64,000 bases of DNA from Ignavibacteriota bacterium (GTDB lineage: Bacteria; Bacteroidota; Ignavibacteria; Ignavibacteriales; Melioribacteraceae), in assembly GCA_013112585.1 (NCBI GenBank), contig JABFGH010000014.1, forward strand, positions 1 to 64,000. The letters are read 5' to 3'. Position 1 is the stretch's first letter. Each line of letters opens with the position of its first letter. Both the position numbers and the translations under genes were made by a program. Positions 1 to 64,000 of the stretch are shown piece by piece. The notes under the pieces were generated by a model. It did not search any database, was not told where the DNA came from, and worked only from the letters and a program-made list of their open reading frames with translations.

Positions 1-22
1 AAAAATTATTATAGCAAAAAAA

Positions 23-54
23 ATTCTATCCATCAGCTAGCTGATGGATAGAAT
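23..54. terminator. Perfect 32-nt palindrome, possible terminator
   Basis: The two 16-nt halves are exactly complementary, so the element can form a long stem with almost no loop. On the minus strand it is followed by a run of T (positions 16-23 are A on the plus strand), as in an intrinsic terminator read leftwards. However, no minus-strand gene ends just to its right. On the plus strand the sequence after the stem is A-rich, so it would be a poor terminator for a gene to the left of the window. It could also be a palindromic protein-binding site. Confidence 0.45.
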
Positions 55-127
55 AAAACAATAATCTTGAGTATGTTTAGATTACAAAATAACTTAAAAA
101 AGAGTCAACCTTTTTCAGGACGCTTCA

Positions 128-167
128 GAGATTACTTCGTCGTAAAAAGCGACTCCTCGTAATGACA
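128..167 (+). repeat. REP-like repeat, copy 1
   Basis: This stretch starts GAGATTACTTCGTCGTAA and ends CTCGTAATGACA. It resembles the short dispersed palindromic repeats common between genes in this phylum, whose consensus includes a 'gattgcttcgtcg ... cgcaatgaca' pattern. A diverged second copy lies at 300-337. The function is unknown and the assignment rests on sequence resemblance alone. Confidence 0.4.
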
Positions 168-299
168 GATTGTTATTTTGATTTTTAATAATTGATTTTA
201 AATAAAACGGAGTCACAAAAATTGTTATTGCGAATTCCGATGTGTTCCCAGATTGAAACATTCGGGGACAGGTTATCGGTATGAAGCAATCTCTATTTT

Positions 300-337
300 G
301 AGATTACTTCGTTGTAAAATAATTCCTCTTAATAACA
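300..337 (+). repeat. REP-like repeat, copy 2 (diverged)
   Basis: It repeats the first half of the copy at 128-167 almost exactly (GAGATTACTTCGTTGTAAAA), and then decays to CTCTTAATAACA. The stretch just upstream (about 211-230, attgttattgcgaatt) is partly complementary to its right end. The whole block 211-345 may therefore be the remains of one palindromic element. Apart from these repeats and the palindrome, I see no gene in 1-406. Confidence 0.35.
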
Positions 338-406
338 ATTTGTGTTTTAAATTTAATTTTTCCTTTTTAATTTTTCCTTTTAATTTATAATTTCTCCTTG
401 GTTTCT

Positions 407-1228
407 ATGATAAACATAAACTCAAAATACGAATCACTTATAAGTGAATTAAAAACTCAATCCCCTTTTGAACCAGAACTGGCAATGGTTTTAGGCAGCG
501 GACTTGGTGACTTTGCTGATAGTATTGAAACAGTAAAATCAATTCCAACTTCTTCATTAAAAGGTTATCCTAAATCCACAGTGCAGGGGCATGAAGGCTA
601 CATTCATTTTTCAAAGTACGGCGGTAAGAATTTATTGATCTTTCAGGGAAGAATTCACTTTTACGAAGGATACAATTTATACGAATGTATATTACCGTCT
701 CACATAGCCGTATCTCTTGGATGTAAAAAAATTATTTTAACGAATGCTGCAGGCGGAATAAATACGAATTTTGTTCCGGGTGATTTAATGCTGATTAAAT
801 CAACCAACTCAATTAATTTGATGAAGGAATTGACTGAGGTTCTGGGTGTCCCGACTCCGGAAGAGAAAAATAATTTTCTAAACTTCCCTTCTGAATATAT
901 TAATTCAAAAATACATGAAGCGGCACTTGATGAAAAAATACATTTGAAGGAGGGCGTGTACTGGTTTGGAAAAGGTCCAAGCTACGAAACTCCCGCCGAG
1001 ATAAAGATGATGGCGAAATTCGGTAATGATGCAGTTGGAATGTCCACCGTACATGAAGCAATTTACGCCGCCGTAAAGGGACTTGAAGTGAGCGCAATAT
1101 CGTGTATTACAAATTATGCCGCCGGAATATCACCAAATAAATTAGATCATTCCGAAGTAATGGAAACAGCCGAAAATGTTAAAGGTAAATTTGAACGGTT
1201 AATTAAAAGAGTGGTCGAACTTCTTTAA
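407..1228 (+). CDS. punA: Purine nucleoside phosphorylase (trimeric, inosine/guanosine type)
   Basis: The enzyme phosphorolyses purine (deoxy)nucleosides to a free base and (deoxy)ribose-1-phosphate in cytosolic purine salvage. The 273-residue length fits the trimeric family. Visible motifs are the phosphate loop GSGLG (30-34), HEG (62-64), NAAGG (113-117), YETPAE (about 193-198), GMSTVHE (211-217) and the base-recognising Asn in CITNYAAG (about 236). I chose the ATG at 407 over an in-frame TTG nine bases upstream because homologues rarely have the extra residues; neither start has a clear Shine-Dalgarno sequence. It stands alone, after a repeat-rich leader and 151 bases before the next gene. 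Very likely correct; the exact symbol varies between species. Confidence 0.93.
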   Translation: MININSKYESLISELKTQSPFEPELAMVLGSGLGDFADSIETVKSIPTSSLKGYPKSTVQGHEGYIHFSKYGGKNLLIFQGRIHFYEGYNLYECILPSHIAVSLGCKKIILTNAAGGINTNFVPGDLMLIKSTNSINLMKELTEVLGVPTPEEKNNFLNFPSEYINSKIHEAALDEKIHLKEGVYWFGKGPSYETPAEIKMMAKFGNDAVGMSTVHEAIYAAVKGLEVSAISCITNYAAGISPNKLDHSEVMETAENVKGKFERLIKRVVELL

Positions 1229-1379
1229 TATTCATACTTGTCATCTGTTGTTATTTACTTCGAATCATTTTTAAAACAATTTATATTATTTGATTTAATT
1301 AAAATCTAAAATAATTGAATCCTAATTGAAGATTTATAATCTTATTAACTAAAAAATTATTTAATCTATTGGAATTATT

Positions 1380-2510
1380 ATGAACTCAGTTAAAACAGTA
1401 TTACTTATTCTACTTTTTAGTTCACAACTTTTTGCACAAGGATTTAAGTTTATTGCCATGTCCGATAGCAGGGGCAGATACAATGGCGTTAATGATTCAG
1501 TGCTATCAAAAATTGTGAGTAACATAATCGAAACCCAGCCCGAAGCAAAATTTGTTATTTTTGCCGGCGATATGGTTGATGGAAACCGAATTGACCCGGA
1601 CAGAACTTTTGGCGAATTAATGCATTGGAAAGATGTTATGAAGCCGATATATGATAGCCCAAATATGATATGGCCTAAAATATGGCCCGTGGTAGGCAAT
1701 CATGAAATTCAGCATAGAAAAGATGAAGACAATTTTAGAAAAGCTTTTCCTAATGTTTACGCAAACGGACCTGCTGATGAAATAGGATTATCATATTCTT
1801 TCGATTTTGAAAACACACATTTTACTATTGTTAATACTGAACGATGGTATTACGGCGATCCAAACGATACAACGGATGACCGCAGAGATTGGCATTATAT
1901 TAAACATTTGGATTGGTTGGAGAATAATTTGAAGTCGGCAAGAGAAAGAGGAATTGAGCATATTTTTGTTATAAGCCATGATATGATTTACCCGGTTGGC
2001 GGACATTTGCGCGACGGCTTAGCTAATCTAGGCAGAAACTTTACCGGTGAAATGGATTCGACACGAACTTGGTACATGGGCAGAAGGCAGAAGGTAATTG
2101 ATATATTAGAAGAGTATGATGTGAGCGCTCATATTTGCGGACACGAGCATTTATACAGCAGACAAAAAGTAAACGGCGTTTACGAAATTATTGCCGGAAG
2201 TACAGGTGCACCTCTCTATTATTTTAATCCCGTTTATCGTACCGATGCCGACAGTCATTATGTTGGCGAAGAAATGAGTTACGCTAAGGCTATTCCATAT
2301 TATGAAGCATTGGATTATTATCACGGTCCCGGTGAAAACTCGCAAGCATCGAGAAATTTTGTAGGCATACGTGCCTTTAATTATGTAGTGTTCGATGTTC
2401 AAGAAGATTACATAAATGCAAAAACTTACGGTGCTTATCCAACGGAAAGCAGCCGATCGGAGATGGGAACTAAGATTGAATTGATTGATGAATTTGTGAT
2501 TAGGAAGTAG
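1380..2510 (+). CDS. Secreted calcineurin-like metallophosphoesterase
   Basis: The protein begins with a signal peptide of about 20 residues ending LFAQ, so it is exported. The mature part has the metallophosphoesterase pattern: SDSRG (28-32, where the family usually has DxH), GDMVD (63-67), GNHE (106-109), SHD (199-201) and GHEH (254-257). These residues hold a two-metal centre that hydrolyses phosphoesters. The first motif has Arg where His is normal, which occurs in the purple-acid-phosphatase-like branch. The substrate cannot be told. It could act in phosphate scavenging outside the cytoplasm. It lies alone between punA and the convergent rsmE. Confidence 0.85.
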   Translation: MNSVKTVLLILLFSSQLFAQGFKFIAMSDSRGRYNGVNDSVLSKIVSNIIETQPEAKFVIFAGDMVDGNRIDPDRTFGELMHWKDVMKPIYDSPNMIWPKIWPVVGNHEIQHRKDEDNFRKAFPNVYANGPADEIGLSYSFDFENTHFTIVNTERWYYGDPNDTTDDRRDWHYIKHLDWLENNLKSARERGIEHIFVISHDMIYPVGGHLRDGLANLGRNFTGEMDSTRTWYMGRRQKVIDILEEYDVSAHICGHEHLYSRQKVNGVYEIIAGSTGAPLYYFNPVYRTDADSHYVGEEMSYAKAIPYYEALDYYHGPGENSQASRNFVGIRAFNYVVFDVQEDYINAKTYGAYPTESSRSEMGTKIELIDEFVIRK

Positions 2511-2600
2511 AGACCTGAAAATGTTGAAATGTTGAAACGAAAGAGATTGAATTGTTTCCGATAATCGTAAATCGGTAATCGATAATATTTTATTAATTGT

Positions 2601-3329
2601 TTATTCAACAAGAAATGAATTTAAGATAGCTGCCGCATATACTGCGGCACTTTCACTTCTTAATCTATTAGCAGCAAGTTTTAGTTTTATGGGATTACTG
2701 AAAGTCTGTATTTCATTGTCTGTAAGCCCGCCTTCCGGACCAAAAATAAAATATTGTTTTGATGAAGATGAATGCTTACTGAGATTATCTGCATACCAAT
2801 TAATGCTTTTAACAAAATTTTGATCAAACAAAATCTTATCACCTTCAAAATTGTTTATCTCCTTTAACGATTCCTTAAATTCAATTTTAGGCAGGTAGCT
2901 TCTTAAAGATTGTTTCATTGCGGCGAGTGCAATTTTATTCCATCGTTCAAGTTTATTCCCTTTGGCTACACTACGTTCAGCTTTGTAAACAATAATATTT
3001 GTGATGCCAAGTTCAACACTTTTTTCAAGTGCAAATTCAAATCTATCTGTACTTTTTAATAGGGGTAAACAGAAAACAATATTTTTAAAATTATCTTTGT
3101 AGATATAGTTTTCAATTATTCGGCAGTTTAATTCAACTTTAGTAATATTAATTATTTCGGATTTATAAATTACTCCGCTGCCGGTTGTAACATAAATTGT
3201 GTCACCGGAATTATGCCGCATCACTTTTGTAAGATGTTTAAATTCATCCCCATCAATTGTAATCACATCATTTTTGATAGGCGAAGGTGAATAGTAAAGT
3301 TCTATGTTAGAAAGAAAATCCTGATCCAA
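2601..3329 (-). CDS. rsmE: 16S rRNA (uracil-1498-N3) methyltransferase RsmE
   Basis: RsmE methylates U1498 of 16S rRNA, using S-adenosylmethionine in a knotted SPOUT fold. At 242 residues it has the expected length. It shows an N-terminal PUA-like part with VMRHNSGD (about 37-44) and the SPOUT signatures GPEGGLT (197-203) and LRSESA (223-228, usually LRTETA). The start is a TTG at 3329 that overlaps the end of the upstream Omp85-type gene by 23 bases, suggesting coupled translation. No ATG lies in frame before the conserved region, so TTG is the best choice. Confidence 0.93.
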   Translation of the reverse strand: MDQDFLSNIELYYSPSPIKNDVITIDGDEFKHLTKVMRHNSGDTIYVTTGSGVIYKSEIINITKVELNCRIIENYIYKDNFKNIVFCLPLLKSTDRFEFALEKSVELGITNIIVYKAERSVAKGNKLERWNKIALAAMKQSLRSYLPKIEFKESLKEINNFEGDKILFDQNFVKSINWYADNLSKHSSSSKQYFIFGPEGGLTDNEIQTFSNPIKLKLAANRLRSESAAVYAAAILNSFLVE

Positions 3330-4647
3330 ATATCAGTTCTCCGTTTTTAACTTCATCAAAAGCATACTCAATTCTAAAAGCGTTAAAAGGCAATGCCAGT
3401 ATAGTAATCCCCACACCCCAGCCTGATTGAAAATCACTAAGTTTCCAGGTTTCTCCGTTATTGTAAGCCAGTCCAGTATCAAAAAATATATTGGCGTGAA
3501 TACCAATTCTTGCTGAGGTTAATCGTTTAGGTAAAAATGGAATGTCTAAACTTAAATTCCACTCCTCAACTATAGGATGATTAAATTCAAATGAGCTTAG
3601 TATAAAATTATTACCTTCCTGGTCATCACCTCTATGCCCTCTTATATAATCGCCAACTCCGAGAAAAGAATAATCGTAAAGGGGTACTTTTTTGCCGAAA
3701 GTATGGCGGTAATCCAGCCTCCACTTAAATGTTAATTCATTAAATATTCTTACATACTCTCTAAAGTCAATGCGAAAAAGGTTGTAATCGATATCGTCAA
3801 TTTCAAATCCAAGATGAGAATAAGAAACCGATGCAAGGAAACCGCTTTTGGGATGCTGCTTCAAATCTCTGGTGTCGAAAGTATAGTTTATACCAAGACT
3901 TAAATTGTGATCAATTCTATCCTTCGAACCATTAATTTCCGGAATATATTTTTCGGGTGTTTCAACATATCTAAATTCAGATACTAATTTAATCTCATTA
4001 TAAAGATTAATTCTTTTTCCAACAATTAAAAATGTAGAATAAATTTTATGATCAAATTCTTTTCCGAATAGTGTCTCAGCTTTTATACTTCTGTTACTCG
4101 ATTTCAAATAACTAAATCCAAAAGAAAAACTAATATCCGTTTTTGAAATTAGAACGGGATTGAAGTATGATATTTGGTAATTCGGATTATAACCGAAACT
4201 TGCAATGGCACGTAATGTTTCGTTTCTACCTCTAAAATTTTTATATAAAAAATTTAATCCATAAGATGATTTATCAAAATCCCCTCCCCTTAAATAGAGA
4301 AAAGGAATTGGATAAATATACCAGGTTTCTTTTACACTAATTACTAATAAAGTATCTGTATTTATTTTTTCAGTAAACAGTTCTACTTTACTAAAAAGTC
4401 CCAAACTAAAAATTCGCTCTTTATTAAATTCAATAATCTTGTTATTAATTTTATCACCTGCTTTGAATGTTAATTCTCGTCTGATAATAAAATCCTCGGT
4501 AATATCATTTCCTCTAATTTCAATCGAATCAACCGAAGTGATATCACTAATTGGAATTGATTCGTAGGGACTTTGAGCAGATAAATTAATTGAAAATATA
4601 AATAGAACTATTAGAATTGAAATATGTTTAAGGAGATTTTTTTTCAT
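3307..4647 (-). CDS. Omp85/BamA-TamA-like outer-membrane protein
   Basis: The first 25 residues are a signal peptide ending NLSAQ. Residues about 30-110 look like one POTRA domain (SVDSIEIRGND, then a beta-alpha pattern). The rest is rich in alternating beta strands and ends in GSGFSF, with the terminal aromatic residue typical of outer-membrane barrels. The strand motif YIRGHRGDD (about residues 333-341) resembles the conserved RG motif of the surface-antigen (D15) barrel. With a single POTRA it is shorter than BamA, so a TamA-like or specialised Omp85 protein is more likely. Its 3' end overlaps rsmE. Confidence 0.8.
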   Translation of the reverse strand: MKKNLLKHISILIVLFIFSINLSAQSPYESIPISDITSVDSIEIRGNDITEDFIIRRELTFKAGDKINNKIIEFNKERIFSLGLFSKVELFTEKINTDTLLVISVKETWYIYPIPFLYLRGGDFDKSSYGLNFLYKNFRGRNETLRAIASFGYNPNYQISYFNPVLISKTDISFSFGFSYLKSSNRSIKAETLFGKEFDHKIYSTFLIVGKRINLYNEIKLVSEFRYVETPEKYIPEINGSKDRIDHNLSLGINYTFDTRDLKQHPKSGFLASVSYSHLGFEIDDIDYNLFRIDFREYVRIFNELTFKWRLDYRHTFGKKVPLYDYSFLGVGDYIRGHRGDDQEGNNFILSSFEFNHPIVEEWNLSLDIPFLPKRLTSARIGIHANIFFDTGLAYNNGETWKLSDFQSGWGVGITILALPFNAFRIEYAFDEVKNGELIFGSGFSF

Positions 4648-4692
4648 TAAAGATTTTTGAATTTACCCTGTGTGGTTTAATTGCTAAAATAA

Positions 4693-5109
4693 TTACCAAC
4701 AATAATTATGTTGAATTGCAACACATGCATCCTGTATTACAATTATGTTTTTATCGTTTAATTGTGAAACCGCTTTATCATTCCTAATCCCCAATTGAAG
4801 CCATAGAACTTTCGGTTTTACTTTTTGAATTTCAGGAATCAAATCAGGAATAAATTCACTTCTTCTAAAAACATCAACAATATCAATTTTAAAAGGTATT
4901 TCAGAAAGTGATTTATATACGGGAATACCGTCAATAATAGGGGCAGCCGGATTTACTCCGACTACCTTATAATTTTTACTAACTAAAAACTCAGCTACTT
5001 GTCTGCTTGTCCTGTCCTTGTTACTCGATAGTCCAACCACGGCAATGGTTTTAGCAGTTTTTAATATTTCACAAATTTCTTCGTCTGAAGGATTAATCTT
5101 CTGCTGCAT
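4693..5109 (-). CDS. CoA-binding (YccU-type Rossmann) protein
   Basis: A small 138-residue Rossmann protein of the CoA-binding family. It has a nucleotide-binding glycine turn [11 protein letters not shown] near the N terminus, then [14 protein letters not shown] and WLQLG segments typical of the family. The biochemical role of the family is not settled. I set the start at the ATG at 5109 because it follows GAGGA with a six-base spacing; two upstream ATGs at 5121 and 5130 would lengthen the protein by 4-7 residues. The gene starts inside the end of gcvP (17-base overlap), so the two are probably translated together. Confidence 0.85.
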
Positions 5110-7996
5110 CCAATTCCTCATATGCTTCAATCGGCAAACATGTACAAACTAAATTTCTATCTCCATAAGCGTTATCAACCCTGCCAACACTTGGCCAGAA
5201 CTTATTTTCTTTAGTCCATGCTGCAGGAAAAGCTGCCTTTTCGCGCGTATAATTATGCTCCCAATTATCGGCAACAATTACGCTTGCGGTATGGGGTGAA
5301 TTTTTCAAAATGTTATCAGACTTATCCGCTTTCCCCTCTTCAATTTCTCTAATTTCTTCTCTAATAGAAATCATCGCATCACAAAATCTATCTAATTCAG
5401 CTTTCGATTCGCTTTCTGTCGGCTCAACCATTAGAGTACCCGGAACAGGAAACGAAACAGTTGGCGCATGGTAGCCGTAATCCATAAGTCTTTTAGCTAC
5501 ATCTTCCACCTCAATATTTGCCGAGGCTTTAAAATGTCTGAAATCAAAAATTAGTTCGTGACCCACATTACCGGTATGCCCTGTGTAGAGAACAGGATAA
5601 TAATCTTCCAATTTGGCTTTAAGATAATTTGCACTTAGAATTGCGATTTTAGTGGCTAATGTTAAATCATCTCCGCCCATCATTTTAATATATGCGTAGG
5701 ATATCAATAATATATTTGCACTGCCGAAAGGAGCTGCGGCAACAGCAGATGAAGCTTTATTACCGTTCGTTTTAATTATTACATGATCGGGTAAAAATGG
5801 AACTAAATGCTCGGCTACGCCTATAGGACCCATACCCGGACCGCCGCCGCCATGCGGAATGCAGAATGTTTTATGTAGATTAAGATGACAGACATCTGCT
5901 CCGATAAAGTAAGGATTTGTTAATCCAACTTGCGCATTCATGTTTGCTCCGTCCATATAAACTTGTCCGCCGTTATCATGTATTATTTTACAAATCTCTT
6001 TAATATCCTGTTCAAATACTCCGTGTGTAGATGGATAAGTGACCATTATAGATGATAAATTGTCTTTGTGAAGTTCTGCTTTTACTTTTAATTCTTCTAA
6101 ATCAATGTTTCCGTATTCATCACATTTAACAATAACAATTTTGCAACCCGCCATAACCGCACTTGCCGGATTTGTGCCGTGTGCCGAAGAGGGAATTAAT
6201 ACAATATTTCTATGTCCTTCGCCGTTTGCCTCTTGATAGTTTCGAATAACTAAAAGTCCGGTATATTCTCCTTGTGCTCCCGAATTAGGCTGAAATGTAA
6301 TTCCTGCAAACCCTGTTATAACTTTTAGCTGATCCGCCAATTCAGTAATAATTTCAGAATAGCCTTCAGCTTGTTCTACAGGAACAAATGGATGAATATT
6401 AGAAAATTCCGGATAAGTTATTCCCAGCATTTCCGTTGCGGCATTTAGTTTCATTGTGCATGAACCCAAAGGAATCATTGAAGTAGTTAAGGATAAGTCC
6501 CTTTTTTCTAACATCTTAATGTATCTCATCATTTCAGTTTCTGAATGATAACTGTTAAAAACCGGATGAGTCAAATATTCTGAACTTCGAATAAGTTCTT
6601 CCATTAGTTTAGGTTGAACAGTTTCCATTAGTGCTTCAAAAACATTTGCTTCAATTTCTTTATCATTTGCTTCTGCAAAAATTTCACATATAGAATAAAT
6701 GTCTTCCAGGTTAGTAGATTCACCAAGTGAAATACCTATATAATTATCATCAAAATAGCGGAAGTTAATTTCGCACTTTTCGGATAAGTTTTTAATCAGG
6801 GTTTTCTGATTTTCGGAGACTTGAATTTTAAGTGTATCAAAAAAGTAATTGTTAACTTGCGTGTAACCTAAACTTTGTAATGCTTCATTAAGCAGGCATG
6901 TTTGATTATGAATTTTTTCGGCAATAAGTTCTATTCCTTTTTGACCATGATAGGCTGCATACATACCCGACATAATTGCAAGCAGAACTTGAGCTGTACA
7001 AATATTTGATGTTGCACGTTCTCTTTTTATATGCTGCTCTCTTGTCTGCAGTGCCATTCTTAAAGCTCTGTTCCCCTGTGCATCAACTGAAACACCAATT
7101 ATTCTTCCAGGAATTTGTCTTTTAAATTCTTCCTTTGTTGCGAAATAAGCTGCATGAGGTCCGCCGTAACCATAAGGAATTCCAAAGCGCTGCGAGGTAC
7201 CGACTACGACATCTGCTCCCATTTCTCCCGGTGGTTTTAACAATGCTAAACTTAGTAAATCTGCTGCAACTGTTACAAAAACTCCGGCATCCTTCGCTTT
7301 TTTAATAACCGGTTCAATATTAAACACGGCTCCGTTTGTATCCGGATATTGAACCAACATTCCAAATACGTCCTCTGTAAAATCAACTTCATTTAAGTCT
7401 GCAATTTTTAAATCGATTGATAATGACTTAGCTCTTGTTTTCAACACATCAAGTGTTTGAGGAAAAACATCTTTAGAAATTACAAATGTGTTTGCATTTT
7501 TCTTTGGTCCCCGTAGAGAATTATAACACATGATCATAGCTTCGGCGGCGGCGGTAGCTTCATCCAATAGTGAAGCATTAGCAAGCGGCATTGCAGTCAT
7601 ATCTGAAATAAGTGTTTGGAAATTAAGAAGCGCTTCAAGTCTTCCTTGTGATATTTCAGCCTGGTAAGGTGTGTATTGAGTGTACCAGCTTGGGTTTTCT
7701 AAAATATTGCGTAAAATTACCGAGGGTGTTATTGTATCATAATAACCCATTCCAATGTATGTTTTGAATATTTGGTTTTTAGATGCCTGAACTCGAAGCT
7801 GCGTTAAAAAATCAGTTTCAGAAATTGGGTCACCTAAATTAAATTCAGTATCGAGTTTAATATTATTAGGTATAGTTTTACTAATTAGTTCATCAATATT
7901 ATTATGCCCAATTAAGTCTAACATTTGTTTCTCTTCAGCAGTATTAGGACCAATATGCCTATTAGAAAATCGATCGTAATGTGTTAAGTTTTTCAT
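5093..7996 (-). CDS. gcvP: Glycine dehydrogenase (decarboxylating), P protein
   Basis: The PLP-dependent P protein decarboxylates glycine and passes the aminomethyl group to lipoyl-GcvH in the glycine cleavage system. The 967 residues make this the fused one-chain form, with N- and C-terminal halves both present. The N terminus has the family pattern RHIGPN. The PLP lysine is in HLNLHKTF (Lys709), followed by a glycine-rich [10 protein letters not shown]. gcvH and gcvT are not in the window. I looked upstream (7997-8128) for a glycine riboswitch and saw none. Confidence 0.97.
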
Positions 7997-8128
7997 AAAA
8001 TCTTCTCTCTGATAACAATTAAAGGAAAATGAAAAATAATAAATTTAAAAATATTAGTATAAAATATAGGCAAATAGACATTAATTAGGGATACATATTT
8101 TTCTAAAACAGGTTAAAATTAGTACAGT

Positions 8129-8878
8129 TTATTCTTTGATGAGTTTTTGAAGGGCTTTTTTTGCGGCTTGCTGTTCAGCGGTTTTTTTGTTGCGTCCATT
8201 TCCTTTTGCATAAGTTTTATTTTCAATTTTCACCGTTACAGTAAAAGTTTTACCATGTTCAGGACCTTCCTCTTTAACCAGCTGATATACAGGAGTAACT
8301 TGTTTTTTTGAATGTGCAAGTTCGAGAAGCTGACCTTTATAATTTTTATCTTTTTTGAATTCTCCACTCGAATAAATCGGTTCGATGATATTTTTATGAA
8401 CAAATTTACTTGTCATTTCAAATCCCTTGTCTAAATAAATTGCACCTATAAGCGCTTCTAAAGAATCTGCAAGAATAGTTCTCATTCCATCGTAACTATC
8501 ATTAATAAATTTACTGTTATAAAGAAGTGTGTTATTAAGATTGAGATATTCAGCAGAATTGACGAGTGCTTGTTTATCTACAAAATGAGAACGATATTTT
8601 GTAAGAAACCCCTCCCCCTCATCCGGGAATTCAGAAAAGAGAAATTCGGCAACAATAAATCCAAGTGCAGAATCTCCTAAATATTCAAGCCGCTCATTAG
8701 ATTTACCTAATTCAGGTTCAATTTCGAGGTATGAACGGTGTGTTAAAGCTTTAATATAATAAACCGGGTTATCAATACGATAACCCAGAATATTTTCAAG
8801 ATTAGAAATTTTTTGTTTTACTAAATTAGAGTGGTTAGAGAGAGAGTTCTTCTTAAACCAATTTAGAAATTTTAACAA
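8129..8878 (-). CDS. rnc: Ribonuclease III
   Basis: RNase III cuts double-stranded RNA in rRNA maturation and mRNA turnover. The 249 residues comprise a catalytic domain with NERLEYLGDSALG (61-73) and a second acidic motif DSLEALIGAIYLD (138-150), followed by a double-stranded RNA-binding domain (about 180-248) ending in a Lys/Ala-rich helix. An N-terminal extension of about 20 residues precedes the domain. The gene follows fabF after six bases and is the last of the fatty-acid operon, a conserved arrangement in this phylum. Confidence 0.96.
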   Translation of the reverse strand: MLKFLNWFKKNSLSNHSNLVKQKISNLENILGYRIDNPVYYIKALTHRSYLEIEPELGKSNERLEYLGDSALGFIVAEFLFSEFPDEGEGFLTKYRSHFVDKQALVNSAEYLNLNNTLLYNSKFINDSYDGMRTILADSLEALIGAIYLDKGFEMTSKFVHKNIIEPIYSSGEFKKDKNYKGQLLELAHSKKQVTPVYQLVKEEGPEHGKTFTVTVKIENKTYAKGNGRNKKTAEQQAAKKALQKLIKE

Positions 8879-8884
8879 ACTTTA

Positions 8885-10129
8885 TTAACCTTCAAACTTT
8901 TTGAATAACAGTGAAGCATTATGACCGCCGAATCCGAAAGTATTGCTGATTGCATATTTAATATCTTTTTCGACAGGTTTATTAGGAGTATAGTCTAAGT
9001 CACATTCCGGGTCAGCTTCTACAAAATTTATCGTTGGTGTAATTATTGAATTTTTAAGTGATAATATCGACGCAATACTTTCAATACCACCGGCTGCACC
9101 AAGCAAATGACCTGTCATTGATTTAGTAGAACTGATCGATAATTTATAAGCATGATCGCCGAATAAAGTTTTTATTGCTTTAGTTTCATTCAAATCATTA
9201 AGCTGTGTAGAAGTACCATGAGCATTTATATAGTCAACATCTTCCGGTTTTATACCTGCATCTCGCAATGCTTCTCTCATAGATCTAACAGCACCTTCAC
9301 CGCCATCGGGCGGAGCAGTTATATGGAATGCATCGCCTGTTAAGCCCACACCAACAATTTCGGCATAAATTTTTGCGCCTCTTTCAATTGCTTTAGTATA
9401 TTCTTCAAGTACTAAAGTGCCTGCGCCTTCGCCCATTACAAATCCGTTTCTATCTTTATCGAAAGGACGTGAAGCAATTTCAAATTTATCATTCCAAGTT
9501 GAAATAGCTCTGGCTGCATTAAAGCCGCCTATAGACATTGGAGTAATTGCTGCTTCTGCGCCGCCGCAAACAATTATATCTGCCGAGCCCCTCTGAATAT
9601 GTATGAAGGCATCAGCTATTGCATGTGAGGAAGTTGCACAAGCGGAAGTTGTTGCATAGTTGGGTCCCTTTAAACCATATTGAATTGATATGTGTCCTGC
9701 TGCAATATCCGAGATCATCATTGGGACAAAAAACGGACTAATTCTTTTAGGACCTTTTTCCATAAAAATTGTGTGCTGACTTTCCCATGTATCCATACCG
9801 CCTATACCGCTGCCGTAAATAACACCGGCTCGCTCAAGATCAATTTTTTCTAGGTCGATTTGAGAGTCTTCCATTGCCATCGCTGCGGTGGACATTGCAT
9901 ACTGTGTAAAAGGGTCCATTCGCCTAACAGCCTTTTTATCAATATGAATCAGCGGGTCATAATTTTTAACTTCGCAAGCAAATTTAGTATCAAATTCCTC
10001 AGTATCAAATTTAGTAATCAAATTTGCACCGCTTTTACCGGCTAATAAATTTGTCCAATATTCTTCTAATGTATTTCCTATAGGTGTAAGTGCACCCATA
10101 CCTGTAATAACAACACGTCTTTTGGTCAT
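8885..10129 (-). CDS. fabF: 3-oxoacyl-ACP synthase II
   Basis: FabF condenses malonyl-ACP with acyl-ACP during chain elongation. The thiolase-fold enzyme has 414 residues and an intact catalytic triad: Cys164 in TTSACATS, His304 in NAHGTST and His341 in SMTGHLLGAAGG. The N terminus RRVVITGMGALTPIG is standard. It lies 79 bases downstream of acpP, separated by a stem-loop, and directly upstream of rnc. Confidence 0.97.
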   Translation of the reverse strand: MTKRRVVITGMGALTPIGNTLEEYWTNLLAGKSGANLITKFDTEEFDTKFACEVKNYDPLIHIDKKAVRRMDPFTQYAMSTAAMAMEDSQIDLEKIDLERAGVIYGSGIGGMDTWESQHTIFMEKGPKRISPFFVPMMISDIAAGHISIQYGLKGPNYATTSACATSSHAIADAFIHIQRGSADIIVCGGAEAAITPMSIGGFNAARAISTWNDKFEIASRPFDKDRNGFVMGEGAGTLVLEEYTKAIERGAKIYAEIVGVGLTGDAFHITAPPDGGEGAVRSMREALRDAGIKPEDVDYINAHGTSTQLNDLNETKAIKTLFGDHAYKLSISSTKSMTGHLLGAAGGIESIASILSLKNSIITPTINFVEADPECDLDYTPNKPVEKDIKYAISNTFGFGGHNASLLFKKFEG

Positions 10130-10175
10130 TAAGTATCTCTCCCAAATAGAGTTTAAATTATTTTAAATAAAATGA

Positions 10176-10198
10176 AGCCACGGAAGACTACCGTGGCT
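10176..10198 (-). terminator. Stem-loop between acpP and fabF
   Basis: An 8-bp perfect GC-rich stem (AGCCACGG / CCGTGGCT) with a 7-base loop lies 11 bases after the acpP stop. On the minus strand the tail is T-rich but interrupted (TTCATTTTATTT). It probably works as a partial terminator or as a 3' stabiliser of the acpP message, allowing more acpP than fabF transcript. Confidence 0.55.
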
Positions 10199-10208
10199 GA
10201 TAATTTAT

Positions 10209-10445
10209 TTAGTTACCTACTTTTTCTTTTAAGTAGCTAACAGCATCTCCTACAGAACCGATTTTTTCAGCATCTTCATCGGGAATTGAAATATCGAATT
10301 CCGATTCAAAGCCCATTACTAATTCTACTATATCTAATGAATCCGCACCTAAATCATTTGTAAATGAAGCTTCGTTGTTAATTTGATTTTCTTCAACACC
10401 AAGCTTGTCCATAATGATTTCTTTTACTTTAGCTTCGACATCCAT
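10209..10445 (-). CDS. acpP: Acyl carrier protein
   Basis: This 78-residue acidic protein carries growing acyl chains on a phosphopantetheine arm. The attachment serine is Ser36 in [11 protein letters not shown]. Length and composition are standard. It lies between fabG and fabF, with a stem-loop right after its stop codon. Confidence 0.97.
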
Positions 10446-10487
10446 GTTTACTCCTATTATATTAGTTAATTAAAAATAATTTATTTG

Positions 10488-11246
10488 TCACATTACCATT
10501 CCGCCATCTACGGCAATTACCTGACCGGTAACATAATTTGCATCTTCGCTGCACAAAAAGGCAACAACTCTTGCTATATCTTCCGGTGTTCCCATTCTTT
10601 TAAGCGGAATATTTTGAAGCAGTACTTCTCTTTGTTTATCATTTAATTGCTGGGTCATTTCAGTTTCAATAAAACCTGGTGCAACTGCATTCACAGTAAT
10701 ATTACGTGAAGCTAATTCCTTTGCGGTTGCTTTAGTAAATCCGATTACTCCTGCTTTTGAAGCCGCATAATTTGCCTGCCCGGCATTACCAATCATGCCA
10801 ACAACTGAAGAAATATTTACTATTCTTCCATATCGCTGCTTTATCATCTGTTTCATAACAGCTTTTGTATAATTGAAAACACTTTTTAAATTAACATTAA
10901 TCACTGAATCAAAATCTTGTTCCGACATTCTGAGTAGTAGATTGTCGCGGGTAATACCGGCATTGTTAACTAAAATATCCACACCGCCTAAAGTTTCAAT
11001 AGCGCTTTGAACTGTTGCTTCGGCATCTTTAAGTGAAGAAGCATCAGCCTTGAACCCGTGTATTTTTATACTCGGATCATTAATTTCCTGCTGTAATTCC
11101 TCTGCACACTCATCACAGCTATTGTAGATAAAAGCAACATCAGAAAATAAAATTCCGCAGCAGCTTTTAGATGCTAATTCTTTAACAATTGCTCGTCCTA
11201 TTCCTCTCGTTCCGCCGGTCACAATCGCTCGTTTTTTAAGTAACAA
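10488..11246 (-). CDS. fabG: 3-oxoacyl-ACP reductase
   Basis: FabG reduces 3-ketoacyl-ACP with NADPH. It is a short-chain dehydrogenase with the cofactor motif TGGTRGIG (10-17), NNAG (94-97), and catalytic Ser147, Tyr160 (YAASKAG) and Lys164. The C terminus GQVIAVDGGM is typical. The start is a TTG at 11246, preceded by GGGAG at a seven-base spacing; no ATG fits before the cofactor motif. After the first helix there is an unusual stretch with four cysteines (29, 30, 44, 47), somewhat longer than in common FabG proteins. Confidence 0.95.
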   Translation of the reverse strand: MLLKKRAIVTGGTRGIGRAIVKELASKSCCGILFSDVAFIYNSCDECAEELQQEINDPSIKIHGFKADASSLKDAEATVQSAIETLGGVDILVNNAGITRDNLLLRMSEQDFDSVINVNLKSVFNYTKAVMKQMIKQRYGRIVNISSVVGMIGNAGQANYAASKAGVIGFTKATAKELASRNITVNAVAPGFIETEMTQQLNDKQREVLLQNIPLKRMGTPEDIARVVAFLCSEDANYVTGQVIAVDGGMVM

Positions 11247-11367
11247 AACTATACTCCCACATTAAAATAATTCGTTAAATAATTAGAATTAAAACTGCTC
11301 TCAAATAACGCGATAATATACAATTTAATGATTTATATTTCCACTTGATTGAGTTTAAGAAAATATG

Positions 11368-12282
11368 CTAAAAAAGTTTTTCCAGATCGGAATATTTGTC
11401 AATTCCAACAGATTTTACATTGGGATTAATTCTTTTCAGCAATCCTTGCAAAACTTTACCCGGTCCAATTTCATAAAATTCATCTGCACCATCATCAATC
11501 ATATTTTTGATGGTCTCTTCCCATCTTACCGGAGCGGTAACTTGCCGGTTTAATAAATCTTTGATTTCATTTTTTACGGTAACCGGCTTTGCAGTTACAT
11601 TTGCGTAAACCGGTATATTCGCATCGTTGATTTTAACTTCTTCTAATTTTAAACCAAGCTTATCTTTTGCACTCTGCATTAATGGAGAATGAAAAGCCCC
11701 GCTAACAACAAGTTCTTTTACAAGTTTAGCACCATTCGATTTGCAGAGTTCCATAGCTTTGTGTACACCATCAACAGAACCCGAAATAACTATTTGTCCC
11801 GGTGAATTAAAATTAGCACACTGAACAATTCCTGCACTGCTTGCTTCATTACACATTTCTTCAACAAGATTTGCCTGCATCCCAACTACTGCCGCCATTG
11901 TACCCGGGTTATCAATACCGGCTTGCAGCATTGCCTCTCCTCTAAACCTTACAAGTTTCATTGCATCAATAAACTCCAATGCCCCAGCAGCTACCAGCGC
12001 AGAATACTCGCCGAGAGAATGACCGGCTGCCATATCCGGCTTAATATTTTTAATTATTTTTGTTAATAGAACACTGTGTAAGAATATAGCAGGCTGAGTT
12101 ACACTCGTTTGTTTTAAATCATCAACAGGTCCATCAAACATAATTTTTGTTAGATCAAAATTTATAGCTTCTTCAGCATTTTTCACAAGTTCTTTTGAGC
12201 TTTCAGAATTCTCGACTACATCCTTAGCCATTCCAACATATTGAGCACCTTGACCCGGAAATAAAAATGCTATTTTTCCCAT
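11368..12282 (-). CDS. fabD: Malonyl-CoA:ACP transacylase
   Basis: FabD moves malonyl from CoA to ACP. The 304-residue protein starts MGKIAFLFPGQGAQ, with the active-site serine at Ser89 in GHSLGEYSAL and a catalytic His in SGAFHSPLM. An in-frame start 12 codons upstream would add residues that no family member needs, so I chose the ATG at 12282. It overlaps the end of fabH by 13 bases, pointing to translational coupling. Confidence 0.95.
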   Translation of the reverse strand: MGKIAFLFPGQGAQYVGMAKDVVENSESSKELVKNAEEAINFDLTKIMFDGPVDDLKQTSVTQPAIFLHSVLLTKIIKNIKPDMAAGHSLGEYSALVAAGALEFIDAMKLVRFRGEAMLQAGIDNPGTMAAVVGMQANLVEEMCNEASSAGIVQCANFNSPGQIVISGSVDGVHKAMELCKSNGAKLVKELVVSGAFHSPLMQSAKDKLGLKLEEVKINDANIPVYANVTAKPVTVKNEIKDLLNRQVTAPVRWEETIKNMIDDGADEFYEIGPGKVLQGLLKRINPNVKSVGIDKYSDLEKLF

Positions 12283-13289
12283 TTGTCCATTCCCCAAGTT
12301 AAATACATAGATCCCCATGTGAATCCGGCACCAAATGCTGCAAGAATCAAGTTATCCCCTTTTTTAACTTTTCCGTCTCTATAATATTCCGTTAAACATA
12401 ATGGAATTGTTGCAGCAGTTGTATTTCCGTATCTATCAATGTTTATCATTACTTGTTCAGGGTCAATTCCCATCCTTTTTGCAGTTGCATCTATAATTCT
12501 CAAATTTGCCTGATGCGGCACAAGGTAAGCTATTTCATCCGAAGATAAATTATGTTTCTCCATCATTTCAACTGATACATCCGCCATACCTTTAACTGCA
12601 ACTTTGAAAACAGCTTTGCCGTCTTGATAAATATAGTGCAATTTATTCTTCACAGTTTCTTCGGTTGCCGGATTTAAACTTCCGCCTGCTTTCATGTATA
12701 AACTATCTTGTCCGGATCCATCAACTCTTAAAATTGAATCATGAATTCCAATTGAATCATCTTCACTTGGCTCAAGTAAAACAGCAGAGGCGGCATCACC
12801 GAAAAGTATGCATGTATTTCGATCAGTATAATCAGTAATTGAACTCATTTTATCTGAACCGATAACTAAAACTTTTTTAGCATTTCCGCTTTCAATTAAG
12901 CTTGCACCTGATTGAAGAGCAAATAGAAAGCCGGAACATGCTGCCGATAAATCGTAGCCCCATGCGTTTACAGCACCAATATTTTCTTGAACTAAACATG
13001 CAGTTGCAGGGAAAAACATATCCGGCGTTACTGTTGCAATAATAATTACATCAATTTCTTCGGGTTTAACACCTGTAGTTTTGAACAAGTCCTTAGCTGC
13101 TTCTGCAGCCATATCACTGGTTGCGCCGTTTTCCATTAAACGGCGTTCTGAAATTCCCGTTCTTGTTTTTATCCATTCGTCATTTGTATCAATAATTGAT
13201 TCGAAATATTTGTTGTCCATTATCTTTTCCGGTGCATACATTCCAACACCGGTAATTGCTGCTTTTATATTGCTATTTTGATTTTGCAT
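12270..13289 (-). CDS. fabH: 3-oxoacyl-ACP synthase III
   Basis: FabH starts fatty-acid synthesis by condensing an acyl-CoA primer with malonyl-ACP. Its catalytic triad is complete: Cys118 in SAACSGF, His259 in VPHQANLRI and Asn289 in YGNTTAAT. The length of 339 residues is normal. It overlaps plsX upstream by 17 bases and fabD downstream by 13 bases, within one operon. Confidence 0.96.
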   Translation of the reverse strand: MQNQNSNIKAAITGVGMYAPEKIMDNKYFESIIDTNDEWIKTRTGISERRLMENGATSDMAAEAAKDLFKTTGVKPEEIDVIIIATVTPDMFFPATACLVQENIGAVNAWGYDLSAACSGFLFALQSGASLIESGNAKKVLVIGSDKMSSITDYTDRNTCILFGDAASAVLLEPSEDDSIGIHDSILRVDGSGQDSLYMKAGGSLNPATEETVKNKLHYIYQDGKAVFKVAVKGMADVSVEMMEKHNLSSDEIAYLVPHQANLRIIDATAKRMGIDPEQVMINIDRYGNTTAATIPLCLTEYYRDGKVKKGDNLILAAFGAGFTWGSMYLTWGMDKWEK

Positions 13290-14304
13290 AATCTTTTAGT
13301 GCTTCCTCAAATTTCTGAAGTAATTGTTTATCGAACATTTCCTTTGCTTTAAGCACCATATTTTTAATAGCCAGCTCCGAACTTGAACCATGACCAATAA
13401 TACTTATTCCATTTACACCTAACAATGGTACTCCGCCGTATGATTGGTAATCCATATCACTTAGTGCTTCCTTAAAAACTCCCTTTACTACCAACGCCTT
13501 CAATTTATTTATCAAACCTTGTTCTGCATATTTTTTAATTCTAGATTTTAGAAGTCCTATTGTACTTTCTGCTAACTTAAGAATAATATTACCGACAAAA
13601 CCGTCACAAACAATAATGTTTACGGTACCTTTTAGAACATCACGTCCTTCCACATTCCCAACGTAATTAAGCTCTGAATTACTAAGCAATTCATGAGTTG
13701 CAAATGTCAATTCATTCCCCTTCGATTTTTCTTCGCCGACACTCATAATACCAATAGTGGGTTTCGGAATGTTATGCATTTCTCTTGCGTATATAGAACC
13801 CAGCAAAGCATATTCAAACAAGTGTGAAGGCTTACTGTCAACACTTGCACCAACATCATAAACAGAACAATAGTCACCATTTTGTGTTGGGAATGAAGAA
13901 CCAATTGTAGGGCGGGAAACACCTTTCAATCTGCCGATTAAAATAGTAGAAGCTGCCATCATTGCACCGGTATTGCCTGCACTGATAAAACCATCTGCTT
14001 TGCCGTCTTTAACAAGTTTAGCTCCAACTACTATAGATGAATTAGGTTTTGTTTTCAATGCTGCGGTTGGGCTATCAGACATTTCAATAACTTCATCAGC
14101 ATGAATAATTTGTTCTTCGGGAAACTGTAAGTTTTTTTCGGCAATAACTTTTTTAATTTTATTCTTATCACCAACTAACAATAATTGAATATTGCTATCC
14201 GCAGCAGAGGCATCTATTGCACCAACAACATTGTTAGCCGGTGCAAAGTCGCCGCCCATCGCATCAACTGCAATTCGGCATTTTTTATTTTGAAAGTTGG
14301 TCAT
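13273..14304 (-). CDS. plsX: Phosphate acyltransferase PlsX
   Basis: PlsX makes acyl-phosphate from acyl-ACP, feeding PlsY and phospholipid synthesis. The 343-residue protein opens with the family pattern IAVDAMGGDFAP. It also has SAGNTGAMMAAS, DVGASVDSKP and CDGFVGNI. It sits 12 bases after rpmF and overlaps fabH, the common rpmF-plsX-fabH order. Confidence 0.96.
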   Translation of the reverse strand: MTNFQNKKCRIAVDAMGGDFAPANNVVGAIDASAADSNIQLLLVGDKNKIKKVIAEKNLQFPEEQIIHADEVIEMSDSPTAALKTKPNSSIVVGAKLVKDGKADGFISAGNTGAMMAASTILIGRLKGVSRPTIGSSFPTQNGDYCSVYDVGASVDSKPSHLFEYALLGSIYAREMHNIPKPTIGIMSVGEEKSKGNELTFATHELLSNSELNYVGNVEGRDVLKGTVNIIVCDGFVGNIILKLAESTIGLLKSRIKKYAEQGLINKLKALVVKGVFKEALSDMDYQSYGGVPLLGVNGISIIGHGSSSELAIKNMVLKAKEMFDKQLLQKFEEALKDYAKSK

Positions 14305-14316
14305 AAACCAATTAGC

Positions 14317-14496
14317 TTACGATTCAGGAACAAACATTGATCTGCCTGCATAATAACCGCAGCTAGGGCAGGCTCTGTGGCTAAGTTTAGTATCGCCGCA
14401 ATTTGCACATGTTGCAATTCCGGGTGCAGTAGCTTTATAGTGAGTTCGTCTTTTGTCTCTTCTTGTTTTAGATATTTTTCGTTTTGGATGTGCCAT
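14317..14496 (-). CDS. rpmF: 50S ribosomal protein L32
   Basis: A 59-codon gene found by reading the gap between yceD and plsX. It starts [17 protein letters not shown], is very basic, and has a zinc-ribbon type pair CANC and CPSC, as in the zinc-binding form of L32. Its start lies five bases after the yceD stop, and its stop lies 12 bases before plsX. This yceD-rpmF-plsX order is widely conserved and supports the call strongly. Confidence 0.96.
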
Positions 14497-14501
14497 AATA
14501 A

Positions 14502-15017
14502 CTAACCTTGTTTATTTATTTTATCTTTCAGTTTTAATAATTCTTCCCATTCGGGTCTTACTTCATCTTTTGAACATCTGCATTCTTCTTTATTCAAATC
14601 GACACCGCATCCGGCGCACAATCCTTTACAGTCATCATCGCAAACAATTTTCATTGGTACCGAAAGCATTGCATATTCTCTAACTTCTTTTGATATATCA
14701 ATGTAATCTTCTTCGGGTGCAATGTAAAATGTATTTGAGTCTTCATCGTCAATGTTTTCTTCGTCAAAAAAATAGAAAAGTTTAAAGTCTCTTTCTAATT
14801 CAGCTTCAAACTCTTCGCTGCATCTGTCGCATTCAAAATTTGTATGAACTTTCAAATCGCAGTTTAACACAAATTGGTTTTGCGATTTATCCATTTTACA
14901 ATTTACTTTTATATAATTGCTAAATGGTTTGTTAAGACCTAAACTCTTCGGCGATTCATTAAAATCAAAGTAGTGAACACCGTTTTCAATATTTTTAATT
15001 TTTATCTTCAATGGCAT
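14502..15017 (-). CDS. yceD: YceD/DUF177 family protein
   Basis: This family is linked to 23S rRNA accumulation and almost always precedes rpmF. The protein has 171 residues and cysteine pairs in the middle (CDRCSEEF) and near the C terminus ([12 protein letters not shown]), suggesting a bound metal. It is the first gene of the fatty-acid operon. The divergent ABC-transporter operon starts 185 bases away. Confidence 0.9.
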
Positions 15018-15202
15018 AGAGTCATTTAAATGAAGTCCAAAATATAAATAGTCCTATAATCATAATCAAGAAAACGGCGTAAATTGTTGAATTGAAAGAT
15101 TTTATTACCCGGCTATATTTTCATAGCCTCCATTTTCTATCTTTTTCATTTCTTCTAAAAAATTAGCTATTTTGAATTATATTTACACATTAATTTTTAA
15201 CT

Positions 15203-16108
15203 ATGCTATCAATAAATAATCTTACAAAAAGATTCGGCAAAACTTTAGCTATTAACAATATTTCGTTTAATGTTGATTCAGGCAATATTTTCGGTGTTCT
15301 CGGTCCTAATGGTGCGGGTAAGTCAACAATTTTAAGATCAATATTAAATATTATTCAGCCTAATAGCGGCGAAATTTTAATTGATAGTTTACCCCACAAT
15401 AAATTTAATTCAGATAAAATCGGTTACCTGCCCGAAGATAGAGGGTTATATCAGCGAAGCAGGGTTGATGATGTGTTAAAATATTTTGGAAAGTTAAAGT
15501 CGTTAAGTAAATCAGATGTAAATAATAAAATAGAATTTTGGTCAAATAAATTTGAACTGCAGCATCAATTAAGTAAATATGTTTATGAACTTTCAAAAGG
15601 TAATCAGCAGAAAGTTCAATTTTTAATTTCAATAATTCACGACCCTGATATTTTAATTTTAGATGAACCTTTCACAGGGTTCGATCCAATAAATCAAAAA
15701 TTAATTTTAGAGATTATTAAAGATTTTGAATCGCGGGGAAAAATTATTCTTCTTTCAACACACATGCTGGAGCTTGCAGAAAAATTCTGCTCGGAAATAA
15801 TTTTAATAAATGAGGGTGAGAAAATTATTTCGGGTAATTTAAGTGAGATTAAATCAAATTATAACAGCTCTAAATATTTAGTTGAATTTACGGGTGATAC
15901 TGAATCACTTAACAGCTCTGAGATGATTCATGAACTAAATTTTGAAAATGGGAAGTTGAAGCTGACTGCAGAAAGTACAACTCGCAGTTCTCAATTATTA
16001 AATTTTTTAATTTCAAAGGGTGAAGTTTCACATTTTCAAAAACTGGAGCCTAGTTTAACTGATATATTTTTTGATTCAATAAATAAAGTTAAACAGACCG
16101 AACAATGA
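15203..16108 (+). CDS. ABC transporter ATP-binding protein (NatA-like)
   Basis: The ATPase subunit of an ABC-2 type exporter. Visible are Walker A GPNGAGKST (34-42), the signature LSKGNQQ (130-136), Walker B ILILDEP (150-156) and the switch His in STHMLE. The C-terminal extension (about 220-301) is typical of NatA/CcmA-like subunits. Its stop overlaps the start of the permease gene by four bases (ATGA), so the two form one unit. The substrate is unknown; sodium export is one family example. Confidence 0.9.
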   Translation: MLSINNLTKRFGKTLAINNISFNVDSGNIFGVLGPNGAGKSTILRSILNIIQPNSGEILIDSLPHNKFNSDKIGYLPEDRGLYQRSRVDDVLKYFGKLKSLSKSDVNNKIEFWSNKFELQHQLSKYVYELSKGNQQKVQFLISIIHDPDILILDEPFTGFDPINQKLILEIIKDFESRGKIILLSTHMLELAEKFCSEIILINEGEKIISGNLSEIKSNYNSSKYLVEFTGDTESLNSSEMIHELNFENGKLKLTAESTTRSSQLLNFLISKGEVSHFQKLEPSLTDIFFDSINKVKQTEQ

Positions 16109-17319
16109 GTAAAATTATAAATATTGCCTATTGGGAATTTACTGAAAGAGTAAAACGAAAATATTTTATAATCTCTACTCTTCTTACTCCCCTATTTTTA
16201 ATAGCTCTCGGTTACTTTTCCGGTGTTGTAAATTTAAGTACAGATGAAAAACCGCAAATGATCGGCTTGTATAATTATTCCGAAATACCTTTTGCTAATT
16301 TTCAAATTGCATTTGATAATGTTCAGCTCCCTAACAATCAGCCGAAATATATTTTAGTAGATGTGACTAAAGATGTAATAAATAATGATGGAAATATTGC
16401 TATACTTGAGAACTATGTAGAAAGTCAAAACTTAGCAGCAGTGGTTATTGTTAAGTCTGATAGCATAAATAATGTTTCATCCACTCTAATTACTAAATAT
16501 CCAAAATCACATAATGAAATACTTTTACTCGAAGCAATTTTAAATCAAGCTAAATATTTAAGTAATGAAGTTTATGAATCTATAAAAATCACACAATCAC
16601 CAACGAGTGAAATATTTGAACATAAAACTGAAGCTGAGTTGGTCAATCAATTTTATGATAGTTTTGTATTGCTAATTTTACTGCTTGCAAGCATCTTGTT
16701 TTCGGGCGGGTTATTTGTGCGGGGTTTAGCCGAAGAGAAATCGAACCGCATAATTGAGATATTGTTATCGAGCTGTAAGGTAAATGATATTCTTCTTGGT
16801 AAAATTTTAGGACTATCGCTGCTTGGTCTTTTCCAAATATTAATTTGGATTTTACTCGGCTACACTTTCTTATCGAATTATATATTTATTAACAATGCTG
16901 ATTTTTTAACTCTTCAAATAATATTCTTTTTATTGGGATATTTATTTTATACATCCGTGTTCGTTGGGCTCGGTTCGCTTGTAAATTCCGAGTATGATTC
17001 GCAGCAGTTAACAACTAACATTAGTATTTTTCTCTTAGTGCCAATTATACTGGCATTGCAAATTATTGAATACCCAAATTCAATTTTAGCCGTAACACTT
17101 TCATTTTTCCCGCTCACAAGTGCGCCGGTAATGCTGCTCAGGTTTAACACTTCGGTTATTCCCGATTGGCAAATAATTACTGCAATTCTAAGCTTACTAT
17201 TTTTTACAGGCTTATTTATTTTTATTACATCAAAAATATTTGGTAAAGGTTTGCTGCTGTTCGGTGAAAAATCACCCTACACGAAATTGCTAAAATGGAT
17301 TACTTCAAAAAATGAGTAA
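16105..17319 (+). CDS. ABC-2 type permease (NatB-like)
   Basis: The membrane partner of the preceding ATPase, with 404 residues. It has one N-terminal membrane segment (about 20-40), a large outside domain (about 45-180) and a C-terminal cluster of about five hydrophobic helices. The segment GLAEEKSNRIIEILLSS is a hallmark of this permease family. The four-base overlap with the ATPase gene and a six-base gap to the next gene indicate co-expression. Confidence 0.88.
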   Translation: MSKIINIAYWEFTERVKRKYFIISTLLTPLFLIALGYFSGVVNLSTDEKPQMIGLYNYSEIPFANFQIAFDNVQLPNNQPKYILVDVTKDVINNDGNIAILENYVESQNLAAVVIVKSDSINNVSSTLITKYPKSHNEILLLEAILNQAKYLSNEVYESIKITQSPTSEIFEHKTEAELVNQFYDSFVLLILLLASILFSGGLFVRGLAEEKSNRIIEILLSSCKVNDILLGKILGLSLLGLFQILIWILLGYTFLSNYIFINNADFLTLQIIFFLLGYLFYTSVFVGLGSLVNSEYDSQQLTTNISIFLLVPIILALQIIEYPNSILAVTLSFFPLTSAPVMLLRFNTSVIPDWQIITAILSLLFFTGLFIFITSKIFGKGLLLFGEKSPYTKLLKWITSKNE

Positions 17320-17325
17320 AGATTT

Positions 17326-18258
17326 ATGCCGATAACTGCTACGATATTAGCTGCAGTTTTACCGATGCTTACATATTTATATTTTATTTGGCGAGCAGAT
17401 AAGTATGAACCGGAACCGCTGATGTTTGTGCTTCTTCATTTTTTATGGGGTGCGTTTGGTGCAGTAGTATTAGCAATTATCGGCAGTCAATTATTATCAC
17501 TGTCACTAAGTAATTTTCTAACTCTCTCCTCTTTGTCTTTATTCGAAGTCATTTTAATTGCACCTGTAGTTGAGGAACTTGCAAAGGGATCGCTCCTTTT
17601 AAAAACAACAAAGAGTATAAAAGTTGACAATTTAACTGATGGATTAGTTTACGGCGGTGCCATCGGATTAGGGTTTGGGATGACAGAAAACTTTATGTAC
17701 TTCCTCTCCCATGCTGATGATGCAAGTACATGGATTTCACTTGTAATATTTCGTTCTGCGTTTTCGGCAGTTATGCACTGTATTGCCTCGGCAATATTTG
17801 GTGCGTTTTTAGTAAAAGCAAAATATACTGCTTCATTTAAAAAAATATGGTTTACTTTATTAGGATTTTCAATTGCTGTTTTTATTCACTTTCTATGGAA
17901 CTTTAGTGTAATCCATACTGCAACAGCCTTATTCGGATTTATGTTTATGGCGGTACTGATTTTATTTTTTATAACACTATTTAAAATATCGATAAAAAAA
18001 GAAAGCGAATTAATTTATAATGAATTACTTGAAGAATCAGATTTGATACCTGAAAAACATTTAATGATTTTAAGTACCGACAAGCGAAATAGAAAAGGCT
18101 GGGTGGATGAATCACTTAGAAAGGTTTATATAAAATCGGCAACTAAACTTGCATTTAGAAAAATGGAAATAAAATCTTGTGCAATTGATAAAAGAAATAT
18201 ATTTGAAAATGAAATTTTAAAACAGAGAAATATTATTCGTAGCTTATTTCAAAAATAA
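17326..18258 (+). CDS. PrsW-family intramembrane protease
   Basis: A multi-span membrane protein of 310 residues. It carries the conserved PrsW pattern: EELAKG (83-88), TENFMYF (120-126), HCIASAIFGAF (151-161) and HFLWNF (188-193). In Bacillus, PrsW makes the first cut in an anti-sigma factor; targets in this lineage are unknown. The soluble C-terminal third (about 220-310) is charged and does not resemble a known domain to me. It lies between the ABC exporter and nadD and may be co-transcribed with both. Confidence 0.85.
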   Translation: MPITATILAAVLPMLTYLYFIWRADKYEPEPLMFVLLHFLWGAFGAVVLAIIGSQLLSLSLSNFLTLSSLSLFEVILIAPVVEELAKGSLLLKTTKSIKVDNLTDGLVYGGAIGLGFGMTENFMYFLSHADDASTWISLVIFRSAFSAVMHCIASAIFGAFLVKAKYTASFKKIWFTLLGFSIAVFIHFLWNFSVIHTATALFGFMFMAVLILFFITLFKISIKKESELIYNELLEESDLIPEKHLMILSTDKRNRKGWVDESLRKVYIKSATKLAFRKMEIKSCAIDKRNIFENEILKQRNIIRSLFQK

Positions 18259-18281
18259 AATAATTTTAGGAAGGAAGTAAT

Positions 18282-18860
18282 TTGATAGGAATTTTAGGCG
18301 GTACTTTCGACCCCATTCATACCGGGCATTTAATTACGGCAAGGGTTGTATTGGAAACGAGGGGGTATGAAAAAATAGTTTTAATTCCATGTAGTATATC
18401 GCCGCATAAACAAGGGGTTAAAACAGCAGATAATTATGATAGATTAAATATGGTTAAAGCTGCAATTGCAAATGATGCATTGTTTGAAGTTTCGGACTAT
18501 GAGCTTATGATGGGCGGAATATCATATACAATTGATACGCTGAAACATTTTATGGATACTTATAATAAGATTGAATTGATTATTGGTTATGATAATTTAG
18601 CTAAATTCGATACCTGGAAAAACTATAAAGAAATTTTGGATTTAACTAATTTAATAGTGATGAAAAGATCAACTGATAATATAGCAGTTGAAAATAAAAC
18701 AGTTTTGGAAAAAGCTATTATTGTTGACACACCAACTATTGAAATATCATCAAGCAGCATTAGGGAAAGAATTAAGAATCATTTACCGATTGATAACCTT
18801 GTTCCCGATGCGGTAAAAAAATATATTTATGATAATGGAATTTATTCGGATAATAATTGA
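18282..18860 (+). CDS. nadD: Nicotinate-nucleotide adenylyltransferase
   Basis: NadD adenylylates nicotinate mononucleotide in NAD synthesis. The 192-residue protein has the nucleotidyltransferase motif GGTFDPIHTGH (6-16) and the C-terminal ISSSSIRERI. The start is a TTG at 18282 with a strong AGGAAGGAAG ribosome site just upstream, and it sits two codons before the first conserved residues. The stop overlaps the meaB start by one base. Confidence 0.94.
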   Translation: MIGILGGTFDPIHTGHLITARVVLETRGYEKIVLIPCSISPHKQGVKTADNYDRLNMVKAAIANDALFEVSDYELMMGGISYTIDTLKHFMDTYNKIELIIGYDNLAKFDTWKNYKEILDLTNLIVMKRSTDNIAVENKTVLEKAIIVDTPTIEISSSSIRERIKNHLPIDNLVPDAVKKYIYDNGIYSDNN

Positions 18861-19816
18861 TGAGCAGGGATATTACATTTTTAGATAATCTGAATGTTGA
18901 TAACAAAAAATTAATCTCACGGTTAATTTCAAAGGTTGAAGAAAACAATTCTGAACATGATGAAATTCTTTCAGCCATTCATAAAAACACCGGTAATGCT
19001 TATCGTATTGGAATTACAGGTCCGCCCGGAGCCGGAAAGTCAAGTATTACAAATCAGCTTGTTAAACTTATAGTAAGTAAAAATAAATCAGTAGGAATAA
19101 TTGCGGTTGATCCAACAAGTCCCTTTAGCGGCGGCGCACTACTTGGTGATCGAGTACGTATGAGCGAGGTTGGGGGTATGCCCGGAGTTTACATCCGCAG
19201 TATGGCAACACGCGGCAGTTTAGGCGGATTAAGCCATAAAACCATTGATGCCGCTGATGTACTCGATGCCGCAGGATTTGATTTTGTTATTTTTGAAACT
19301 GTAGGAGTCGGGCAATCGGAATTGGATATTGCACAAGCTGCCGATACTACATTTGTAGTTTTAGTGCCTGAATCGGGTGATGCAATACAAGCAATGAAAG
19401 CCGGTTTGATGGAAATAGCAGACTTTTTTGTAATGAATAAATGCGACAGACCAGGATTTGAAAGTGCGATCAGTGCGCTTAGAACAATTCTAATGTTTAA
19501 AGATCACGATGAAAATAGTTGGCTTCCCGAAATAATTAAAGCCGTGGCTACCGAAAATAAAGGGATAACTGAAATATTTGAGAATATCGAGAAGCATCGA
19601 AACTATCTTGACAAACATGATCTGCTGATTAAAAATAGAAAAGCCAGATCGTTGAATAGGATTAAAGATATTGTGAAGGATAGAATTAATTTTGAGTTAT
19701 CAGATTTTTACAATCAAGAGAAATTCTTAAATGCAATAAATGAAGTTGTAACCGGAAGTCTTTCACCTTATCAATTAGCAGAACAAATATTAAAAGTTTA
19801 TAAAGATAAAAAGTGA
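18860..19816 (+). CDS. meaB: MeaB/ArgK-type GTPase, methylmalonyl-CoA mutase chaperone
   Basis: This G3E-type GTPase protects and reloads B12-dependent methylmalonyl-CoA mutase. It has a P-loop GPPGAGKSS (54-62), the family block VDPTSPFSGGALLGDR, FETVGVGQSE and the guanine motif NKCD. The length is 318 residues. I preferred the ATG at 18860 (TGATG overlap with nadD) to a TTG one codon earlier. The mutase itself is 28 kb away on the other strand (47060-48715). The next gene is an acyl-CoA carboxylase subunit, which fits propionyl-CoA metabolism. Confidence 0.93.
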   Translation: MSRDITFLDNLNVDNKKLISRLISKVEENNSEHDEILSAIHKNTGNAYRIGITGPPGAGKSSITNQLVKLIVSKNKSVGIIAVDPTSPFSGGALLGDRVRMSEVGGMPGVYIRSMATRGSLGGLSHKTIDAADVLDAAGFDFVIFETVGVGQSELDIAQAADTTFVVLVPESGDAIQAMKAGLMEIADFFVMNKCDRPGFESAISALRTILMFKDHDENSWLPEIIKAVATENKGITEIFENIEKHRNYLDKHDLLIKNRKARSLNRIKDIVKDRINFELSDFYNQEKFLNAINEVVTGSLSPYQLAEQILKVYKDKK

Positions 19817-19846
19817 TTTCATTTACCCAGTAATAAAGAAATTATT

Positions 19847-21502
19847 ATGAAAAAAATCGGAAAAGATATAACAAAGAATAAAGATTTTCTAAAGCGTGAA
19901 GATTTTTATAAAAATATAATGCGAAAACTTGAAGTACAGAAATCCACTGTGAAACTTGGCGGCGGAGAAAAAGCAATAAAACGTCAACACGATAAAGGCA
20001 AACTAACCGCGCGTGAACGAATTGATTTGCTTATTGATAAGGAGACAAGTTTTCTAGAATTAAATACTTTTGCCGCACATGGAATGTATGAGGAATACGG
20101 CGGTGCACCTTCATCGGGTACACTATTCGGCATTGGTAAAATTCATGGCAGAGATCATGTAATAGTTGTAAATGACGCCACTGTTAAAGCCGGTGCGTGG
20201 TTTCCTATAACAGCGAAGAAGAATTTACGCGCGCAGGAAATTGCAATGGAAAACAGACTTCCATTAATTTATCTCGTTGACAGCGCCGGAGTTTTCCTTC
20301 CTTTACAGGAAGATATTTTCCCCGATAAAGAACACTTTGGCAGAGTTTTCAGAAACAACGCAAAAATATCAGCAATGGGAATTCCGCAGCTTGCCGCTAT
20401 TATGGGACCATGTGTTGCGGGCGGTGCATACCTTCCTATTATGAGCGATGAAGCTTTAATTGTAAAAGGTGAAGGTTCAGTATTCCTTGCAGGCTCGCAT
20501 CTTGTCAGAGCCGCCATAGGAGAGAAAATTGATAATGAAGATCTTGGCGGCGCTGTTGTGCAATCCAATATATCCGGTGTAACTGATTACATTATGGAAA
20601 ACGACGAGGAATGTTTGAAGCAGATCAGAAGCTTGGTAGAGAAAGGAAAGACCGAACCGAAAGCAGGATTTAACAGAACTGAATCCGCTCCCCCGCTGTT
20701 TGATCCAAAAGAAGTTTACGGACTGCTGCCGGAAGATACTATTAATCAATACGACACTTACGAATTGATCGCACGAATAGTTGATAACTCTAAAATTGAT
20801 GAATACAAAGCAGGGTATGGAAAATCCATTATTACTGCCTATGCTAGAATTGACGGCTGGTCAGTTGGAATTGTAGCAAATCAGCGAAGCATTATAAAAA
20901 CTGAAAAAGGTGAAATGCAGATCGGCGGAGTTATTTATTCTGATAGCGCGGATAAGGCGACAAGATTTATAATGAATTGTAACCAGAAGAAAATTCCATT
21001 AATATTTTTGCAGGATGTAACGGGATTTATGGTGGGCAGCAAGGCTGAACATGGCGGCATTATTAAAGACGGTGCTAAAATGGTAAACGCTGTTGCAAAT
21101 TCTGTCGTACCCAAAATTACAATTATTGTGGGCAATAGTTTCGGAGCGGGCAATTATGCCATGTGCGGCAAAGCTTACGATCCAAGATTTATTTTTGCCT
21201 ACCCTAATGCTAAAATATCCGTGATGGGCGGAAACCAGGCAAGTAGTGTTTTACTTAATATTAAAATTAAACAGATGGAAAAAGCCGGGAAGGAATTTAG
21301 TGATGCCGATAAGAAAAAATTGCTTGATGAAATAATAAATTCTTATGAAGATAAAAGCAGTCCACTTTACGCTGCAGCGCGTTTATGGGTTGATGAAGTG
21401 ATCGATCCGAAACTTACGCGAGAATACATTTCAAGATCAATTGAGTGTGCGGATAATAATGCAAATATTGAAGAGTTTAAATTAGGGGTGATACAGACTT
21501 AA
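19847..21502 (+). CDS. Biotin-dependent acyl-CoA carboxylase, carboxyltransferase (beta) subunit
   Basis: This subunit transfers CO2 from carboxybiotin to an acyl-CoA. It has 551 residues and both crotonase-like halves: VDSAGVFLP with MGPCVAGGAYLP in the first, and QDVTGFMVG, GNSFGAGNYAMCGKAYDPRF and SVMGGNQA in the second. The motifs VDSAGVFLPLQED and FLAGSHLVRAA resemble methylcrotonyl-CoA carboxylase more than propionyl-CoA carboxylase, but position after meaB would suit either. The biotin-carrying alpha subunit is not in the window. Confidence 0.88.
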   Translation: MKKIGKDITKNKDFLKREDFYKNIMRKLEVQKSTVKLGGGEKAIKRQHDKGKLTARERIDLLIDKETSFLELNTFAAHGMYEEYGGAPSSGTLFGIGKIHGRDHVIVVNDATVKAGAWFPITAKKNLRAQEIAMENRLPLIYLVDSAGVFLPLQEDIFPDKEHFGRVFRNNAKISAMGIPQLAAIMGPCVAGGAYLPIMSDEALIVKGEGSVFLAGSHLVRAAIGEKIDNEDLGGAVVQSNISGVTDYIMENDEECLKQIRSLVEKGKTEPKAGFNRTESAPPLFDPKEVYGLLPEDTINQYDTYELIARIVDNSKIDEYKAGYGKSIITAYARIDGWSVGIVANQRSIIKTEKGEMQIGGVIYSDSADKATRFIMNCNQKKIPLIFLQDVTGFMVGSKAEHGGIIKDGAKMVNAVANSVVPKITIIVGNSFGAGNYAMCGKAYDPRFIFAYPNAKISVMGGNQASSVLLNIKIKQMEKAGKEFSDADKKKLLDEIINSYEDKSSPLYAAARLWVDEVIDPKLTREYISRSIECADNNANIEEFKLGVIQT

Positions 21503-21575
21503 GATCAAACAATATTATTTAATCATTAGCCATACATTTCTTTTGCATTGACTATTTTTTTTCAGAGGTGAATTT

Positions 21576-22817
21576 ATGTTTAAAATATTATTTGCTTTTT
21601 TGTTTTTAGTATCGCAAAGTTCTGCTCAAGACCAGTTTATTCTTAAAGATTCATTGATTATCAGTTATATGAATTTTTTACCTGAAACTAACAATCTGGT
21701 AACATTAGCTGAAAAGAGATTTATTCATAAGTCACTCGACTCCACTTATTCCAAAAACTTTATTTGGATATTATCTTATAAAGATGGAAATAGAATTCAA
21801 GAGATTGAGCTACCTGACGGAAACCCACGGTTATTTGGATTATATTTCAGTAATGACGGTGCAAGCATCGTGATTACTACTGCATCATATGATGCAGAGG
21901 GTTTTTATTCATCATATGGCAAATTTAGGTTTAGTTGGCCAAAATTGAGGTTTAAAACTAAAACAATCAGCAAATACTTAATTAAGGAAAATCGATGGGC
22001 ATGGGAGTTAGACTGGTTATTAAATTATGAATGCTTACAATTAACTTTTAATGATAATGATGATAATATTATTGCAGTCACAACTAGAAATATTGTTAAA
22101 ATGGATGCAATGACAGGAGAGGTTATTGAAAATCGCAATTCAATTTCTTCGTTTTTTGATTTTTCTGAAACTGACTATAATTTCAAGCTTAGTCGAACAG
22201 GACGTTATTTTGCATTTTGGAAAAGAGAAATTATTGTTGAGGGAGAAGGTTGTTGTGGAGCGATTAATTTAATTTGGTATTTTTCCAAATGGTTAATCAA
22301 TTTCGGTTCCATTCCTAATTCTTTAATCATATGGGATATTGAAAAAGACAAACTACACTATCAAATAGATATTCCTTATGAGATGCAGAGTGGTGTTCCA
22401 GAATTTTCTTTTGATGAGAAAGAATTGATATTTGGACCAATTGACAATATCTTTGAAATTGTTGATTTAAAGAAAAAAGAGAAATCTCGAGCAATCATTT
22501 ATTATGAGCGTGAAATTTATGATAATTTATATGATGACTATTATAGCTTGGATATGAAGTACATTTCCCAAAATAATAAATATTTAATAACTGATGTTAA
22601 TTCGCATAATATAATTCTTATGGATTATGAAACAGGTGATTTAATTAAAATATTTGAAAATTTAGGTTATGGCCTTTCAAAAAGGGATTACCCAGTGTCA
22701 TTGAGTTTAGATAATAAATTCTTAGCAATTGTTCTACGCAAGAATAAACTAGTATTATTTGAAACAATGAATTTCACTGTAATCTGGGAAAAAGTGTTTA
22801 TGCCTGAAAAAGAGTAA
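21576..22817 (+). CDS. Secreted beta-propeller-like protein of unknown function
   Basis: The protein starts with a signal peptide ending SSAQ (about residue 18). The remaining about 395 residues contain repeated blocks such as FSNDGASIVI, LSRTGRYFAFW, FSFDEKELIFGP and LSLDNKFLAIVL, spaced like WD40 or similar propeller blades. No catalytic motif is visible. Its G+C content and AT-rich codons look like its neighbours. A ribosome site AGAGG lies 5' of the ATG at 21576. It has no obvious link to the carboxylase before it. Confidence 0.6.
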   Translation: MFKILFAFLFLVSQSSAQDQFILKDSLIISYMNFLPETNNLVTLAEKRFIHKSLDSTYSKNFIWILSYKDGNRIQEIELPDGNPRLFGLYFSNDGASIVITTASYDAEGFYSSYGKFRFSWPKLRFKTKTISKYLIKENRWAWELDWLLNYECLQLTFNDNDDNIIAVTTRNIVKMDAMTGEVIENRNSISSFFDFSETDYNFKLSRTGRYFAFWKREIIVEGEGCCGAINLIWYFSKWLINFGSIPNSLIIWDIEKDKLHYQIDIPYEMQSGVPEFSFDEKELIFGPIDNIFEIVDLKKKEKSRAIIYYEREIYDNLYDDYYSLDMKYISQNNKYLITDVNSHNIILMDYETGDLIKIFENLGYGLSKRDYPVSLSLDNKFLAIVLRKNKLVLFETMNFTVIWEKVFMPEKE

Positions 22818-22898
22818 ATATTTACCCAGTAATAAATTACGCCTAGAAAATGACAAAAAATTATATGTCTGATTCTGGACATGCTAGAATGACATTAT

Positions 22899-24044
22899 TC
22901 AACACCCAATATGCCGAGAGATAACAATCTTCTGAATCTCCGAAGTCCCCTCTCCAATCTGCAATAATCTTTGATCACGATAAAAACGTTCAACCTCAAA
23001 CTCTTTCATTAAGCCGTAACCGCCATGTATCTGCACCGCTTCATCAGCAACTTCTTTGGCAATTTCTGAACAGTAAAGTTTTGCCATTGCGGCTTCCTTG
23101 CTAAATTTTTGCCCTGTTTGACAAAGCCAGCAGGCTTTGTAAAGTAAGTTTCTCGCCAATTCTATTTTAGTTGCCATATCAGCCAGCTTAAACGCTATAG
23201 CCTGAAATTTTGAAATTGGTTTACCAAATTGTTTTCTCTCTTTTGAATATTTAAGAGCTAACTCATAAGCACCCTGCGCACAGCCTAATCCCATTGCCCC
23301 GATTGATAATCTGCCGTTGTCCAAAGTTTTAAGCATAATATGAGAACCTTCACCAATCTCTCCCAAAAGATTTTCTCCCGGTACTCTGCAATTATCAAAA
23401 TATAATTCAGATGTATTTGAACCCCGCCACATTAATTTGCCATGCATTGTTTTTGCTGTAAATCCGGGAGTATCATTTTCAACGATAATTGTAGTAAATT
23501 TTTTATCACCGCCATTATCTGCTGAAACAGCCTGTACAGTGCATCCCAAAGAAATATCCGCAGAGCCGTTTGTAATAAATATTTTTGATCCGTTAATAAC
23601 CCAATCATTACCATCTTTGACTGCGGTAGTTTTAGATCCCCTTGAATCTGAACCTGCGTTTGGTTCAGTGAGACCAAATGACCAAAGATATTCTCCCGTG
23701 CATAATCGTGGTAAGTATTTATGTTTTTGTTCTTCTGTTCCGTAATAATAAAGAGGTCCAATACCAAGTGAGTTATGAGCAGCTAAAGTTGCCGCTTGTG
23801 AGCCGTCAATGCGCGCTAATTCTTCAACTGCAATTACGTAGGATAATATATCCATTCCCCCGCCGCCGTATTCCTCGGAAACATGCATACCGAACAATCC
23901 CAAATCACCCATTCGTTTTGTTAATTCAACTGAGAACTTTTCCTCTTCATCAAGTTTTGCGGCTATTGGTCTAATTTCGTTTTCGGCAAAATCGCGTACT
24001 GTTTGTCTAATTAAATTTTGTACTTCCGATAAATTGAAATCCAT
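22899..24044 (-). CDS. Acyl-CoA dehydrogenase
   Basis: An FAD enzyme that introduces the alpha-beta double bond into acyl-CoA, passing electrons to ETF. It has 381 residues with the standard blocks GLTEPNAGSDSRG (FAD/substrate loop), ITNGS, RKQFGKPI and the C-terminal QIHGGYGLMKEFEVER. The catalytic base is probably Glu365 in IGEGTSEIQ. Chain-length preference cannot be read safely, but length and motifs fit the short- or branched-chain group. It is a single gene, convergent with the propeller gene. Confidence 0.93.
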   Translation of the reverse strand: MDFNLSEVQNLIRQTVRDFAENEIRPIAAKLDEEEKFSVELTKRMGDLGLFGMHVSEEYGGGGMDILSYVIAVEELARIDGSQAATLAAHNSLGIGPLYYYGTEEQKHKYLPRLCTGEYLWSFGLTEPNAGSDSRGSKTTAVKDGNDWVINGSKIFITNGSADISLGCTVQAVSADNGGDKKFTTIIVENDTPGFTAKTMHGKLMWRGSNTSELYFDNCRVPGENLLGEIGEGSHIMLKTLDNGRLSIGAMGLGCAQGAYELALKYSKERKQFGKPISKFQAIAFKLADMATKIELARNLLYKACWLCQTGQKFSKEAAMAKLYCSEIAKEVADEAVQIHGGYGLMKEFEVERFYRDQRLLQIGEGTSEIQKIVISRHIGC

Positions 24045-24158
24045 TAAATAATCCTCTCAATATTTTTAAGGTATAATTCTACAATAACTAAATAATAAAA
24101 TAAAATATTTAAAAGTTTGCCAACAACTGAACTATAACCTAAATAAAATAGTTTAAAC

Positions 24159-24185
24159 AAAAAAGCCCCGGCAGTTACCGGGGCT
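24159..24185 (-). terminator. Intrinsic terminator after the T9SS protein gene
   Basis: An 8-bp perfect GC-rich stem (AGCCCCGG / CCGGGGCT, 24164-24185) with a 6-base loop is followed on the minus strand by six T. It sits 18 bases after the stop of the gene ending at 24204. Confidence 0.9.
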
Positions 24186-24203
24186 ATTAAAATATACTGA
24201 AAA

Positions 24204-27062
24204 TTATTTCAGCAGCATCATTTTCATAGTTGAATTAAATTCTTTGCCGTTGTTTCCGACAGCTTTAATTCTATAGAAATAAACTCCACTGCTCAAATTA
24301 CCTGATTGAGAATTTACATTCCAATCAACTGTGTGAATACCTGCATTCATATTTTCATTTTTAAGTACTTCTATTTCCTGTCCTAACAGATCAACAATTG
24401 ATAATCTAACCTCAGAAGCAACGGGTAAACTAAAAGTAATTTTTGTTGATGGATTAAATGGATTAGGATAGTTCTGACTTAATACAAATTCAGTAGGAGT
24501 GATATCCACTTCGCCTTCAACCGATGTTACAGGATCCGGTGAGAACACTAATCCTCTCATTAAGTTATAACCATTTATTCTGCCAACCTCTGTAGCCAGT
24601 CCGGTATTTGTATCAATTGACTGTAAAAATGAAAACAGGGTAACTGTAAGACCGTATAAATTTCCTTCAAAATCAAATGCAAGTGCTTCAGTAAATTTTC
24701 CGTTACCGGTTTTACCGACCAATGTAGTGTCACCATTCGCCAGATCGATTTTGTATAATCTATCTTTATCTGCTGCGGCTTCAACAGATGCCCATAATTC
24801 ACCGTTGACTCTATTTATTGCCATTGCTGAAACTTTGATTCCAACATCAGCAATAAAATTTATCGAACCGTCAAGAGGATTTATAGTATATAGTTTCTGA
24901 TCCTCAGAAATTCCATACATTGTGTCATCTGCTGAAAATGTGATTGCATCAAACACTTTTGGTAAACTGGATAAATAAAATGCATCACCTGCGGCTGCGT
25001 TAACTCTAAGTATTTGAGATGTGCTTGCACTTTCAATTGCAAGTGTGTATAGCTGTTTGGAAATAGGACTAACCGCTAAACTGTATGCAGAATTTGCCGG
25101 TGAAGAACCGATCAATGTTCCAACTGCCGTAGCAGGATCAATAGTTGCTAAAATACCTTCAGAAGTACTCGTAAGTCCATACAAAAATCCCTCAGCAACA
25201 GGGTTAATAATAAATCCGGTTCCGCTAATTGAAATATATTTTTGAGCATCATCGGGATCATTCGAAGAAATAACAATAGAATCTGTAATTTCACCAGCGG
25301 TGCTCGGAGAGAATTGATACTCAAATTCAAGAGAATCGTAAGCAGGAATTGTTATAGGAAAAGATAATGATGTCAATAATTGAAAATCAGTATTATTATT
25401 TGAGATATTTGTAATAGTTAAATCAGGGCTGCCGAAATTTCTTAGCATTACTTTTTGTGTTTCGCTGCTTGTTGTTACCTCATACAGACCGAAATCAATT
25501 TCCTTCTTATCCGCATAAATGTAAGCATCATCATAAGGGACAATCCTAATACCGCCAACCCAGTTTGCCCAGGTGTTAGGCGCCGTCACATATTCAGTAT
25601 AAATCCAAAAACTATTTTCATCTGCAGGGTCTGTCCATGCACCATTATAATCTCCCCAGCGGTTTCTTGTTCCGCTAAAAGTTTTTACATAGTTGGCTTT
25701 TCCTTCCTGCAGAGCAATACTTCCAAGCGGAGTAGTTTCACCCGCTTTTAATATTGTGTAGTAAGCTCCCATATATTCAGTATCGGAAGAACGGCTGTAT
25801 GTAAGTATTACATCATTATTACCGCTAACAGCTAACGCAGGATAGTTATGGTAATGTTCCGGTGTTCCCATGGCAAAATCAACCACTGTTGTATTGGTTG
25901 TTGGATCGACTGCTAAATATCGAACAGCTGATTTACTTGTTGATATGGGGTTACGCACTGCATGAGTTGTATGCAAAATTCCGTCTCTAAATACAGGCTC
26001 ATTTCTAATACCTACACCGCCGTCATCAATTGGGGGGCTTCCGCCGCCTAACTGATTTGTACTTGGAGGTGGTAAAAAGAAATTACAAGGAACACTAACT
26101 TTTGTTAAACTTGCAGACGCTCCCAATGGATCTGTTAATTTATATACTATAACTACATTACCGCCATTACCCGCTACATCCATTAAATAGTATTCATTTG
26201 AAACATCGTAAGCTCTCGAAGGACGTAATCCAAAATCGGGAATGTTATAAAAATCTCTAAAGTTAAGTACACCCGGCGTAGCTGCGTATAAATCATTCTT
26301 ATCAATTATTCTTAGCTTAGTATACTGATAACCGCCGGAGAAATAGAATTGATTTGATGTTATGTAAATTGCCTTATCATCATAACCAACGCCCTGGTAA
26401 TCGCCCCAACTGCCTATTGGAGTTGTGCCGTTAACATTTGAAGGCAATGCCCAGTTGTACCATGTGCCTAATGGGTTATCATCATCAGAAACGGAGATTA
26501 AAAAGTAAGCAGTGCTAACTTGCGAATCCAACCATACCATTACCCATCTATTCGAAAAATGATCATAGGTGACTTTTGGATCAAATGTATTTTCATTATA
26601 GTTACCCGGAACAGTTGTGCTAAACCATTGATCCGCCGATATTGTCTTTAATGTGTTCCCTTCCTTGTCTGTAATTCTAAAGGTAGAATTAACAGTTAAC
26701 ATAACATGGTCGGGTCCAACTGCAATGTAAGGATCGGGCGGAATTGAATTACCTTGCGGAATTCCATCAAAACTAGCAAAAAGTATCAAACTATCTAATA
26801 CTGAATTTGTTTTTGAATTAGCGTATATCGGGTCTAATACAAAGTTATCACGCTCCGATGCTTGAGCCTCGACAGGGATTATATTTTCCTGAAACTTGTT
26901 AAAAAGTTTGAACTTACCATACCCTAACGGTGCTTCTTTTGAATAGTTATCGGTTGAAACTATTACTCCGCTTGGAACTGAACCGTCAACAGGTCCTGTT
27001 TGTGCAGCAGCAAGCGAGCTAATAAAAAATAAAATTAAAATATAATTGAAAACAGCTTTCAT
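24204..27062 (-). CDS. Large secreted protein with T9SS C-terminal sorting domain
   Basis: A 952-residue exported protein. A signal peptide ends SSLAAAQ. Residues about 60-515 look like a beta-propeller or sialidase-like domain (PYIAVGPDHVMLTVN, SWGDYQGVGYDD). Residues about 520-615 match an ASH/'choice-of-anchor' Ig-like domain (FGLYEVTTSSETQKV, ISSNDPDD). Residues about 630-850 contain a second propeller-like unit. The last about 85 residues are a type IX secretion sorting domain (LSQNYPNPFNPST, SSGVYFYRI). It is probably displayed on or released from the cell surface. No enzyme motif is visible. A strong terminator follows. Confidence 0.85.
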   Translation of the reverse strand: MKAVFNYILILFFISSLAAAQTGPVDGSVPSGVIVSTDNYSKEAPLGYGKFKLFNKFQENIIPVEAQASERDNFVLDPIYANSKTNSVLDSLILFASFDGIPQGNSIPPDPYIAVGPDHVMLTVNSTFRITDKEGNTLKTISADQWFSTTVPGNYNENTFDPKVTYDHFSNRWVMVWLDSQVSTAYFLISVSDDDNPLGTWYNWALPSNVNGTTPIGSWGDYQGVGYDDKAIYITSNQFYFSGGYQYTKLRIIDKNDLYAATPGVLNFRDFYNIPDFGLRPSRAYDVSNEYYLMDVAGNGGNVVIVYKLTDPLGASASLTKVSVPCNFFLPPPSTNQLGGGSPPIDDGGVGIRNEPVFRDGILHTTHAVRNPISTSKSAVRYLAVDPTTNTTVVDFAMGTPEHYHNYPALAVSGNNDVILTYSRSSDTEYMGAYYTILKAGETTPLGSIALQEGKANYVKTFSGTRNRWGDYNGAWTDPADENSFWIYTEYVTAPNTWANWVGGIRIVPYDDAYIYADKKEIDFGLYEVTTSSETQKVMLRNFGSPDLTITNISNNNTDFQLLTSLSFPITIPAYDSLEFEYQFSPSTAGEITDSIVISSNDPDDAQKYISISGTGFIINPVAEGFLYGLTSTSEGILATIDPATAVGTLIGSSPANSAYSLAVSPISKQLYTLAIESASTSQILRVNAAAGDAFYLSSLPKVFDAITFSADDTMYGISEDQKLYTINPLDGSINFIADVGIKVSAMAINRVNGELWASVEAAADKDRLYKIDLANGDTTLVGKTGNGKFTEALAFDFEGNLYGLTVTLFSFLQSIDTNTGLATEVGRINGYNLMRGLVFSPDPVTSVEGEVDITPTEFVLSQNYPNPFNPSTKITFSLPVASEVRLSIVDLLGQEIEVLKNENMNAGIHTVDWNVNSQSGNLSSGVYFYRIKAVGNNGKEFNSTMKMMLLK

Positions 27063-27256
27063 TATTCCTCCAAATTTGGGTTTGCTTATTTGAAATAGAA
27101 TTTAGTTATTCCTTTGATGTTTATCAATAATGAAATAATACTCTTTGTAATTTTTAAATTGTTAAATATTTCATTAAAGTAAATTTGATTTTATGTACGA
27201 ATCTTTTTTCTTATTTTTTGATGATATAATTCTAATAATATTAAGTAGTAAAAACT

Positions 27257-29635
27257 ATGGCTGATTCATTCAAACTAGATTTTCTTAGTAAAATATTAAC
27301 TCTACTGCAAAGCGCAATTAATAAAAAGAAGTCCTTTCCGAATGAACTTTGCAATTTGCTTACTTACGAGTTTAATCTTTCGGCAGCAGCTATTATTTCA
27401 ATTGAAGAGAATGATAAGCTAAGCGTATTTGCAAAATCTGCTTCTGTGGATGATAGCAAATTAAAAGATGTAAGTTTATCTGATGAATTAAAAAAACAAA
27501 TCGAAAAAAATACGTTTGAACTTAAGACCGGAGATAGTAATTATTTTAAAATTTCGGATGACAATTTAATTGAAGCTTCCTTTTTAATTACTACCTCTTT
27601 TAATATAGATTATATTTTTATTGCAGCCGCAGAAAGTATAGATGAAAATGATAAATCAAGTAAAGGAAAGTTTAAGCTTATTACTGATTTAATTGGGATT
27701 TCACTTCACAACTACTTTGTTAAACTTCAGGCTTTGGATAGTACATCAGCAGGAGAAAGTAATTTTAGTAAAATTGTCCGCGACACAACTTTACAACTTT
27801 ATTCTCCCCTAAAAAATGTTGTTGATAAAGCAAAAGTTCTTTCAGGTGAGTATTTGTCAACCTATCAGCTAAATTTTGTTGCTGAAATAAACTCAGGTTC
27901 TAAATTTGCACTAAGTACAATTAAAGAGCTATCTGAATACGCCGATTATGAATCGGATGAAATAAAATTGCAAAATCAAAAAATTGTATTTAAAGATTTT
28001 GTTAATGAATTTGTAAATAATTTTAATTTTGAAAATCCGGCTAAGCCCGAAACTCTTAAAGTTGAAATTGATGATTCTGTTTCAAATCATTTAGATATTG
28101 ATGCGGAAAAGTTTAAGAGCATACTTTATAATTTATGCAAACTTGTAAAAGTAATATCAATAAATAAAAATATTTTTATAAAAATTAGTGAGCAGAATAA
28201 AAAATTATTATTTACAATTGATTCACCCGGCAAGGGCTTTAAACAGTTCGAAGACCGGCTTATATTGCATCCGTTTGATGTGAACAATAAAGATTTTTAT
28301 AAAGAAGCAGATATCACTCCACTGGAAATGCAGAACACATTGAACGGAATAGAACTTTTATCAGGCGATATTAGTGTAAATCGTTCCGATACAGGCAAAT
28401 CTAATTTCCTTTTAAGTATTAGTTTAGATGAAACAACAGAAATAAATATTAATAATAAAACCGACGAAGCTGAAATGAAAGAAAGTGATTCACGAAATAA
28501 AGTTTTAGTAATTGAAGATGATTTTGCAACAGCCGATATGATGAGACGGTACTTAGAAAAATGGGGCTATCAGCCGCTGATTGTTAACTCGAGCGAAGAA
28601 ACTTTAAAAGCAGTTAAAGAACATTCATTTATGGTTATAATTTTAGATACCGAACTGCCCGAAAATAATAGTTTAGAATTGTTGAAAAATATTCACGCTA
28701 ATCCTAAAAATAAATTTACTCCGGTTATAGTTTGTTCAGTTGAACCTGAAAATCAAAAAGCACTAATGATTGGCTCGGTTGACTTTTTTGAAAAACCGAT
28801 TAACTATGGATTTTTAGTTGAGGCTTTAGCTCATTATAAGTTGAACAAAAATTCTAAAATACTTTGTGTTGATGATGATTTGCCGACTTTGAATTTGATT
28901 AAAAAATCTGTGGAGAGTGCCGGTTTTATCTGCATTGCTGAAAGTGATTCATCGAAGGTAATGAATTTAATAAAAGATGAAGACCTTGACCTGGCAATAA
29001 TCGATTTAGATATGCCCGACCCAAATGGTTATGAATTGATTAAATTAATTAAAATGAATGATAAGTTTAAAAATCTGCCGATAATAATTTTTACGGGTAA
29101 AGATGATTATAAAGAAGAATTAAAAAATGTTAACGGCTTGTTTGAATATTTACTCGAAAAGAAAAGCACCAAAATTGATCAGCTGATTGAACATATTAAC
29201 GGTGTAATAACCCGCTTAGAAAGTCCTCCGACTATTGAAGAAGTTGTGAGCAAAGAAGATGATGAAATTAAAATATTGTTGGCTGAAGATTACAAGCATT
29301 CTCAAATAATTGTAACCCGATTATTAAAAAAGAACAATTTTGAAAATGTAGTTGTAGTTGAAAACGGGTTAGAAGCTTATAACTTAGCACAGAAAGAAAA
29401 ATTTGATATTATTTTAATGGACATGCAAATGCCCATCATGAATGGCTTTGAAGCTACTGCAAAAATTAGAGAACTAACAGAGTACAAAGATACTCCTATT
29501 ATAGCATTAACTGCATTTGCAATGAAAGGTGATAAAGAAAAATGCTTAGATGCGGGAGCTTCTGATTACATTCCAAAACCGATTGACAGTAAGGAGTTTA
29601 TTAAAAAAATTAAACAATATACAGAAGCAAGTTAG
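27257..29635 (+). CDS. Regulator with degenerate kinase core and three receiver domains
   Basis: This 792-residue cytosolic protein has an N-terminal GAF-like region (1-160), a HisKA/ATPase-like region (165-395) and three receiver domains (about 415-525, 533-650, 670-790). The receivers have phospho-acceptor Asp at 464, 583 and 722; partner lysines are clear at 513 (FEKP) and 774 (PKP). In the kinase core the expected phospho-His is Leu179 (LQLYSPL for HEIRTPL), and the N-box Asn is lost (NLCKLVK). It therefore probably does not autophosphorylate, and may integrate signals from other kinases. There is no output DNA-binding domain. Confidence 0.85.
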   Translation: MADSFKLDFLSKILTLLQSAINKKKSFPNELCNLLTYEFNLSAAAIISIEENDKLSVFAKSASVDDSKLKDVSLSDELKKQIEKNTFELKTGDSNYFKISDDNLIEASFLITTSFNIDYIFIAAAESIDENDKSSKGKFKLITDLIGISLHNYFVKLQALDSTSAGESNFSKIVRDTTLQLYSPLKNVVDKAKVLSGEYLSTYQLNFVAEINSGSKFALSTIKELSEYADYESDEIKLQNQKIVFKDFVNEFVNNFNFENPAKPETLKVEIDDSVSNHLDIDAEKFKSILYNLCKLVKVISINKNIFIKISEQNKKLLFTIDSPGKGFKQFEDRLILHPFDVNNKDFYKEADITPLEMQNTLNGIELLSGDISVNRSDTGKSNFLLSISLDETTEININNKTDEAEMKESDSRNKVLVIEDDFATADMMRRYLEKWGYQPLIVNSSEETLKAVKEHSFMVIILDTELPENNSLELLKNIHANPKNKFTPVIVCSVEPENQKALMIGSVDFFEKPINYGFLVEALAHYKLNKNSKILCVDDDLPTLNLIKKSVESAGFICIAESDSSKVMNLIKDEDLDLAIIDLDMPDPNGYELIKLIKMNDKFKNLPIIIFTGKDDYKEELKNVNGLFEYLLEKKSTKIDQLIEHINGVITRLESPPTIEEVVSKEDDEIKILLAEDYKHSQIIVTRLLKKNNFENVVVVENGLEAYNLAQKEKFDIILMDMQMPIMNGFEATAKIRELTEYKDTPIIALTAFAMKGDKEKCLDAGASDYIPKPIDSKEFIKKIKQYTEAS

Positions 29636-29716
29636 AAATAATATTAGTTAATAAACTCTAAACTAAACCAACATTTAACCAACAAATGCAAAAATATATT
29701 TTCTGTTCGAGGCAAA

Positions 29717-31180
29717 ATGATTAATAATACACCACGGGTAAGATTTGCTCCAAGTCCTACTGGCTATTTGCATGTAGGCGGACTTAGAACTGCACTTTAC
29801 AATTATTTGTTCGCAAAGAATAAGGGCGGCAAATTTATTTTACGAATTGAAGATACAGATCAGAATAGATTTGTTGAAGGTGCAGCCGAGCAGCTTGTTG
29901 AAACACTTAATTGGATAGGACTGAATTATGATGAAGGTCCGAATAAGGAGGGTGAATATGGTCCCTATTTCCAAAGTAAAAGATTGGATATTTATAAAAA
30001 ATATTCCAATCAGCTAATGGATGAAGGCAAAGCCTATAAATGTTTTTGCACTGCTGAAAGATTGAAAGAACTGCGCGAAGAACAGCAAAAGCAAAAACTG
30101 CCGCAGGCAAAGTATGATAAGCATTGTCTTAATCTTAGTCCCGAAGAAATTGATGCGAACATAAAAGCAGGTAAAAGTTATGTAGTAAGATTAAACGTTA
30201 AGCCGGGCGATAAAGTAAAATTTTCAGATGTTGTTCGTAAAGATGTTGAGTTTGATAGAGAAACCATTGATGATCAAATTTTAATTAAGAGTGACGGCTT
30301 CCCTACTTATCATCTTGCTAATGTTGTTGATGATCATTTGATGAAAATAACTCACGTTATACGAGGTGAGGAGTGGTTGTCATCAACCCCAAAGCATGTT
30401 TTACTCTATGAATACTTAGGATGGGAATTACCTGTTTTCGCACATCTGCCGCTTCTGTTAAATGAAAATAAATCAAAGCTGAGTAAACGCCAGGGCGATG
30501 TTGCTGTTGAAGACTATAAAGATAAAGGATACTTGCAAGAAGCTCTAATCAACTTTGTTGCATTGCTCGGCTGGAGTGCGGGAGATAATGTTGAGTTTTA
30601 TAAGTCGGAAGATTTAATAAATAAATTCTCATTGGAACGTGTCCAGAAATCCGGTGCGGTTTTTAATGTTGAAAAATTAAACTGGCTTAACGGCGAGCAT
30701 ATTAGAAGTAAACCCAATCAAGATATTTTAGAAATGTTAAAAAATGAATTAGCAGATTCCAAATTTGCAAACAAAGATTTTAGTGATGATTTTTTAATAA
30801 AAGTAATTGAGGCAATGAAAGAAAGAATTTCATTTGTAAGTGATTTTTTGACGAGAAGTAATTACTTTTTTGAAGAGCCGCAAAGCTATGATGAAAAGGT
30901 TGTTGCCAAAAGATGGAAGCCCGATTCATACGAGCATATGAAAAAACTGGCGGAAGAATTTGAAACCTTAAAGAACCCGACTAAGGATGATTTTGAAGCT
31001 GCACTGAGAAAAGCTGCAGAAGACATTGGAGTGGGAGCCGGTAAAATGATTCACCCTGTTCGTTTAGCTGTTTCCGGCATTGGCGTTGGTCCCGGTGTTT
31101 TTGACTTATTATATATTTTGGGTAAAGAAAAAGTAATCAGCAGAATTAACACTGCAATAAATAAAATAAAAATAGATTAG
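29717..31180 (+). CDS. gltX: Glutamyl-tRNA synthetase
   Basis: A class I synthetase that charges tRNA-Glu. It has 487 residues, with the HIGH motif as HVGG (19-22) and KMSKS as KLSKR (254-258). The C-terminal anticodon-binding region ends with the family-typical [13 protein letters not shown] block. It is eight bases upstream of glnS, so the two related synthetases are probably co-transcribed. Confidence 0.97.
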
Positions 31181-31188
31181 AAGTTATT

Positions 31189-32904
31189 ATGGATGATAAT
31201 AAGAAAACAGAAGTAAGTGCTGATAGTTCTTCATCAAACAAAAATTTTATTAGAGAGATTATTGATGAGGATATTAAGAACAATAAAAATGATGGAAGAG
31301 TTCATACAAGATTTCCGCCGGAACCAAACGGCTATTTACACATTGGTCATGCCAAATCTATTTGTCTTAATTTCGGTTTAGCAAAAACTTATAACGGTAA
31401 ATGCAATTTAAGATTTGATGATACAAATCCCGCTAAGGAAGATGTTGAATATGTTGATTCAATAATAAATGATATTAAATGGCTCGGGTTCGATTGGGAG
31501 GATAGACTCTTTTTTGCATCGGATTATTTTGAACAGCTTTATGAGTATGCTGTTAAGCTTATAAAAGATGGACATGCTTATGTTGATTCTTCCTCAATAG
31601 AAGAAATAAAAGAAATGAGAGGAACACCAACACAGCCGGGAACATTAAGCCCCTATCGTGAAAGATCTGTTGAGGAAAATCTCAAATTATTTGAGGAGAT
31701 GAAAGCAGGCAAATACAAAGACGGTGAACATGTACTAAGAGCTAAAATTGATATGAGCACGCCCAATATGAAACTTCGCGATCCCCTGCTCTATCGTATC
31801 CGGCATGAACACCATCATCGAACCGGTGATACATGGTGTATTTATCCCCTTTACGATTGGGCTCATGGTCAATCTGATTCTATTGAGGGAATCACTCATT
31901 CAATCTGTACACTTGAGTTTGAAAATCATAGACCATTGTATGATTGGTTTTTAGATAAACTGGGAATACATCATCCGCAGCAGATTGAGTTTGCAAGATT
32001 GAATTTAAGCTATACTATTATGAGTAAGCGAAAACTTCTTGAGTTAGTTGAAAATAAATTTGTTGACGGCTGGGATGATCCGAGAATGCCTACTATCTCA
32101 GCTTATAGAAGAAGAGGTTACACTGCCTCATCAATTCGTAATTTCTCTGAAAAAGTTGGAGTAGCAAAAAGAGATGGAGTTATTGATTTAGCATTACTCG
32201 AACATAGTATTAGAGAAGAGCTAAATAAATCTTCTAATCGTGTAATGGCTGTTTTAAGACCGTTAAAAATTGTAATTACTAATTATCCCGAAAATAAAAC
32301 AGAATTGTTAACTGCCGTAAATAATCCTGAAGATGAATCAAGCGGATCGAGAGAGATCCCTTTTTCACGAGAGTTATATATCGAGCAGCATGATTTTCAA
32401 GAGAATCCCCATCGCAAATTTTTTAGATTATCTCCCGGACGCGAAGTTAGATTGCGATATGCATACATTATTAAATGCGAGGAAGTTATTAAAGATGAGA
32501 CCGGAAATATTGTTGAATTGCATTGTACTTATGATCCCGAAACTAAAAGCGGTTCTGCACAAAGTCAGAGGAAGGTTAAAGGTACAATTCATTGGGTGGA
32601 TGCTGATAAGTCAATTGACGCCGAAGTTAGATTATATGATAGATTATTTAATGTGCCTGCACCGGGAAGTGACAAAGATAAAGACTTTAAAGATTTTATC
32701 AATCCCGACTCACTTGAAATATTAAAGAACTGTAAATTGGAACCGGGATTACAAAATTCACAATCCGGTAGCAGATTTCAATTTGAAAGATTAGGCTATT
32801 TTTGTGTTGACTCAAAGTATTCGACTAATGAGAATTTGGTGTTTAATAGGATTGTTACTTTGCGTGATTCTTGGGCAAAGATAGAAAAACGAAATAAGAG
32901 CTAA
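31189..32904 (+). CDS. glnS: Glutaminyl-tRNA synthetase
   Basis: It charges tRNA-Gln directly. The 571-residue protein has [14 protein letters not shown] (HIGH at 51-54) and the second catalytic motif MSKRK (278-282), plus a C-terminal beta-barrel anticodon-binding region. The first about 20 residues are Ser/Lys-rich and poorly conserved. Presence of glnS implies that tRNA-Gln need not be made by transamidation in this organism. Confidence 0.97.
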
Positions 32905-32962
32905 TTTTAATTGATTAGTAATATTTATAATACTAAATTTGACATTCATTTTTTGAAAGAAT

Positions 32963-33048
32963 GCCGAAGTGGCGAAATTGGTAGACGCGCTGGATTCAAA
33001 ATCCAGTCTAGTTTACGCTAGGTGCCGGTTCGAGTCCGGCCTTCGGTA
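32963..33048 (+). tRNA. tRNA-Leu (CAA anticodon)
   Basis: The 86-nt sequence folds as a type II tRNA. The acceptor GCCGAAG pairs with CTTCGGT (one G-T pair). The D-arm holds GGCGAAATTGGTAGACGC, the anticodon stem CTGGA/TCCAG holds loop TTCAAAA (anticodon CAA), a long variable arm has stem CTAG/CTAG, and the T-arm is GCCGG-TTCGAGT-CCGGC. The discriminator is A and the CCA end is not encoded. It lies 58 bases after glnS. Confidence 0.96.
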
Positions 33049-33079
33049 CAATTCCCTTCAACAAAATAAATCAGCTATT

Positions 33080-33316
33080 ATGTATTTTGTTTACGCAATT
33101 AAAAGTTTAAGCAGAAATTATATTTACGTTGGTTTAACCGGCAATTTAGAACGTTGAATCTCAGATCATAACAAGGGGTATAATAGAACTACTAAACCCT
33201 ACCGTCCATTCAAAATTATTCATACCGAAATATTTGAAACTAGAATTCAAGCAAGAGAAAGAGAAAAATATCTTAAATCCGGAGTTGGTAAGCAATACTT
33301 AAAATCCATTGAATGA
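33080..33316 (+). pseudogene. GIY-YIG nuclease gene, interrupted by a stop codon
   Basis: Reading from the ATG at 33080 gives MYFVYAIKS ... YIYVGLTGNLER, then TGA at 33155-33157. The same frame continues with ISDHNKG, TKPYRPFKI and REREKYLKSGVGKQYL to a stop at 33314-33316. Together this is a complete small (about 78-residue) GIY-YIG/UPF0213-like nuclease. The stop replaces the Arg usually found after LER, as expected from CGA to TGA. It starts 31 bases after tRNA-Leu. Such genes often sit next to tRNA genes in this phylum and may be mobile. Other genes here use TGA as an ordinary stop, so read-through is unlikely. Confidence 0.85.
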
Positions 33317-33356
33317 TTTCAATTTCATTAACGATTGGTTCTAGAATTTTAATAAT

Positions 33357-33431
33357 GCCAAAGTGGCGAAACCTACAGGCAGCTAAATTCGTGCTTGCTT
33401 GCCATTTTTTTGGCAGGTCCTGCATTCGGTA
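33357..33431 (+). pseudogene. Decayed tRNA-Leu-like copy
   Basis: The left part GCCAAAGTGGCGAAA matches the 5' end of tRNA-Leu with one change, and the right part ATTCGGTACAATT matches its 3' end and flank. The middle, including anticodon and T-arm, is lost or scrambled, and the acceptor stem has two mismatches. It cannot be a working tRNA. Together with the real tRNA it brackets the GIY-YIG pseudogene. Confidence 0.7.
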
Positions 33432-33452
33432 CAATTATTTTATAATAATAGC

Positions 33453-33531
33453 ACACAGATAACGCTGATTATACAGATATTCACTGATAAAACCTGTGGC
33501 AAATCTGTTGATTCTGTGTCATCTGTTTTTT
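33453..33531 (+). repeat. Imperfect inverted repeat with T-run
   Basis: Arms at 33453-33478 and 33503-33526 are partly complementary (acacagataacgctga against atctgttgattctgtgtcat) and built from CAGAT/ATCTG units. A run of six T follows. It looks like a dispersed intergenic repeat of the 'cacggattacacagatt' type seen in many environmental genomes; the T-run could also end plus-strand transcripts. No gene is visible between 33317 and the convergent gene ending at 33575. Confidence 0.4.
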
Positions 33532-33574
33532 ATTTGCGTGAGGTTACGTTATATACCGTCAGTTGGGTTAGTAT

Positions 33575-34750
33575 TCATTTATGATAAACTATACTTGATC
33601 CAATCCATGTTTGATTTTTATTGAAATCAACACCCATCATTTTACCCTTACTGGTTCTCAAAAGATTATTTACCAGTATCGGTTTTTTATCCCATAAAAA
33701 CATCATTCTTATTTCTGCTTTAGAGTATCCTTCGGGAGTTTTTATTATTGGCGCGTATTCAACTTTTTTTTGAAGTATGTAATTTTGCTGGTCCTCAATT
33801 TTATTTAATGCATCTGTTTCAATATCTACTATTACTCCTGAACCGGCAAATGAAAATAACGGTTTTAAAACAAATTCTTTTAAGTTGGAAGGCAGGGTAT
33901 TAATCTCATTTAAAAAATAACATTCGGGCGAATATTTATTTTTAAAAAACGGCAAAGAGTGTTTACTGATGCGGTAAAACCAATTCGGATGTGTGATCCA
34001 TTCAACATTCAATTCATCTCTAAAATCAAAATTAAATTGAATATTCTTGTTCAATAGCTCATCAAAAATTACCCGGTTATAAATCCTTTCAATTTTTGTA
34101 CGTTTACCCTGCAGATTATAAAATAAATTTTTCCCTTCCTTTTCAATTTCGGTAAGGCACACCGTTTTTATACCTAAATATTTTTCTGTTAAATAGAAAT
34201 CTATTCTTGTTTTCTGATTCCAAGGATCTATTTCAAGAAGTATAACATTTTGCGGATCACTATTACCGATTACCATATCTCGAAATAATTTAATGTAAGA
34301 TTCAAAATCTAAATCATTGAAATATGTAGATAAATAATCTGGAATATTAAAATGTTTTTTTATTTCTTTATCCAGGAAAGCTTGATAGGCGTAAAGAGAT
34401 GGAAAGCCCTGGAGCTCAATTACTTGAGGAAGATACTCTCCGTTCTCATCAGTTGTAATACCAAAATCTATTTGAAGAAAATGAGGATGATCATTTTCAT
34501 TAGGAACAATTAAGTTTTCCGGTACTGCATTTTTTGAATGCTGCTTAAATTCTTCGGTATTTATTTCATCTAAAAATAAATGTGAAGCTTCAATTAATTT
34601 TTGGGTTAAATCCTCATCAATAAATAAGGGTGTTTCGCAAATTTTAAAATCTAAATTATTATCAGTACTTCTTTGAATGTCATCAATAAATTTTTTGAAT
34701 TTTATTTCATCAAATTCTGCGTTAAACTTCTCTCTTACTTCTTTAATCAT
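33575..34750 (-). CDS. ATP-grasp-like amidoligase, possibly circularly permuted
   Basis: I do not recognise an exact family. The 391-residue protein has a late ATP-grasp-like nucleotide segment: FVLKPLFSFAGSG (293-305), with Lys296 before a small-residue loop, and a hinge-like YILQKK (324-329). A metal-site-like IELQGFPSLYAYQ lies early (111-123), where glutathionylspermidine-synthase-like permuted enzymes carry their E-x-N site. This order suggests a permuted ATP-grasp, by inference only. It is the last gene of a tight operon with a GCS2-type ligase and another ATP-grasp (10-base gap), so it should form an amide bond in the same pathway. Confidence 0.6.
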   Translation of the reverse strand: MIKEVREKFNAEFDEIKFKKFIDDIQRSTDNNLDFKICETPLFIDEDLTQKLIEASHLFLDEINTEEFKQHSKNAVPENLIVPNENDHPHFLQIDFGITTDENGEYLPQVIELQGFPSLYAYQAFLDKEIKKHFNIPDYLSTYFNDLDFESYIKLFRDMVIGNSDPQNVILLEIDPWNQKTRIDFYLTEKYLGIKTVCLTEIEKEGKNLFYNLQGKRTKIERIYNRVIFDELLNKNIQFNFDFRDELNVEWITHPNWFYRISKHSLPFFKNKYSPECYFLNEINTLPSNLKEFVLKPLFSFAGSGVIVDIETDALNKIEDQQNYILQKKVEYAPIIKTPEGYSKAEIRMMFLWDKKPILVNNLLRTSKGKMMGVDFNKNQTWIGSSIVYHK

Positions 34751-34760
34751 TTAATAACCA

Positions 34761-35873
34761 TTAATTAATAATTCCAAGATTTGTCTGTTGAACAATATAT
34801 TCAGTCACTTTTTTTAGATCTTTAGTTTCTTTCCAGACTCTCAATTGTCTTTTTGCACCGGTTCCGTTTTTAATTATTTGCTCTATATAATCTATCTCTT
34901 TTCTACTGCCCAAATCATCAATTGTATCATCAACAAATTCCAAAAGTTCTCTAACCAGTTGAACAGAATCAACTTCCTTTTTCTTTCCGAAGTCAATCAT
35001 TTTTCCTCTCAATCCGTAACGGGATGCACGCCATTTATTTTCATTTATCAGCAATCTTCTGTATAAACGAAATCCGAGATTCTGCTGAATTAATTTATAC
35101 AATTTTGCAACCACCGCTTGTATTAATGCTGCAATGGCAATGGTTTCATCAGCAAGCATCGGAACATCACAAATTCTAAATTCTAAAGTTGGATATTTCG
35201 GATGCGGTCTTATATCCCACCAAATCTTACTTGCATCCTTAATACAATTTGTTTTTATAAGTGTATCAACATAAGATTGAAATTCGCCATGACTCGTAAA
35301 GTAATCCGGAATACCTGTTCTGGGGAATCTATCAAATATTTTTGCTCTGTATGATTTGAATCCGGTATTTGCACCTTTCCAAAATGGAGAGTTGACTGAA
35401 AGCGCATAAATATGCGGAAGGAAATAACGAGCAGCATTCATAATGTGAACAGCTAATTCTTTGTCATCAATACCAACATGAACATGCAGACCAAAAATTA
35501 AATTTGCACGCGCAACTTGCTGCATATCGTTTACAACACCATGGTAGCGCGGGTCATCTGTTATCTCTTGATCTTCCCAGCGTGAAAAAGGATGAGTACC
35601 TGAAGCAGCTATTACCAGATTTTGCTTTGCAGCAACATCAGCCAAATTTTTCCTTAGTTTGTAAACTTCATGTCTTGCTTGATGAATATCTTCACAAACA
35701 TTTGATCCGACTTCAACAACGGATTGATGCATCTCGGCTTTTACTTGTTCCTTCAATACCATTTGTCCTTCTTTCAAAATCTGCTGTATATGCGATTTTA
35801 GTTCAAATGTATTAGGATCAACTATTTGAAATTCTTCTTCGATACCGAGCGAAAATAATTTTTTATCTACCAT
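34761..35873 (-). CDS. GCS2-family carboxylate-amine ligase (YbdK-like)
   Basis: A 370-residue member of the glutamate-cysteine-ligase type 2 fold (glutamine-synthetase-like). It begins with the family signature GIEEEFQIVDP (10-20). It also has NLIFGLHVHVGI (metal-binding His pair) and SPFWKGANTGFKSYR, and later WWDIRPHPKYPTLEFRICD. Such enzymes join a carboxylate, often the gamma-carboxyl of glutamate, to an amine using ATP; YbdK of E. coli has weak glutamate-cysteine ligase activity. It is the middle gene of the three-ligase operon. The real substrates are unknown. Confidence 0.87.
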   Translation of the reverse strand: MVDKKLFSLGIEEEFQIVDPNTFELKSHIQQILKEGQMVLKEQVKAEMHQSVVEVGSNVCEDIHQARHEVYKLRKNLADVAAKQNLVIAASGTHPFSRWEDQEITDDPRYHGVVNDMQQVARANLIFGLHVHVGIDDKELAVHIMNAARYFLPHIYALSVNSPFWKGANTGFKSYRAKIFDRFPRTGIPDYFTSHGEFQSYVDTLIKTNCIKDASKIWWDIRPHPKYPTLEFRICDVPMLADETIAIAALIQAVVAKLYKLIQQNLGFRLYRRLLINENKWRASRYGLRGKMIDFGKKKEVDSVQLVRELLEFVDDTIDDLGSRKEIDYIEQIIKNGTGAKRQLRVWKETKDLKKVTEYIVQQTNLGIIN

Positions 35874-35878
35874 TATAT

Positions 35879-36856
35879 TTATTTGTTTTTTGATTTATTC
35901 GATTTTAATTTTTCATTAGCAGAAAATGAAGTCACGAAATCACCCCACGTTAAATTATTCATTCCCCTTTTATGGTTTTCGGCTCTGCGTATAGCCATAT
36001 TAGCTGCGGATTCTACAACCCACTCAAAATTTTTCTCACCAACGGAATTAACATCAGCATCCGGAGCAGGATTACAGAAATCGATTGCATAAGGAACTCC
36101 ATCTCTGATTGCAAATTCAACTGTATTAAAGTCATAACCAAGTGCATTATTTATCTTTAAAACGTCATCGGTAATTCTCTTAAGCATTTTCGCCTCAATA
36201 GGTTTAGGATTTTGAACATACCTTAAATGATGCGGCTGCCTCGGATCATATTGCATTATCCTAATATCTCTTCTATCGATTGAATAACATCTAAAGTAAT
36301 CATTAAACTCAATTGCTTCCTGAAGCATCATAACGAGCTGACCGGTTTCATTATAGGCTTTAAAAAAATCTTCTCTATTTTCAAGCCGGTAAACATTTTT
36401 CCATCCGCCGCCGGCAAACGGCTTAAAGAATGCCGGGAAACCGATGTAATCAAAAATGGAATCCCAATCTAAAGGATAGGATAAATTTCTCATAGATAAT
36501 TCATTTGTGTCATCCGGATGTGTATTTGACGGCAGTAATACTGTTTTTGGAACTGCAACTTTAATCTTTGTCGCTAATGCATTATTAAAAAATTTCTCAT
36601 CGGCACTCCACCAAAAAGGATTGTTGATAACAGCAGTACCTGAAATTGCTGCATTTTTTAAGTACCCTCTATAAAATGGAATGTCTTGAGAAATCCTGTC
36701 TATGATTACATCATAATCATTACTCTCACCTTGAATCACTTTGTCAATCTGTACAAATTCGGCAGCAATACCCTTAACTTTTTTGCTATTTACACGTTCT
36801 ACAAATGCACCGGGAAAAGTATTTTCCTGACCAAACAAAATTCCTATTTTTTTCAT
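35879..36856 (-). CDS. ATP-grasp ligase (RimK/D-Ala-D-Ala ligase-like)
   Basis: A 325-residue ATP-grasp protein. The ATP-binding lysine and glycine loop are FFKPFAGGGW (143-152), the hinge region is MLQEAIEF (177-184), and the metal site is VEFAIRDGVPYAIDFCNP, with Glu247, Asp259 and Asn262. The N-terminal domain (1-100) is a Rossmann-like pre-ATP-grasp fold. It resembles ligases that join an amino acid to a carboxylate; the substrate is unknown. It is the first gene of the operon, five bases before the GCS2 gene, and is transcribed away from sucD. Confidence 0.82.
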   Translation of the reverse strand: MKKIGILFGQENTFPGAFVERVNSKKVKGIAAEFVQIDKVIQGESNDYDVIIDRISQDIPFYRGYLKNAAISGTAVINNPFWWSADEKFFNNALATKIKVAVPKTVLLPSNTHPDDTNELSMRNLSYPLDWDSIFDYIGFPAFFKPFAGGGWKNVYRLENREDFFKAYNETGQLVMMLQEAIEFNDYFRCYSIDRRDIRIMQYDPRQPHHLRYVQNPKPIEAKMLKRITDDVLKINNALGYDFNTVEFAIRDGVPYAIDFCNPAPDADVNSVGEKNFEWVVESAANMAIRRAENHKRGMNNLTWGDFVTSFSANEKLKSNKSKNK

Positions 36857-37174
36857 ATTTAATTTCCTTCAGTTTTATAATTCAATTTTTGTAATCAGTT
36901 CAGTTTATTTTTAATCAATAATTTAAGAGGAGCTATCCGTTTAGACTGCAATATAATTAGTTTCAAATTAAAAAGTCAGTACATTGTAATTTGAAAAAAA
37001 TAAAATAATAATTTAAAGCCTGCTGAAAATTTAACTCCGTTAATAAATATTAAAATCATTATAAATATTTTTGATGTAAAACGGATAATTTATAATAAAA
37101 TAGTAAGGATGTTTAAATTATTTTTTTTAAGTTTTTATATAAAAAATAATAAATAAAACTTATAGGAAACAAAG
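36857..37174. other. Divergent intergenic region, no gene seen
   Basis: This 318-base AT-rich stretch separates the ligase operon from sucD. It must hold promoters for both directions. A TATAAT-like hexamer at 37091-37096 precedes sucD, but no well-spaced -35 box is evident. No RNA gene or strong hairpin is visible. Confidence 0.5.
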
Positions 37175-38122
37175 ATGAGTATTCTTCTTGACAAGCGAAC
37201 AAAAGTTTTAGTACAGGGAATAACCGGCAGCGAAGGTTCATTTCATACACAGCAAATGTTGGAGTACGGGACGAAAGTTGTTGCCGGAGTAACACCCGGA
37301 AAAGGCGGTACAGATTTTATCGGCGTACCCGTTTTCAATACTGTTGAAGATGCGGTAAAAGCAACCGGGGCAACTGCATCGGCTATTTTTGTACCACCGC
37401 CTTTTGCTGCCGATGCAATACTGGAAGCAGCTAATTCGGGAATCAAATTAATAATTTGTATTACTGAAGGCATACCTGCCGCTGATATGGTTAAGGTTTA
37501 TCATTCTATTAAAAATACAGATGTAAGATTAATTGGTCCAAACTGTCCCGGCGTTATTTCACCCGGAAAAGCAAAGGTTGGTATTATGCCAGGCTTTATT
37601 CACCGGAAAGGAAAAGTTGGCGTTGTTTCGCGCAGCGGTACTTTAACTTACGAAGCCGTTAAACAATTAAGCGATTTGAAAATCGGTCAATCAACCTGCG
37701 TAGGCATTGGCGGTGACCCTGTAATCGGTTCACAATTTATTGATATAATTAAATTGTTTAACGAAGACCCGCATACCGAAGGGATTGTTATGATTGGCGA
37801 GATAGGCGGATCTGCTGAAGAGGAAGCTGCGGCATATATTAAAAAGCATGTTGCAAAACCGGTTGTCGGATTTATCGCGGGTAGAACTGCACCTCCCGGA
37901 AGAAGAATGGGACATGCAGGCGCAATAATTTCGGGCGGCAAAGGAACTGCGGAGGAAAAAATGAAAGCGATGAAACGCGCAGGCATTCATGTAGCCGAAA
38001 GCCCTGCTGAAATTGGTTCCACTATGTTCGAGGCGTTAAAAAGTTCATCAAATAAAAAAAGTGTTAAAGTTACTGCCAAACGTGTTGCTGCAAAGAAAAA
38101 AATAACCAAAAAGAAAAAATAA
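37175..38122 (+). CDS. sucD: Succinyl-CoA ligase, alpha subunit
   Basis: It interconverts succinyl-CoA and succinate with nucleotide phosphorylation in the citric acid cycle. The phospho-histidine is His247 in RRMGHAGAI; the CoA-binding part has [11 protein letters not shown] (15-25). The family core ends near residue 288. The last 27 residues are an unusual lysine-rich tail (KKK and KKKK runs) not needed for catalysis. The beta subunit gene is not adjacent. ndk follows after 32 bases. Confidence 0.95.
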
Positions 38123-38154
38123 ATTTTTATAATTATAATTAGTAAGGAGTAAAA

Positions 38155-38586
38155 TTGAGTAATAGAACATTTGCAATTCTTAAACCGGATTGTGTTAGAA
38201 AAAATTTAATTGGACAAGTATTAACTAATATTACCGATGTCGGTTTCAAAGTACTTGCAATGAAAATGACGAGATTAACAAAAGATTCAGCAAGCGGATT
38301 TTATGAGATTCATAAAGAGAGACCTTTTTTTAATGATTTGCTGGATTATATGACATCAGGACCATGCGTACCTTTAGCTTTGGAAAAAGATAATGCAGTG
38401 GAAGATTTTAGAAAATTAATTGGAGCTACAAATCCGGCTGAAGCTGCCGAAGGTACAATTAGAAAAATGTACGCAAAAGATATTACTGAAAATATTGTTC
38501 ATGGATCAGATTCTGATGAAAATGCGGCAATTGAAATTTCACATTTCTTTTCAAGAAAAGAACTTTTAGAGAATAACGGTTTTTGA
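38155..38586 (+). CDS. ndk: Nucleoside diphosphate kinase
   Basis: It transfers phosphate between nucleoside di- and triphosphates through His116 in NIVHGSDS. The start is a TTG at 38155 preceded by AAGGAG, giving a normal 143-residue protein beginning [11 protein letters not shown]. The stop overlaps the Nudix gene start by one base. Lying after sucD, it could equilibrate the nucleotide made by succinyl-CoA ligase. Confidence 0.96.
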
Positions 38587-39143
38587 TGAGACTTAAAAAA
38601 TGGAATAAACTTTCTGAAAGATTATTTCATGATAACGGATTTTGGAAGTATAAAATAGATGAATTTGAAATTGAAGGATCTCAAAAAGGTGAATACCATT
38701 ATGTATTCACCTTGGGTTCTTCAATGGTTATTCCCCTCTCCAATAAAAACACAATAATGCTTGTAAAACAATACCGCTATCTAAATCAAAAAGATAGTTT
38801 AGAATTTCCGTGCGGAAGTATTACTGAAGGACTTACAGAAAAAGAAAACGCCCAAAAAGAATTGCGTGAAGAAACCGGTTATTCAGCCGCTATTTTAGAT
38901 TTCGTTGGCGAATTTTCTCCGTACACCGGGGTATCTAATGAAATGTGTTCGGTTTTTATTGGCAGCAATTTAGCTTATTCTCCCCTTCCTAACGATGCGA
39001 CTGAAGAATTTGAATTAGTTGAATATTCCTTTGATGATATTGATAAAATGATAAGTGAGAATATAATTTGGGATGGACTAACTATTTGCGCCTGGACGAT
39101 CGCAAGAAATAGGATATCTGATTTACTTAGTATTACCAAGTAA
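38586..39143 (+). CDS. Nudix hydrolase (ADP-ribose pyrophosphatase-like)
   Basis: A 185-residue Nudix-fold protein; the family cleaves nucleoside diphosphates linked to another group. The Nudix box is recognisable (GSITEG ... KELREETGY), with the catalytic ELREE glutamates, but the usual Glu at box position 7 is Leu and the Arg at 15 is Lys. General similarity and length suggest an ADP-ribose or nucleotide-sugar pyrophosphatase. I chose the ATG at 38586 (TGATG overlap with ndk). Confidence 0.82.
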   Translation: MRLKKWNKLSERLFHDNGFWKYKIDEFEIEGSQKGEYHYVFTLGSSMVIPLSNKNTIMLVKQYRYLNQKDSLEFPCGSITEGLTEKENAQKELREETGYSAAILDFVGEFSPYTGVSNEMCSVFIGSNLAYSPLPNDATEEFELVEYSFDDIDKMISENIIWDGLTICAWTIARNRISDLLSITK

Positions 39144-39347
39144 GCCTGCCATAATTTTATATCAAATTAAACCGTTAAAACGATTTAGATTGCCTCTTAT
39201 GTGATATTAGTCAAAATAATGCTTTTTTATCCTAAACTAATTTCACTTCTCTACGACAATGAAGTTAGAAACTGCAAAACATTAATGGCAGTTAAATGAT
39301 ACAAGGATGTATTAAAACTAATTTCAAAAATCATGGAGGATTTACTC

Positions 39348-40025
39348 GTGAAAATATTATCATTTCTATTACTTCCGCTTTTCGCACTACTTTTAGTTTC
39401 TTGCTCACAAGAATTTAGCGATTCGTCTCCGGTTTCCCCAGAGACTGAACTAACCAAAGCATGGATTGACGAAGAAAACGATATGGCTTATGCCTATAGT
39501 TACATGCAGGGGTTCACAAATATCAGCGTAAAACAATGGTCAGTTAACAATGGTGTTATTGATGCTGACTTAAATGATTATTACTCAAATGTAAAGCAGG
39601 TATTTTGTGTAGTTGATGTAAAAGGCGGCTCGCACTTATACTTTTTAGAAAGACCTGAGGATAATTCATTAAAAATTGCATTACCTACTAAGGGTATATT
39701 TAGTGAAGTTTATGACGTTAAATTTTATGGTTATTCAACAAGTGAAGTAGCTCAAAAAGCTTTTTATAAAGGCTCAAAATATCCATACGGCTACATGCAG
39801 GAATTCACTCAGATTTCTGTGCTGGAGCACACTGTAGTGAATGAGTCTGACTTGGATATTTACTCAGCTGAATTTGGACCAATGAAAGAATTGTTTGCCG
39901 AAGTAACAAAAGATAACGGTCAAAATTGCATGGTGTTTTTACAAAGACCTGCTAACGAACATTTCGTTATTCCTAGTGTGGCAGATCAGAATTTTTCAGA
40001 CGTAAAATTATTTGGTTTATACTAA
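39348..40025 (+). CDS. Lipoprotein with two internal repeats, function unknown
   Basis: The start is a GTG at 39348, seven bases after GGAGGA; the upstream ATG at 39333 overlaps that site. The signal peptide ends in a lipobox LVSC (Cys19). The mature protein consists of two related units of about 80 residues (47-129 and 145-225). They share YMQ-FT-IS, a central V-D or FAEV strand, YFLERP / VFLQRP, and a closing DVKFYGY / DVKLFGLY. I know no named domain like it. It is probably a periplasmic or surface lipoprotein, and it is transcribed alone. Confidence 0.7.
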   Translation: MKILSFLLLPLFALLLVSCSQEFSDSSPVSPETELTKAWIDEENDMAYAYSYMQGFTNISVKQWSVNNGVIDADLNDYYSNVKQVFCVVDVKGGSHLYFLERPEDNSLKIALPTKGIFSEVYDVKFYGYSTSEVAQKAFYKGSKYPYGYMQEFTQISVLEHTVVNESDLDIYSAEFGPMKELFAEVTKDNGQNCMVFLQRPANEHFVIPSVADQNFSDVKLFGLY

Positions 40026-40059
40026 GATTTATTCTCGATATACCCTCTAATATGCACTC

Positions 40060-40091
40060 GAGAGTCCGGCATACCCTAAAACCGGGCTCTC
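40060..40091. terminator. Putative terminator hairpin after the repeat lipoprotein
   Basis: A 10-bp stem (GAGAGTCCGG / CCGGGCTCTC, one G-T pair) with a 12-base loop lies between two convergent genes. The following T-run is weak on both strands, so it may act in both directions or only stabilise the mRNA end. Confidence 0.5.
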
Positions 40092-40105
40092 CTTAATTTA
40101 AATAA

Positions 40106-41434
40106 TTATTCTTCTTTATTTGTCCTTTCAACTACAACCGCTGAACCGCTTTGACGCACCACAATTACCTCTGTTCCAGCCTCAATATATTCACCATCCG
40201 TAACTACATCAATTCTTTTTTTATTGATAATCAATGTTCCCGAAGGTCTAAGATCGGTTAGTGCTAATCCAACCTTACCAACCAATTTTTTGTATTCCGG
40301 TTTTGAAGTTATATAACCTGAACTAGAATTAATATTATCGGCTAAGATTAATTTATTCCATATTTGCGATCGCGGTAATAACCTGCTCAATAAATAAATT
40401 AAAAAGATTGAAAGTACGAATGAGCCGGCTAATTGAACCAACGCGACAGAAATTATTGACCAATCAATATATTTGAAATCTGAAAGAAGCCCTAAAAACA
40501 AACCGGCAACAATTAGGATAATTCCGCTGACACCAAAAACTCCAAATCCGGGAACAACAAAAATTTCAACTAATAATAGTGCAACTCCGGCAATGAATAA
40601 TAGAATTTCAATGACCGATGCCAATTCTAAAATATAACTCGTACCAAAAAATAAAGTTAATGCAATTATCGACGCAGTTCCCGGCAAACCCCATCCGGGA
40701 GATTTTATTTCAGTAAACATTCCAACAAGCCCTATCATAATAAGAAGTGAGGAGATAATCGGATTATTTAAAAATCTTACAACACTTTCTCCCCAATTCT
40801 CCTCTAATTCAATAACATCGGCATCAGATAAGCCGTAAGCTATTAATAATTCATCAATACTGCTTAATACAGTATCTGCCATTCCGTATTTTAACGCCTC
40901 TTCCGAAGTAAGGGTTAAAAGTTGAGTAGAGTCAACAAGTCCTTCAATCACAACGCGCTCATCAACCATTGCTTCCGCAATATCAGTTCTTCTACCGGTT
41001 TTTTCAGCGGTTGCTCTAAATTCAGACCGCATGTAAGATTGAGCTTTTTCCGCCTGCTTTGCACCTGTTTGATCAACAACAGTTGAAGCGCCCATTGATG
41101 CTCCCGGAACCATAACAATTTTTTCGCATGATAATGAGATTAGCGCGCCTGCCGAAATTGCACGCTTATTTACAAGAGCAATAGTCATTACTTTGCTGTC
41201 TAAAATAGCATCTTTAATTTGTGTAGCTGCATCAACTCTTCCGCCGAATGTATTTATTCTAAAGATAACCGCTTCGGCAAGGTTAGTTTCTGCGTTTTGG
41301 ATAACTCTTTTAATAAAGGGAGCAAGTCCAAGATCAATTGTTCCTTCAATATCTGCCGTGTAAACTTTTGATTGTGAAAATAATTCACCAAATGTTAAAA
41401 GAAGAAATGTTAATACTAATATTAGCTTTTTCAA
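40106..41434 (-). CDS. NfeD/ClpP-class membrane serine protease
   Basis: A 442-residue membrane protein with a signal peptide (ending LFS), a ClpP/1510-N-like protease domain, about five membrane helices and a C-terminal OB-fold NfeD domain. The candidate nucleophile is Ser94 in RAISAGALI, followed by VPGASMGAS. In archaeal and Bacillus relatives the protein works with stomatin-like proteins in membrane quality control. No stomatin gene is adjacent here. It follows the agmatinase-family gene by 29 bases and may share its transcript. Confidence 0.86.
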   Translation of the reverse strand: MKKLILVLTFLLLTFGELFSQSKVYTADIEGTIDLGLAPFIKRVIQNAETNLAEAVIFRINTFGGRVDAATQIKDAILDSKVMTIALVNKRAISAGALISLSCEKIVMVPGASMGASTVVDQTGAKQAEKAQSYMRSEFRATAEKTGRRTDIAEAMVDERVVIEGLVDSTQLLTLTSEEALKYGMADTVLSSIDELLIAYGLSDADVIELEENWGESVVRFLNNPIISSLLIMIGLVGMFTEIKSPGWGLPGTASIIALTLFFGTSYILELASVIEILLFIAGVALLLVEIFVVPGFGVFGVSGIILIVAGLFLGLLSDFKYIDWSIISVALVQLAGSFVLSIFLIYLLSRLLPRSQIWNKLILADNINSSSGYITSKPEYKKLVGKVGLALTDLRPSGTLIINKKRIDVVTDGEYIEAGTEVIVVRQSGSAVVVERTNKEE

Positions 41435-41463
41435 TTTTATTTCTCCGTTAAAATATTTTTATT

Positions 41464-42348
41464 TTACCTAAAAGTATAATTAAGAATTTTATAAACAAGT
41501 TTAGCAGAATTAAAATTAGATGATTCATCAAGTTTTGAAGGAGCAAGTTCAACAACATCAAAACCTACAATATTTTTTTCTTTACCAATTTGCTTAATTA
41601 ATAACATAGTTTCATCCCAAAACAAGCCGCCAGGTTCGGGGGTTCCGGTTGCTCTAATTACCGAGGGGTCAAGTCCGTCAACATCAAAGGTGATATAAAC
41701 ATTCTCTTTCAATTTGTTGGTTACTTTCCTTTGCCAGTTAGTACCATGCTTACCGGTTTTAATATCACGTGCATAAAAAGTATCAATTTTATTTTTCTTT
41801 ATAAACTCCGCTTCTTCAATACATTGTGCACGTATGCCCACTTGTACGATATCCTTAGTAAACTCTGCCACCCGCGCCATAACACTTGCATGCGAAAGCT
41901 TTGAACCTTCATAGGAATTTCTTAAATCTGAATGAGCATCAATTTGCAGAATCGATAGATTATCAAATTTATTAAAATGCGCTTTTATTGGAGCACTGCT
42001 GATTGAATGTTCTCCGCCGAGTGTTACGACAAACTTTTTATCTTCTAAAAGTATTTTAACATTTGCATAAATTTTTTCTAAAGCTTTGGCATGACTAAGT
42101 TTACTAAAATTTAAGGCAGTTAAAGTACAAATTCCCTTTTCAAAACAAAGTTCTTTATCCAACTCTTCATCATAAAACTCAACAAAATGAGAGGCTTTAA
42201 TAATCTCTTTTGGTCCCGCTTTAGTTCCTTTTCCGTAGCTCACCGTTTTTTCTAATGGGGCTTGCAGTATTGCAATATCGGAACTTTTATACCCGGAATA
42301 TTTTGCAGGTAAAGCAAGAAAATTATGATTTTTATTTAATACTCTCAT
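41464..42348 (-). CDS. speB: Agmatinase/arginase-family ureohydrolase
   Basis: A 294-residue manganese enzyme with all metal ligands visible: GGEHSIS, DAHSDLR and DVDGLDPS. Agmatinase makes putrescine and urea; related members cleave other guanidino compounds. Length and the motif ATGTPEPGGLFW favour agmatinase, but the substrate is inferred. It has its own region after the yajC terminator and may drive NfeD. Confidence 0.87.
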   Translation of the reverse strand: MRVLNKNHNFLALPAKYSGYKSSDIAILQAPLEKTVSYGKGTKAGPKEIIKASHFVEFYDEELDKELCFEKGICTLTALNFSKLSHAKALEKIYANVKILLEDKKFVVTLGGEHSISSAPIKAHFNKFDNLSILQIDAHSDLRNSYEGSKLSHASVMARVAEFTKDIVQVGIRAQCIEEAEFIKKNKIDTFYARDIKTGKHGTNWQRKVTNKLKENVYITFDVDGLDPSVIRATGTPEPGGLFWDETMLLIKQIGKEKNIVGFDVVELAPSKLDESSNFNSAKLVYKILNYTFR

Positions 42349-42390
42349 TTTATTTTTTTTTAGTATGCTTTAAAATTCTAACTGTAATAT

Positions 42391-42418
42391 AAAAAAAAGA
42401 GACTATTGCAGTCTCTTT
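42391..42418 (-). terminator. Intrinsic terminator after yajC
   Basis: A 9-bp perfect stem (AAAGAGACT / AGTCTCTTT, 42396-42418) with a 5-base loop is followed on the minus strand by five T. It ends the tgt-yajC transcript 36 bases after the yajC stop. Confidence 0.88.
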
Positions 42419-42453
42419 AATTGTAATGTTAAAAATATATTTTATCAAATATT

Positions 42454-42771
42454 TTATTTCTCAGCATCTTTGGGCTGATTAACTGAGGCAATTGCGGAAC
42501 GATCAAATTTTAATTTTATATTATTGCCTACATCAAGCAGACATGTCTTTTCATCAATACCTGCAATTGTTGCATGTATTCCGCTGCTTGTAATAACCTT
42601 ATCGCCTTTGGTAAGATTTGATAATAGTTTATCACGTTCTTTAGCTCTTTTTTGCTGGGGACGAATAATCATAAAATAAAAAATTGCAAAAATTGCTCCG
42701 AACATAATTAGAGTGCTTTCCCAGCCTCCGCCGCCTTCACCTTGTGGTGCCATTGCTAATAAATAATTCAA
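42454..42771 (-). CDS. yajC: Preprotein translocase subunit YajC
   Basis: A 105-residue membrane protein that associates with SecDF. It has one N-terminal membrane helix (about 20-38) ending with the typical YFMIIRPQQKRAKE, followed by a cytoplasmic domain with LTKGDKVITSSGIHATI. Its ATG directly abuts the tgt stop, the common tgt-yajC order. secD and secF do not follow; a terminator does. Confidence 0.94.
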   Translation of the reverse strand: MNYLLAMAPQGEGGGGWESTLIMFGAIFAIFYFMIIRPQQKRAKERDKLLSNLTKGDKVITSSGIHATIAGIDEKTCLLDVGNNIKLKFDRSAIASVNQPKDAEK

Positions 42772-43926
<1,155 letters not shown>

Positions 43927-44005
43927 TTAAGTTGTTTTTTTTAAGGAAATAAAAATAAGTTTAATTTAACTTTAGTGCCATAACAATTAGTTTCAATAAA
44001 ATTTA

Positions 44006-44404
44006 TCAATCGTTAATAAACCTATCGGCAATTGATTTATCGGGTATTGGGCAGCTATCTTTTTTACCGAATATTTTATATCTGTATTTGGCTATCAGAT
44101 CATAAATAAAATCTGCAGCACTTTTAGGAAATATTTTAAAGATTAATAATATTTTCCAGGGAGGTGTAAGCTCTTTAATTATTTCAAATGCTGCTTCAGA
44201 TTTAACATAAATATTTTTGTTCTTTATCAGAATAACAGAATTAGGCTGATCAGAAATACTATAATTACCCAATTGTTTTTCAGCATAGCTCGATTGAAGA
44301 CTTGCAAATTTAAATACACAATGTTTATCCCGCTTAATAATAAACCTTACAGCACCATTGCAAAGATTACACACACCATCAAAAAGGATAACATGTTTAT
44401 TCAT
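44006..44404 (-). CDS. DCC-family thiol-disulfide oxidoreductase-like protein (DUF393)
   Basis: A 132-residue protein starting with the family motif ILFDGVCNLCNGAVRF, with the DxxCxxC cysteines at 12 and 15. Later ASLQSSYA and the C-terminal YRYKIFGKKDSCP fit the same family. Members are thought to act in thiol redox chemistry, but targets are unknown. It lies 18 bases after the CNNM/CBS gene. Confidence 0.88.
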   Translation of the reverse strand: MNKHVILFDGVCNLCNGAVRFIIKRDKHCVFKFASLQSSYAEKQLGNYSISDQPNSVILIKNKNIYVKSEAAFEIIKELTPPWKILLIFKIFPKSAADFIYDLIAKYRYKIFGKKDSCPIPDKSIADRFIND

Positions 44405-44422
44405 AAGCTTATTGAGGATTAT

Positions 44423-45676
44423 TTAATTTTGTTCAGCCTGCAGCTCTGCTAGTTTTGCTGTGTCAACCACAACTTTTACAAGGTCGATCTTTTTCTTATC
44501 GGCACGGAGTATTAATATTTTGAAATGATCAATTTTATACGAATCCCCTTTTTCTGGAATATTACCTGTTGAGTGAGTAATATAGCCGGCTAAAGTTTCA
44601 TAATCTCCATCGGGAAAATGAAGATCGAATTCTTCATTTATAAAATCAACTTCTACCTTGCCGCTGATTATATAAGTATCGTTACTTGTTTTTTTACAAA
44701 TATCATCTTCAACATCAAATTCATCTCGTATTTCTCCAACTATCTCTTCAAGTATATCTTCAATTGTAACTATGCCTTCAGTTCCGCCGAATTCATCAAC
44801 AACAATTGCAGTCGATAAACTTTTTTCTAAAAGTTCGTTCAATGTTTCCAGCGTTTTTTTTGTTTCGGGTACAAATATTGTTTCCCGCATAACTGATTTT
44901 ACATCTTCGGGATTTTTGAACATATCATGTGCAATTATCATCCCTTTAATATTATCTATATTTTCTTCAAAAACCGGAAGCTTGGAATAACCGGATGTAA
45001 TAAAGGTGTTCAGCACTTCACCAATTGGACTATTAATCTCAACTCCAACAATATCAGTTCTTGGTGTCATAGCTTCGTAAACTTTTTGTTCGCCAAGTTC
45101 AATAACTTTGCTTATAACATCCGATTCCTTTAATTCCACAGAACCGGCGAGTGAACTTTCTGCTAATAATGATTGAATGTCATCTTTGTCAACGGAAACG
45201 GCAAATGATGTATCTGTCTGCTGGGTACTTACAGTTAATACCGATGATATTTTTGCTGTAATTTTAATAACGGGGTAAAGTATAATTGATACTGCTCTAA
45301 CAGGTATTGCAACAATATTTGCAAGTGTATCGGGAATTTCGCGAGCAATATATTTTGGAATTAGTTCGCCGATAAATAAAAGCAGCAGGGTTGAAACTAA
45401 TAAAATTTCAGCATCATTCATTCCATATACTTTAGATAGAAATATTGTGACTAGTGAGGCAAAAGCAATATTAATTATATTGTTTGAAATTAATATTGTA
45501 CTGAAAAATATTTGAGGATGATTAATAAAATAGAGTATATTTTTTGAAGCTAAATGATTTTTACGAGCACGTATTTCAACCTTAATTTTATTTGCTAAAA
45601 CATAAGCAAGTTCCGATGAAGAAAAAAAACCGCTTGCGAGAAGCAGCAGCAGTAAACCTATTAATTCCCAATACAT
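44423..45676 (-). CDS. CNNM/CBS-domain transporter-like protein (HlyC/CorC family)
   Basis: A 417-residue membrane protein with an N-terminal CNNM domain of about four helices (1-150), a pair of CBS domains (about 200-330; MTPRTDIVGVE, VDEFGGTEGIVTIEDILEEIVGEI) and a C-terminal CorC/HlyC domain (about 340-415). The family is linked to divalent cation, mainly magnesium, efflux. Its ATG is five bases after the preceding lipoprotein gene. Confidence 0.92.
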   Translation of the reverse strand: MYWELIGLLLLLLASGFFSSSELAYVLANKIKVEIRARKNHLASKNILYFINHPQIFFSTILISNNIINIAFASLVTIFLSKVYGMNDAEILLVSTLLLLFIGELIPKYIAREIPDTLANIVAIPVRAVSIILYPVIKITAKISSVLTVSTQQTDTSFAVSVDKDDIQSLLAESSLAGSVELKESDVISKVIELGEQKVYEAMTPRTDIVGVEINSPIGEVLNTFITSGYSKLPVFEENIDNIKGMIIAHDMFKNPEDVKSVMRETIFVPETKKTLETLNELLEKSLSTAIVVDEFGGTEGIVTIEDILEEIVGEIRDEFDVEDDICKKTSNDTYIISGKVEVDFINEEFDLHFPDGDYETLAGYITHSTGNIPEKGDSYKIDHFKILILRADKKKIDLVKVVVDTAKLAELQAEQN

Positions 45677-45681
45677 AATTA

Positions 45682-46194
45682 TCAGTAAACCTTTTCTACT
45701 TTCTGATTATAAATATTGTATTCAAATAATTCATCATCCTCTTCAAAAATGATTCTAATGTCAACGGGGTTATCTATTTTATATTCAGGATTTATTGATA
45801 AACCGCGTATTGTGGAAAAGACAAAACTCTTTCCTTCTTCAGTAATTGCATTTTCATCAAGTTTAACTTTTGGTCTAATGCTGAATAATTGTTTATTATT
45901 TTGAAATATTCTAACAGCTTTTAATTTTAAAAACTTCAAATCATATTTGTATGAATCAGAAACATTTAAGTTGCCCGATATTTGAAAACGATTAGGACCG
46001 CCCGGCATTAAATCAACCCAGCAGTACATTTCGTGAATATTGACTTTTAAATCAGGTACAATTATTTCTTCATCAATCACAGTTTTAACTTCTTCTTTCT
46101 TTACTGTTTCCTCGCTGCCGCCGCAGTTAAATAAAAATAGTATAAACATCATTGTTATAATTGCCGCTGCAAAATTTTTAATTTTAATCATCAT
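45682..46194 (-). CDS. Predicted lipoprotein, function unknown
   Basis: This 170-residue protein has a signal peptide with lipobox LFNC (Cys24), followed by GGSEE. The mature part is beta-rich, with MYCWVDLMPGGPNRFQISG resembling an immunoglobulin-like or DUF domain I cannot name. The ATG overlaps the prenyltransferase stop by four bases (ATGA), so expression is coupled. Confidence 0.7.
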   Translation of the reverse strand: MMIKIKNFAAAIITMMFILFLFNCGGSEETVKKEEVKTVIDEEIIVPDLKVNIHEMYCWVDLMPGGPNRFQISGNLNVSDSYKYDLKFLKLKAVRIFQNNKQLFSIRPKVKLDENAITEEGKSFVFSTIRGLSINPEYKIDNPVDIRIIFEEDDELFEYNIYNQKVEKVY

Positions 46195-47060
46195 TTTCCC
46201 AAATAAATTATAATATAAACTGATACGCTGTATAAAATTAGATTTGCTATCATCGGAATATCGGTAAGCATCACTTCGGTTGGGTTTTCCCCTTTGTTTT
46301 TTTTGAACACCAAATACATATACCTAAAAATTCCGAATACAACAAAGATTGATGAATATACTAAATTTTCAGTATTAAAATATTCAACTGTTTTTTCAGC
46401 AACTGTATAAATGGCATAACACAAAATAACACACGCTGCCGTTATCGCCGAAATCTGATCGATAAACGTTAAGTTATACTCCCCTAACACCTTTCTGGTT
46501 TCGTGCTCTGAAATAAGAACTAATTCCGATCTCCTTTTCATAACGGCAAGAAATACCGAAATAAACAAAGTAGTAAGAATTAACCAGCTTGAAATATAAA
46601 TGTTTACTATTAAAGCTCCGCCGATTACACGTAACAAAAATCCTGATGATATACACGCCAGATCAACTATAACAACTTCTTTTAAGTATAGTGTGTAAAA
46701 AATATTTATAACAACATAAGCCGAAATAATAATTATGAATTCAGTATTCACAAAAAATGCAAATACCGAAACTATTATAATCAGCAAAACAATAATTGCT
46801 GCTGCTTCAATTTTTGAAACTGCCCCGCTTGCTATGGGACGAAACTTTTTTTTAGGATGCTTTCTATCCGCCTCTGCATCAAATAAATCGTTAAAAACAT
46901 AAACCATGCTTGATGCAAAAGAAAAAGTTATAAATCCAATAAAAACTTGTAAAAGGTATTCTTGATCCAATAGATGTTTGGAAAAAATAAGAGGAACAAA
47001 AACAAAAACATTTTTAATCCAATGAGGAATGCGTAAAAGTTTAAAATAATTTTTAATCAT
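46191..47060 (-). CDS. UbiA-type prenyltransferase, decaprenyl-phosphate phosphoribosyltransferase-like
   Basis: A 289-residue membrane enzyme with about eight helices. The Asp-rich site is NDLFDAEAD (57-65), followed by RKHPKKKFRPIASG, a pattern typical of decaprenyl-phosphate 5-phosphoribosyltransferases (mycobacterial UbiA/Rv3806c). N-terminal IPHWIKNVFVFVPL also fits that branch. Those enzymes attach phosphoribose to a polyprenyl phosphate, giving donors for cell-surface pentoses. It overlaps the mutase gene upstream by one base and the lipoprotein downstream by four. Confidence 0.82.
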   Translation of the reverse strand: MIKNYFKLLRIPHWIKNVFVFVPLIFSKHLLDQEYLLQVFIGFITFSFASSMVYVFNDLFDAEADRKHPKKKFRPIASGAVSKIEAAAIIVLLIIIVSVFAFFVNTEFIIIISAYVVINIFYTLYLKEVVIVDLACISSGFLLRVIGGALIVNIYISSWLILTTLFISVFLAVMKRRSELVLISEHETRKVLGEYNLTFIDQISAITAACVILCYAIYTVAEKTVEYFNTENLVYSSIFVVFGIFRYMYLVFKKNKGENPTEVMLTDIPMIANLILYSVSVYIIIYLGK

Positions 47061-48715
47061 CAGAAAACAGCAGTTTCTTCATAAACTCCGAAAGGCTCTT
47101 TTAATACATTAACCATTTCGCCAAGAGTAACATAATTTTCAGCAGCCTCAATAAATACCGGCATTAAATTTTTACCATCAATAGCTGCTTGGTGTATATC
47201 ACGCAGCGATTTTTCAACTTGATCATTATTTCTGCTCTGCTTCAGTTCATTTAACCGTTTCGCTTGTTTCTGTTCTACCTCCGGCGATATGGTTAAAATA
47301 GGAATTTCAATATCAGATTCATCTTCAACAAATTCATTAACGCCTACAACAAATTTATCTTTACGTTCCAATTCTTTTTGATAGCGATAAGCAGCGTCGG
47401 AAATTTCCTTTTGAAAATACCCGGCTTCAATTGCAGGAATAACTCCCCCAATTGAATCAATCTCGTCAAATATCTTATTCGCTTCTTCTTCCATTTGGTC
47501 TGTTAGCGATTCTACATAATAGCTGCCGCCTAAAGGATCAACAGTATTAATAACACCGGTTTCATAGGCTAACACCTGTTGTGTTCGGAGAGCAATTTTA
47601 ACTGATTTTTCGCTCGGCAATGCAAGCGTTTCATCCATAGAATTTGTGTGTAAAGATTGAGTTCCGCCCAATACACCAGCCATTGCCTGAAAAGCGGTAC
47701 GAACAATATTATTTTCCGGCTGCTGTGCCGTTAATGTGCAGCCCGCAGTTTGTGTATGAAAACGAAGCCACATTGATCTTTGATTTTTCGCTCCATACTT
47801 CTCTTTCATCCGTTTAGCAAATATTCTTCTTGCGGCTCGGTATTTTGCAATCTCTTCAAAAAAATCTAAATGAGAATTAAAGAAATATGAAATTCTCGGT
47901 GCAAAACTATCAATATCCAAACCTCGTTCAATACAATCTTCAATGTATGCAAATCCATCTGCTAAAGTATATGCTAACTCCTGAACCGCAGTTGAACCGG
48001 CTTCCCTTATATGGTATCCGCTGACGGAAATCGGGTTCCACAGCGGAACTTCATTCATGCAGTATTCAACCATGTCGGTAATTATCCGCATAGAAGGACG
48101 CGGCGGATAAATAAATTCCTTTTGGGCAATGTATTCTTTTAAGATGTCATTCTGCAAAGTACCGCGCAGCTTATCGAAACCAATACCTTGTTTTTTTGCA
48201 ACTGCTAAATAGTATGCAAAAATCATTGCAGCGGGCGAGTTGATTGTCATTGATGTTGAAACTTTATCGAGAGGAATTTTATCGAAGAGTATTTCCATAT
48301 CTTTAAGCGACGAAATCGATACTCCGCAAATGCCTACTTCACCTGCGCTTAATTCATCGTCAGCATCGTAGCCCATCAGCGTAGGCAGATCGAATGCGAC
48401 TGATAAACCTGTTTGTCCGTGATCGAGTAAATACTTAAAGCGTTCGTTGGTATCTTCAGGAGTTCCGAAACCTGCGAACTGACGCATTGTCCAGATCTTT
48501 CCGCGATACCCATTGGCATGTATTCCCCTTGTGTAAGGATACTGACCGGGGAATGATATATTGTTCATAAAACTTGAATCATCAACATCATCCGGTGTAT
48601 AAAGTACTTTAATATCATTACCGGAAACCGAGGTAAATTTCATGCCGCTGGTTTTTGAATTTGCTGCGGTTTCAAAATATTGTTCAAACGCTTTTTTATA
48701 CTCTTCTGAATTCAT
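47060..48715 (-). CDS. Methylmalonyl-CoA mutase, catalytic subunit without B12 domain
   Basis: It interconverts methylmalonyl-CoA and succinyl-CoA with adenosylcobalamin. The 551 residues cover the TIM-barrel substrate domain ([54 protein letters not shown]). There is no C-terminal B12-binding DxHxxG domain; that must be a separate chain, as in Metallosphaera- and Rhodococcus-like alpha/beta pairs. MeaB is in the window but far away. Related acyl-CoA mutases (for example ethylmalonyl- or isobutyryl-CoA) cannot be fully excluded. Confidence 0.92.
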
Positions 48716-48763
48716 AGACTATCTTTCATTTTGTTTTTGATTTAACAAGTATAATATAAATAA

Positions 48764-50623
48764 TTAAGTTCTTTCAAATCTTCTGTCAAGTTCCAACAAA
48801 GGTATTTTAACCACTATTGGTCTGCCATGCGGACAAACATACGGCATAGAAGTAGCAAACAACTGATCCACAAGCAGACGCATTTCCTGTTCGTTAAGTT
48901 TATCGCCTGCTTTAATTGCTGCTTTACACGAATACGATTTTGCGATATTATCCTGTACTTCTAATTTTTTTTCTAATTGATTTTTACGGTACTCATCAAT
49001 TATTTCGTGAATCGTATTAACCTCGGTACCAATTTTAACATCCGAAGGAACACCGGTAATTTTAATAGTGTTCTTTTCTAAAAATTTTATTTCAAAACCA
49101 AGTTTGTTAAGATGAGGCTCAATCTCTTTTAAAATTTCATAATCGCCCAAATCAACTTTAACAGTATGCGAAAATAATAACTGCTGCGAAAACGGCATAT
49201 CGGCTTCAAGTGCTTTCAATGCTTTTTCATAAAGAATTCTCTCATGCGCCACGTGAGAATCAATAATCATCAATCCGCTTTTAATTTGTGTTAAAATATA
49301 TTTTTTATGAAGTAAAACAATAAATGCCGATTCCAGCTTTTCGCCGCTTTGTGCGGTTATATCAGCATTCCGCTCGTGGTAAACCTCTTTAGGGATTTCT
49401 TCAAAAGGATTGGATACGGGGCTGGCAGGCGAATTCTTTTTTATCTCTTCATTAAGTGTTGAAAAGAGCATTTCAATATCATCGGAGTTATAAATTCCTT
49501 CATCAGATTTGTAGCTCCTCCCAAACGAAGGTCTATCTGAAAAATCATCTTTATTAGACCTGCTGAATTTTTGGATATTTAATTTTTCTCTTTCAACATT
49601 TCGTTCATTAAAACTCATAGTAGGCACCAGGTCATAAGTACCAAGCCCCTTTTTAACAACCGCATGAATCAGTGAGTAGATTGTCTTTTCATCTTCAAAC
49701 TTTACTTCAAGTTTTGTTGGGTGTACATTTACATCAACTTTGGATGGGTTAAGCGTAAGATAAATAAGATAAAACGGATACTGACCTTTTTCTAAAACAT
49801 TTTCGTAAGCGGAGTAAACAGCGTGACTAATTACCTTACTCTGCACATATCTGCCATTAATAAATAAATATTGATCTGCCCTTGACTTGCTTAAGAAGGT
49901 AGGTTTTGCAGCATAACCGGTTACACTGATAAAATTTGTTTCTTCTTTCAATTCAACTACAGCATCTAAAATATTATCGGCAATTACAGCTTGAACCCTC
50001 TCCTCTCTTGTGGCAGCGGGAAAATCATATATTAAATTATCATCATTAAAAAGTTTAAATGAAGTTTCATTTTGACTGAGAGAAATCCGCTTGAATGTTT
50101 CAACAATGTGTTTCAGTTCGGTTGCATTCGACTTCAAAAAATTTCTGCGTGCGGGTGTGTTGTAAAATAAATTTTTTACTGCAACCGAAGTCCCTTTCGG
50201 AAAAGAACCTTTTTCTTTTACAATTGTTAATCTATCATCATTTTTAATTGAGGTACCAATTTCCTCATCACGCTGCTCTGTATTAATTTCAAACTGACTT
50301 ACTGAAGCAATAGAACTCAGTGCCTCGCCTCTAAATCCGAATGTACTGATTGCATCCAAATCCTTGTAATCAATTATTTTACTGGTAGCATGCCGGTGAA
50401 TACAAATCTCAACATCTTCCTCCGACATGCCAATTCCATCATCAACAACTTGAATGAGTGATTTACCTGCTCTTTTAATATAAACTTCAACAATCGATGC
50501 TTCTGCATCAAGTGCATTTTCCATTAATTCCTTAACTACAGATTCGGGTCTTTGTACAACTTCGCCGGCGGCTATTTTATTTGTTGTATTCTCCGGCAGT
50601 ATTTTGATCTTCTGATGTGTCAT
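48764..50623 (-). CDS. mutL: DNA mismatch repair protein MutL
   Basis: MutL couples mismatch recognition to strand removal. The N-terminal GHKL ATPase has ENALDAEA, DDGIGM, STFGFRGEAL and KGTSVAVKNLFYNTPAR. The C-terminal dimerisation domain contains IDSHVAHERILYE, a near match to the endonuclease metal motif DQHAxxExxxxE, and ends CPHGRPIVV. So it is probably a nicking MutL, although Gln of the motif is Ser here. Length is 619 residues. Confidence 0.95.
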   Translation of the reverse strand: MTHQKIKILPENTTNKIAAGEVVQRPESVVKELMENALDAEASIVEVYIKRAGKSLIQVVDDGIGMSEEDVEICIHRHATSKIIDYKDLDAISTFGFRGEALSSIASVSQFEINTEQRDEEIGTSIKNDDRLTIVKEKGSFPKGTSVAVKNLFYNTPARRNFLKSNATELKHIVETFKRISLSQNETSFKLFNDDNLIYDFPAATREERVQAVIADNILDAVVELKEETNFISVTGYAAKPTFLSKSRADQYLFINGRYVQSKVISHAVYSAYENVLEKGQYPFYLIYLTLNPSKVDVNVHPTKLEVKFEDEKTIYSLIHAVVKKGLGTYDLVPTMSFNERNVEREKLNIQKFSRSNKDDFSDRPSFGRSYKSDEGIYNSDDIEMLFSTLNEEIKKNSPASPVSNPFEEIPKEVYHERNADITAQSGEKLESAFIVLLHKKYILTQIKSGLMIIDSHVAHERILYEKALKALEADMPFSQQLLFSHTVKVDLGDYEILKEIEPHLNKLGFEIKFLEKNTIKITGVPSDVKIGTEVNTIHEIIDEYRKNQLEKKLEVQDNIAKSYSCKAAIKAGDKLNEQEMRLLVDQLFATSMPYVCPHGRPIVVKIPLLELDRRFERT

Positions 50624-50682
50624 TATTCTCTTGTTAGGTAAATATTATTAGGTAAGTAAAATAAATAAATAAATCGTTAAAG

Positions 50683-51159
50683 TTAAATTCTGGTATAGGT
50701 ATTAACTTCAAATTCATCATATTTTTTTCTATCGGTTATTTCCCAAATACTTTCATCAATTTCAGGAAAAAAAGCATCGCCCTCAGCATTCATATTCACT
50801 CGTGATATTATCATTTCATCGGCGTAGTCCATTCCAATTTTATATATTTCGCCTCCGCCGATAATAAAAACTTTATTAGTATTAAGTTCTTCGGCAAATT
50901 TCAAAGCATCATCAAAGTTCGGAAAAAGTTTTACTTGTTCATAATCTACCTTATAGTTTTTATTGCGTGTTATAACCAAATGCTCTCTGCCCGGCAGCGG
51001 TTTGCCGAATGACTCATAAGTTTTTCTGCCCATTATCAGCGGGTATCCGAGAGTTGTATTTTTAAAATGTCTAAAATCTTCGGGTAATTTCCATGGTAGT
51101 TCACCCTTAATTCCAATTACATCATTTAACGAAACTGCAGCTATAATTATTTTTTTCAA
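50683..51159 (-). CDS. folA: Dihydrofolate reductase
   Basis: It reduces dihydrofolate with NADPH. The 158-residue protein has the family N terminus IIAAVSLNDVIGIKGELPWKL, MGRKTYES, and VFIIGGGEIYK. It lies downstream of a PEGA lipoprotein gene and thyA, which produces dihydrofolate; the three are probably one transcript. Confidence 0.96.
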   Translation of the reverse strand: MKKIIIAAVSLNDVIGIKGELPWKLPEDFRHFKNTTLGYPLIMGRKTYESFGKPLPGREHLVITRNKNYKVDYEQVKLFPNFDDALKFAEELNTNKVFIIGGGEIYKIGMDYADEMIISRVNMNAEGDAFFPEIDESIWEITDRKKYDEFEVNTYTRI

Positions 51160-51167
51160 TTTGTCTT

Positions 51168-51476
51168 CTATTTTTTACTTAAACTTACTTCAATTGATGA
51201 ACTTCCGTTCGCTTGAACGATTTTAACTATTGTGGTATCCGCATAACCATCTAATTTTAAGGTAACAGGATAACTACCGGGATCAAGATTCACAAAAACA
51301 TAAGGCGTCTTTTTGTCAGTGTTCTCATTATGGAGAAATATTAAAGCTCCTTCCGGCTGGGAATCGACACTTATGCTGCCTACAAATTTATTTTCGTTTT
51401 CAAATTCAACTATATCTTCTCTGCATGAAACTATTACAAAGAATAAAAAAAGTACTGTAAACCTGGCTATTTTCAT
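51168..51476 (-). CDS. Small PEGA-domain lipoprotein
   Basis: A 102-residue protein with a signal peptide and lipobox IVSC (Cys18). The rest is a single PEGA-type beta domain (GSISVDSQPEGALIFL, VNLDPGSYPVTLKLDGYAD). PEGA domains occur in surface and S-layer-linked proteins. It lies eight bases upstream of folA. Confidence 0.8.
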   Translation of the reverse strand: MKIARFTVLFLFFVIVSCREDIVEFENENKFVGSISVDSQPEGALIFLHNENTDKKTPYVFVNLDPGSYPVTLKLDGYADTTIVKIVQANGSSSIEVSLSKK

Positions 51477-51561
51477 TGTATTTTTTCATCCCCAATATTT
51501 TTAGTAGAAAACTACAAGATATCTTAAAATAATCAAGTTAATACTTTTGGACTAAAATTAT

Positions 51562-52401
51562 TTAAACAGCGACTTCAAATTTTAGTTTTCCATGACTTTT
51601 ATAATCGATTAATTCAAAGTCATCAAATGTCAAATCATCGATTGGTCTATCAGCGATTTTCAATTTGGGTAATTCTAAAGGTTCTCTTTTAATCTGTTCT
51701 TTAATTACATCTACGTGATCATACTTATACAAATCCGTTCCTTTATCGGCGATGTAAATATGAGCATCGACAATTGTATGAGCGAGGTAACCTAATTGCA
51801 GATTTGTTTCCCGGGCAATAATTTGCGTGAGTAAGGAATAAGCTGCAAGATTAAAAGGAATACCAAGCGCAATATCGCCGGAGCGCTGGGTTAAATGACA
51901 GTTTAATTTGCCGTCGTTTACATTAAATGTATAAGTGTAATGGCACGGAGGCAGCTTGCTGTGTATTGCATTACCGGGCTCCCAAGCCGAGACTACTAAT
52001 CTGCGGCTATTAGGATTTTTGCGTATCTCATTAATAACATACGCTATTTGGTCAATCTCTTTAACTTTCCAATTCCCATCCGCATCTTTTTGAGCGCTCG
52101 GGAAATGCCGCCAATAGTAACCATAAGCTGTTTCTAAATTTCCCTCTTCATCTGCCCATGCATCCCAAATTTTTGTATGCTTGCGTAAATTTCTTATATG
52201 ATTTTCACCGGATAAATACCACAGCACCTCATACAGTAAGGAATTCCAATACATTTTTTTTGTAGTCAAAAGAGGAAAACCTTTGCTCAGGTCAACTTTA
52301 TAAAATGCTCCGAAGTATGAAAGTGTATCAATCCCGGTTCTTGATTTTTTTCTTACACCTTCATCTAAAACTAATTTAACTAAATCTAAATACTGCTTCA
52401 T
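51562..52401 (-). CDS. thyA: Thymidylate synthase (ThyA)
   Basis: ThyA methylates dUMP with methylenetetrahydrofolate. The nucleophile is Cys153 in KLPPCHYTYTF. SRTGIDTLSYFG, RNPNSRR-like KNPNSRRLVV and RSGDIALGIPFN are standard. The 279-residue length fits. It is 12 bases after the glycerate kinase gene and near folA, its functional partner. Confidence 0.97.
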   Translation of the reverse strand: MKQYLDLVKLVLDEGVRKKSRTGIDTLSYFGAFYKVDLSKGFPLLTTKKMYWNSLLYEVLWYLSGENHIRNLRKHTKIWDAWADEEGNLETAYGYYWRHFPSAQKDADGNWKVKEIDQIAYVINEIRKNPNSRRLVVSAWEPGNAIHSKLPPCHYTYTFNVNDGKLNCHLTQRSGDIALGIPFNLAAYSLLTQIIARETNLQLGYLAHTIVDAHIYIADKGTDLYKYDHVDVIKEQIKREPLELPKLKIADRPIDDLTFDDFELIDYKSHGKLKFEVAV

Positions 52402-52413
52402 AAAACCTATCTT

Positions 52414-53556
52414 CTAATTTTTGTTTAATATTTTTATTATTTCTTTTACTCCCAGCTCAACTCCTAATTCAATATTGTTTAGTGATTCTTCTTTCGACTT
52501 AAAATATTTAACCAGTTCAACAATATTGATTTCCGGAAGCTTTGATTTATCAACATCAGCGATGCCGCATAACACGAATCGTTTTGAACCGGATCCCTTA
52601 AATTCATCAAGCACTATCATTGCACCTTTTGACAACAATGATTGATTATCGAACTTACCTTCTCCGGTAATTACGATGTCGAATTTATATTTTTCATTAT
52701 TAATACCCAAATCATTTTGAATAAATTGCGTAGCAGTTTTTGTTTTCGCATCAAAAAATATTTGTAATCCGGCTGCTAATCCCCCTCCTGCACCCGATAG
52801 AGATTCCATTTTTTCATCATTTATATTCAACTTTGATAAAATATTTTCAAATCCTTTTTCCGCAATCTTCAATTCATTTTTTTTCAATCCTTTTTGAAAA
52901 CCAAATGTCTTTACTGCGCCATTTACACCAAGCAACGGATTTTCAACATCTAATATTAATTCAAGATTAAAAGGCAAATTGGGCTTTTGCCAAATTATTT
53001 TTTCTGTCATACTAAAATTATGAGGCAAAACATTTAGCGTGCTCCCATTTTTATCAAGCAATTCCAAACCAAAAATTTCGCATACGCCAAGTCCCAGATC
53101 ACTTGTACCCGTTCCGCCTACTCCTATAACTACTTTCTCAATATCCAGTTTTATACTGTTGCATTGCCCGGCTAAATGTTTTAACAATTCCCCTATTCCA
53201 ATTGAAGAAAGCTTCATCGGATTTCTTTTATCAGCGGGAATTAAATTTAATCCTAAAATAAGTGCCGATTCAACATACACAGTTTTTGAATTTAGACCAT
53301 ATCCAAAGGGACAATTAATATTTGTTTCCAAATAAGGTGCAGTCAGGTTTATTGAATGAGTGGTTAGATTAAATTTTTTAACGCAGACTTCTAAAAATCC
53401 ATCACCCCCATCGGAAATTGGGATAATTGTAAAAGAGAAATTCTTCTTTATTTTTTCAGGTAAAATTTTATTAAAGGAGGTAAAAATAAGATTAGAAATA
53501 ATTACTGAAGTTGAACTTTCCTTAAAACTATTGGGTGCTATTAATACATTTACCAT
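52414..53556 (-). CDS. Glycerate kinase
   Basis: A 380-residue member of the GlxK/GarK family, which phosphorylates D-glycerate. Motifs include LIAPNSFKESSTS, IPISDGGDGFLE, VIGVGGTGTSDLG, LSGAGGGLAAGL and VITGEGKFDNQSLLSKG. It starts three bases after the HIT gene stop and reads into thyA. Confidence 0.93.
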   Translation of the reverse strand: MVNVLIAPNSFKESSTSVIISNLIFTSFNKILPEKIKKNFSFTIIPISDGGDGFLEVCVKKFNLTTHSINLTAPYLETNINCPFGYGLNSKTVYVESALILGLNLIPADKRNPMKLSSIGIGELLKHLAGQCNSIKLDIEKVVIGVGGTGTSDLGLGVCEIFGLELLDKNGSTLNVLPHNFSMTEKIIWQKPNLPFNLELILDVENPLLGVNGAVKTFGFQKGLKKNELKIAEKGFENILSKLNINDEKMESLSGAGGGLAAGLQIFFDAKTKTATQFIQNDLGINNEKYKFDIVITGEGKFDNQSLLSKGAMIVLDEFKGSGSKRFVLCGIADVDKSKLPEINIVELVKYFKSKEESLNNIELGVELGVKEIIKILNKN

Positions 53557-53559
53557 TTT

Positions 53560-54075
53560 TTAAATATTTTTATCCAACAGCAAATTAAACATTTTAACCA
53601 GCTCATTTTTGGAGCGCTTCAAATCTTGCGAAATAACTTTTACTTCGCCTAATGCAGGCATAAAATTAGTGTCTCCATTCCATCTCGGCAGCACATGAAA
53701 ATGTATATGTTCATCGATACCAGCCCCGGCAGCTTTACCTAAATTTGCCCCAATATTAAATCCATGCGGTTTCATTATTTTCCGCTGAGCAGTAATTGTT
53801 AATTTTATTAAATCATTTACCTCAGCTAGTTCTTCTGAAGTTAATTCAATATAATCTGCTACATGTCTTTTGGGAACAACCATCAAATGACCATTATTGT
53901 AAGGATAAAGATTCAAAATTATAAATACCTTTTTACCTTCAAAAACTTTAAGATTATCATCCGACACTACATCAGCATCAACAGCAGCGCAGAAGATACA
54001 TGATTTATCATCTTCATTTTTCGACTTAAAAGATTCAATATAATGTGAACGCCAGGGCGACCAAAGCTTTTCCAT
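53560..54075 (-). CDS. HIT family protein (Ap4A phosphorylase-like)
   Basis: A 171-residue HIT protein that hydrolyses or transfers nucleotidyl groups. The His triad is HIHFHVLP (His 123, 125, 127). N-terminal LWSPWRSHYIESF and CIFC (26-29, probably zinc-binding) are typical of the Ap4A phosphorylase-like branch. It follows the EF-G terminator and leads the glycerate kinase-thyA genes. Confidence 0.9.
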   Translation of the reverse strand: MEKLWSPWRSHYIESFKSKNEDDKSCIFCAAVDADVVSDDNLKVFEGKKVFIILNLYPYNNGHLMVVPKRHVADYIELTSEELAEVNDLIKLTITAQRKIMKPHGFNIGANLGKAAGAGIDEHIHFHVLPRWNGDTNFMPALGEVKVISQDLKRSKNELVKMFNLLLDKNI

Positions 54076-54091
54076 TTAGACCTCTATAAAT

Positions 54092-54116
54092 AAAAAAGGC
54101 GGAAGAAACTTCCGCC
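54092..54116 (-). terminator. Intrinsic terminator after the EF-G-like gene
   Basis: An 8-bp perfect stem (GGCGGAAG / CTTCCGCC, 54098-54116) with a 3-base loop is followed on the minus strand by six T. It lies 21 bases after the stop of the gene ending at 54138. Confidence 0.92.
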
Positions 54117-54137
54117 CTAAAAAATAGTTAAATACTT

Positions 54138-56222
54138 CTATTCTTCTTCTTTCGATTTATTGTATTCATCAATAACCTTTTCTTCAACTTCTTTCGGTAC
54201 AGTTTCATAATGGGAAAAAGATCGAGCATGAACGCCTCTGCCGGAAGTTAAACTTCGTAGGTGAGTTGAATACTTGTACAACTCGGCGAGAGGAACTTTA
54301 GCTTTAATTATCTGGAAGGGTCCTTCAGAATCCATCCCTGATATTTTACCTCTTCTACTTGAAATATCACCCATAACATCGCCCATAAATTCCTCCGGAA
54401 CCTTTACGGTAACATCATAAATAGGTTCAAGTAATACAGGCTTTGAAGAGAGGAAACCTTTTTTAAATGCTTGAGAAGCAGCAATTTTAAAAGAGATTTC
54501 ATCCGAGTCAACATTATGAAATGTTCCGTCAAAAAGAGTAACTTTTATATCAATTACTGTGCTGCCTGTTAAAATTCCTTTCGACATAATTTCAGTTAGT
54601 CCCTTTTCAACAGCAGGAATAAATCTGCCCGGCACAACTCCGCCTACGATTGCATTTACGAATTCAAACCCCGTGCCTCTTGGCTGAGGTTCCAATTTTA
54701 AATGAACATGTCCGTATTGACCTCTACCGCCTGATTGTTTTTTATGCTTATATTCTGAATCTTCACATACGGCTCGAATAGTTTCTCTGTAAGGTATTCT
54801 TGGTTCAATTAGATCAACTTCAACTCCGTATCTATCTACTAAAAGTTTTGTAGCCAATGATAATTGAAGTTCACCTTGACCCGAAATAATTGTTTGCGAA
54901 AGTTCCGGATCGAACCTGACGGATAATGTAGGATCTTCTTCATGTACTATATGTAACCCTGAAGATATTTTATCTTCATCACCCTTCGACTTCGGTCTAA
55001 TAGCAGCTCTGATTACAGACTCAGGAAATTCAATCGGATTAAGTATAATTCCTGAACCCTTTGCTGCTAAAGTATTTCCTGTGTGTGTATCTTTCAGTTT
55101 AACAACAGCGCCTATATCACCGGCAGAAATTTTTGTCATTTCCTTTCTATTTTTTCCATTAAGAATAAATAGCTGACTTAGTCTTTCTGTTTTATCTAAT
55201 GTTGTATTTTCTAAATCAAGCCCGGCATGAACTGAACCGGAAAATACTTTAAATATTGAAAGTTCACCAACATGCGGTTCAGATAGAGATTTGAATACTA
55301 AAAATGTTGGCTCGCCGTTTGGGTCGCATTTAACTTCAAAGTCTTCACCATTCTTTTTTGCATTGTTGCCGGTTCTATCAGCCGGTGACGGGAAATATTC
55401 CGAGGCAAAATCTAAAAAGTTTGTTATGCCTACTGCTTTAGAAGCTGATGCTGCAAATACCGGAATTAATGAACCGTTAAGGATAGCAGATTTTAAACCT
55501 TTTTTTAGGTCTTCATCGTTAAGAGTTCCCTCTTCAAAAAACTTTTCCATAATCTCTTCGTCAGATTCTGCAACTTTTTCAATAAGCTGTGTTCTTAGTT
55601 CTTCTGCTTTGTCTTTAAGGTCAGCAGGAATATCTTCTACTGTTTCTTTTTTCGATGAAGGATCACCGAATGTAACTGCTTTCATTTTAATAAGGTCAAC
55701 CACACTATTAAAATTTACTCCTTCAGCAGTAGGAAAAGTAATTACAGTTGCATCCTGGCTTAATCTATCCTTTGCCATCTCAACCGTTTCATCAAATTTT
55801 GAATGTTCGTTATCAACTTTATTTACAATAATTGCCGCAGGTGAGTTATTTTTTTGAACATATTCCCATGTTGTTTCGGTACCTACTTCAACACCTTCGG
55901 CACCTTTAATTATTGATACTGCGGTATCTGCAACGTGTAAACTGCTTACTACCTGTCCAATAAAATCGGAGTAACCCGGTGTATCGATAAAATTAATTTT
56001 AGTATTATTCCATTCAGCATGTAACGGCGTGGCAGAAATAGTTATCTTTCTTTCAATTTCATTTTTGTTAAAATCTGATGTTGTATTTCCTTCATCTACA
56101 CTGCCGATTCTGTTTACCTCACCGGCTCGGAATAATATGTTTTCAGCCAATGAGGTTTTACCGCTGCCGCCGTGACCAATAAATGCAATGTTTCTTATTG
56201 CATCCGGATTATACTCTTTCAA
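54138..56222 (-). CDS. Elongation factor G-like translation GTPase
   Basis: A 694-residue EF-G-type GTPase. The guanine motifs are GHGGSGKT (16-23), DTPGYSDF and NKVD, and domains II-V follow, including the conserved QSGGRGQYGHV and GVVPGRFIPAVEKG. Canonical EF-G has GHIDAGKT at the P-loop, so this belongs to the EF-G-like (EF-G-2) side family; a standard fusA is presumably elsewhere. Function in the family varies between slow translocation and unknown. A strong terminator follows. Confidence 0.88.
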   Translation of the reverse strand: MKEYNPDAIRNIAFIGHGGSGKTSLAENILFRAGEVNRIGSVDEGNTTSDFNKNEIERKITISATPLHAEWNNTKINFIDTPGYSDFIGQVVSSLHVADTAVSIIKGAEGVEVGTETTWEYVQKNNSPAAIIVNKVDNEHSKFDETVEMAKDRLSQDATVITFPTAEGVNFNSVVDLIKMKAVTFGDPSSKKETVEDIPADLKDKAEELRTQLIEKVAESDEEIMEKFFEEGTLNDEDLKKGLKSAILNGSLIPVFAASASKAVGITNFLDFASEYFPSPADRTGNNAKKNGEDFEVKCDPNGEPTFLVFKSLSEPHVGELSIFKVFSGSVHAGLDLENTTLDKTERLSQLFILNGKNRKEMTKISAGDIGAVVKLKDTHTGNTLAAKGSGIILNPIEFPESVIRAAIRPKSKGDEDKISSGLHIVHEEDPTLSVRFDPELSQTIISGQGELQLSLATKLLVDRYGVEVDLIEPRIPYRETIRAVCEDSEYKHKKQSGGRGQYGHVHLKLEPQPRGTGFEFVNAIVGGVVPGRFIPAVEKGLTEIMSKGILTGSTVIDIKVTLFDGTFHNVDSDEISFKIAASQAFKKGFLSSKPVLLEPIYDVTVKVPEEFMGDVMGDISSRRGKISGMDSEGPFQIIKAKVPLAELYKYSTHLRSLTSGRGVHARSFSHYETVPKEVEEKVIDEYNKSKEEE

Positions 56223-56258
56223 TTGTCCTCCATAATCTAAATTATCTTAATCGTAAAT

Positions 56259-56639
56259 TTATTTTTGTGAAAAATTTTCCCAGAAAACGGTTACACCTTT
56301 TTTAATTGCCGTCAAATTTCTAAACAGTTCCTGAAATCTATTTTCAGGTTTATTTCTAGAACTGAAATCTTTCAACTTTACTATTTTATCTTTTGCCGAC
56401 GCAAATTGTGTTTCAATTAATTCAATATAATTTTCAGCTTTTGCAGTTATCTCATCTGCACGCTTTGTCACCGAACTAATACTATCGAGAAGAGGATATA
56501 CCTTTTCCTTCAATGAATTCACTTCACTTTCAAGAGAATCCAAAGTACTGTTTAATTTTTTAAGCGATGCGAAAATATATAAGCATAGAAAAATAACTAC
56601 TATGATTAGAATTATGAGCAGAATATCTATTATACTCAT
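56259..56639 (-). CDS. DUF948-like membrane coiled-coil protein
   Basis: A 126-residue protein with one N-terminal membrane helix (about 4-26) followed by a coiled-coil stretch (about 28-90; SLESEVNSLKEKVYPLLDS). This matches the DUF948 general-stress-protein-like group. It starts five bases after the YtxH-like gene, and the two are commonly paired. It probably lies at the inner membrane; role unknown. Confidence 0.78.
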   Translation of the reverse strand: MSIIDILLIILIIVVIFLCLYIFASLKKLNSTLDSLESEVNSLKEKVYPLLDSISSVTKRADEITAKAENYIELIETQFASAKDKIVKLKDFSSRNKPENRFQELFRNLTAIKKGVTVFWENFSQK

Positions 56640-56644
56640 AAATA

Positions 56645-57076
56645 TTATGAATCCTTTTTAGAATCAGTTTTTTCTGATTTATAGGTATCAACACCTGCTT
56701 TTATTGCTGATTTAATTTTGTTTTTTTCGCCATCAAATTTTGTTTTACCTGATTCAACAACAACACCGGTTTTATCTTTTGCATCAGCAAGAATTTTTTC
56801 TGCTTCGTCAATTAAATTATCAACCTTAGTTTTTGTTTCTTCTATAAGTTTTTCTGACTTTTTCTTGCCGTCATTTATCAGCGCGTTAGCTTTATCTTTA
56901 GCCTGCTCTATATAACTTTCAGCATCTTCTCTAAAATCATCAGACCTTTCTTTTATATCAGATCTGAATTCTTTTCCGCTTTTAGGTGCGTACAGCAGCG
57001 CTACTATTGATCCTACTACAGTACCTGTTAGGAAACCTATTATTAAGCCTTTTCCAACTCCACTTTCATCAGACAT
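56645..57076 (-). CDS. YtxH-domain protein
   Basis: A 143-residue protein with an N-terminal glycine-rich membrane helix (GFLTGTVVGSIVALLYAPKSGKEF), which is the YtxH signature, and a long Lys/Glu/Asp-rich coiled coil. YtxH proteins are linked to general stress. I chose the ATG at 57076 because GGAGGAAAAT stands directly before it; longer starts back to 57163 lack support. It is the first gene of the pair with the DUF948-like protein. Confidence 0.86.
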   Translation of the reverse strand: MSDESGVGKGLIIGFLTGTVVGSIVALLYAPKSGKEFRSDIKERSDDFREDAESYIEQAKDKANALINDGKKKSEKLIEETKTKVDNLIDEAEKILADAKDKTGVVVESGKTKFDGEKNKIKSAIKAGVDTYKSEKTDSKKDS

Positions 57077-57252
57077 ATTTTCCTCCATTTGTTTAATTTG
57101 TAAGATTCTAAAATAACAAGCATGCCTTATAAAATCAAGATATATAAGTCTACAGATGTACAATTTTAGATTATTTTAAGGATTTTTTAACAGATAATTA
57201 AATGAATCTGTTTACCCTTTACATGATATAAAATGAAATTCTTAAAAAAGAT

Positions 57253-58209
57253 TCAAGGCTTTTTTTCAAAATTAATTTTGCCGAACTCTTTCTGATAAAA
57301 ATAAAGACTAATAATTCCCACTAAAAGTGCAAACCAAAGTGTAACAGTTCTAATAATAAATGTTGAAGCAACTGCAACGCTCGAGGCAACTCCCCCACTA
57401 ACTAGAAGAAAAGTTAGTGAACCCTCAGTTACTCCTAATCCCGCCGGAAGCATAGTTATAGAACCTGCTATTGTAGAAAAAGCGTAGATGAATGTTGACC
57501 AGAGAATTGTAACGTCAAGATTAAAATTTATAAGTATTAGATAGAAACCGAAACATTCAAAAAACCAAGAAACCAAACTTACAAATATCATTGAAGTGAG
57601 CGGTTTTAGTTTCAGAAGTTCGTAAGAGGTATTGTATGATTCGTGAAGTTTTTCGATGTACTTACTTAAAAATTTAATTTTTGATAAAACACCGATTAAT
57701 CCAAGCGAAGCTTTTTTATTGCTAATTACAAGAACTAATCCTAAGAAAAATATTCCGGTTCCAATAACAATTATCTTACCATAATCAAAAACATAGGCAC
57801 CAATTATTGCTAGTAAAATCAAAGAGATGAAATCGGTAATTCTTTCAACAATAACAATCGGAGCAGTCTTGCTTATGGAATCACCCGTGATTTTTTTTAC
57901 CATATATGATTTTACTAACTCTCCCATTTTACCCGGAGTGATACTCATAACTAAGCCTGACATAAATATTGAATATGAAGCTTTCAGCGTGAGTTTCACT
58001 TTAATAACATTTAGGTAACAGTGCCATTTTATAAATCTTGTAACAAAATTGAGGTATGTCAGTAATAGTAGTAAAGGTAGATAAATCCATTTAAATTTTT
58101 CAAAGGCTTTTATAACTAATTCATAATCAGCATATAGGGTTAGTACAAGATATATAATTGCGGCGGCGGCAATTATAATAATCATATTTTTTTTTAACTT
58201 ACTGAACAA
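57253..58209 (-). CDS. Lysylphosphatidylglycerol synthase/UPF0104-type membrane protein
   Basis: A 318-residue protein with about eight membrane helices. The blocks SGLVMSITPGKMGELVKSYMVK and LPAGLGVTEGSLTFLLV match the LPG synthase transmembrane/AglD-like family. It has no aminoacyl-transfer domain, so a lipid flippase or glycosyl role is more likely than lysyl transfer. Its start directly abuts the maf stop. Confidence 0.82.
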   Translation of the reverse strand: MFSKLKKNMIIIIAAAAIIYLVLTLYADYELVIKAFEKFKWIYLPLLLLLTYLNFVTRFIKWHCYLNVIKVKLTLKASYSIFMSGLVMSITPGKMGELVKSYMVKKITGDSISKTAPIVIVERITDFISLILLAIIGAYVFDYGKIIVIGTGIFFLGLVLVISNKKASLGLIGVLSKIKFLSKYIEKLHESYNTSYELLKLKPLTSMIFVSLVSWFFECFGFYLILINFNLDVTILWSTFIYAFSTIAGSITMLPAGLGVTEGSLTFLLVSGGVASSVAVASTFIIRTVTLWFALLVGIISLYFYQKEFGKINFEKKP

Positions 58210-58788
58210 TTAAATTACTTCCTGCAGTGATTGATAAACTTTAGACAATGGAAGACCCACAACATTGTAGTAGCAGCCGTTTATTTTTTCTATAAATACT
58301 GAACCGTAATCATCCTGAATTCCGTAGGCTCCGGCTTTATCCATCGGACTTCCCCGGTCAACATAATCTTTAATTTCTTTTTTACTTAATTCCCTAAACT
58401 TAACTTTAGTCTTGGCGTAATCAGTTACTTGTTTTGCTGAGACCAAGTTTTTTATTGAGTATCCGGTATAAACAAGATGAGAATTTCCGCTTAGCCTGGA
58501 TAAAATTTCAACTGCATTTTTTTTTGAAACAGGTTTACCGATAATTTCGTTATCTAACACAACAATTGTATCGGCGGTAATAATAATAGCATCATTAATA
58601 CTTTTTTCAGCTTGCTTAAGCTTTTCGTTAGCCAATCTTTTAACTGTTTTAATGGGATGTTCGGCATCAAAAACTTCTTCTGCTAAATCAACAGAAAATG
58701 TTTTAAAATTTAACTTTATACTTTTTAATAATTTTCTTCGGCGGGGTGATTTGGATGCAAGATATATTGGAAGTTTTGTATTAACCAT
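58210..58788 (-). CDS. maf: Maf-family nucleotide pyrophosphatase
   Basis: A 192-residue house-cleaning pyrophosphatase, acting on dTTP/UTP or modified nucleotides. Motifs are ASKSPRRRKLL near the N terminus, ADTIVVLDNEIIGKP, and DKAGAYGIQ. It directly precedes the flippase-like gene. Confidence 0.94.
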   Translation of the reverse strand: MVNTKLPIYLASKSPRRRKLLKSIKLNFKTFSVDLAEEVFDAEHPIKTVKRLANEKLKQAEKSINDAIIITADTIVVLDNEIIGKPVSKKNAVEILSRLSGNSHLVYTGYSIKNLVSAKQVTDYAKTKVKFRELSKKEIKDYVDRGSPMDKAGAYGIQDDYGSVFIEKINGCYYNVVGLPLSKVYQSLQEVI

Positions 58789-58858
58789 ATAAAGAAAAAT
58801 GCAAAATTATTTACGGATGTTTTGGTGTATAATTAGGTGAGTGCAGCAAAATAAAATA

Positions 58859-59266
58859 CTATCTAAATAATGCTTTGATACTTCCCCAGGTTCTTTTAAC
58901 GTCAGATACGCGATGATCAACCGAAATTACTTTTGAAAAAGATTCAGTTCCATCAACATCAACTATTTTAATTTGATAAACATAAAAAGCATCATTGGCT
59001 TTATATGCGCTTTCATCTACAAATTCATAAAAGGAGTTGCTGCCTTCGGGTTGAACTACTGCCAAGTCACTTAGATTATCCCGGCTTGTACCACGCAGAA
59101 CAACAAAGTGTTTTAAATTTGATTCTTGATTTGTTTGCCAAGTTATTATAATGTTGTCCGACTCGCTTCTGGCAGATAAGTGTTCGATATAAGCACCTGC
59201 AAAAAGAGAACTAAATAGAATAGAAACGAATAAGATTGCTAGTACAGCTATTCTAAGATTTTTCAT
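58859..59266 (-). CDS. Small secreted Ig/FN3-like protein
   Basis: A 135-residue protein with a signal peptide ending LFAGA. The mature part (about 26-115) is beta-rich with IIITWQTNQESNLKHFVVLRG and VYQIKIVDVDG, resembling fibronectin type III domains of this phylum. The C terminus is short and basic. No known partner; it lies 70 bases before maf. Confidence 0.65.
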   Translation of the reverse strand: MKNLRIAVLAILFVSILFSSLFAGAYIEHLSARSESDNIIITWQTNQESNLKHFVVLRGTSRDNLSDLAVVQPEGSNSFYEFVDESAYKANDAFYVYQIKIVDVDGTESFSKVISVDHRVSDVKRTWGSIKALFR

Positions 59267-59480
59267 GTGACTAATATATCTTAATTTAATTTTTATGTCA
59301 AGTTTTTTCAGACTATTAATAATTACACTGACAGAGATGAATTAAAGTAATATAATCATTATGTTAATTGCTAATTATTAAAATAAACAACAATTATATA
59401 GAATAATGAGGTATATTACTCAATAGTTCAAAATGTTATATTTAATTAACACTAAAATAGGAGTTATAAGTTAGCAAATC

Positions 59481-59508
59481 TTGACTTTATCAGCAATAAT
59501 TGCATATT
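59481..59508 (+). promoter_or_regulatory. Candidate promoter for the T9SS propeller gene
   Basis: TTGACT (59481-59486) and CATATT (59503-59508) are separated by 16 bases, giving a plausible housekeeping-type promoter with a short leader before AGGAGG and the ATG at 59544. Members of this lineage may use different promoter spacing, so support is limited. Confidence 0.35.
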
Positions 59509-59543
59509 TTCAGAATCATATCAACAACAATCAGGAGGTTCTT

Positions 59544-60992
59544 ATGAAGAAAATTTACTTTTCTATTTTCACACTTCTTTTAGTAGTACTCGCATTTAAT
59601 TTTTCTCAGGCACAAGTTTTTACCGGCGATTGGTCTACCGAGTATGTAACTGACGATAACGCTGCAAACGGAACCGGCTATCAGACGATAGCAGTTGGTC
59701 CTATTGCGGACAACAATTTTGTCGCACTGGTTAATCATCAAGAAAGCGACGCTGCAAACCACTCCTATTATATTGTAGGATATAAAAATGCTGATTCTTC
59801 AAACGGAAGAATGTGGACAGTTGAATATGCCCCTAAGGGATTGCTAACCAGTTGGTCACAAGGTTTTACCCGTATTGATTTACTGGATGCAAATGATCTA
59901 GATGCTACACCAGCCTCCTTAGTTTTTGTTGCAAATAATGATGCCCAAAACAATATTTTGGTTTTTGAGTTAACAGATACTGAATTGCTGCCAACCCAGT
60001 ATAAGTTGGCGACTCAAAATGGTTATCAATGGGCAATTGATACTGATGCAGACGGCAGAGTTTATGTTACAAAAATTGATACAGCAGCAAATCAAAGTTC
60101 GGTTGCAGTTTATGATAACTTTGCTAATGAACCATTTTGGACAAACTATTTCAGCGCTCCTCCCACTCCCCTAACTGAAATTATTCTGCCGGATCCGGGT
60201 GAAGCAAGAGGTATTGCAGTTTCTGAAGATGGTTCTTCTATTTGGGTTTCAAACTGGGATTCTAAAAAAGTTTATAAATATGTAGGCGATCCTGTTAATG
60301 GTTATACTCCGGATAATGGTTTTAGTCTAATTACCGATGGAATATATTACTCACCCGTACCCGATACTTTTGCTGTAGGTCCTTACGGAATGGAATATAT
60401 TGACAGTAAAGGAATCCTTTGCTTAGCTAATGATTCAGATTTTGGTAATGATTATGAATATGGCAGAATATATCTCGCTAATTCGGAAACCGGTTCCATC
60501 GAAGATACCATAAATGTTGCTGAATGGAATTATAGTGTTGAAGGTTCCTATGCTAATCATTCTACCGGTATTGCTTCAGGGTATACTTCAACTTATGATG
60601 TAGCCGTGGACCCCGACTTAAATGTATATAGCCAATCTTTTTATGGCTGGACTGTTGAAAAATGGGTCTATTCTGAAACTCTACCAGTTCTTACAGATAT
60701 TAAAGAAATAAGCGGTCTTGTTCCGGATGAATTTTCTTTGAGTCAGAACTACCCAAATCCATTTAACCCAAGTACATCAATCGAATTTTCAATTAACGAA
60801 CTATCAAATGTAAGTTTGGATATTTACACTATTACAGGCGAATTGGTAGGAAGTTTAATTTCCGGAAAAGAATTTGCAGCCGGTACTTATAAAGTATCTT
60901 TCGACGCTTCAAGATTATCTTCCGGTATTTATCTATATTCTCTAAGAGCTGGTAATAATACTTTAACAAGAAAAATGACTTTAATTAAATAA
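59544..60992 (+). CDS. Secreted beta-propeller protein with T9SS sorting domain
   Basis: The start at 59544 follows AGGAGG; an upstream in-frame start at 59481 overlaps the candidate promoter and would hide the signal peptide. The 482-residue protein has a signal peptide ending SQAQ, a region of propeller-like repeats (EARGIAVSEDGSSIWVSNWD, YDVAVDPDLNVYSQ) and a T9SS C-terminal domain (about 395-482; LSQNYPNPFNPST, SSGIYLYSL). It is likely exported to the surface. The downstream gene starts 26 bases later and probably shares its transcript. Confidence 0.85.
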   Translation: MKKIYFSIFTLLLVVLAFNFSQAQVFTGDWSTEYVTDDNAANGTGYQTIAVGPIADNNFVALVNHQESDAANHSYYIVGYKNADSSNGRMWTVEYAPKGLLTSWSQGFTRIDLLDANDLDATPASLVFVANNDAQNNILVFELTDTELLPTQYKLATQNGYQWAIDTDADGRVYVTKIDTAANQSSVAVYDNFANEPFWTNYFSAPPTPLTEIILPDPGEARGIAVSEDGSSIWVSNWDSKKVYKYVGDPVNGYTPDNGFSLITDGIYYSPVPDTFAVGPYGMEYIDSKGILCLANDSDFGNDYEYGRIYLANSETGSIEDTINVAEWNYSVEGSYANHSTGIASGYTSTYDVAVDPDLNVYSQSFYGWTVEKWVYSETLPVLTDIKEISGLVPDEFSLSQNYPNPFNPSTSIEFSINELSNVSLDIYTITGELVGSLISGKEFAAGTYKVSFDASRLSSGIYLYSLRAGNNTLTRKMTLIK

Positions 60993-61018
60993 TCACAATA
61001 ACTTAATTTGGAGGTATA

Positions 61019-64000
61019 ATGCTTAAAAGAAATGTTACATATTTCTTAGCACTACTATTGCTTTTCTCAATTTTCTCGGCAAGTAATGTGCTGGCAAATG
61101 TTTTTGCTCACAATGTGAGAATTACACAAGAAGACAGTGAACTGCCGTTTGACGGAAAGTTTACTGATGGCACCGGAGCAGCAATTCGCTTTACTCTAAG
61201 TGATGCCGCAGATACTGTTGTAGTAAGCATTTATAATGATGCTATGGCAGTAGTAAGAACAATTACTGCAACCGCATTTACAGTTGGCGATAACCTAATT
61301 ATTTGGGATGGTAATGATGACGCCAGTGCCGTAGTACCAGATGGCGATTACACCGTTTCAATTTATACTGCGCACCAGGGCTACGCTGCTTACACCGACA
61401 TAGTAAATTATGAAGTTGGAATTTTTACTCGAGGTGTAACAACTGTTAAAACACAAGATGTTAAAAACTTTGGATTTACTTATTCAGCCAGCGGCGGCGG
61501 TTATGCATCAGGAATCACCCGTCATTCCAATGATATGACTGAATGGGGCGATATGATGGGTGCTGCTGCTCTATCATACACAACAACCGAACCTGCTGTT
61601 GTTGGAAGTGATAATTTAAGATACTCTTCTGAAGCTGATGACGAAGGTTACGTTTATTTAGCAAGAAGAAGCAGCGATGTACCCGCTATCTACCGCTATC
61701 ATGTTGATATGCTTGAACTAACATTAGTTGACTCCGGCGGTTACAACGATGCAAACCCTCAGGGTATTGCTATTGAAGGTACCGGTGTTACACAAAAAAT
61801 TATTGTTTCAAATTCAAATGGCGAAGTTTTCAGATTTACTAATGATGGCTCAACCACAGCACATGTTAAGGAAGTTATTCTTCAAGACACAAATACAGTC
61901 TTTTGGGATGTTACAACCGGAAGAAACAGCGGATGGCTTTATGCTACCTATTATGCCCCAGACGATATGGCATTTATGCCAGGTATAGCTGCTTTCGATC
62001 TTAACACATATACAGGCACTCCTTTTGAATTAACTGATGCTGCTTGGACAGCAGAAGCATCGGATACATCACGTGCTAATACATTAACATATTATACCGG
62101 AGCTACCGAAGCAGACGATAAGATTTACTTTACTCTTGCTAGACCCGCTGAAGCAGGTGCACAAGGTATTTATTCAGTTTCTGATTTGACAGGTGCCCGC
62201 ACAATCGATTTAGTTAGAGCAGATCCTGAAGATAATATGACTCAGTTCAGAGCAGATGTTGCTGTTGATGCTGCAGGTAATATTATTCATTTTGAAAACT
62301 CAAATGAGTGGGTTACTTTAATCTCACCTCCAACAGGTCCTAACAGCTATACTTACACTGATATGTTCACAAAAATTAATGTTTTTAATGCAGAAGATAT
62401 TGCAGATGTAAAAGTTGATGCTGACGGCAATTTTGAACCTGATAGAGCAGGTGAAACTGTAACGATTGTTGGTATTGTAAACTCAATTAATTTCACCGCA
62501 TCATCCGACAGGTTCTCATATAATATTCAAGATGCAACAGGCGGAATAAACATTACAAAAGGTAGTGAAACCGGTGGCGGACCTGTTTATAACATAGGTG
62601 ATCGAATTTTAGTATCCGGTGAAATTGGTCAGTTTGCCGGTACAACTCAACTTAATCTTGATAGTGCAGGTTTGGCAAACATTCAACTGCTTAGTACCGG
62701 AAATCTACTTGATCCTATCACATTAACCATTCCGGATTATTTAGCCAATGCCGAAATGTATGAAAGCATGTTAATTAAATTTGATGGTGTAGCAAAAACT
62801 GCCGGTTCAGATGCTTGGCCTTCGGGTGGTAGTGCTAATATGGAAATCTATGATGGATTTAATAACTTAGTATTAAGAGTTGATAGTGATACTGACTTGG
62901 ATGATAATACCGAACCAGTTTATCCAATGAATGTAGCTGGTATTGCCACACAATTTACATTTGATACTCCTCCTAATAATGGATATCAAATATCACCTAA
63001 TGCTTATGCTGATATTGAACAAGATGTAGCTGCTCCTCCATCACCTTTCTTTAGTTTGTTAACTCCAGCCGATGGTGCTGTTGTTGATATAAATACTGGT
63101 AATGAAGAATGGACAGTTTCATGGATGAATTCAGTTGACTTAAATGGTGATCCTCTAATTTATAATTGGAAGCTATTACCTGATCTTGCCAATGTATTTC
63201 CTCCGGACACTACATTTCAGTTAGATGCTGCTACAGTTCTTGGTTTTATGGGTGGTGCTTCAACTGCAACTTATCAATGGACTGTTCTTACAAAAGGTGC
63301 TGAACCTGATTTGGTTGCAAGTGTTGACACATTTTCAATTACTTTTAATAATAATACAGGTCCTGAAGCGTTAGCTACCTTAGACCATGTTACAACAAAC
63401 CTTGGTGTTGCTGCATATAATGATGGTCAGATTGGCGATCATGATGATTTAGGCGGCAGCGGTATAAATTGGAAAGGTGCTAACGGTGTTTGGAGAGGCG
63501 GAGTAGTTTGGGGAACAGAGGCTGCTGGATCAGTTAATGGTTCTGCAAATGTAAACACTGCTGAAATTCAAGACTTAGTAAATGTAAATAGTAATTTTGC
63601 AGGTGGTTTTACTTCAGAAACTATGGGTTCAGTTACTTTTGATCAAGTAACTACAGCTGTAATAAGTGATTCTGCTGCTGATACTCCTTATGGTTTAGAT
63701 GTAATTCAAAAAACTTACTCAAAATCTGATGAAGATGTTGTTTTCTACAGTTATGGAGTAATGAATAATTCCGGCGCAGAAATTACTAATCTTTATGTTG
63801 GTGTTTTTATTGACTGGGATGTTGACGGCAGCAATTATGCGAGCAACAGTGGTGGGTACGCTTTAGATGAAAACCTCGTCTATCAATATTATCCAGCTGG
63901 CGGCGCTGCGACACCGTATTATGGCGTTGCTGCTCTTAATGGTTTAGCTGGTTACAAAGCTACAAATGCCGATCCTGCAAGTACAATTAGAACTACATTG
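61019..64000 (+). CDS. Very large secreted multidomain protein, cut by the window edge
   Basis: An open frame runs from the ATG at 61019 (GGAGG at 61010-61014) to the last base, giving 994 codons with no stop. A signal peptide of about 27 residues is followed by a FlgD-like Ig domain (AIRFTLSDAADTVVVSIYND ... NLIIWDGNDD), a propeller-like region with SEADDEGYVYLA and AVDAAGNIIHFEN, and an OB-fold-like unit near 480-560 (GETVTIVGIVN ... GDRILVSGEIG). The end lies outside, and a T9SS sorting domain is expected there but not seen. Confidence 0.8.
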   Translation, partial: MLKRNVTYFLALLLLFSIFSASNVLANVFAHNVRITQEDSELPFDGKFTDGTGAAIRFTLSDAADTVVVSIYNDAMAVVRTITATAFTVGDNLIIWDGNDDASAVVPDGDYTVSIYTAHQGYAAYTDIVNYEVGIFTRGVTTVKTQDVKNFGFTYSASGGGYASGITRHSNDMTEWGDMMGAAALSYTTTEPAVVGSDNLRYSSEADDEGYVYLARRSSDVPAIYRYHVDMLELTLVDSGGYNDANPQGIAIEGTGVTQKIIVSNSNGEVFRFTNDGSTTAHVKEVILQDTNTVFWDVTTGRNSGWLYATYYAPDDMAFMPGIAAFDLNTYTGTPFELTDAAWTAEASDTSRANTLTYYTGATEADDKIYFTLARPAEAGAQGIYSVSDLTGARTIDLVRADPEDNMTQFRADVAVDAAGNIIHFENSNEWVTLISPPTGPNSYTYTDMFTKINVFNAEDIADVKVDADGNFEPDRAGETVTIVGIVNSINFTASSDRFSYNIQDATGGINITKGSETGGGPVYNIGDRILVSGEIGQFAGTTQLNLDSAGLANIQLLSTGNLLDPITLTIPDYLANAEMYESMLIKFDGVAKTAGSDAWPSGGSANMEIYDGFNNLVLRVDSDTDLDDNTEPVYPMNVAGIATQFTFDTPPNNGYQISPNAYADIEQDVAAPPSPFFSLLTPADGAVVDINTGNEEWTVSWMNSVDLNGDPLIYNWKLLPDLANVFPPDTTFQLDAATVLGFMGGASTATYQWTVLTKGAEPDLVASVDTFSITFNNNTGPEALATLDHVTTNLGVAAYNDGQIGDHDDLGGSGINWKGANGVWRGGVVWGTEAAGSVNGSANVNTAEIQDLVNVNSNFAGGFTSETMGSVTFDQVTTAVISDSAADTPYGLDVIQKTYSKSDEDVVFYSYGVMNNSGAEITNLYVGVFIDWDVDGSNYASNSGGYALDENLVYQYYPAGGAATPYYGVAALNGLAGYKATNADPASTIRTTL

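Follow-up and report, generated by a model that had tools for sequence, protein, structure and literature searches.

The window analysed here is a 64,000-nucleotide stretch of DNA from an Ignavibacteriota bacterium (contig JABFGH010000014.1), in which three closely spaced minus-strand genes form an operon. We refer to them, and to their products, as C391, GCS2 and AG325:

C391, 33575..34750, minus strand: ATG-started ORF of 391 aa, predicted circularly permuted ATP-grasp
GCS2, 34761..35873, minus strand: ATG-started ORF of 370 aa, assigned as a YbdK-type carboxylate-amine ligase
AG325, 35879..36856, minus strand: ATG-started ORF of 325 aa, predicted non-permuted ATP-grasp ligase and the first gene of the operon

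The intergenic gaps span only 10 bases (34751-34760) and 5 bases (35874-35878), and each of the three proteins has a single match in the window's genome at the thresholds used. The arrangement is not a chance one, because many Bacteroidota carry homologues in identical order. The operon is flanked at its 3' side by a tRNA-Leu and by a gene for a class I E/Q tRNA synthetase, and a divergent succinyl-CoA-ligase-type gene lies upstream. The original prediction described a tight trio with no transporter or thioredoxin gene directly beside it, and both the ORF coordinates and the flanking genes agree with that description. A promoter scan was uninformative (13 sites, with 19.2 expected), the 72,556 plasmid records searched with C391 and AG325 gave no matches, and a literature search returned no publication that we recognised as describing the three-ligase operon.

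Family and fold of the GCS2 and AG325 proteins

The 370-aa protein is assigned clearly to the YbdK/GCS2 family by its profile scores, which exceed the cut-offs in both Pfam (PF04107, 221.7 bits, cut-off 21, E 1.7e-65) and NCBIfam (NF010039, 544.6 with a cut-off of 371; TIGR02050, 309.1 with a cut-off of 176.4). Its relatives with solved structures are 1tt4 and 1r8g (YbdK).

The 325-aa protein alone matches the ATP-grasp models of Pfam and NCBIfam weakly, with scores of 22.5 bits for TIGR00768 (rimK_fam; cut-off 143.4) and 12.2 bits for R2K_2 (cut-off 26.2), neither reaching its cut-off. Among 31 AG325 members, 22 match R2K_2 and nine match R2K_3, also weakly (best E 0.0027 and 0.0019, respectively). 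The AlphaFold2 model, of moderate confidence (pLDDT 75.6), points to an ATP-grasp fold with an N-terminal pre-ATP-grasp domain, similar to RimK, LysX and Ddl, and its predicted fold is in common with the RimK/LysX/ArgX ligases. The best match is to RimK (5zct_A; VIA Z 19.6, rmsd 3.6, 262 aligned), with LysX/ArgX at Z 18.6 and a range of 16.1 to 19.6 across the best 50 structural matches listed; the RimK, LysX and synapsin matches fall within about 2 Z of each other, and the first place of RimK is weak.

The predicted permuted fold of C391

Family searches with the single C391 sequence were unproductive, and its assignment needed aligned homologues, a model of the fold and the comparison of profiles. 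C391 alone has no Pfam or NCBIfam match, and 40 C391 homologues have scattered weak matches to NCBIfam models. The GSP_synth model (PF03738) does not match the window's C391, matches six of the 40 members weakly (best 0.032), and in a search of 148 genomes scored one C391 at 19 bits (cut-off 29.3).

The AlphaFold2 model of C391 is confident (pLDDT 91.1, pTM 0.91), and predicts a circularly permuted ATP-grasp with the fold seen in Gss, YgiC and the eukaryotic glutathione synthetases. In E. coli, Gss is a glutathionylspermidine synthetase/amidase and YgiC and YjfC are peptide-spermidine ligases; C391 is predicted to have the permuted fold in common with them over nearly its full length (Z 25-26), with 11-12% identity in the structural alignment. 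The individual matches are to YgiC/YjfC (7uk6/7uk8; VIA Z 26.1, rmsd 3.5-3.6, 341 aligned), 2io8 (VIA Z 25.1), the human, yeast and soybean (homo)glutathione synthetases (Z 23.3-24.3) and Cp1B (9cjn; Z 22.8). Ordinary ATP-grasps such as LysX score at most 8.6, spanning about residues 144-391. The putative gamma-glutamylcysteine synthetase 3k1t falls between the permuted group and the remainder, with a Z of 13.1 to C391.

Profile comparison of C391 with a YgiC/GSP_synth set using hhalign (P 1.9e-4, probability 47%) gives a colinear alignment in which the metal motif (Asp, Glu) precedes the ATP lysine; comparison with two E. coli sequences was too shallow (P 0.031), and a global run under a 50%-gap rule aligned just 23 columns (P 0.25). 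A direct search of 1305 proteins with YgiC as the query also finds other members of the C391 family, the best with an E of 4.4e-5. The C391 residues D95 and E112 align to YgiC D102 and E115, whereas Q114 replaces N117, and all three are invariant across 40 C391 rows; in a pattern search 96 of 121 sequences fit, with the Gln present in all 96 and the Arg in none. C391 therefore departs from the RxD ... ExN motif of Gss and YgiC, and because the RxD Arg is absent and Gln stands in place of the Asn in ExN, its activity is something that we infer.

Collectively, the family assignments and predicted folds agree with the earlier claim of three amide-ligase-type enzymes. The GCS2 identity proposed for the 370-aa protein is upheld by all three above-cut-off models, and the ATP-grasp call for AG325 by its predicted fold, the sequence models alone being weak. 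For C391, the guess of a circular permutation is borne out by the confident model and the colinear YgiC alignment; a non-ATP-grasp fold had been named beforehand as refutation, and structure prediction gave an ATP-grasp.

Distribution and partner genes

Among 296 genomes of the phylum, C391 is found in 92, AG325 in 108, GCS2 in 103 and all three in 84, counts for which co-occurrence was assessed by Fisher tests that ignore phylogeny. The three genes are all linked in 46 of these 84 genomes, and the survey supports the expectation that the trio is conserved as a unit in relatives, the opposite of which had also been named beforehand as refutation. No two were found linked in 25 of the 84, although linkage was scored as distance on draft contigs and some of the 25 may reflect contig breaks (two are single-contig). 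GCS2 is below threshold in five of the 92 C391-positive genomes, and is missing at threshold in eight of 14 genomes with a distant permuted ATP-grasp (described below), and therefore it is not strictly required. Among 70 loci on genome contigs, 18 lack a GCS2 match, and in five of these 18 C391 starts less than 1 kb from the contig start.

A fourth gene accompanies the trio, and in the window's genome it is located elsewhere:

Class-I GATase-fold gene, G000:C12:59915-60727: same genome, outside the window, unlinked and alone there

In most linked loci of relatives this gene sits between GCS2 and C391. The window genome's copy matches the homologue profile with E 6.3e-127, and its translation has CHSFQ and QFHPE. 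The partner is a putative class-I GATase by its Cys-His-Glu residues and by the Pfam score of a homologue in L036, which exceeds the PF00117 cut-off (39 bits, cut-off 22.8); Cys107, His210 and Glu212 are invariant in six homologues, as are GGPG and QFHPE. The nucleophile elbow is [FL]-[IV]-C-H-S-[FY]-Q rather than the GxCxG usual in class-I GATases, and the closest NCBIfam models, with scores below cut-off, are named glutamine amidotransferase.

The GATase-fold gene is present in 70 of the 296 genomes, 69 of which also have AG325. In the window's family, nine of 17 genomes carry the trio with the GATase-fold gene and the other eight carry none of the four; in the sister family of the same order, seven of ten carry the full set and three carry none. 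The two families together have the GATase-fold gene in 16/16 genomes with the set and 0/11 without, and the trio is kept or lost there together with its unlinked fourth gene. Across the phylum it is absent from 37 of the 92 C391-positive genomes, 31 of which also lack a high-scoring M29 aminopeptidase.

Two of these positions are occupied by other enzymes in some relatives. An M29 aminopeptidase occupies the GATase-fold slot, in the GCS2-C391 interval, in five genomes. A search at E 1e-30 matched M29 proteins in 27 of 296 genomes, of which only six, with scores >540 bits, were taken to be of the slot type; all six have the trio and none has the GATase-fold gene. Those in the other 21 genomes (<=125 bits, several with the GATase-fold gene) were set aside as other M29 aminopeptidases. 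Fifteen genomes have AG325 and the GATase-fold gene and no C391 by profile, and in 14 of them a distant permuted ATP-grasp lies between both. Profile comparison of this enzyme with C391 is weak (E 0.0065, probability 5.8%), and their kinship is suggested by gene order, by the RxD ... ExN motif in 14/14 of the distant enzymes, and by PF14403/PF04174 scores below cut-off in two members scanned.

The neighbours of these genes in relatives include esterases, M29 peptidases and amidohydrolases; in several lineages Amidohydrolase_3 genes adjoin C391 or the accompanying GATase-fold gene. EstC4 was rejected as an obligatory member: it is linked in some relatives, the window genome's copy is lower-scoring and unlinked, and copies are also present in several C391-negative genomes. 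A histidine ammonia-lyase near AG325 at all five loci inspected in one family was discounted as lineage-specific, and the two scored resemble ordinary HutH.

A possible amide-bond pathway and its alternatives

Building on the gene structure, predicted fold classes, permutation, co-occurrence and partner genes described above, we infer a step order, substrates, product and partner reaction as follows. The operon may well encode the ligases of a stepwise, ribosome-independent amide-bond pathway, and its product, made with the help of the GATase-fold partner, would be a small gamma-glutamyl pseudo-tripeptide or peptidyl-amine that stays within the cell; we give this reading an even chance. GCS2 would activate a carboxylate, which its family membership suggests is the gamma-carboxylate of glutamate, and join it to an amine, C391 would extend the resulting acid by a second amine, amino acid or polyamine, and AG325 would add a further unit or prime the acid. 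The unlinked Cys-His-Glu enzyme would be a pathway member, our best guess being that it hydrolyses an amide (gamma-glutamyl) bond to trim the product or recycle it, but it may instead donate ammonia.

The last option leads to an alternative that we consider rather unlikely, in which the GATase-fold protein frees ammonia from glutamine and C391 uses it to convert a carboxylate made by GCS2 and AG325 to a primary amide, much as the synthetase and GATase pairs CarA/CarB and MurT/GatD work. In relatives no gene directly precedes C391 more often than the GATase-fold gene, which also adjoins the distant permuted ATP-grasp, and the PF00117 match, invariant residues and amidotransferase names noted above fit this scheme, but the atypical elbow, the solitary location of the gene in the window's genome and its absence from the 37 C391-positive genomes do not. 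Nor does the M29 aminopeptidase in the same slot, for which we know of no role as an ammonia donor.

Modification of a protein or peptide tail is improbable. AG325 would here be RimK-like or tubulin-tyrosine-ligase-like, and the trio would add residues to a C-terminus or side chain, which is consistent with RimK and LysX/ArgX being the top structural matches of AG325 and with its weak matches to the R2K families, for which a role in protein modification has been proposed (PMC4431377). No carrier-protein or precursor gene is prominent among recurrent neighbours at 100 loci, however, in a survey of ORFs of at least 70 aa that misses shorter precursors, and in 25 genomes the three genes are all unlinked. 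Glutathione synthetases, Gss and YgiC moreover work on small peptides.

We give slightly less credence still to a glutathione-like thiol pathway, with GCS2 making gamma-glutamylcysteine and C391 acting as a diverged eukaryotic-type glutathione synthetase. The C391 fold matches to the eukaryotic enzymes and a remote kinship of GCS2 to plant glutamate-cysteine ligase (E 5e-4) favour it, as does the lack of any match in the window's genome in a search with the GSH-S_ATP model (PF02955). The pathway leaves AG325 without a role, though, and the general neighbour survey revealed no thiol-using partner among recurrent neighbours. The genome also encodes the bacillithiol-type enzyme BshC (376.8 bits) and therefore probably makes another thiol; with BshC present and GSH-S_ATP unmatched, a thiol role of the operon is neither forced nor barred. 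The earlier suggestion of a thiol or compatible solute thus gained no positive support. A check for a role in anti-phage defence was negative, with PADLOC models matching none of four proteins.

Returning to the stepwise ligase pathway, about one third of the sampled phylum genomes (C391 in 92/296, AG325 in 108/296) keep the amide-ligase set, for which no product was found. We suggest tentatively, and with less confidence than for the pathway itself, that an undescribed small molecule made by three amide ligases and an amide-processing enzyme is widespread in Bacteroidota, its core logic (AG325, a permuted ATP-grasp and a hydrolase or amidotransferase) surviving the swaps of C391 for the distant permuted ATP-grasp and of the GATase-fold protein for M29. 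With the fold of C391 now confidently predicted for a family whose window member matches no Pfam or NCBIfam model, cultured relatives in Pedobacter or Mucilaginibacter offer a source of the four enzymes for direct assay.

Amide-ligase sets elsewhere yield cofactors, protectants or antibiotics, and a 2009 genomic survey by Iyer and others reportedly described many predicted operons combining ATP-grasp or other amide ligases with peptidases. Unlike GCS2 here, E. coli ybdK has no operon-partner genes among the annotated features in the surrounding 12 kb. The pairing of ligase and GATase-fold protein resembles the synthetase/amidase pairing of Gss, although the candidate hydrolase is a separate gene here and the Gss amidase fold differs from the GATase fold. 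In the fungal E-64 pathway the second ligase is an ANL enzyme, the substrates are known, and GCS2 goes unmentioned in the available part of the account (PMC12568646). That pathway likewise uses successive stand-alone amide ligases, the ATP-grasp Cp1B and Cp1D, and Cp1B is described there as structurally near homoglutathione synthetase and YgiC/YjfC (PMC12568646).

The operon and its first two enzymes

The three ligase genes are arranged on the minus strand as follows:
35879-36856 (-), AG325, 325-residue protein, first gene
34761-35873 (-), GCS2, 370-residue protein
33575-34750 (-), C391, 391-residue protein, last gene

Reading the open reading frames of the window gave the starts, strand and gaps as the original prediction had described them. 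GCS2 is securely a YbdK-type carboxylate-amine ligase. AG325 by itself scores weakly against the ATP-grasp models of Pfam and NCBIfam, and its homologues weakly match R2K_2 (22 of 31) and R2K_3 (9 of 31). AlphaFold2 models it with moderate confidence (pLDDT 75.6), and both fold comparisons group the model with ATP-grasp enzymes of the non-permuted kind (D-Ala-D-Ala ligases, RimK and LysX), with RimK the top match (Z 19.6, rmsd 3.6, 262 aligned); all 50 structural matches listed lie at Z 16.1-19.6, a range too narrow to single out one ATP-grasp clade. In G245, G135, G162 and G326 the AG325 match includes a single stop codon, which may sit at the end of the match or mark a decayed copy.

The window also contains a tRNA-Leu(CAA) gene (32963-33049) followed by an apparent decayed partial copy of itself (33351-33436), with stretches of 21 nt and 20 nt repeated 394 and 383 bases further on at 90% identity. 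Between the two is a short GIY-YIG-like reading frame (33080-33319, plus strand) with an in-frame stop, and the relative L004 encodes an intact 84-residue GIY-YIG protein (PF01541) beyond the 3' end of C391.

C391 is reported in 29 of 58 near relatives, including G001, with a 27-residue match only, and G013, where it is split over two contigs. One scan of genome_contigs gave 70 C391 loci, mostly in Pedobacter and Mucilaginibacter, and among them a single MAG from Ignavibacteriales and two labelled Acidobacteriota or Terriglobia. Of these loci, 52 have GCS2 and 49 have AG325 (in five misses C391 is <1 kb from the contig start), and the order is AG325, GCS2, C391 wherever all are present. Of 296 genomes sampled from the phylum, 92 have C391, 108 have AG325 and 103 have GCS2 (counted at E 1e-60); 84 have the whole set. 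Fisher values for co-occurrence are about 1e-44 to 1e-52, relatedness ignored. All three genes are linked in 46 genomes, and 10 more have AG325 near GCS2 with C391 apart; in 25, all three are present with no pair within 5-6 kb on one contig. Contig breaks may account for some of these 25, but G097 and G111 each consist of one contig. In the family of the window genome all three genes occur in 9 of 17 genomes and none in 8, and in the sister family of the same order the figures are 7 and 3 of 10.

A fourth gene, its replacements and other neighbours

Many relatives carry a class-I GATase-fold gene (about 280 residues, PF00117) between GCS2 and C391. It is present in 59 of 100 clustered loci and absent from the window operon; the window genome has it elsewhere:
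G000:C12:59915-60727, GATase-fold gene, its neighbours being other gene kinds on the opposite strand

The gene tracks the trio in the window's family and sister family (16/16 genomes with the trio, 0/11 without), and of its 70 occurrences in the 296 genomes 69 are with AG325 and 55 with C391. Near the unlinked gene, four of the eight loci read in the window's order (L178, L179, L180 and L182), and not the window genome, have an M24-type metallopeptidase gene, a call for which PF00557 was tested in L178 only.

Fifteen genomes have the GATase-fold gene without C391. In 14 of them (13 read genomes and G161, locus L138), a gene situated between AG325 and the GATase-fold gene encodes a protein that matches its L138 counterpart over 443-483 residues. 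This protein resembles CP_ATPgrasp_2 just below the cut-off in the two members scanned, and an R-x-D ... E-x-N motif is present in 14/14; in the fifteenth genome, G326, AG325 and the GATase-fold gene are on separate contigs. A high-scoring M29 aminopeptidase of slot type occurs in six genomes of five families. All six have the trio and lack the GATase-fold gene, and five of them have the M29 gene placed between GCS2 and C391. Neither the GATase-fold gene nor this M29 gene is found in 31 of the 92 C391-positive genomes.

In Sphingobacteriales two esterase clusters (PF00756), each in 42 of 100 loci, recur at the AG325 end of the operon, and kin of these esterases recur in other families. In several lineages (L033, L133, L137, L151 and L213) an Amidohydrolase_3 gene adjoins C391 or the GATase gene that goes with it. 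Enzymes of these kinds break ester or amide bonds, and these neighbours would fit a make-and-recycle cycle, short of proof. In one family of the same class, all five loci read have a histidine ammonia-lyase gene no more than about 0.6 kb from AG325, and the two that were scored lie above the hutH cut-off:
L132 3726-5231, histidine ammonia-lyase gene near AG325; also in L134, L203, L204 and L205

The predicted permuted fold of C391

No Pfam or NCBIfam model matched the window's C391 in a single-sequence search; of 40 aligned members, 12 weakly match CP_ATPgrasp_2 (best 0.0015), six CP_ATPgrasp_1 (best 0.0002) and six GSP_synth (best 0.032). AlphaFold2 gives a confident model (pLDDT 91.1, pTM 0.91), and all 25 Foldseek matches at E <=0.001 fall to the following: (homo)glutathione synthetases, GSS-like effectors, Gss, YgiC, YjfC, a putative glutathionylspermidine synthase and Cp1B. 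In VIA-align, the E. coli peptide-spermidine ligases YjfC and YgiC align at Z 26.1 (rmsd 3.5-3.6, 341 aligned), E. coli Gss at 25.1 and human GSS at 23.9, whereas ordinary ATP-grasps such as LysX score no higher than Z 8.6, their alignments being confined to roughly residues 144-391; 3k1t, a putative gamma-glutamylcysteine synthetase, is intermediate (Z 13.1).

A profile comparison between C391 (121 sequences) and YgiC/GSP_synth (eight sequences) aligned C391 residues 85-329 to YgiC 91-338 (P 1.9e-4, probability 47%), pairing D95/D102, E112/E115, Q114/N117 and K296/K302. This alignment shows the metal-type motif before the ATP lysine, as originally suspected. With YgiC alone, phmmer recovered six C391 entries from four genomes among 1305 proteins of the collected loci (best E 4.4e-5), ranked after YgiC's own kin. 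The predicted structure indicates that C391 has the permuted Gss/YgiC/glutathione-synthetase-type fold, and it probably works like these ligases. Unlike Gss and YgiC, the family is without the Arg of RxD and has Gln in place of Asn (Gln in 96/96 and Arg in 0/96 of those fitting the search pattern, 96 of 121 sequences). In Cp1B, substitutions at the corresponding R, D, E and N positions abolished activity or reduced it strongly (PMC12568646). Given this motif departure and the Cp1B mutants, we do not call C391 a GSP_synth member.

Proposed pathway and known systems

In the most likely scheme, GCS2 would join a carboxylate, most simply that of glutamate, to an amine; C391 would, like glutathione synthetase and Gss, activate the resulting acid and couple it to another amine; and AG325 would add one further unit. 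The GATase-fold enzyme could hydrolyse an amide of the product or, alternatively, supply ammonia. We lean towards hydrolysis because an M29 peptidase can occupy its slot, because its Cys elbow deviates from GxCxG, and because the plant gamma-glutamyl peptidase GGP1 has a class-I GATase-type fold. Since BshC is present in the window genome and GSH-S_ATP has no match there, bacillithiol-type chemistry is likely present, and there is no indication of the usual bacterial type of glutathione.

Searches of an open-access library showed no prior description of the gene combination, the C391 family, the slot replacements or the unlinked partner. A 2009 survey of amidoligase operons may include part of this gene set, and the enzyme kinds of the pathway are already known.
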